Below the pieces are notes generated by a model. The model was given only the letters and a program-made list of their open reading frames with translations. It had not been told where the DNA came from and did no database searches. A stretch of 33,296 nt of DNA from Desulfamplus sp. (GTDB lineage: Bacteria > Desulfobacterota > Desulfobacteria > Desulfobacterales > Desulfobacteraceae): NCBI GenBank assembly GCA_015231465.1, contig JADGBO010000004.1, forward strand, positions 4,741 to 38,036, written 5' to 3'. Each line of letters opens with the position of its first letter. Position 1 is the first letter of the stretch. Positions 1-33,296 of the stretch are shown here, piece after piece. A program made the translations under genes and the position numbers.

Positions 1-2958
1 GCCCTCCTCACCAGTCCCGGCAACCATGGGTGTGTAACCGTTCCTGGAAAAAAACTTTGAGAGAACTTCGGCAAATTCGGGATCATCCTCTATGATCAGT
101 ACTCTCCTTCCATGGACGGTACTGTCTGTCTTATCTATCCCTGGGATGGCATTTATATCACCTCTGGAGATGGCGTTTATATCACCTCTGGAGATGGCGT
201 TTATATCACCTCTGGAGATGGCATTTTTTTCTCCTGCGGGGATGGCATTTATCCCACCTCTGGAGATGGCATTTTGTTCTCCCCCGGGGATGGCATTTTG
301 TTCTCCTCCTGGGATGACATTTTTTTCAATGGATGCCCCGGGGTAATGGCGGGAATTATCCATGCTATTTTTTGCCATCCCATTATTTACTGTCTCCGGT
401 CCGTGCCCTGTATTTTTTATATCTTGCGTAGTATTGACAATTCTGTTTTCCGGCAACCCTTGCCGGGGTACAAGATGTTCCGGAATATAGAGGGTAAAGG
501 TGGAGCCTTCACCAGGTCTGCTTTCAACCCGGATCTCCCCTCCAAGGAGATGGGCAAGCTCCCTGGATATGGAGAGTCCCAGGCCGGTGCCGTCATGCTT
601 TCTGCGAATGGAGCCGTCAACCTGCTTGAATGCCTCAAAAATGGCCTGCTGTTTATCCTCGGGAATGCCCTCCCCGGTATCCCGCACCGAGATGGCAACG
701 GAACTCTCCCTCTTCAATAGCCTCTTCTCCCCTGATACAAGGCCCTCCCCTGATACAAGGCCCTCCTTTGATGGCGGCCCGCTGGCGGCCATAAGTATGA
801 CATCATCATCGGGCCTTGCAATGTGAAGGGATACGTTTCCCTTTTCGGTGAATTTAACGGCATTGCCCATGAGGTTCCTGATTATCTGCTCTAAGCGATG
901 GATGTCCGAGGTTATCTCCCCGGGCAGGGAGTTATCCATGTAGATGAAGAAATCAAGATTCTTTTCCCTTGCCATGTGCATGAATTCAGTCTTGACATGC
1001 TCCCCCACATCCTTCAATGGAAAAGTTGTAATGTCAAGCTCAATGCGATTTGCTTCGATTTTGGACAGATCAAGTATGTCATTTATCAGATGGAGCAGAT
1101 TCCTGCCGCTTCTGTATATGGATGCCGCGGATTCGATCTGATCTTCGGTAAGGTTCTTTTCGTCATTCTCGGCAAGCATGTCGGCCAGGATCAGAAGGCT
1201 GTTGAGGGGAGTTCTGAGTTCATGGGACATGTTGGCCAGAAACTCTGATTTGTACCTGGTCTCCAGTTCAAGCTGACGGGCCTTCTCCTCAATCTCCTTC
1301 TGCTTCTGATGCAAGATCATGTTGGTTTTTTCTATATCTCTCTTCTGGGCCTGGAGTATCTCGCTTTTTTCTTCCAGCTCTTCGTTGCTGGCCTGGAGTT
1401 CCTCCTGCTGGGCCTGGAGCTTCTCTTCCGAGGCCTTCAGGATCATGGTCTGCTCCTCCAACTCTTCATTGGTGGCCCTCAGCTCCTCCTGCTGGGCCTT
1501 CAGCTCCTCGGCCTGTTCCCTGGTCTGTTCCAGAAGGGCAGACAGTTTTTCATTGAAGAGGGCACCGTTAAGGGATATAGCCACAATCTCGGCCCCCCGC
1601 TCAAGAAACTCCATCTCAATATCGGTAAAGGGGGCTGCCGCTCCCAGTTCCATCACCCCTTTGACATCCCCTTCATATACGATGGGCATCACAACTATGT
1701 GAACCGGGGCAGTATATCCCAGGGATGATTCGATGCGCATGTAGTCGTCAGGCACATCCGTAAAGATAAGGGGCTTCTTTTCCAGGGCTGCCTGGCCCGC
1801 AAGCCCCTGGCCCGGCCTGAAGCTATTGCTTGATCCCTTGCGGATTCTGAAGGCATAGGAGGCCAACAGTTTGAATTGATCCCCCATGTTATCTTTGACA
1901 AAAAAAGTTCCTACCCTGGCCCCGGCATAACCGGCAATGAACTCCATGGCTTTCCGGGTTATAACCGCGATGTCATGCTCCCTGGTGATCAGGCTGCCGA
2001 GTTCGGCCTGGCCGTTCTTGAGCCAGTTCTGATTCTGTTTTGTCCTGTCCGCACTCTCAAGGGTCTCCATCACCTTGTTCAGGGAGAGGGCAAGCTCATC
2101 TTTATCTCCCTCCTCTGGTATTCGGAGCGAGAAGTCGGAATGGTCTATGGCATACTGGAGCTTTGCAAAGAGGCTGTCAAAACGCTTGAGGTTCTCCCGT
2201 AGCTTTTTATTTAAAAGATTGCGTTCCCGCTCCTTCTCCCGTATCTGTTCCATCATATCTGCGAACCCATTGACCAGCATGCCCACTTCATCAATGCGGG
2301 GGGAGCGTGTTATGGGTACGTAATAATTGTTGTCCCGGGCAATTTTTCCGGACAGACCGGCAAGGAGGATTATGGGTCTATTTATGCGGGTGATACTTAC
2401 CGTAACAGCGGTAATTATAAGTATTGCAATCACTATGAATGAGCCCACCATCCGTTTGTTTGCCATGGATACTGCCCTGTTTATAAAGACTTCAGTATAA
2501 AAAAGTTCAAAGTTGCCCACCTCTTTATTCTCGAATGGTATCACGCCGGTAATTTTTTTTATGTGGGAAGTGTCCGGTGGGATGGTGTAAGGGGTTTCCA
2601 AATGCTCCATGGCTATATCTCCATCACTCTCCTGGTAATGGAAAAGGGCATCTTTTTTTATTGTTCCGCTCACAAACAAGCCGTTTTCAAAAACGTTTAC
2701 AGCCACAATAAGTTTGTTGTTCAGGACAATATGGTTTAATCTTTTTATGGCTTTATGGTTGAAATTCCAAAGGGGTTCGGCATATATCTGTTCTGCAAAA
2801 TAGAGAGCATTGGAAAGGGATATGTTCTGGGATTCGGTGAGGTTTTTTCTGTTTATGCTGTTGAAGTACAATATGGAGATGACACTCACGGTGGTGACAA
2901 CCAGCACAACCACAGAGGCCAGTTTGAAGGCAATTTTTCTTCTGATCTGATAAAGCAT
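1..2958 (-). CDS. Hybrid sensor histidine kinase/response regulator (partial, runs off left edge): N-terminal TM, HAMP/GAF-like region, coiled coil, HisKA, HATPase_c, start of a receiver domain
   Basis: Open minus-strand frame from ATG at 2958 with no stop to position 1. Translation contains MLYQIRRKIAFKLASVVVLVVTTVSV (TM), a long QAQQEELQASNEELEE coiled coil, KSEFLANMSHELRTPLNSLL (H-box), GNAVKFTEKG (N-box), VRDTGEGIP (G1), HDGTGLGLSIS (G2), then RRVLIIEDDPEFAEVLSKFF (REC start). Confidence 0.9.
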   Translation of the reverse strand, partial: MLYQIRRKIAFKLASVVVLVVTTVSVISILYFNSINRKNLTESQNISLSNALYFAEQIYAEPLWNFNHKAIKRLNHIVLNNKLIVAVNVFENGLFVSGTIKKDALFHYQESDGDIAMEHLETPYTIPPDTSHIKKITGVIPFENKEVGNFELFYTEVFINRAVSMANKRMVGSFIVIAILIITAVTVSITRINRPIILLAGLSGKIARDNNYYVPITRSPRIDEVGMLVNGFADMMEQIREKERERNLLNKKLRENLKRFDSLFAKLQYAIDHSDFSLRIPEEGDKDELALSLNKVMETLESADRTKQNQNWLKNGQAELGSLITREHDIAVITRKAMEFIAGYAGARVGTFFVKDNMGDQFKLLASYAFRIRKGSSNSFRPGQGLAGQAALEKKPLIFTDVPDDYMRIESSLGYTAPVHIVVMPIVYEGDVKGVMELGAAAPFTDIEMEFLERGAEIVAISLNGALFNEKLSALLEQTREQAEELKAQQEELRATNEELEEQTMILKASEEKLQAQQEELQASNEELEEKSEILQAQKRDIEKTNMILHQKQKEIEEKARQLELETRYKSEFLANMSHELRTPLNSLLILADMLAENDEKNLTEDQIESAASIYRSGRNLLHLINDILDLSKIEANRIELDITTFPLKDVGEHVKTEFMHMAREKNLDFFIYMDNSLPGEITSDIHRLEQIIRNLMGNAVKFTEKGNVSLHIARPDDDVILMAASGPPSKEGLVSGEGLVSGEKRLLKRESSVAISVRDTGEGIPEDKQQAIFEAFKQVDGSIRRKHDGTGLGLSISRELAHLLGGEIRVESRPGEGSTFTLYIPEHLVPRQGLPENRIVNTTQDIKNTGHGPETVNNGMAKNSMDNSRHYPGASIEKNVIPGGEQNAIPGGEQNAISRGGINAIPAGEKNAISRGDINAISRGDINAISRGDINAIPGIDKTDSTVHGRRVLIIEDDPEFAEVLSKFFSRNGYTPMVAGTGEEG
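145..330 (-). repeat. In-frame 24-bp (8-aa) tandem array between HATPase_c and REC of the hybrid kinase
   Basis: Seven 24-bp units from 145 (gatggcatttatatcacctctgga and variants) plus a degenerate eighth; encode NAISRGDI/NAIPGGEQ-type octapeptides on the minus strand. Confidence 0.95.
727..775 (-). repeat. In-frame 18-bp tandem repeat inside the HATPase_c domain
   Basis: ctcccctgatacaaggcc repeated exactly at 727-744 and 745-762, with a partial third unit; encodes EGLVSG. Confidence 0.85.
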
Positions 2959-3117
2959 GGCCGCCGCCTTGTTTTTTTGTATATAGCGTTCCAGAGAATT
3001 GAATTGGTTATCATACTGTAGGGGCAGTCCCTTGCGGCTGCCCTTATTGCTCTTGCCCACTATACTTTCATGATTTTTTTTTAGTCAAGATATTTTACCG
3101 ATTCAGGAGGTTTAAAG

Positions 3118-3741
3118 ATGTCCGGCACAAAGAATTGCAGGGATATGTTAAAAAATGCAGTCCAACGTTTCGATCATCCCCCGGAACCTGACAGCAGACT
3201 GTTTAGGCCGACAAGTGTCATCGCCCTTTTTGCAAAGGGTGACAGCCCTGATTCCCCATGCCTGATCTTTATCGAAAAGGCAGACATTCCAGGATATCCC
3301 TGGAGAAATCAGATGGCCTTTCCAGGGGGAAACTGCGACCCCGAAGATCCAAGCCGTGAGGCCACGGCACTCAGGGAACTTGATGAGGAGATGCGCATTG
3401 CCCCCCGGGATGTGGAGCTTATCGGCTCCATCGGCCATTTCCAGACCATCAACAATAAGGATATCGAAGCATTTCTTGGAATTTGGAAGGAAATGGGAGA
3501 TATTCTGTTTGACCCATGCGAGATTTCCAGGGTTTTCATGATCCCTTTAAGCCATCTCATGGCTGTGCATAAACAGAAGAACTTCATGCGTAGAAAACCT
3601 GGAATCTATGAACTTGTCTATCCATATGAGGATGTAGTCATATGGGGAGTGACCGCAAAAATAGTTCATCACCTTCTGGAAATTTTAATTTCGGAAATCA
3701 GCTCTTTTCATGTCGCCGGATCATACGGAAGGCCGTGCTGA
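3118..3741 (+). CDS. NUDIX hydrolase, CoA pyrophosphatase-like
   Basis: AGGAGG just upstream of ATG 3118; Nudix box GGNCDPEDPSREATALRELDEEM preceded by WRNQMAFP. Confidence 0.88.
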   Translation: MSGTKNCRDMLKNAVQRFDHPPEPDSRLFRPTSVIALFAKGDSPDSPCLIFIEKADIPGYPWRNQMAFPGGNCDPEDPSREATALRELDEEMRIAPRDVELIGSIGHFQTINNKDIEAFLGIWKEMGDILFDPCEISRVFMIPLSHLMAVHKQKNFMRRKPGIYELVYPYEDVVIWGVTAKIVHHLLEILISEISSFHVAGSYGRPC

Positions 3742-4009
3742 CAATTGTGAAAAACGAGAGGGCTACAAGGGATGACGGCACCCATATGTGACTTTCAAAA
3801 TCACCGTTTTCAAGTGCAGCTTTCACTCCGATTAATCCAAAAATGAGGACCGTAAGCATGAAAGTGATTAGAATCCAGCATGACATTTCCGAGTCATACC
3901 AGGGTGTGATGGTTCGTCTGAAAAATGGATTGCTGTCTATTTTCATTTTTTTTAACTGATCTCCGAGGCTGCTGTTAAAAATGCTCCCAGGGTCGCTGTT
4001 TTTTTCCAT
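3698..4009 (-). CDS. Small membrane protein of unknown function (2 predicted TM segments)
   Basis: 103-aa ORF with hydrophobic segments WILITFMLTVLIFGLIGV and VPSSLVALSFFTIVSTAF; overlaps the NUDIX 3' end tail-to-tail. Confidence 0.6.
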   Translation of the reverse strand: MEKNSDPGSIFNSSLGDQLKKMKIDSNPFFRRTITPWYDSEMSCWILITFMLTVLIFGLIGVKAALENGDFESHIWVPSSLVALSFFTIVSTAFRMIRRHEKS

Positions 4010-4103
4010 ATCAGGACTATTTTTCCTTTCAATGGCCTCTCCTTCCCGTCATTTTTTTTTGAGGTTTTAAGTCCCTGTTTTTATGTTGTTTTTTTTAAAT
4101 ATG

Positions 4104-4148
4104 CACAACATATAGATTTTTTTGTTGACACACAACTATATATTGACT
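4104..4148. promoter_or_regulatory. Possible pair of NrdR-like boxes upstream of nrdD
   Basis: CACAACATATAGATT (4104) and ACACAACTATATATTGACT (4130-4148) resemble the AT-rich palindromic NrdR consensus; centre spacing of about 27 bp is not the usual ~30-31. Confidence 0.3.
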
Positions 4149-4389
4149 ATTTTCCCATTGTCTCACCGGATTGATTCAATCACTTTTTTCATTATAGATT
4201 ATACGGGCAGCATATCAAGGTTATAATTTTTATCTCTTGAAAACCATCTGTTCCAAGGGCTTTGTGCCCTCTATTTTTTATGTCAAAATTATTCCGTAAC
4301 GGTTAAAAAAATACAATTGATGATGGAAAATCGATAGTTGTCCATTATCCACTTTCCATATATAATGACTGTTTCACAAGGGGACCTCA

Positions 4390-6480
4390 ATGTTCGAAAA
4401 GATAAAAAAACGCGACGGAAGAGTGGCTGATTTTGATTCATCCAAGATAAGTGATGCCATTGCCAAGGCAGGAAGGGCAACCGGAGAATTCGATGATCGT
4501 GAAGCCAGGAAAATGACTCTTAAGGTGCTTACCCTGGCAAGGGATATGCGCCTGGGAAAATGCCCCGAGGTAGAGGAAATCCAGGATATTGTGGAGCGTG
4601 TTCTGCTGGATTCTCCCTTCTATAAAACCGCCAAGGCATACATCATCTACAGGGAGCAGCACAACCAGATACGTAACATAACCATCCGTGAGCATGTGGA
4701 ACTCATGGACAGCTATATCAGGAAAATGGATTGGAAGGTAAAGGAGAATAGTAACATGAGTTACTCTCTCCAGGGTCTCAATAACTTCATCTCATCGGAT
4801 GTAACCGCCGAATACTGGCTTAACTGCATATATCCCCCCCTTGTCAGGGATGCCCATAACCGAGGTGACATACATATACATGACCTGAGCCTTCTGTCGG
4901 TGTACTGCGTGGGATGGGATCTCCAGGATATTCTCATGGAGGGTTTCAAAGGCGTGGCAGGCAAGGTTGAGAGTGCTCCTCCCCGTCACTTCAGGACAGC
5001 TCTTGGTCAGATGGTCAATTTTTTCTACACCCTCCAGGGCGAGGCCGCAGGGGCCCAGGCCATGTCCAACTTCGACACCCTTCTTGCCCCATTTGTAAGG
5101 GAGGACAATCTTGGGTACAAGGATGTGAAGCAGGCCCTCCAGGAGTTTGTGTTTAATATCAATATTCCCACCAGGGTGGGTTTCCAGACACCTTTTACCA
5201 ACATAACCATGGATCTTGATGTGCCTTCGATTTTAAAGGATTCACCGGTTGTAATAGGAGGAGAGTACCGTAAAACCACCTATGCCGATTACCAGAAGGA
5301 GATGGACATGATCAACTCGGCCTTTGCCGAGGTCATGATGGAGGGGGATGCCAAGGGCAGGGTCTTTACATTTCCCATTCCCACGTACAATATCACCGCG
5401 GAATTCAACTGGGACAATCCCAATCTTCACAACATATGGAAAATGACCGGAAAATACGGAATTCCCTATTTTTCAAATTTTGTCAACTCGGACATGTCCC
5501 CGGATGACGCAAGGTCAATGTGCTGCCGGCTCCGCCTTGACAACCGGGAACTGAAAAAAAGGGGCGGCGGACTTTTCGGGGCAAATCCCCTGACCGGCTC
5601 CATTGGGGTTGTCACTCTGAACCTGCCCAGAATAGGCTATCTTGCCCGCACAGAAGATGACTTCATGAACCGTCTTGATGAACTTATAAAAATTTCAGTG
5701 GACTCCCTTGTGATCAAACGCAAGGTTCTGGAGAGATTCACAGCCGGTAACCTCTACCCCTATTCCAAATTCTATTTGAGAAACATCAAGGAGAGTACAG
5801 GGTGCTACTGGCGGAACCACTTTTCAACCATCGGCATCCTCGGCATGCAGGAGGCATGCATCAATTTCATGGGAGAAGGTATAGCATCGGCCCCAGGGCA
5901 TGATTTTGCAGTGAAGGTTATGGATCATATCAGGGATGCCATAGAGAAGATTCAGGAAGCTACCGGTGAGATATTCAACCTTGAAGCCACGCCTGCCGAA
6001 GGCACAACCTATCGTTTTGCCATGATGGACAAGGGCAGGTATTCGGATATAATCTGTGCCAATGAAGAGGAGTACAAAAATGGGTGCGATCCCTTTTACA
6101 CCAACTCCACCCATCTGCCGGTCAATTACACCGACGATCCCTTTGAGGCCCTGGAGCTTCAGGATCAGCTCCAGACAAGATATACCGGGGGGACGGTTCT
6201 GCATCTTTTCCTTGGGGAGCAGGTGTGTGATACATCCGTCGTCAAAAATATGGTGAGAAAGGTGGCGGGCAATTACAAGCTTCCCTATTTTACTTTGACC
6301 CCCACCTTCAGTGTCTGCCCCTCCCATGGTTACCTTTCCGGAGAGCATCCTTCATGTGGGAAGTGCGGAGCTGAAACCGAGGTCTATTCCAGGGTTGTCG
6401 GCTATCTTAGGCCTGTGCAGCAGTGGAATAACGGCAAGCGTACCGAATTTTGCATGAGAAAGACCTTTAAAGCAGCTTAG
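4390..6480 (+). CDS. nrdD: Anaerobic (class III) ribonucleoside-triphosphate reductase
   Basis: 696 aa; N-terminal ATP-cone-like KKRDGRVADFDSSKISDAI, RGGGLFGANPLTGSIGVVTLNLPRIGY, C-terminal CGKCG and glycyl-radical-type RVVGYLRPVQQWNNGK. Confidence 0.95.
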   Translation: MFEKIKKRDGRVADFDSSKISDAIAKAGRATGEFDDREARKMTLKVLTLARDMRLGKCPEVEEIQDIVERVLLDSPFYKTAKAYIIYREQHNQIRNITIREHVELMDSYIRKMDWKVKENSNMSYSLQGLNNFISSDVTAEYWLNCIYPPLVRDAHNRGDIHIHDLSLLSVYCVGWDLQDILMEGFKGVAGKVESAPPRHFRTALGQMVNFFYTLQGEAAGAQAMSNFDTLLAPFVREDNLGYKDVKQALQEFVFNINIPTRVGFQTPFTNITMDLDVPSILKDSPVVIGGEYRKTTYADYQKEMDMINSAFAEVMMEGDAKGRVFTFPIPTYNITAEFNWDNPNLHNIWKMTGKYGIPYFSNFVNSDMSPDDARSMCCRLRLDNRELKKRGGGLFGANPLTGSIGVVTLNLPRIGYLARTEDDFMNRLDELIKISVDSLVIKRKVLERFTAGNLYPYSKFYLRNIKESTGCYWRNHFSTIGILGMQEACINFMGEGIASAPGHDFAVKVMDHIRDAIEKIQEATGEIFNLEATPAEGTTYRFAMMDKGRYSDIICANEEEYKNGCDPFYTNSTHLPVNYTDDPFEALELQDQLQTRYTGGTVLHLFLGEQVCDTSVVKNMVRKVAGNYKLPYFTLTPTFSVCPSHGYLSGEHPSCGKCGAETEVYSRVVGYLRPVQQWNNGKRTEFCMRKTFKAA

Positions 6481-6492
6481 AATTTGTCAATT

Positions 6493-7467
6493 ATGTTCAT
6501 AGGCGGATTCCAGAAAAATACACTCATCGACTTTCCAGGAGAAATTGCATCCCTGGTCTTTACCCAGGGGTGCAATTTTCGCTGTCCTTACTGCCACAAC
6601 CCCCTCCTTGTTCCCATGGCCACTCCCGGGCATAAAAATCAGGTGTTGTCCAAATATCCGGTGTTATCCCAGGATCGGGAGCTGTCCAAAGAACCGGTGT
6701 CGTCCCAGGATCGGGAGCTGTCCAAAGAACCGGTGTCGTCCCAGAATCGTTTTTTGCCCAAAGAGCGGTGTTTGCATCTGGAACCGGTGGATGAGCAGGA
6801 GATATTATCTTTCCTTAAAAAAAGAAGGGGCCTTATTGACGGGGTTGCCATAACCGGCGGGGAACCCACATTGCAGGAAGATATAGATGATTTTTGCTTC
6901 AAAGTTAAGAATCTTGGGTTCAAGGTCAAGTTAGATACAAACGGAAGCCGCCCCCATGTAATTGCAAATCTCCTTAAACGAAAACTGGTGGATTTTGTCG
7001 CGATGGATGTGAAAAGCGGAATAGAAGGATACAGATACCTTGGCCCTGGCAATCTGAACATCTCGGAAATAACCCGAAGCATAGGGCTTATCATTGATCT
7101 TGCTCCGTCCCATGAATTTCGCACGACATGTGTCAGGCCCTTTGTAACCCCTTCCACCATGGATGAGATACTTGACATGATCCAGGGTGCATCCTCCTAT
7201 GTTCTTCAGCACTTCTCACCCAATGCCGAGATTCTGGATCCGGACTTTTTTAAAAACAACTCCCAGGGGTACCTTCAAAAAAGCTCCCAGGAGTACCTTA
7301 AAAACAGCTCCCAGGGGTATCTTAAAAACACCTCCCAGGGGTATCTTAAAAACAGCTTTCAGGGGTATCCCCGGGATCATGGTTCCATCCAATTATGCAT
7401 CGAAGAAGAGATAGATATTTTTCAAGGGATGGCACGGCAGCGGGGAGTTCCATGTACTGTCAGGTGA
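6493..7467 (+). CDS. nrdG: Anaerobic ribonucleoside-triphosphate reductase activating protein (radical SAM)
   Basis: CNFRCPYC motif, AITGGEPTLQ, position directly downstream of nrdD. ATG 6493 preferred over the upstream TTG 6484. Confidence 0.9.
   Translation: MFIGGFQKNTLIDFPGEIASLVFTQGCNFRCPYCHNPLLVPMATPGHKNQVLSKYPVLSQDRELSKEPVSSQDRELSKEPVSSQNRFLPKERCLHLEPVDEQEILSFLKKRRGLIDGVAITGGEPTLQEDIDDFCFKVKNLGFKVKLDTNGSRPHVIANLLKRKLVDFVAMDVKSGIEGYRYLGPGNLNISEITRSIGLIIDLAPSHEFRTTCVRPFVTPSTMDEILDMIQGASSYVLQHFSPNAEILDPDFFKNNSQGYLQKSSQEYLKNSSQGYLKNTSQGYLKNSFQGYPRDHGSIQLCIEEEIDIFQGMARQRGVPCTVR
6643..6770 (+). repeat. In-frame 36-bp (12-aa) tandem repeat in nrdG
   Basis: Units at 6643 (degenerate), 6679 and 6715 plus a partial; encode (V/E)LSK(Y/E)PV(L/S)SQDR. 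Confidence 0.93.
7258..7373 (+). repeat. In-frame 24-bp (8-aa) tandem repeat near the nrdG C-terminus
   Basis: Units at 7258, 7282, 7306, 7330 and partial 7354; agctcccaggggtatcttaaaaac encodes SSQGYLKN. Confidence 0.93.
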
Positions 7468-8234
7468 GAATTCACTCTTTTTCCCAGATCTCCCAGAATG
7501 TTCTGTATAAGGGCACATGCAGCAATGGAGGCCGTCTCTGCCCTTAATATGCGAGGCCCCAATGAGAATGACGAGAACCCCCTCTCCACTGCAACCGAAG
7601 TCTCTTCCTTTGTAAATCCCCCCTCGGGGCCTATCATTGCAATGATCTTGACCCAGGGAACGGCTCCATGGTTGGAGCAATGTTTTTCTTTTAGTATATC
7701 TATGGGATATTCCGAGGTTTCGGAAAAAATAATTTTTTCGTCATATCTGTCTGATAATGTCATTAATTCGTTAAATGAACACGGGGGATGAATTTCAGGG
7801 AGCAGGCTTCTTCCGCACTGTTTCATGGACTCCCTGGCAATCCGTTCCCACCTTTCCAGCCTGGCTTTATCTTTTTCAGGTACTGGAGAGGGGACAGATC
7901 TCTTTGCAAAAAAAGGATGCCACTCCACAATTCCCAGCTCCGTGAGATGACGCAGTATAGTATCCATTTTTTTATCCTTGAGTACTCCCTGGGCCATTGT
8001 AATATGGACAGGTGATTCAGCTTCCATTGTTGCAGTGCCAAGGATGGCAAGGTCAGCTTCACCCTTTGATACATTCTCAATTCGGGCAAGATAATGGTTT
8101 CCTCTGCCGTCGGCAAGCTGTACCTCATCGCCTTTGGAAAGCCTTAAGACATTTATCATGTGTCTTGCTTCATTGCCCTTGATGGATATCCGGCTCCCCA
8201 CTGTCGCGGTTATGTCGATATGAAATCTATGCAT
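7422..8234 (-). CDS. rsmE: 16S rRNA (uracil-1498-N3)-methyltransferase
   Basis: MHRFHID start, GNEARHMINVLRLSKGDEVQLADG, IAMIGPEGGFTKEE, LGPRILRAETASIAA. Confidence 0.92.
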   Translation of the reverse strand: MHRFHIDITATVGSRISIKGNEARHMINVLRLSKGDEVQLADGRGNHYLARIENVSKGEADLAILGTATMEAESPVHITMAQGVLKDKKMDTILRHLTELGIVEWHPFFAKRSVPSPVPEKDKARLERWERIARESMKQCGRSLLPEIHPPCSFNELMTLSDRYDEKIIFSETSEYPIDILKEKHCSNHGAVPWVKIIAMIGPEGGFTKEETSVAVERGFSSFSLGPRILRAETASIAACALIQNILGDLGKRVNSHLTVHGTPRCRAIP

Positions 8235-8399
8235 AAATGGAAAATAGCATATTTGGGGCAAAAGTCAAAGCTCTTGACACGCTGTAAACCCTTTGATATT
8301 TTCCATTCAATTGTTTTGCATAAACTCACCAAAAATTAATGACATCATGGATATCATTCAGGCATCTGAACAAACAGAAGAGGGTATAGGGGGCATTAT

Positions 8400-9359
8400 A
8401 TGACTGCTGCAAAAGAAAACGGCAAACCGGAAAAGATGGAATCGGCTGATTTTGAAGATTACGATCTTGACTTTGGAGATGATGTTATCGACATTGACGA
8501 TATGCCTGTTGCAGCAGGCGGGGACGTGGCCGACTTTCAAGATGACCTGACCGGATCGGATGAGGATATTGACTTTTCAGATGAAGTTATGGATATTGAT
8601 GATTCTTCATCGGAAAATGACGGTGAGATGGATCTGGACTTCAGCGATGACGGCATAGATTTTGATGAAAACGATGTCACTTTTGAAGCCTTGCCTGGAG
8701 AGCCGGATGAAGATAACGAGGTTGAGGTTGAGGGTACCATTGATTTTGATTCAAGTTCCATTGCTCCTGATGCAAACTCCCCTGGAGATGAAGATGCCCT
8801 GATTGACCTTGACGAAGAATCCTTTGAAGATTCCGAGGTCACTTTTGATATGGAAACCGATTCCCAGGTTGATGATACGGTATCCCGAAAAGATATCCCC
8901 GATGAAGATATCCCTGACGAAGATATCCCTGACGAAGATATCCCTGACGAAGATATCCCTGACGAAGATATCCCTGACGAAGATATCCCTGGTGAAGCTC
9001 ACCATAGTGAAGATATCTATGATGATGATGTCATTGATTTGACCGATGTGGTTGAATACCCTGAACCATCTTCAAATTTAGATAAAACAGAGGACGGAAG
9101 TGCCGTTGCAGCCGCGGCCTCGGAAACTTTGACCCAATCAAAAACAGGGGATCATGCACCTCTGGCGGCCTACTCCCATGAAAATATGGGCAATCTGTTT
9201 AATCTCAATATTGAAAAAATGGTGGAAAAGATGATTGAAGAGAGGTATGGTGAGGAACTTGATGCTCTGTTTTTGAGGTCACTTGAAAAGATACTTGACC
9301 GAAAGGTCAATATGCTTAAAAAAAAAATATTGACCAATGTGGAAGATGATGCAGATTAG
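8400..9359 (+). CDS. Acidic low-complexity protein with short C-terminal helical domain
   Basis: G-rich RBS before ATG 8400; about 230 aa of D/E-rich sequence followed by NLFNLNIEKMVEKMIEERYGEELDALFLRSLEKILDRKVNMLKKKIL. Confidence 0.8.
   Translation: MTAAKENGKPEKMESADFEDYDLDFGDDVIDIDDMPVAAGGDVADFQDDLTGSDEDIDFSDEVMDIDDSSSENDGEMDLDFSDDGIDFDENDVTFEALPGEPDEDNEVEVEGTIDFDSSSIAPDANSPGDEDALIDLDEESFEDSEVTFDMETDSQVDDTVSRKDIPDEDIPDEDIPDEDIPDEDIPDEDIPDEDIPGEAHHSEDIYDDDVIDLTDVVEYPEPSSNLDKTEDGSAVAAAASETLTQSKTGDHAPLAAYSHENMGNLFNLNIEKMVEKMIEERYGEELDALFLRSLEKILDRKVNMLKKKILTNVEDDAD
8892..8996 (+). repeat. In-frame 15-bp x7 tandem repeat (DIPDE)
   Basis: gatatccctgacgaa; units 2-6 are identical, units 1 and 7 are variants. 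Confidence 0.97.
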
Positions 9360-9390
9360 CCTGTGGTTTTGTTTTTATACTTTTTCCGGC

Positions 9391-9490
9391 TTAGGAACTG
9401 ATTTTTAATAACTTGTCCATTCATCTCATCCCCAGCCACCTCTTACAGGCTTGCCATGGGAGCTTGGGTAAGTTAATTAAACCCAATTAC
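9391..9490 (+). repeat. ~100-bp TIR element, copy a
   Basis: ttaggaactgatttttaataacttgtccattcatctcatccccagccacc...cttgggtaagttaattaaacccaattac; near-identical to copies at 17517, 19800 (interrupted) and 24396 (minus). Confidence 0.9.
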
Positions 9491-9535
9491 TACTTAATTG
9501 TGAAGGTAAATCGCGGCCGGAATGGAGATTTGTAC

Positions 9536-9652
9536 GGCAAATCATTTGAAGATGCAGTGCGTAATCTCTTATCTGGCAAATCATTTGAAGATGCAGTGCG
9601 TAATCTCTTATCTGGCAAATCATTTGAAGATGCAGTGTGTGATATCTTCCTG
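9536..9652 (+). repeat. 39-bp x3 tandem repeat, apparently intergenic
   Basis: ggcaaatcatttgaagatgcagtgcgtaatctcttatct at 9536 and 9575 (identical) and a diverged third unit at 9614. Confidence 0.95.
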
Positions 9653-9771
9653 CCTTAGGGCAGCAGAATCGAAAAGACAAGCTGATGCAGGGCTCTGCTT
9701 TAACTCGGGGGATGATGCTCATCCCCTTTTTTCATTAATTGGGATACCCCCCATGTCTTAGGAGTTTACCT

Positions 9772-12624
9772 ATGAGTTCCGAGTCTCTTGAAAAAGGATA
9801 TGAACCATCCGGAATTGAAGAGAAATGGTACAGTTACTGGCTGGAAAAAGGTTTTTTTTCAGCAAAGGAGAAAAGTGACCGTAAAGCCTATTCCATTGTG
9901 ATTCCTCCGCCCAATGTCACCGGAGTTCTTCACATGGGACACGCTTTGAACATTACCATCCAGGATATTCTTTGCCGTTACAGACGGCTTTGCGGAGACA
10001 ATGTTTTATGGATGCCGGGAACGGATCATGCCGGCATTGCAACCCAGAATGTTGTGGAGAAACATCTTGCACTCGAAGGTATCACCAGGGATCACCTGGG
10101 AAGGGACAAATTTGTTGAGGAAGTATGGTCCTGGAAAAATAATTACGGCGGAGCCATCATCAACCAGCAGAAACGTCTTGGAGCTTCCTGCGACTGGGAT
10201 CGGGAGCGGTTTACCATGGACCAGGGACTATCCGATGCCGTAAGAAAGGTATTTGTCCGGCTGTACCGGGACGGGCTTATATACCAGGGGCAGTACATCA
10301 TCAACTGGTGTCCGAGATGCCGCACCGCCCTTGCGGATCTGGAGGTGGAACATGAAGAGGAGCAGGGTTTCCTTTATCATATTCGCTACCCCTTTGAAAA
10401 GAGTACAACCGGCAAAGACGGTCTGGTGGTGGCCACCACCAGACCCGAGACCCTTTTCGGCGATACGGCCGTGGCAATCAATCCCGGTGATGAACGCTAT
10501 CTTAAACTTACCGAGACCCGGGTGAGGCTCCCCCTCACCAACAGACTCATTCCAATTATCAAGGATGAGTATGTGGATATGTCATTCGGCACCGGTGTAC
10601 TCAAGGTTACGCCTGCCCACGATTCCAATGACTTTAACCTTGGAGAGACCCATGGACTGGAGCGCATCAAGGTCATAGATGATGACGGCATAATGACCGA
10701 TCAGGCAGGGGAGCTTTTCACGGGGCTTGAACGCTTTGAGTGCAGGAAAAAGGCCTTGCAGGAACTTGAAGCCCTTGGACTCATTGTGAAAACAGAACCC
10801 TTGAAGCATAATGTGGGACACTGCTACAGGTGCAAGGCCGTTGTGGAACCCTCTCTTTCCAAACAGTGGTTTGTAAAGGCCGCTCCCCTGGCCAAAGTAG
10901 CTTCCGATGCGGTGAGAAATGGCGAGACACGTATAATTCCGCAAACTTGGGAAAAAACATATTTTGACTGGTTGGACAACATTCAGGACTGGTGTATCTC
11001 CCGTCAGATATGGTGGGGCCATAGAATTCCTGTATGGAAATGCATGGAGTGCGACCAGATCATGGTTGAAGAGGAAGACCCCGCATCCTGTTCCCTTTGT
11101 GCCTCCACAGACATTGTCCAGGAGAGTGATGTGCTTGACACATGGTTCAGCAGTGCCCTCTGGCCCTTTTCCACAATGGGATGGCCCGATGATACCGATC
11201 TTCTCAAAACCTTTTACCCCACAAGTGCCCTTGTTACAGGCTTTGATATCCTTTTCTTCTGGGTTGCCCGCATGATGATGATGGGTACCCGCTTCATGGG
11301 AGCTGTGCCTTTCCGGGATGTCTATATCCATGCCCTGGTCCGGGACGAACATGGCAAGAAAATGAGTAAATCCAAGGGTAATGTCATTGACCCCTTGAAG
11401 GTGATAGATAACTACGGAGCAGATGCCTTTAGGTTCACCCTGGCAGTTTTTGCAGCCCAGGGCAGGGATGTGAGGATGTCCGAGGGCAGGGTGGAAGGTT
11501 ATCGCCATTTTGTCAACAAGCTCTGGAATGCTTCACGTTTTGCCCTTATGCACTCCCTACCCACTTCTCCGGATATGCCTTTGGAAACCCTTTTCTCCAT
11601 GACCGACAGGTGGATACTCTCAAGAAATCGTTCCACCCTTGCCGCCGTTGCCGGGGGTATTGAGAACTATAGATTCAATGAAGCTGCCGGAGCCGTTTAT
11701 CATTTTGTCTGGCACGAATTCTGCGACTGGTACCTTGAAGCCTCAAAACCAGCCCTTTACGGCAAGGAGGGGGATGTGCGGTGTGATACGGCAAAATGGG
11801 TACTGGCAAAGGTACTCAGGGATATCCTCGTCATGCTCCATCCTTTTATGCCCTTTGTAACCGAAGAGTTATGGCAGGCCCTTCCCATGGTTCAAGGCTC
11901 CATCATGGAGGCACGCTATCCAGGCAGGGAAGATAAACCATCAATGGAAAATCAAGGTGTGGAAAATCAGGAACTGACAGATACGTCATTGATGGAAAAT
12001 CAAGGTGTGGAAAATCAGGGACTGACAGATACGTCATTGATGGAAAATCAAGGTGTGGAAAATCAGGAACTGACAAATACGTCATTGATGGAGAATAAGC
12101 CGATTGGGGAGGACGTAACCGAACATGGCGATATCCATGGGCAGATGACATTTGTGTTTGATCTTGTATCCGCCATCCGTAACATAAGGGCCGAGATGAA
12201 TATCCAGCCCTCAATGCAGCTCAATGTGTTCATGGAGACGGCAGATGAAAAGGAGCGGAGCCTTATACAGGAAAACAGCTCCCTTGTCAGAAACCTTTCA
12301 AGGCTGGACTCCCTCCTAATTGCCCATCAAGGCAGGGAAGATATACCATCCACTTCCGCCACGACCGTGGTTTGCGGCACCACCATTCATCTGTCATTGA
12401 AGGGGGTTATAGATTTCGACAAAGAGGAGCAGAGGCTTGGGAAGGAGATTGGAAAGGTGACAAAGGAGCTTGTCTCCCTGTGCCGGCGACTCAGCAATGA
12501 GAGTTTTCTTGAGAAGGCACCTGAAGATGTCGTGGAGAATGTCAAGGCACAGCAGAAGATGCTCCAGGAAAAGAGTGATACCCTAAACAGTCATCTGGAG
12601 CGGATCAGGAATATGAGGGGATGA
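9772..12624 (+). CDS. valS: Valyl-tRNA synthetase
   Basis: AGGAG at 9760-9764 before ATG 9772; PPPNVTGVLHMGHALN (HIGH), KMSKSKGNVIDP (KMSKS), WFSSALWPFSTMGWP, C-terminal coiled coil. Confidence 0.97.
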   Translation: MSSESLEKGYEPSGIEEKWYSYWLEKGFFSAKEKSDRKAYSIVIPPPNVTGVLHMGHALNITIQDILCRYRRLCGDNVLWMPGTDHAGIATQNVVEKHLALEGITRDHLGRDKFVEEVWSWKNNYGGAIINQQKRLGASCDWDRERFTMDQGLSDAVRKVFVRLYRDGLIYQGQYIINWCPRCRTALADLEVEHEEEQGFLYHIRYPFEKSTTGKDGLVVATTRPETLFGDTAVAINPGDERYLKLTETRVRLPLTNRLIPIIKDEYVDMSFGTGVLKVTPAHDSNDFNLGETHGLERIKVIDDDGIMTDQAGELFTGLERFECRKKALQELEALGLIVKTEPLKHNVGHCYRCKAVVEPSLSKQWFVKAAPLAKVASDAVRNGETRIIPQTWEKTYFDWLDNIQDWCISRQIWWGHRIPVWKCMECDQIMVEEEDPASCSLCASTDIVQESDVLDTWFSSALWPFSTMGWPDDTDLLKTFYPTSALVTGFDILFFWVARMMMMGTRFMGAVPFRDVYIHALVRDEHGKKMSKSKGNVIDPLKVIDNYGADAFRFTLAVFAAQGRDVRMSEGRVEGYRHFVNKLWNASRFALMHSLPTSPDMPLETLFSMTDRWILSRNRSTLAAVAGGIENYRFNEAAGAVYHFVWHEFCDWYLEASKPALYGKEGDVRCDTAKWVLAKVLRDILVMLHPFMPFVTEELWQALPMVQGSIMEARYPGREDKPSMENQGVENQELTDTSLMENQGVENQGLTDTSLMENQGVENQELTNTSLMENKPIGEDVTEHGDIHGQMTFVFDLVSAIRNIRAEMNIQPSMQLNVFMETADEKERSLIQENSSLVRNLSRLDSLLIAHQGREDIPSTSATTVVCGTTIHLSLKGVIDFDKEEQRLGKEIGKVTKELVSLCRRLSNESFLEKAPEDVVENVKAQQKMLQEKSDTLNSHLERIRNMRG
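11944..12096 (+). repeat. In-frame 48-bp (16-aa) x3 tandem repeat inside valS
   Basis: atggaaaatcaaggtgtggaaaatcaggaactgacagatacgtcattg at 11944, 11992 and 12040; units differ by about one base. Confidence 0.97.
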
Positions 12625-13542
12625 CCCTGGCAGGGAGGTCAGTCTGTTTCTGCCACTCTTCTTGGATTGATACATGGCCTGGTCTGCACGTTTCACAAAG
12701 GTTATTACCGTGTCTTCTTCTTTGAACTGGGTAACTCCAAGGCTGATGGTACAGGACTCCTTTACCGGCGTTTTTCCATTTACCGGCATGGGATTGAATG
12801 TCTCCTGGGAAAAAGATTTTCTGATGCGGTCGCCCACGATGCATGCCTGGTCCAATTTTGTTTCCGGCAGAATGACGGTAAACTCCTCTCCGCCGTATCT
12901 GTAAGCCGAATCCATGGCTCTCAGGCAGGAACCCACAATTTTGGCAACGGCCATGAGTACATTGTCTCCCTCAAGGTGGCCGTAGGTGTCATTGAATTTT
13001 TTAAAGTGATCAATGTCAAAGAGTATTATTGAAAGGGGTGATTTATAGCGAAGGCAGCGTTCTATCTCGGCCTTGAGCTGCTGATAAAAATAGCGCTGGT
13101 TGTAAAGACCTGTCAGGCCATCGGTCACGGCAAGCTCTTCCAGCTTTTTTATGGCTTCGGCATGTTGTTTTTTCAGGGTTATCTCCCTCAGCACCCGTTT
13201 TATTCTCAGGTTAAGCTCTTCAAAACGGAATGGTTTGAATATGAAATCACTGGCCCCGGCATTCACAGCCTCCTCATAGGAGTGATCTGCAATGTAGCCG
13301 GTCATTACAATCACCTCAACCGTGGGATATAACGTTCTGATTGTTCTTGTAAGCTCCAGACCTGACATGCCATGCATTGATATGTCTGTGAGGACTATGT
13401 CCGGCTGGTAATATTTTAAAAGCCCCAGGGCCTCTTCACCGCTGGAGGATGAGATTGTGGAGTATCCGGAAAGTTCAAGGAACTCTTCTGCGGTACTCCT
13501 TATTGCATCATCGTCATCAACAATCAAAATTGATGAATTCAT
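12583..13542 (-). CDS. Response regulator with GGDEF diguanylate cyclase domain
   Basis: REC: SILIVDDDDAIRS...VLTDISMHGMSGLEL...KPF; GGDEF: DIDHFKKFNDTYGHLEGD, YRYGGEEFTVILPE. Confidence 0.93.
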   Translation of the reverse strand: MNSSILIVDDDDAIRSTAEEFLELSGYSTISSSSGEEALGLLKYYQPDIVLTDISMHGMSGLELTRTIRTLYPTVEVIVMTGYIADHSYEEAVNAGASDFIFKPFRFEELNLRIKRVLREITLKKQHAEAIKKLEELAVTDGLTGLYNQRYFYQQLKAEIERCLRYKSPLSIILFDIDHFKKFNDTYGHLEGDNVLMAVAKIVGSCLRAMDSAYRYGGEEFTVILPETKLDQACIVGDRIRKSFSQETFNPMPVNGKTPVKESCTISLGVTQFKEEDTVITFVKRADQAMYQSKKSGRNRLTSLPGSSPHIPDPLQMTV

Positions 13543-13567
13543 TGATTATCCTTAAAAATTTTATGTA

Positions 13568-13642
13568 ACGGCCATGGCAGGCCCATCTGCGACAACGAAG
13601 CATGAAAGCCGCGTAGGTGACTACTGACAGCTTTCATATAAA
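13568..13642 (+). repeat. Double-hairpin element, dispersed copy
   Basis: acggccatggcaggcccatctgcgacaacgaagcATGAAAGC...GCTTTCATataa; same layout as the copies at 16581-16797. Confidence 0.75.
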
Positions 13643-13675
13643 AATATAACATCCTTCATATCAACTCAAAATTAG

Positions 13676-13826
13676 TTTACACTTTTTTTTGTTTGTCTGA
13701 ATCACGGATTGCCTCAGATTACACGGATGAAACGGGTTTTCCAATCTGTGAAATCTTGTAATCCGTGATTCAGACATTGGTACAATCAAAAAAGTGTAAA
13801 CCGGTGTACAATCAAAAAAGTGTAAA
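13676..13826. repeat. Inverted-repeat element with TTTACACTTT/AAAGTGTAAA ends
   Basis: TGTCTGAATCACGGATT (13694-13710) is perfectly inverted at 13760-13776; TTTACACTTT at 13676 and AAAGTGTAAA at 13791 and 13817. Confidence 0.85.
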
Positions 13827-13893
13827 CCGGTAAATGAAAGATGCCAAAAAATATTTAAAAAGTTTATAGATATCTCTGTAAACTGTCAACGTT

Positions 13894-15717
13894 TTGTTTG
13901 AGGTGAATTTGACTGTTAAAAAGAAAAATATAAGAAATTTCAGTATCATTGCCCACATTGATCATGGCAAGTCAACACTGTCGGATCGTCTTATACAGCT
14001 TACAGGAATTATCTCGGACAGGGATTTCAAGGATCAGATACTTGACTCCATGGATATTGAGCGGGAGAGGGGAATAACCATAAAGAGCCAGACTGTCACC
14101 CTGCCCTATACTTCCGGGGACGGTCAGGAGTATCTTCTCAACCTCATTGATACCCCGGGCCATGTGGATTTTTCCTACGAGGTCTCCAGGGCCCTGGCCT
14201 CCTGTGAAGGGGCTTTTATCCTTGTGGATGCCAGCCAGGGGGTGGAGGCCCAGACCCTTGCCAATATGTACATGGCCATGGAGCATGATCTGGAGGTCGT
14301 TCCCGTCATCAATAAAATTGATCTTCCGTCTGCCGAGATAGGGTGGGCCAGGGATCAGATCCGTGAAGACCTGGGACTTGACGGCTCCCAGGCCCTTCTC
14401 GTCTCCGCCAAGACCGGCCAGGGTGTGGAACAGGTGTTCGAAGCTGCCGTAAGGCACATTCCTCCGCCCCGGGGAGATTCCAACGCTCCCCTTAAAGCAC
14501 TGATTTTTGATTCCCATTATGACCCCTACCGGGGAACCATTGTTCATGTCAGGGTTTTTGAGGGAAACTTGAAGCGTGGAGATCGTATCCTGTTCATGTC
14601 CAATGGGGTTTCCTACAAGGTTGAGGAGCTGGGGCTTTTCCAGATTGTGAGAAAACCCATGGAGAGCCTTGAAGCAGGCCAGGTAGGCTATCTCATTGCC
14701 GGAATTAAAATGATAAGCGATGTCAGGTGCGGGGATACCGTGACCCTGGAATCCAAACCATGTGACTCTCCCATGCCGGGCTTCAGGGAGCCCAACCCCG
14801 TGGTTTTTTCATCCATGTATCCGGTTGCCGCAGATGATTACGGGGAACTTTCCGAAGCCCTGGAAAAACTCAAGCTCAACGATGCCTCCCTGATCTTTGA
14901 AAAGGATACATCCGCAGCCCTGGGTTTTGGATATCGCTGCGGATTTCTCGGACTTCTCCACCTGGAGGTGGTCCAGGAACGCCTTGAGCGGGAGTATGAC
15001 ATTTCCCTTATTCTGACATCCCCTTCGGTGCGCTACGAGATAACCCGAAGTGACGGTACAGTGGAGATCATAGACAATCCATCACTATATCCGGATCCTG
15101 CCGAGATAGAGAAGACAAGGGAGCCTTTTATCAGGGCATCCATCATTATTCCCGACAGGTACATGGGGGCTGTCATGAAAGTGTGTCTGGAGCATCGGGG
15201 GGTCAGCACCAACTATCAGTACCTTACCAGCAGCCGCATTGAAATGAAGTTTGAACTTCCCCTGGCCGAGGTGGTTTATGAGTTCTACGACCGGTTGAAA
15301 AGTGTCACCCAGGGTTATGGATCCTTTGACTATGAGATTGCCGGATACATGGATACGGATCTTGTCAAGCTTGATTTTCTGGTGAATGGTGAGCGTGTGG
15401 ATGCCCTTTCCCAGCTTGTACACAGGGACAAGGCCGTTGATAGGGCACGCAATGCCTGTGTCAAGCTCAAGGAGGAGATACCGAGGCAGATGTTCAAGAT
15501 TGCAATCCAGGGAGCCATAGGCGGAAAGGTCATCTCCAGGGAGACAGTATCTGCCTATCGAAAGGATGTTACAGCCAAATGTTACGGCGGGGACATATCA
15601 AGGAAGAGAAAGCTTCTTGAAAAGCAGAAAAAAGGGAAAAAAAGAATGAAGATGGTTGGAAATGTGGAGATTCCCCAGTCTGCATTTCTATCTGTTCTAA
15701 AGTCAGGCAAAGAGTGA
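13894..15717 (+). CDS. lepA: Elongation factor 4
   Basis: RNFSIIAHIDHGKSTLSDRL, DTPGHVDFSYEVSRAL, C-terminal KRKLLEKQKKGKKRMK. Non-ATG start; TTG 13894 or TTG 13909 (after GAGGTG) both possible. Confidence 0.96.
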   Translation: MFEVNLTVKKKNIRNFSIIAHIDHGKSTLSDRLIQLTGIISDRDFKDQILDSMDIERERGITIKSQTVTLPYTSGDGQEYLLNLIDTPGHVDFSYEVSRALASCEGAFILVDASQGVEAQTLANMYMAMEHDLEVVPVINKIDLPSAEIGWARDQIREDLGLDGSQALLVSAKTGQGVEQVFEAAVRHIPPPRGDSNAPLKALIFDSHYDPYRGTIVHVRVFEGNLKRGDRILFMSNGVSYKVEELGLFQIVRKPMESLEAGQVGYLIAGIKMISDVRCGDTVTLESKPCDSPMPGFREPNPVVFSSMYPVAADDYGELSEALEKLKLNDASLIFEKDTSAALGFGYRCGFLGLLHLEVVQERLEREYDISLILTSPSVRYEITRSDGTVEIIDNPSLYPDPAEIEKTREPFIRASIIIPDRYMGAVMKVCLEHRGVSTNYQYLTSSRIEMKFELPLAEVVYEFYDRLKSVTQGYGSFDYEIAGYMDTDLVKLDFLVNGERVDALSQLVHRDKAVDRARNACVKLKEEIPRQMFKIAIQGAIGGKVISRETVSAYRKDVTAKCYGGDISRKRKLLEKQKKGKKRMKMVGNVEIPQSAFLSVLKSGKE

Positions 15718-15762
15718 GTTGTTAAAGGTTCACGCCTGGAAGACAAAGGTGGGGGTAATGAT

Positions 15763-16512
15763 TTGAAAAATAAATTAAATAAAATACTTGAGCAGACAAA
15801 CGCTACACTGATAAACGGTCTGATCTGCTGCATTGGTGTCATTTGCCTGTTTGCTGCACTGTTCACTGAAAATCACAACGGTAGAAATATTTTGTTGAGC
15901 ATCGGATGTTCATTGATTGCCAGCTCTGTTGTTTCATATCTTACCTCGAAGTATCTGGTGCGGATGAACCGAATCAAAAACATTGTCGAACATTGGGGGC
16001 TTGAAGCCATATATGAGACAAGACAAAAGATGAATCAAAGCACTGATGCGGCCTTTGAGTCTCTTGAAAACCATCTTGATATTATCGCCTGGGGATTGAA
16101 GTCCTTTCGAGATGCCAAGGATAGGGTTATCAGAGAAAAAGTGAAACGTGGTCTCAAAATTCGATTTATCACACACCATCCGGACTCGGAGAACGTCAAA
16201 AAGCGTGAAATTGATGAGAGAGAAGCTCCCGGACAGATCAGACAGACAATTCTCCACCTGCAAAAATGGATTGAAGACCTTCAAAAGATAGCTCCAAAGC
16301 CTGGGAATATTCAGGTGAAATACTATGACAGTTTGCCTGAAGATTTTTATTTCAGAGTAGATGATCAAGTCTTTATCGGCCCTTACCTTTACGGGATATC
16401 AAGTCAACAAACCATTTCCTATGAGTTCAAGGCCCCTGCCCATGGAGCAATGTATTACATGGATTATTTTGAAAAACTTTGGAATGATCCAGAGTTCTGC
16501 ATAAAGCCTTAG
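15763..16512 (+). CDS. Two-TM protein with C-terminal domain of uncertain, possibly degenerate phospholipase-D-like, fold
   Basis: TTG start after GGGGG; two hydrophobic segments, then LDIIAWGLKSFRDAKDRVIREKVKRGLKIRFITHHPDSEN...FYFRVDDQVFIGPYLYG. Confidence 0.6.
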   Translation: MKNKLNKILEQTNATLINGLICCIGVICLFAALFTENHNGRNILLSIGCSLIASSVVSYLTSKYLVRMNRIKNIVEHWGLEAIYETRQKMNQSTDAAFESLENHLDIIAWGLKSFRDAKDRVIREKVKRGLKIRFITHHPDSENVKKREIDEREAPGQIRQTILHLQKWIEDLQKIAPKPGNIQVKYYDSLPEDFYFRVDDQVFIGPYLYGISSQQTISYEFKAPAHGAMYYMDYFEKLWNDPEFCIKP

Positions 16513-16580
16513 CAATGGGTACAATAACCCCGCAAACGCTATATATTAAAGCCATCAGCACTCTCAGACACAGATACTCC

Positions 16581-16797
16581 CCCCATGGCGGCCTGCCGCC
16601 ACAATCTAAGAGATGAAAGTCCTTGAACCATGGGGACTTTCATATAACCCCCATGCCCTGGCGGGCACAACGAACGATGAAAGTCCAGGGAGCCTTAAAA
16701 TATGGGGACTTTCATATAAAACGGTCATGGCAGACTCATCTGCCACAACGAACAATGAAAGTCCCGGGAGTCTTAAAATATGGGGATTTTTATATAA
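16581..16797 (+). repeat. Three tandem copies of the double-hairpin element
   Basis: Units 16581-16647, 16648-16719 and 16720-16797, each: small GC hairpin + ACAA(T/C) + ATGAAAGTCC...GGACTTTCAT + ATAA. Confidence 0.88.
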
Positions 16798-16856
16798 AAA
16801 CAGCTTCAGGCCGAATAAGAGCAGAACAACAAGGATTGTATTAAAGGGTTGTATCA

Positions 16857-17494
<638 letters not shown>

Positions 17495-17516
17495 TAGTTT
17501 TTCTTTTCAGAGTTGT

Positions 17517-17619
17517 TTAGGAATTGATTTTTAATAACTTGCCCATTAATCTCATCCCCAGCCACCTATTACAGGCTTGCCATGGGAGCCCGGGTAAGTT
17601 AATTAAACCCAATTACTTA
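17517..17619 (+). repeat. ~100-bp TIR element, copy b
   Basis: ttaggaattgatttttaataacttgcccattaatctcatccccagccacctattacaggcttgccatgggagcccgggtaagttaattaaacccaattactta. Confidence 0.9.
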
Positions 17620-17778
17620 AAAATTAAAAGGCTCTAAATTAGAAGCATACATCCTCACTGATGCCCGCTTTTTCTGTGGAGTTTTTAACTGTTGCAGGCT
17701 GTGTCCTATGTGAACCTTATGGCAAAGATAGTCTGAAAGATTGACGATGGGATACCCTGGGGAGGCCCCGATGGTCTC

Positions 17779-19656
17779 TTATCGGGTTATCCGATATGCG
17801 ACCACAATACTTTCCGACGGTGAGAATGGAGTGAGGCTGTCCTTTAATACTTCTGCGATCACAAGTTCGTTGTAGCCGTCATTATCAAAGTCTGCAATGA
17901 CGAAGTCCGTTATCCTTCCTTTATGGACCGGGGTCGTCCATTGGGGAGAGAATGCCGATCCTGTCCAGTAAGCTGATGTGACAAAGCCCTTGCCAAGGCT
18001 CCTTACCTTGCTTAAAATCCCGAGGGCTGCATCCTGATTGGAAGCATATAAAATTTCCATCATGCCGTCATCGTCAATGTCGGCGGACACTGTTCTCAAT
18101 GGAAAAAATTGTATTGGATTTGTATCGGCCGGCATATCTTTGGGCAGATTGAATCTGTTCAAGGAACCCCCGGAGCTTTTGGCATCCCTCCATATTTCCT
18201 TGCCGGAGGCACTGATAAGTGTCAGGTAATCTGACCTGTCATAGGCAATAAAAGCGGGCCTGTACTCCCCTGGAATGTCATAAATGGCTGCTCCCATGAT
18301 ATTGACAATCCCTGGACCCAGGAGCTGATCCCCCGGAGTGTAGTCGCTGCCACTCCAGATCATTTTATATATTGGAGCCGAGTGTATGGCATCGGCACCC
18401 CGCTTCTGGTTCTGCCCCAGAAGGATATTGCCATGGAGCTGGCTCTTTGCAACCCTGAAGTACCAGTTTTTTTTCCGGACCAGGGGTGAGTAGTCCCTTC
18501 CGTTGTACTCAAGTACAAATGAACTCAGGAAACTGTTTTCCGGTGCAAGGCTTGTGATAAAAATTTCTGCGATTCCGTTGCCGTTTATATCCCCGGTGTC
18601 AACCCCGATAAATGTCGAGACTTTGTTATTTGCAGCTTCTGCAATTTTTACAAAACGGCTGTTCACAAATTGATATATAAAGACAGAATGGTCGGAAATG
18701 ATAACGGTCTCCATTCTGCCGTCCCCGGTGACATCTCCCACGGCAATGCCGTTTATCAGATGATTGAAAACAGGGCTTTTCCAAACTGAACGGCCGCTGC
18801 CTCCGGCACTGTCAACCTGGGTGAAGGCTGTGTTCGGCAGCAGTTGATCATCCCGGTCACTCCGGTCCTGGCCCTGGGATATGAATACTGGGTTGAGGTT
18901 TTCCTGACCCCTGGTGGAGGGGCTGCCATGGGATTGGGAGATGGAACCCGGGGCTTGTGCAATGGATTGATGCTGGAAGGGTGCAGATTGATGTTGGAAA
19001 GGGGTGGATTGATGGCCGGAAGGTGCAGATTGATGTTGGAAAGGGGTGGATTGATGGCCGGAAGGTGTGGATTGATGTTCAAATGTATTTTGTGATGCAC
19101 CCCCGCCTTGTGTGGAAAGGTCTCCGGAAGTGAGGGTTACGGAGGCTCTATGGAAAATGGTCTCATTTATTGTGGTGGCAAACTGATTGATGGCCGGAAT
19201 CACCCCGCCGGGATCCCCGGCCTGCTGATAAAACGGAATGGGTTCATGTTTTCCGGAGATATCCACAAGTTTGGAATCAATGCTGGTGCTGCTTCCTATG
19301 ATGGTGACACTGCCATGGATTACAAAGTCGGCCTGGAGTTCTCCCCCGGCAAGAAGGGCGAGGCTCTCGCCGGAAAAGCCCTTTATGCCGGCTGTAACCT
19401 TGTTTACCATCTCCTTCTCTAAGACTTTGACCCTGCCGCTCCATGAAAGGCGTGAGTTGAGCATATCCTGGATGCCCCCTTTGAGAAAGTCAAAATCCTG
19501 GGCTGTGTTTATCTCAAAGGGCAGCACTGCAATGGTCAACGGATTCTGTTCTTTGGCTGCCGCCCCGGGGATAAAAAGAATAAGGATGGGAAGAACTATT
19601 GCCGTTAATACCGTAGCCATCAACTTGGGGAATTTCAAAAATTTCTTTTTTTCCAA
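17779..19656 (-). CDS. Exported FG-GAP/VCBS-type repeat protein with N-terminal TolB/FlgO-like domain
   Basis: TTG start after AGGAG; signal peptide; TIAVLPFEINTAQDFDFLKGGIQDMLNSRL; Ca-binding-like DVTGDGRMETVII, DINGNGIAEIFI, DIDDDGMMEILY, DFDNDGYNELVI. Confidence 0.82.
   Translation of the reverse strand: MEKKKFLKFPKLMATVLTAIVLPILILFIPGAAAKEQNPLTIAVLPFEINTAQDFDFLKGGIQDMLNSRLSWSGRVKVLEKEMVNKVTAGIKGFSGESLALLAGGELQADFVIHGSVTIIGSSTSIDSKLVDISGKHEPIPFYQQAGDPGGVIPAINQFATTINETIFHRASVTLTSGDLSTQGGGASQNTFEHQSTPSGHQSTPFQHQSAPSGHQSTPFQHQSAPFQHQSIAQAPGSISQSHGSPSTRGQENLNPVFISQGQDRSDRDDQLLPNTAFTQVDSAGGSGRSVWKSPVFNHLINGIAVGDVTGDGRMETVIISDHSVFIYQFVNSRFVKIAEAANNKVSTFIGVDTGDINGNGIAEIFITSLAPENSFLSSFVLEYNGRDYSPLVRKKNWYFRVAKSQLHGNILLGQNQKRGADAIHSAPIYKMIWSGSDYTPGDQLLGPGIVNIMGAAIYDIPGEYRPAFIAYDRSDYLTLISASGKEIWRDAKSSGGSLNRFNLPKDMPADTNPIQFFPLRTVSADIDDDGMMEILYASNQDAALGILSKVRSLGKGFVTSAYWTGSAFSPQWTTPVHKGRITDFVIADFDNDGYNELVIAEVLKDSLTPFSPSESIVVAYRITR
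18966..19085 (-). repeat. In-frame 21-bp (7-aa) tandem repeat
   Basis: Alternating attgatgttggaaaggggtgg / attgatggccggaaggtgcag units; encodes HQSTPFQ/HQSAPSG heptapeptides. Confidence 0.93.
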
Positions 19657-19799
19657 TGGTCGCTCCTGATTCTAACAAGTTGTCGTAAGTAGATTATCAT
19701 AAACAAACATGGCTGACGTTCAGTCACCCACTGAGATAAAAATTTGTATTTATAAGAATGGCGTAAAACCCCTATCCCTTTAGGGTAGAGGTAGTTCAC

Positions 19800-19974
19800 T
19801 TAGGAATTGATTTTTAATAACCCCCATGGCGGCACTACCGCCACAATCGAAATGATGAAAGTCCTTGAACGACGGGGACTTTCATATAAACTTGCCCATT
19901 CACCTCACCCCACAAACCCCTCTCCATGACTGGAGAGGTGGAGTTTGGGTAAGTTAATTAAACCCTATTACTTA
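19800..19974 (+). repeat. ~100-bp TIR element, copy c, interrupted by a 70-bp double-hairpin element
   Basis: taggaattgatttttaataa [19821-19890 cccccatggcggcactaccgccacaatcgaaatgatgaaagtccttgaacgacggggactttcatataaa] cttgcccattcacctcacccc...tttgggtaagttaattaaaccctattactta. Confidence 0.9.
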
Positions 19975-20120
19975 ACAGGATAAAGGTATTTCAATTAAGA
20001 AAACAATAGTGATTCCTGCCTTTAAAGTCAATCTTTTGTTGGGGATATGTGATTGTTGTATGTTTTACATGCACCTTTCCGCCTCATGGAAAAATGATTC
20101 AATGATATTGACTCTTTAAC

Positions 20121-20137
20121 GATAATCAATCATTATC
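20121..20137. promoter_or_regulatory. Possible Fur-type palindrome
   Basis: GATAATcaatcATTATC, about 100 bp upstream of the ORF at 20237. Confidence 0.25.
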
Positions 20138-20236
20138 TATGCCCATATCAATTGAATTGCAGGGGCAGTTCCTTGGGTCTGCCCTTAAGAATTGATTTGC
20201 TAAAATGGAACTATCGCAAATGACAGGAAAACCGGA

Positions 20237-22027
20237 ATGGGAGAGATCAGGGTGAAAATGGATGGAGTGTTGAATATGGGAGTTTGTCTAAGGAGGATAT
20301 ATCTGATTTTTTTTGCGGCACTGTTTATGTTTAAATTGCTTTTTGCCGACACCTTTTTCAATGCTGCATTTGCCGGCGATGGAAATTCCGTTGTAAGGGT
20401 TGCAGTCTTTCCTTTTGATGTGGCAGCCCATGGGGATATGAAGTTTATAGGTCAGGGAATGGGAAAGATGCTATGCAGCCGAATAGCTTCCCAGGGACTG
20501 ATTGATGTCCAATGTTTTGACCTTCCGCCCGGGAATTACAATATTGATCTTGATGCTCCGTCACCGGAAAAAATCGCCTTGATACCTGAACTCCAGGGAG
20601 TTGATTTTTTTGTGACCGGAACCGTCACCATTGTCGGAGAGAGTATAAGCAGTGATGCCCGATTGATCTCCAATCTTCCTGTTTTAAAATCTTCCACCCC
20701 ATCCCGCATTGAATATTTTGCTGAAAGCGGAACAGGAGTCGGGGATATCATGCGTCATGCCTCGGTGATCTCCGGGAAGATAAAAGTCTCTCTTTTGCAA
20801 GACCCGAGCCCTCCGGCCCCGCCTGGTGACACCGGTGTTCTTGATATAGGGGCAGTGGATAAAGGGGGTATGGAGACGGGACCCATTGACCCCGGCTCGA
20901 TTAGAACGGGACCCATTGACCCAGGCTCGATTAGAACGGGACCCATTGATCCTGGTTCGGTTAGAACGGGACCCATTGATCCTGGTTCGGTTAGAACAGG
21001 ATCCATTAAACCCTGGCATATTGATCCTGCCGGCACCGGGATCTTCCAAAGCAGGAGCCTTGATATGGCTGCACGGGGCATGGCAGTTGCGGACATTGAT
21101 GCCAGCGGAGTTCTGGATATCGTACTCATGGATGACCGTAAAATACGGTTTTTTATTTTTCAGCAAAACCGGCTGATTATGAAGGGGGAGTACATGGCTC
21201 CGAGATATATTGAAAATATCGCCCTGGATACCTTTGATTCCAATGGCAATGGAAGGTCTGAAATATGGGTTTCCGCCGTGGGCAGAAACAACAGGGTCAG
21301 ATCATATGTCCTGGAGTGGGACGGCATCCAATTCAAGCCGTTGGTCAAGGATGGAGATTTTTACGTAAGGGTTCTCCCCTTTGATGGAAAAAAGATGCCG
21401 GCCGGCCAAAAGAGGGGCATTGATAATATATTCATGGGCTCTGTAATGGCCGTTGGCCTTGATGGAAAAAGTGTTGTGGGAAAAGAAAAATTGTTTCCTG
21501 CCCCTTTCCGGATATTCGGCACTGCCCGGGGAAAATTTCATGGAACAGGATCAGAAAACCTTTTATGGTTTGATGAATACGGTTTTTTGCTTATGGGAAG
21601 GGAAAACCGAGAAACAATCTGGAAAAGTCAGGCTTCACTGGGCTCCACAGCCGTATTCCTGGAGCAGGGCAGGGGGGCTAACGAACTTAAGGAGAAGATA
21701 TACATCAGCCAGCGGCTCTGCCTTGAAGATATTGATGGAGACGGCATTGACGAAATTATCACCTTCAGCAATTCCGATATGGCAAGGGGTTTTCTTGCAG
21801 GGTACAGAAAATTCAACACCGGAAATATCGAAATTTTTCAATGGACCCCCGGCGGGTTGGAAAGTTTGGCCCGGGGCAATCCCGTGAACGGCTATATTGC
21901 GGATATAGCGGTGAAGGATATGAACGGTGATTCATCCATGGATATTGTCTATTGTGTTGTGACAAGTGTGGGAACTTTACCCCCCAGGTACCATACAAAG
22001 ATTTTTGTCGAAAAGATGACAAATTGA
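20237..22027 (+). CDS. Exported FG-GAP/VCBS-type repeat protein, paralog of 17779..19656
   Basis: VVRVAVFPFDVAAHGDMKFIGQGMGKMLCSRI, VDFFVTGTVTIVGESISSDARLI, DTFDSNGNGRSEIWV, DIDGDGIDEIITF, DMNGDSSMDIVY. Confidence 0.82.
   Translation: MGEIRVKMDGVLNMGVCLRRIYLIFFAALFMFKLLFADTFFNAAFAGDGNSVVRVAVFPFDVAAHGDMKFIGQGMGKMLCSRIASQGLIDVQCFDLPPGNYNIDLDAPSPEKIALIPELQGVDFFVTGTVTIVGESISSDARLISNLPVLKSSTPSRIEYFAESGTGVGDIMRHASVISGKIKVSLLQDPSPPAPPGDTGVLDIGAVDKGGMETGPIDPGSIRTGPIDPGSIRTGPIDPGSVRTGPIDPGSVRTGSIKPWHIDPAGTGIFQSRSLDMAARGMAVADIDASGVLDIVLMDDRKIRFFIFQQNRLIMKGEYMAPRYIENIALDTFDSNGNGRSEIWVSAVGRNNRVRSYVLEWDGIQFKPLVKDGDFYVRVLPFDGKKMPAGQKRGIDNIFMGSVMAVGLDGKSVVGKEKLFPAPFRIFGTARGKFHGTGSENLLWFDEYGFLLMGRENRETIWKSQASLGSTAVFLEQGRGANELKEKIYISQRLCLEDIDGDGIDEIITFSNSDMARGFLAGYRKFNTGNIEIFQWTPGGLESLARGNPVNGYIADIAVKDMNGDSSMDIVYCVVTSVGTLPPRYHTKIFVEKMTN
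20876..21016 (+). repeat. In-frame 30-bp (10-aa) tandem repeat
   Basis: acgggacccattgaccccggctcgattaga at 20876, 20906, 20936, 20966 plus a partial; encodes TGPIDPGS(I/V)R. Confidence 0.95.
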
Positions 22028-22096
22028 AAATTAACGCCGTTTATTTGATAAAACGCTTGACAATTTTAAGATCGACTGTATAAAAAAGACGATTAT

Positions 22097-22166
22097 TATA
22101 GACTTCCAGAATAATATTTCAGCAAATCCATTCTTAAGGGCAGCCACAAGGGACTGCCCCTACAGT
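22097..22166 (-). repeat. 70-bp dispersed repeat, left copy of an inverted pair
   Basis: Reverse complement of 24511-24580 with 4 mismatches in 70 by hand alignment. Confidence 0.93.
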
Positions 22167-22409
22167 ACGATTGCTAATTTCATTGTCTGGAAAACTATAA
22201 TTAAATTTTGGGCACTCCCTCAAACCCTTTGACTATATGTTGTGCAGGCCTCGGCTTAGATGAGCTTGTTACACACCGTTCCAGGGGATTCCATTCCAAT
22301 GGATTCATAGAGACCGATTATTAAAAGGATTTGGGATCACCAAATTTTGTATGCCCCAGCCTGATGTTGTATTGATTTATCCCCGAAAATTGGCATCCTT
22401 CACGACAAT

Positions 22410-22468
22410 TTTACACTTTCTTAAGGTCAAGTGCTGCTTTTAATGGGCTGTCCCCAAAAAAGTGTAAA
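22410..22468. repeat. Inverted repeat TTTACACTTT...AAAGTGTAAA
   Basis: TTTACACTTT at 22410-22419 and AAAGTGTAAA at 22459-22468; same 10-mer as at 13676/13791/13817. Confidence 0.7.
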
Positions 22469-22581
22469 CTACTTTTGAGGGAATACGAAGTTTGTCCGAG
22501 CTAAGGAGATACAGTTGAAGGCTGTGTGTATAGTGTGAGGAGGAATGTTAATCATTAAAAGTTAAGGAAAAGGAGAAAAAG

Positions 22582-24240
22582 ATGAAAAAAGTTGTACTTA
22601 GTCTGTTTGCGTGCTGTTTTGTGGCAGCCATGGCTTTACCGGTCCATGCCCTTGAAGTTGATTTCAACGGTGAGTTCTATGTTGAAGGAATTTTTAATTC
22701 CAGTGAGAATATGCTTGAGGCTGATGCTTCAAGCAGCTATCGTCAGATGCGTCTGAGGGTTCAGACAACTTTTAAAATCAGCGACAATTTGAGCCTTATC
22801 ACCCGTTTCGATGCCCTTGAGAAGGTTTTGAGTTCCAATGATTCGTCATTTGATACAGACGATGACGGTTCAGGATGGGACAGCGATGTTGATGATGACA
22901 ATATAGATTTTGACCGGGCATACCTTTCATACATAAGTCCCATCGGCCTTTTTGATATTGGAAGAATGAAGGGTGTAACCTGGGGAACATCCTTTTGCGA
23001 TGACGAATCTGATACCGACAGGATCAGATATGTCCTTCCCGTTCCCATGGGAGAAGGCAAGCTCTACATCGCCGCTGTTGCCGAAAAGGTAACGGAAAAC
23101 GATATGGGAACCCAGTTCAGCTCCAAGGACAATGACAAGTATTACCTTGGGTTTGTTTACAGGACAGACGACTATTCAGCCGGACTTCTCTCGGCATTCT
23201 ATAATTTTAAGAGATTCCAGGATCCAGGACAATCCTTTGCCGTGGCAGATTTGACCAGATCCTACAAGGCCAATTCCAACTCTTCGGATTACAGGGATTT
23301 TCTCAGAAACAGCGACATGGCTGATGAGTTTGCGGCCTATGCAGCCTGGTATGGGGCAAATGCCGTTACCGCCGGAACAGCCAAGGCATATGCCGATGCC
23401 GCAGCAGCCTATATGGCCGCCGGTGATGCAGCCTCGGCAGGGGCCGCAGCCCAGCAGGCAGGGGCCTATGCTGCACAAATTGACGAAGACTGGGCCAACG
23501 ATGCCAGCCCATCTTCTTTGAGGGCCATTTCAGGAAGGGGACCCACAACGGAAGCCAAGGTATATCTTCTTGCCCCTTATTTCCAGGGCACCTTCGGTAA
23601 TCTCAGCCTTGAGGCAGAGCTGGATTATGTTTTTGGAACATCCACGTATGCTGTGCCTGGAGTCAAGGACAGAGATATTGAGGCCTTTGCCTATTTTGCA
23701 GAAGCTCAATATGATTTCGGCGGGTTCAACGTCCAGGCAGGTTTTGCCCACTCCCAGGGAGATGCTGACTACACAGATGACGATATAAGCTCCATGGGCT
23801 ATGTGGCCCCGGGAGTTGACTGGGCAAAAATGTTTATTCTCAGCTCCATTGACCACGGGATGAGTACAACCCTTGGCAACGGAGTGGGAAACCACGTGGG
23901 CAATGGCTTTGCATCACCTTCCACAGCCATGTGTGACGGTTATCAGATGTTTTATGCAGGGCTTGATTATGTCTTGACCGATACCATAACCATTGGAGTA
24001 CTTGGAGCCATATCCAAGGCCGACGATCTTCCCCAGGGACCAGGTTATGATGACGACCAGGGCATAGAGTATAATGCCAAATTTACCTGGAACCTCACCG
24101 ACAACCTGACCTATTCAGCCATAGGAGCATATCTTGACGGCGGTGACTACTGGAAGACCCGTGCCAGCGGCGGAGTTGTGGATCCCTCGGTGGATCCCGA
24201 AGTTTATGCACTCTACCATAACATTACATTGACATTCTAA
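22582..24240 (+). CDS. Outer-membrane porin-like protein
   Basis: AAGGAG RBS; signal peptide MKKVVLSLFACCFVAAMALPVHA; alternating beta-strand pattern and aromatic-rich C-terminus ending YALYHNITLTF. Confidence 0.75.
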   Translation: MKKVVLSLFACCFVAAMALPVHALEVDFNGEFYVEGIFNSSENMLEADASSSYRQMRLRVQTTFKISDNLSLITRFDALEKVLSSNDSSFDTDDDGSGWDSDVDDDNIDFDRAYLSYISPIGLFDIGRMKGVTWGTSFCDDESDTDRIRYVLPVPMGEGKLYIAAVAEKVTENDMGTQFSSKDNDKYYLGFVYRTDDYSAGLLSAFYNFKRFQDPGQSFAVADLTRSYKANSNSSDYRDFLRNSDMADEFAAYAAWYGANAVTAGTAKAYADAAAAYMAAGDAASAGAAAQQAGAYAAQIDEDWANDASPSSLRAISGRGPTTEAKVYLLAPYFQGTFGNLSLEAELDYVFGTSTYAVPGVKDRDIEAFAYFAEAQYDFGGFNVQAGFAHSQGDADYTDDDISSMGYVAPGVDWAKMFILSSIDHGMSTTLGNGVGNHVGNGFASPSTAMCDGYQMFYAGLDYVLTDTITIGVLGAISKADDLPQGPGYDDDQGIEYNAKFTWNLTDNLTYSAIGAYLDGGDYWKTRASGGVVDPSVDPEVYALYHNITLTF

Positions 24241-24305
24241 AACCGGCATAACAGCCATCCGCATTACCGCCGCAATCGAAGTATGATTTTGGCATCTAAA
24301 ACCTT

Positions 24306-24340
24306 GAAGGGCAACCAATATGGTTGCCCTTCATTATTTT
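24306..24340 (+). terminator. Rho-independent terminator downstream of the porin
   Basis: 11-bp perfect stem GAAGGGCAACC-aatat-GGTTGCCCTTC followed by attatttttt. Confidence 0.9.
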
Positions 24341-24395
24341 TTATACCTGCCATGTCACTCCGCCGTCATAATCGAACTATAGTTCTCCAGATAAT

Positions 24396-24498
24396 TAAGT
24401 AATTGGGTTTAATTAACTTACCCAGGCTCCCATGGCAAGCCTGTAATAGGTGGCTGGGGATGAGATGAATGGGCAAGTTATTAAAAATCAATTCCTAA
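24396..24498 (-). repeat. ~100-bp TIR element, copy d
   Basis: taagtaattgggtttaattaacttacccaggctcccatggcaagcctgtaataggtggctggggatgagatgaatgggcaagttattaaaaatcaattcctaa. Confidence 0.9.
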
Positions 24499-24510
24499 AT
24501 TGGTTATGGT

Positions 24511-24580
24511 ACTGTAGGGGCAGTCCCTTGCGGCTGCCCTTAAGAGTTGATTTGTTGAAATATTATTCTGGAAGTCTATA
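24511..24580 (+). repeat. 70-bp dispersed repeat, right copy of an inverted pair
   Basis: actgtaggggcagtcccttgcggctgcccttaagagttgatttgttgaaatattattctggaagtctata; inverted at 22097-22166. Confidence 0.93.
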
Positions 24581-24582
24581 TC

Positions 24583-27500
24583 TTACCTATTAATGCTTTT
24601 TATTAAAGGCAAAGAATCTCCAATGCCCCGGATATAAGGCCTGTACATATCTTCAATCATGGGCGGCGGCACCATGAACTCCCCTGGAGTAACAACTCTT
24701 GTCGGATAGAAGAGTCTGAAAGTTTTTCCTCCCATGATGTCCAACGCGGCAGCAAAACGGTCATCCCTGTACTCCTTGTGGAGTATGGCAAAATTTCCAT
24801 GCCACTGTGCAACGGTTTTGCCCTCCACCATTAGATCATCCACGGCACTGCTGCCCAAAAGGGAAGGATCCTCCAACTCCATACATGCCGGAAGCATATC
24901 CACCACAATGGCATGGGGAAGCCTCTCATCCGCCTGGAAGGAGAGTTCCACAAGCACTCGCATGCCCATGGAAAAGGAACCATCCGGCATGATCTCTTCA
25001 CCGGACATATTGAGATACCTGCGCCGGACAGAGACTCCGCTGGTCACAGGGTCGGGTTTCTGATCCGGATATCCGTTCATGACAACGTCAATGAAAAGGG
25101 GTATATCACCCAGGTTTGTGATGGAAAAATCACGGACGGAAGTGCCCCGGGCCATGACAGTGCGGAAACCCTTCCCCTCCTCAATCATGCTCCCGGGGGC
25201 ATTTACCCGGGCCCGCCAAAATCCTCCCTCCTGTTTCATGGCAGAATAACCGGCCATGACAAGGGAATTCCTCTCCTGGGTACTCAGCCACTGCCGTGTT
25301 CCGAGAAGATGGTTCACATGCATTAGAAACTCACCCCTTCCTGGAAAATCAGGCACATGGGTGGAGAGAAGATAAAAGGCAAGGGCGGCATCTCTTAGGT
25401 CACTGCCGTAATCGCCGTAGTATCTGCCCTTTCTGCCCTGGGTTTTCAAATTGTTTTGAGCCAGGGCAAGGGCATTTTCCAGGGCTTCCAGGGCAAGTGG
25501 GGCATCCCCGGCAAGGTAGAGTGCGATGCCGGCCTGTACAGCTCCCAGGGGGGTCTGGAACCCATCTTTCATGGAGAGATAGAGGGATCTTGCATCCCCC
25601 AGGGTAAGGCTCTGAACCCGGGCCAGAACCATGGCGGCATAGGCCCTTGCCGATGCGGTATAGTGGGATCCTGTAGTGTACAGGGGAGGCTTTACGGTTC
25701 CAGGTCTTCTGACATATATAAGAAGTCGATCCAGGGCCCTTGAAAGGGAGTCCCGGGGCACACCGTAACCCGCTTCCCGGGCATTGAGCAGAAAATCGGT
25801 GACATAGGCCGTAAGCCAGTAGTCCTCGGGACCATCTGCACTCCAAAGGCCGAAGCCTCCTCCGGACTTCTGCTTTTCCAGGAGCCTCTGGATGCCCAGG
25901 GAGACCCTCTCCAAGCGTTCTCCGTCATCCATGGAAGTTATGCCCAGGGTTCTGAAATCCCCGGAAGATAGAATCACATGGGGAAACACCGCACTTGCTG
26001 TCTGCTCCAGACACCCATGGGGATAGCCGTTGAGAAAACGGATGTGGTCGGCAATATTCATCGAAGGCAGGGATCCCATGGCAGCCTGGACCACCATGGT
26101 ATCATCCATGACTCCTGCCAGGGCCTCCGGGGGCATGGAAAACTCCTCCCCGGGACCAAGCTGTTTTCTCCAGGATTGGGTAACAGCCGGATAGGGAGGC
26201 CTTGTCTCAATGAACCATTTTTTGATGAGAACACTCCCCGGGGTATCTTTCCCAATAACACTCCCCGGGGTATCCTCCCCAAACACACTCCCCGGAGTAT
26301 CCTCCCCAATCACACTCCCCGGGGCATTCTCACCAATCACACTCCCCGGGGCATTCTCACCAATCACACTCCCCGGGGTATCCTCCCCAATCACACTCCC
26401 CGGGGTATCTTTCATAATAGCACTCCCTTGGGTATCCGGGACACCATCAGCTCCATTTTTCACAATGCCCTCAATCCTGCAGGTGATGACGGATCTCCCC
26501 ACCCCTTTTTCCGCTATTACCGGTATGGACAGATCAACCCTCCGGCCCGGTTCCATGGAGAGTTGATGAGAGGCGGGACCCAGGGCCCTGACAGGGGGTG
26601 TCATCTCCACATGGATATCCATATTCTGGGATATGCCGCTCAAATTGGCCACCTCCAGCATGACCTGGGTGCGATCCCCCATGGAGAGGAACCTGGGCAT
26701 GGCAATCTGGACCACAACAGGGGCGGCAACGGTAACCTCCTGGTCCGCCGAACCAAAGGAGCCCGGGCCGTGGGCAACGGCCATGAAACGCAGGGAACCG
26801 TTAAAATCAGGAATTTTAAGGGAGAAAAGGGCAGTTCCGTCCCCATCCACAGGAAGGGCTTCCCGATGGATGGAGACAATCTGCACATCGGTGGAGGGCC
26901 GATCCCCGCCCCGGGAGAGCCTCGGGGCATCCCCCCCGAATCTATGGGCGGCCCAGGCCCCTTGACCCGGCTCAATGAGTTTCTGGTAAAGATCATGGAT
27001 CTCCACCCCATATCTCCGGGGCTGGAAAAAGTACTCCCAGGGAGAAGGGGTGGCAAAGCCCGTCAGGTTCAATATGCCAACATCCACCGCGGCCAGGGTT
27101 ACCCATATGGACTCCCCGGGAGTTTCCCGGGGCATCTTTACCCTTACCGGAACCTCAATGAAACGGTCAGGCTCTATTTTATGGGGAAGATCAATTTCCA
27201 GGGATATTTTTCTGTCGCTTCTGTCCAGGGGAAGATGAATAAGTCCCACGGCCCTTTTGGGCAGAGCCTGGATACGGGCCTCCCCGGGCCTGACAATAAG
27301 TGCGGATATGTATATGTCATGGCGGCTCCAGGATGGGTCCACATGAAGATCAAAGGTCCCACCTCCGGGGGGTATGGTAACAGGTCTGGTCACAAGATTG
27401 GTGTCTGCCTCCACAAAGAGGTAACCACTGCCCCCTTCCGGAGCCCTAAGAAGTACCTTTGCCGTATCACCGGGGCTATAGGATTTCTTGTCCAGAATTA

Positions 27501-29775
27501 TCTCCACCCGATCAGGACGGCCGCTCCCCCGGGCAGTGCCCCGGGACTCTCCGTCTGCCCCGGGGTACCACCCTGCCTCTATGGCATAACTGGTTACAAG
27601 GCCGGTAACGGGATGGGTCAACTCCAGCCGATAGCCCCCCCAGTTCACAGGTATCTCTAAAAGGGCCGGGGCATCCCGGGGGATGTCAACGGTAAACTTG
27701 TCCACTGGATAGAAGTTGCGGGAGTACCGCCACTGCCAGGAGTCGTTGGTGTACTCCCAGTAGTAATCCCGCTGCTCCCGTATAACCACGGCCCTGACTC
27801 CGTCAACCCCCACACTCCCTCCGTTTTGATCCACGGCCATCACCTGGAATCCGGCCACCGAGTCCCCGGGGACCTGGTCACCATCGCCCCTGGCAAGGCT
27901 CCTTATGGCCACCAGGGATTCCGCCGGCCACACCTGCCAGGTTCGGGTTCTAACCACGGGTCTCCCACCGGATTCGTAAAGGCTTACATTGGATGTTAGC
28001 CAGGCAGGAGAGGAGATGTTGTTCCACTGGTTTCCAAGCCTGATGGTTCCCCTTCCGTCACCGTCCAGGAGCAGGGAGTCGGTTTTGAAATGCCTGTCAA
28101 AGGTCTCGGAGGCATTGCCGAAGATATAACCGGGCCAGGTTTCGGGAAAAAGCTCCCGGGCAGGTTTCAGATAGATATCCGCATCTGCCCTGCTGCCCGA
28201 TGCCGGGGCTCCGTAAAGAAAATCTCCTTTCAGGGAGATGGTGAGATCGTTGTCTATGCCCAGGATATCCCCCTGGCCCGGGGGATTGTCCAAGTCCAGC
28301 TTCATCCTTTCGGGAAGGAATTCAGCCACGGTGAAAAGATAGGGTTTCAGGGGCTGCCCCGCATACTCAAACTCCACCCGCCAGGTTCCGGTCAATGCAT
28401 CCCCGGGAAGAAGATAGCTATGGGTATGGTAGTTCATGGTGCGGCCTCTCCAGGAGAACTGATGAACCATGCGGCCGTCTGGTCTGTATATCATTGCCTT
28501 TACCGGCAGGGCTCCGGCCATGAGTCCGTCATGCCTGCGTAAAAGGCCGTCCATAACCACGGTCTCCCCTGGTCTGTATATGTCCCTGGGCCCGTAAACA
28601 AACATATCCACAGGTCTCATGGGCTCTGCCGCTGCCCTGAATTCGGAGAGATCCATGGCAGGAACATCCATGGGCAGAAGGGAGATATGACGGCCATGAC
28701 GGCCAATTATGTAATGGATATCCTTGAAAGCTCCCTCCATGTATGCAACACCATTTTCATGGCTCAGGGTTTTTGCCGTGCATCGCCCCTTTTTGTCATA
28801 CACCTCGACGGATGCTCCGGCCATGGGCAGTGCCGTGTCAAGGTACTGGACCTCCACCTGGAGGGCATTGGAGTACTTTCGCACATGGAGCCCCACATTG
28901 CTGATGGAGAACCAGGTGCTGCTGTACTGGTAGTCGTACACTCCCGCACCCCGGAGTACGGCCACATAGATTCCCGGCTCCTCCAACTCGGCAATGTTTG
29001 TAATGGGGATCTTTGCCTCGGTGCGTATATCCTTTTTTATATTAAGGTCCCACCGGCCCGAATAGACCAGATCCGCGTACCTGTTAAGCTCCTGGCCCAT
29101 GTAGTAGGCAATGTTATGCTGTCTGCCCATCTCCTGGAAAAAATCGTTGTAAAATCGCTCTTTTATCCTGAAAAAATCAATGTCTGCCCGGGATATGTTC
29201 ACACTGCTCACCGGGATGCCCCGGCCCAGGGCCCAGGGCAGTATGAATCCCCTGGAGCCGAACATTATCATGTTCTGGACCGGCCTTGTTTTTACATTGA
29301 AACTTACGGCACGGTCCAGGGCAGCACCGGAAAGGGCCTTGAGACCCTTGTGAATTTTAATTGTGTAACCGGTATCCGGTTCAATGTTGGAAAAATAGAC
29401 CACCAGGGGGTCATCCGAGACAACCCATCCCCCTTCCACGGCAGAACCATCTTCGGTAAATATGGAGAGAAAGCTCTCTATCCTGCGGCCGGCATCTATG
29501 GGTTGGGAAAAGGTGACGGCAAGGGCATTCTCTCCACCTATGCTCTGCTGGGACGCAAAATGGGCAACAAACTCATCCTGTCCGGGATGGGCAACAATCT
29601 CATCCTGTCCGGAATGGGCAACAATCTCATCCTGCCCGGGAACGGTTTCATCCAGGGCGGAGATTATCCGGGGATGAGCTGCCTGCCCAAGGGAGAAGAG
29701 CCCAATAAAAAGAGACAAGGCAAGTACCCTGGATATTGAACAGCTTTCTCCGAAAAAAAACATTTTTTTTCCCAT
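24583..29775 (-). CDS. Bacterial alpha-2-macroglobulin family protein (thioester-containing)
   Basis: 1730 aa; N-terminal signal; MG-type domains (RPVDMFVYGPRDIYRPGETV); thioester motif GYPHGCLEQTASAVFP (CLEQ codons at 26002-26013). Confidence 0.92.
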   Translation of the reverse strand: MGKKMFFFGESCSISRVLALSLFIGLFSLGQAAHPRIISALDETVPGQDEIVAHSGQDEIVAHPGQDEFVAHFASQQSIGGENALAVTFSQPIDAGRRIESFLSIFTEDGSAVEGGWVVSDDPLVVYFSNIEPDTGYTIKIHKGLKALSGAALDRAVSFNVKTRPVQNMIMFGSRGFILPWALGRGIPVSSVNISRADIDFFRIKERFYNDFFQEMGRQHNIAYYMGQELNRYADLVYSGRWDLNIKKDIRTEAKIPITNIAELEEPGIYVAVLRGAGVYDYQYSSTWFSISNVGLHVRKYSNALQVEVQYLDTALPMAGASVEVYDKKGRCTAKTLSHENGVAYMEGAFKDIHYIIGRHGRHISLLPMDVPAMDLSEFRAAAEPMRPVDMFVYGPRDIYRPGETVVMDGLLRRHDGLMAGALPVKAMIYRPDGRMVHQFSWRGRTMNYHTHSYLLPGDALTGTWRVEFEYAGQPLKPYLFTVAEFLPERMKLDLDNPPGQGDILGIDNDLTISLKGDFLYGAPASGSRADADIYLKPARELFPETWPGYIFGNASETFDRHFKTDSLLLDGDGRGTIRLGNQWNNISSPAWLTSNVSLYESGGRPVVRTRTWQVWPAESLVAIRSLARGDGDQVPGDSVAGFQVMAVDQNGGSVGVDGVRAVVIREQRDYYWEYTNDSWQWRYSRNFYPVDKFTVDIPRDAPALLEIPVNWGGYRLELTHPVTGLVTSYAIEAGWYPGADGESRGTARGSGRPDRVEIILDKKSYSPGDTAKVLLRAPEGGSGYLFVEADTNLVTRPVTIPPGGGTFDLHVDPSWSRHDIYISALIVRPGEARIQALPKRAVGLIHLPLDRSDRKISLEIDLPHKIEPDRFIEVPVRVKMPRETPGESIWVTLAAVDVGILNLTGFATPSPWEYFFQPRRYGVEIHDLYQKLIEPGQGAWAAHRFGGDAPRLSRGGDRPSTDVQIVSIHREALPVDGDGTALFSLKIPDFNGSLRFMAVAHGPGSFGSADQEVTVAAPVVVQIAMPRFLSMGDRTQVMLEVANLSGISQNMDIHVEMTPPVRALGPASHQLSMEPGRRVDLSIPVIAEKGVGRSVITCRIEGIVKNGADGVPDTQGSAIMKDTPGSVIGEDTPGSVIGENAPGSVIGENAPGSVIGEDTPGSVFGEDTPGSVIGKDTPGSVLIKKWFIETRPPYPAVTQSWRKQLGPGEEFSMPPEALAGVMDDTMVVQAAMGSLPSMNIADHIRFLNGYPHGCLEQTASAVFPHVILSSGDFRTLGITSMDDGERLERVSLGIQRLLEKQKSGGGFGLWSADGPEDYWLTAYVTDFLLNAREAGYGVPRDSLSRALDRLLIYVRRPGTVKPPLYTTGSHYTASARAYAAMVLARVQSLTLGDARSLYLSMKDGFQTPLGAVQAGIALYLAGDAPLALEALENALALAQNNLKTQGRKGRYYGDYGSDLRDAALAFYLLSTHVPDFPGRGEFLMHVNHLLGTRQWLSTQERNSLVMAGYSAMKQEGGFWRARVNAPGSMIEEGKGFRTVMARGTSVRDFSITNLGDIPLFIDVVMNGYPDQKPDPVTSGVSVRRRYLNMSGEEIMPDGSFSMGMRVLVELSFQADERLPHAIVVDMLPACMELEDPSLLGSSAVDDLMVEGKTVAQWHGNFAILHKEYRDDRFAAALDIMGGKTFRLFYPTRVVTPGEFMVPPPMIEDMYRPYIRGIGDSLPLIKSINR
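26231..26446 (-). repeat. In-frame 27-bp (9-aa) x8 tandem repeat in the macroglobulin
   Basis: acactccccggggtatcctccccaatc-type units every 27 bp from 26231; encodes (D/N)(T/A)PGSVIGE. Confidence 0.96.
29560..29640 (-). repeat. In-frame 27-bp (9-aa) x3 tandem repeat near the macroglobulin N-terminus
   Basis: atgggcaacaatctcatcctgtccggg at 29560, 29587 and 29614; encodes GQDEIVAHS. Confidence 0.93.
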
Positions 29776-29820
29776 GAACCCCTCCTTTATGTTGTGGATT
29801 TAAGCATTTAAATATAGAAT

Positions 29821-29903
29821 TTATATGAAAGTCCCCATATTTTAAGTAAGGGCGTATTGCAATACGCCCCTACTTCGATTGTGGCGGTGGGCCGCCATGG
29901 CCG
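29821..29903 (-). repeat. Double-hairpin element carrying a nested GTAGGGGCG palindrome
   Basis: Reverse strand: ggccatggcggcccaccgccacaatcgaa[gtaggggcgtattgcaatacgcccttac]ttaaaatatggggactttcatataa. Confidence 0.8.
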
Positions 29904-30125
29904 TTTATATGAAAGTCGTCCGTAGGGGCGATTAATGAATCACCCCTGCTTTCTTAAGGATGTCCGATTTGGGTGACACTTGGAAATGATAACGGAATTT
30001 CCGTCAAAAGATCAAGGTATTTTGCATAAAAGCACAACGCCTCTGCCCTTTCTCCCGGTTGCCGTTTATAACCTCATTGCGGTAAAATAAAAAATTAGGC
30101 CTTGATCATTGTTTCGGTCGGCAAC

Positions 30126-30317
30126 GTAGGGGCGAACCTGTGTGTTCGCCCTTCGCCAGGGCAGACACACAGGTCTGCCCCTACAAGATGGAGACACTGG
30201 CCGAAAAGATGATCAAGCCCCAAAATTATCGGCCATAACCATCATTTAGGCCAAGATTGTAGGGGCGGGTACCATACCCGCCCTGTTTTGGGGGCAGATA
30301 TGGAATCTGCCCCTATG
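30126..30317. repeat. Two double-hairpin GTAGGGGC...GCCCCTAC elements upstream of uvrB
   Basis: 30126-30184: GGGCGAAC/GTTCGCCC and GGGCAGAC/GTCTGCCC stems; 30260-30317: GGGCGGGT/ACCCGCCC and GGCAGAT/ATCTGCC stems; both followed by gatgatcaagccc...aaattatc. Confidence 0.88.
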
Positions 30318-30368
30318 AATTGGACCAAACGATGATCAAGCCCACAAATTATCAGATATGGATTAATT

Positions 30369-32408
30369 ATGAACAATTTTTCCCTACACTCTCCCTTCCA
30401 GCCCACAGGGGATCAGCCAGGTGCCATAAAATCCCTTGTCCAGGGTGTTCTGGACGGAGAAAAACATCAGGTTCTTCTTGGTGTGACCGGTTCAGGAAAG
30501 ACTTTTACAATGGCCAATGTCATTGCCGGAACAGGAAAGCCTTCCCTTGTAATCGCCCCCAACAAAACCCTTGCAGCCCAGCTTTACAATGAGTTTAAAG
30601 CACTTTTTCCGGAAAATGCCGTTGAGTATTTTGTCAGTTATTATGACTATTACCAGCCCGAAGCGTATATCCCATCCAGCGATACTTATATTCAGAAGGA
30701 TTCAGCCGTCAACGAGATGATAGACAAGATGCGGCACTCGGCCACCCGTTCGGCCCTGGCAAGGGAAGATGTTATCGTGGTTTCAAGCGTATCGTGTATT
30801 TACGGTCTCGGGGCTCCTGAGGAGTATCTTGCCCTCAGGGTGGAGGTCTCCCTGGATATGGAAAAATCCCGGGAGAATCTCATCGCCGATCTTGTGGAGA
30901 TACAGTATGAGAGAAACGACGTTGATTTTCACAGGGGCACATTCAGGGTTCGGGGGGACAGGATAGAGATTTTCCCGGCCTATGAGGAGAACAGAGCCCT
31001 TCGCATAGATTTTTTCGGGGATACCATTGAGAGCATCAGTGAAATAGATCCCCTTAAAGGAGATGTGCTGAACTCCCTCAAAGCTACAGCGGTCTATCCG
31101 GCATCCCATTATGTAACTGTCAAGGAGACGAGAAAGAGGGCGGTGGAGGCCATCATGGAGGAGCTTAGGGAACGTCTCGAATTTTTATATGAAGACAAAC
31201 GCCTGCTTGAAGCCCAGCGCCTTGATGAACGTACCCGTTACGATCTGGAGATGATCAATGAGATGGGATACTGCAGCGGCATTGAAAATTACTCCAGGCA
31301 CCTCACAGGCAGGGCCCCGGGGGAGCCTCCTCCAACCCTGCTGGACTATTTTCCGGATGATCTTTTGATATTTTTTGACGAAAGCCATATCTCGGTGCCC
31401 CAGATCGGAGCCATGTACAAAGGTGATCGCTCCAGGAAAGAGACCCTGGTGGAACACGGCTTCCGCCTTCCCTCGGCGCTTGATAACCGCCCCCTTACCT
31501 TTGACGAGTTCCGCCGTAAAGTTGGCCAGGCAATATATGTGTCGGCCACACCGGCTGAATATGAGATGGAGATGGCCGGAACCTCCGTTGTGGAGCAGAT
31601 TGTAAGACCCACAGGTCTTCTGGATCCAGTAATTGAGGTTAGGGATGCAAGGCATCAGGTGGATGATCTCCATGAAGAGATATTGAAACGGACCAATGCC
31701 CATGAAAGGGTGCTTGTGACAACCCTGACGAAACGCATGGCCGAGGATCTTGCAGAATATTTTGCCGATCTATCCATAAAGGTCAAGTATCTCCATTCAG
31801 ACATAGGCACTGTGGAGCGCATTGATATTATCCAGGATCTGAGAAAAGGGGTATTCGATGTTCTAATAGGCATAAATCTTCTCCGGGAGGGGCTTGACAT
31901 TCCGGAGGTATCCCTGGTTGCCATTCTTGATGCGGATAAGGAGGGATTTCTGCGATCATTCAGATCCCTGATCCAGACCTTTGGACGGGCAGCAAGAAAC
32001 GCTTCGGGAAAGGTGATTCTCTATGCCGACAAAATTACCAAATCCATGGCAAGGGCCATGGAAGAGACTGACCGGAGAAGGGAGATTCAAAAGGCTTATA
32101 ACATAAGACACGGCATCACGCCGGCCACGATTATAAAGGAAATCAGCTCCTTTGACTACTCCATGCATAAAGAGCCTTCAAAGGGAGATAATCTTCTGGA
32201 TATTCGCGTTGAAGAGGCCCTTGCTGCCTATGGAGCAGGAGCCTCATCACCTGAAAACGATAAAGGGATTCCTTCCCGCCGGGCCGGCAAAGCTCTTGAA
32301 ATGGTAATAGCTGATCTGGAGAGTGAGATGAAGAGGGCCGCAGAAGAGTTGAGATTTGAAGAAGCGGCCCGTTTAAGGGACAAGATCAAGGAGCTTAAAA
32401 CGTCATGA
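30369..32408 (+). CDS. uvrB: Excinuclease ABC subunit B
   Basis: [70 protein letters not shown]-terminal UVR motif. Confidence 0.97.
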
Positions 32409-32580
32409 TGTCGTTAAATAACTGAATGTCTTCACCCGGCGGGGTACTTATCAGTGGGAGCTATTGGCCGATGTTTTCGCTGTAACCTACGATTTACCTT
32501 GAGAAAATAATCATCCCCATGTATTTTATATGGGTTTTTTAGATAATAAATGGCATTCAAAATATGACGGGGATGAGCAA

Positions 32581-33216
32581 ATGGGCATACATGAGCGAAA
32601 ACAGAGGGAAAAGGAGATGCGCCGAAAACAGATCATGGAGGCTGCAAAAAAGGTCTTTTCGGCCAAAGGGTTCAACAGGGCAACAATGGAAGAGATCGCC
32701 GGAGAAGCGGAGTTGAGTCCCGGCACCATCTATCTCTATTTTAAAAATAAGGAGGAGCTGCACACATCCCTTTCCATTGATCTGCTGGGATATATAACTT
32801 CGTTGATGAAAAAGATTATAAACATCAAAAGCATTGATGCCGAAGAGAAAATGAAAAAACTCAAAGAGACTTTCATCGACGTTTATGAATATGACTCCAT
32901 GGTACTGATAAATCTCTTCCATCTCCAGTCCGGGGAGACATTGCAGAATCTTTCCGAAGAGGTTCTGGAACGACTGAAAGAGACCTCGGCCAATGCCGTA
33001 AGTGCCATTACCTCCATTGTAAAGGAAGGTATTGACAATGGTATTTTCGTGGAGAAACATCCGGTGGCCCTTGCCGATATCATATGGGCCACCTATTCGG
33101 GGGTGGTCCTGTGGGTGGACAGCAAACGTCTTTTGAATAATGAAAAGGATTTTGTTCGGCAAACCCTGGAAACTGCCTTTGAGATCATGCTCAATGGATT
33201 CAAGGTCAAAGAGTGA
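32581..33216 (+). CDS. TetR/AcrR family transcriptional regulator
   Basis: RRKQIMEAAKKVFSAKGFNRATMEEIAGEAELSPGTIYLYFKNKEEL. ATG 32581 with GGGGATGAG upstream preferred; the ORF extends to ATG 32530. Confidence 0.9.
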   Translation: MGIHERKQREKEMRRKQIMEAAKKVFSAKGFNRATMEEIAGEAELSPGTIYLYFKNKEELHTSLSIDLLGYITSLMKKIINIKSIDAEEKMKKLKETFIDVYEYDSMVLINLFHLQSGETLQNLSEEVLERLKETSANAVSAITSIVKEGIDNGIFVEKHPVALADIIWATYSGVVLWVDSKRLLNNEKDFVRQTLETAFEIMLNGFKVKE

Positions 33217-33296
33217 ACAACACTACTGCTTGACATAAGGGTTATCTCGTATTAAACAATGTTCCTTGAAATAAATGATTTATAGACTTCTTAAGG

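Follow-up and report, generated by a model that had tools for sequence, protein, structure and literature searches.

Prokaryotic satellites, as surveyed by Subirana and Messeguer 2019 (PMC6749651), are tandem repeats of 10–260 bp, many of which lie in genes; their periods are mostly multiples of three and their families mostly species-specific. In the reference genomes of that survey, they reach a maximum of 23 per Mb in bacteria and 89 per Mb in archaea, and 18 of 119 bacteria have more than 4 per Mb. Enzymes of Plasmodium falciparum, such as PfExo (PMC11260460), carry lineage-private, disordered, low-complexity inserts of tens of residues, whose length varies among related species and which are absent from other relatives. 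A census of tandem repeats in proteins (PMC7230257) found that they concentrate in intrinsically disordered regions, an association that is the principle underlying the idea of permissive linkers. Concerning tandem repeats of Desulfamplus, no literature was found beyond one paper on magnetochromes.

Two neighbouring, divergently transcribed genes of a Desulfamplus sp., P0001 and P0002, encode paralogous proteins that carry unrelated arrays in their linkers. They lie in a window of 33,296 bp (the whole stretch of DNA that was analysed, C347:4741-38036) from a 3.63 Mb MAG made of 402 short contigs (72% complete, 47% GC). The favoured reading, with a probability of about 0.85, is that these arrays are independent, lineage-private minisatellites and local cases of a genus-wide process filtered by reading frame and protein fold. 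The features of the pair are the following.

17779..19656, minus strand: P0001, secreted FG-GAP protein of 625 aa (ORF, FG-GAP_3, N-terminus resembling a signal peptide on inspection)
19159..19539, minus strand: N-terminal alpha/beta domain of P0001, residues ~40-166 (pLDDT, Foldseek match to TolB, CsgG)
18790..19140, minus strand: disordered linker of P0001, residues 173-289 (pLDDT < 50 throughout)
~18952..19077, minus strand: 21-bp array of HQSTPFQ-type heptapeptides, ~5.5 copies, with a 42-bp higher-order period (TRF, codon listing)
17791..18789, minus strand: FG-GAP beta-propeller of P0001, residues ~290-622 (strand pattern, pLDDT, Foldseek propellers)
20237..22027, plus strand: P0002, secreted FG-GAP protein of 596 aa, divergent paralog of P0001 (ORF, FG-GAP_3)
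20798..21034, plus strand: linker of P0002, residues ~188-266 (alignment of 66 homologs)
20876..21017, plus strand: 30-bp array of TGPIDPGS(I/V)R decapeptides, 4.7 copies (TRF, codon listing)
21035..22018, plus strand: FG-GAP beta-propeller of P0002 (FG-GAP_3 at residues 286-345, alignment with P0001)

P0001 and P0002 can be aligned end to end (24% identity on 586 columns, E 4e-34), which identifies them as paralogs. The initial annotation was thus right that they are alignable over the N-terminal domain and the FG-GAP region, but the TolB/FlgO label that it gave to the former is not upheld by Pfam. FG-GAP_3 (PF13517) is recognized above its curated score of 26.9 in both proteins (58.6 bits, E 9e-16 in P0001; 38.3 bits, E 2e-9 in P0002). 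TolB models match neither of them (Pfam at E 0.1, NCBIfam at E 0.01), neither is assigned to any NCBIfam family and the CsgG match of P0001 in Pfam is sub-threshold (E 0.077). The AlphaFold2 model of P0001 starts with a signal helix, followed by an alpha/beta domain modelled with confidence (residues 40-166, pLDDT mostly 82–93), a stretch with pLDDT below 50 (residues 173-289) and, from residue 290, an all-beta propeller with high pLDDT. In Foldseek searches with this model, propeller structures rank first, and solved TolB structures align on ~585 columns (E ~1e-7) with a low TM-score (0.2–0.33). The proteins would have a TolB-like, probably periplasmic, layout: an N-terminal domain, a linker and an FG-GAP beta-propeller. 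They may share the succession of an N-terminal alpha/beta domain and a beta-propeller with TolB and with FG-GAP (integrin-like) propeller proteins, but differ from TolB by the low TM-scores and by a linker of 70–115 residues that houses the arrays.

The array of P0001 covers residues 194-235 (HQSTPSG/HQSTPFQ/HQSAPSG/HQSTPFQ/HQSAPFQ/HQSIAQA); the 21-bp heptapeptides reported initially are thus present, although less uniform than the quoted HQSTPFQ. Its 42-bp higher-order period points to the duplication of multi-unit blocks. The array of P0002 begins at residue 214 and consists of four TGPIDPGS(I/V)R units and one degenerate unit, in agreement with the decapeptides first described. Both unit lengths are multiples of three and both arrays are in-frame. 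They do not result from chance, as TRF reports 23 rows in the window and 0–2 in each of 20 dinucleotide shuffles. The placing of the two arrays at one position holds for the homologous disordered linker and not for an identical residue: that of P0001 lies inside the predicted disordered stretch, and that of P0002 in a linker placed by alignment only. With 0 mismatches, a 17-bp core of the 30-bp unit is found at its own locus only, and matches with 2 mismatches are about as numerous as in the control; a mobile or shared repeat family behind this array was thus rejected. Weak matches of the P0002 linker elsewhere in the genome (contigs C98, C93 and C80) involve the array region alone and were taken as low-complexity.

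The linkers were compared in 66 sequences, namely P0001, P0002 and 64 homologs from related genomes. P0001 orthologs are present in most Desulfamplus genomes and P0002 orthologs share 41–48% identity within the genus. Both occur across the genus, usually as a divergent pair, and homologs occur across the order. None of the 64 homologs carries HQSTPFQ or TGPIDPGSIR units, which are confined to the species of the window, or an array intermediate between them. The congener linkers are rich in S, T, P, Q and N and mostly aperiodic; the P0002 ortholog of G006 (L073:1692-3548) has its own 21-bp array (3.6 copies of an SPLQ-type 7-residue unit), unrelated to the other two. This comparison, suggested as a check in the initial annotation, supports its interpretation of independent arrays. 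In the tree, P0002 belongs to a 12-row clade (support 100/100), and P0001 to a separate clade that also holds members of other families (14-row group, support 98/94). Since these two supported clades each reach other genera, the sequences indicate that the duplication took place before the genus arose and that both arrays postdate it.

Could both arrays descend from one repeat that was present in the linker before the duplication and then diverged beyond recognition? Their location within a homologous linker fits with such an origin. However, their periods differ (21 vs 30 bp), their units are no more similar to each other than shuffled units (P 0.52) and orthologs of both clades lack an array, except for the unrelated one of a single congener. 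Furthermore, units of the same array are nearly identical (0–4 differences on 30 bases in P0002, mostly 0–7 on 21 in P0001) while orthologs differ at more than half of their residues, which argues that the arrays are young. A common ancestral repeat is thus highly improbable. The nearest relatives, ~45% identical in P0001 and P0002, are too distant to reveal the sequence that preceded the birth of the arrays or to date them. Independent origin after the duplication, as claimed from the outset, is supported by the private units, the tree and the unit comparison.

The pair had also been presented as strong evidence for repeat birth at permissive linkers, and this is overstated. In the sampled part of the genome (540 kb), 19 of the 67 genes encoding 500–800 aa (28%) carry arrays, and two given genes of this size would both do so by chance in ~8% of cases. 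Random placement would put both arrays in the linker in 0.2% of cases, a figure that is raised by the avoidance of domains by arrays. Over the 66 homologs, 8 of the 22 arrays detected by TRF at a weak threshold lie in the linker, which makes up 8.3% of residues (P 2e-4, a generous value as the homologs share ancestry and the arrays of P0001 and P0002 are counted in). The permissive-linker principle is established by the data from the whole genome and from the congeners; the pair is an illustration of it rather than a proof by itself.

The window contains ~14 distinct arrays according to TRF. Arrays with a period of at least 9 bp were counted in 540 kb of this genome, the single one analysed for the species (~15% of its length, contigs taken by number): 194 arrays were found, i.e. 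359 per Mb, covering 3.4% of bases. Seven sampled congeners have 91–653 arrays per Mb (small samples; for example, 207 arrays in 140 kb of G001) and four genomes from other genera have 12–88. The proportion of array-bearing genes is 79/330 in this genome, 37/243 in the congeners and 6/219 in the other genera. As with the prokaryotic satellites described previously (PMC6749651), many of these arrays lie in genes, their periods are mostly multiples of three and their families are mostly private. Unlike those satellites, the arrays reach 117 per Mb in the same 540 kb under a decamer criterion that imitates SATFIND without being the original program, almost every unit is proper to a single array, and the arrays occur in ordinary enzymes rather than in repeat domains of surface proteins. 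An all-against-all comparison of the 194 arrays gave 11 pairs sharing sequence, none of which involves the P0001 or P0002 array, and no k-mer dominates among them as a common seed motif (the top 6-mers are modestly enriched). As units are seldom common to several arrays and no seed stands out, these data argue against a mobile element. Loss of mismatch repair or of RecJ was considered as a cause and rejected: mutS and recJ are both found in the genus, and the rate is thus not explained by any repair defect found here. In the genome of the window, mutS is in two pieces near contig ends (L289/L290; G000 C188 and C112) and its middle is missing, possibly because it holds an array too long for assembly.

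Of the genic arrays, 101 of 104 have a best period divisible by three, against 36 of 90 intergenic ones. The latter proportion is not different from 1/3, the expectation without selection. Arrays would therefore arise indifferently to period, and selection would remove those that break the frame. The same contrast weighs against an assembly or binning artefact, in which misassembled reads would have created false repeats. The fragmentation of the MAG and the absence from it of any array longer than 207 bp, close to the span of short reads, are what such an artefact would predict, and arrays longer than ~200 bp may indeed escape short-read assembly. However, errors would not keep the frame in genes while ignoring it between them, contig ends show no excess of arrays (5 observed vs 5.5 expected), and separately assembled congeners carry similar arrays, some of them common to sister species with diverged units. 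An artefact is therefore scarcely credible, even less so than a common ancestral repeat.

Avoidance of domains is visible as well. Counted with the best stretches per family only, 3 of 43 array midpoints fall inside Pfam stretches (18.3 expected); in the 34 proteins that both carry arrays and match Pfam, these stretches make up 41% of residues and 8.7% of array residues. The units, of 4–27 residues, are enriched in G, S, Q, P, E, D, T and H. The pN/pS ratio between adjacent units is 0.65 (0.56–0.76), vs 0.97 and 0.86 for the two alternative frames, which suggests that the repeated peptides are under weak constraint, the synonymous excess leaving room for some selection. The array-bearing proteins include core ones: valyl-tRNA synthetase, MnmE, DnaG, TatD, alanine racemase, MurJ, a PurE-like protein, a radical SAM enzyme and CheA. 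Three arrays from the window are listed below.

6634..6749, plus strand: 36-bp array in the gene for a protein with a radical SAM domain (6484-7467)
11944..12096, plus strand: 48-bp array in valyl-tRNA synthetase (9739-12624), found by TRF
26231..26437, minus strand: 27/54/81-bp array in a bacterial alpha-2-macroglobulin gene (24583-29775)

The valyl-tRNA synthetase array is a clean insert of ~56 residues; 19 relatives have a short loop at this place and lack the array. Like the P. falciparum inserts (PMC11260460), such arrays are lineage-private disordered inserts in conserved proteins, but here they are minisatellites with units of 4–27 residues in a bacterium of 47% GC. The radical SAM gene lies directly after that of an anaerobic ribonucleotide reductase, and its product has two arrays that differ from each other, one falling within the radical SAM domain. 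Elsewhere, a right-handed beta-helix protein of 1795 residues (L205:1-5385) also has a 42-bp array and a different 33-bp one.

This range of hosts bears on the possibility that the linker peptides have a specific job, such as ligand binding, spacing of the N-terminal domain and the propeller, or glycosylation, and expanded adaptively as in adhesin repeats. P0001 and P0002 both look secreted, and the pN/pS value given above implies some constraint. Yet the units differ from species to species and between paralogs, or are lacking, and similar arrays occur in the cytoplasmic valyl-tRNA synthetase, MnmE, DnaG, TatD and LpxD, for which a common adaptive role is implausible. Selected modules are thus unlikely, although less so than the two alternatives discussed above.

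If linkers are permissive, different arrays are expected at one loop in different lineages, and this is observed in three proteins. The MnmE loop holds 5.6 copies of a 7-aa unit in the genome of the window, 13-aa units in G045, which belongs to another family, and aperiodic inserts in G001, G002 and G008. In the RecJ loop, G000 (the genome of the window) and G006 have arrays with different units and other congeners have aperiodic sequences. The LpxD-like loop carries 5-aa units in G002 and 14-aa units in G006. G002 and G008, two sister species with ~82% DNA identity, have array sites in common, at which unit sequence and copy number differ: 4.0 vs 6.9 copies in LpxD, 2 vs 3 in MutS and 4.4 vs 5.0 in a third protein. 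This variation was seen between sister species only, and at genes other than P0001 and P0002. The names LpxD and Lol-type permease for these loci were assigned by inspection of the sequence.

In the favoured reading of independent minisatellites, the history of the two arrays can be drawn as follows. Long after the gene duplication, a short duplication would have arisen in each pre-existing disordered linker, most likely by slippage or recombination. The array would then have grown by further unequal events, including multi-unit duplications, and would have persisted since units of this length do not disturb the frame and added residues are tolerated by the linker, the array being nearly neutral. 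At the scale of the genus, births would be frequent at many sites without any common seed sequence; arrays that shift the frame or hit a domain would be removed, and the survivors would change in copy number and become different from one species to the next. The proposal is that births are more frequent than usual, not that losses are fewer, but weak purging, due for instance to a small effective population size, would fit equally. More tentatively, and with somewhat less than even odds, Desulfamplus may have a heritable mutational peculiarity, such as a modified factor of replication or recombination, through which minisatellites would form all over the genome many times more often than is usual for bacteria and core enzymes would be continually remodelled by private inserts.

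Tandem repeats in disordered linkers are already known; their density and their spread through bacterial core enzymes are unusual. The association described by the census (PMC7230257) is statistical, whereas independent births at one site are visible here in paralogs and orthologs. Minisatellite birth is hard to study as most bacteria have few of them, whereas Desulfamplus has hundreds per megabase, each private; its sister species differ in copy number and unit sequence at common sites, and its paralogs and orthologs provide repeated trials at one loop. Birth rate, frame filtering and loop tolerance thus become measurable from sequence, and the arrays of valyl-tRNA synthetase, MnmE, LpxD and RecJ are natural experiments on loops that accept insertions. 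Such arrays should not be taken for functional motifs of a given protein.

Several minor observations concern the surroundings of the pair and its homologs. Beside its own copy, G004 has a second P0001-type gene (L070, G004:C75) that is almost identical to that of G009 (L076, G009:C74) and is likely a bin contamination. The intergenic regions that flank P0001 (17517-17625 and 19798-19975) share some wording (aggaattgatttttaataac; gtaagttaattaaaccc) and perhaps hold a small dispersed repeat element. A perfect 4-bp AATC repeat (16857-16915, 14.8 copies) overlaps the 3' end of a gene of the Uma2 family (16907-17494, minus strand). Further runs of 4 and 7 bp occur in the genome, e.g. L166:491-627 (ATTG x 34) and L154:9872-10042, and all these runs could be phase-variable sites.
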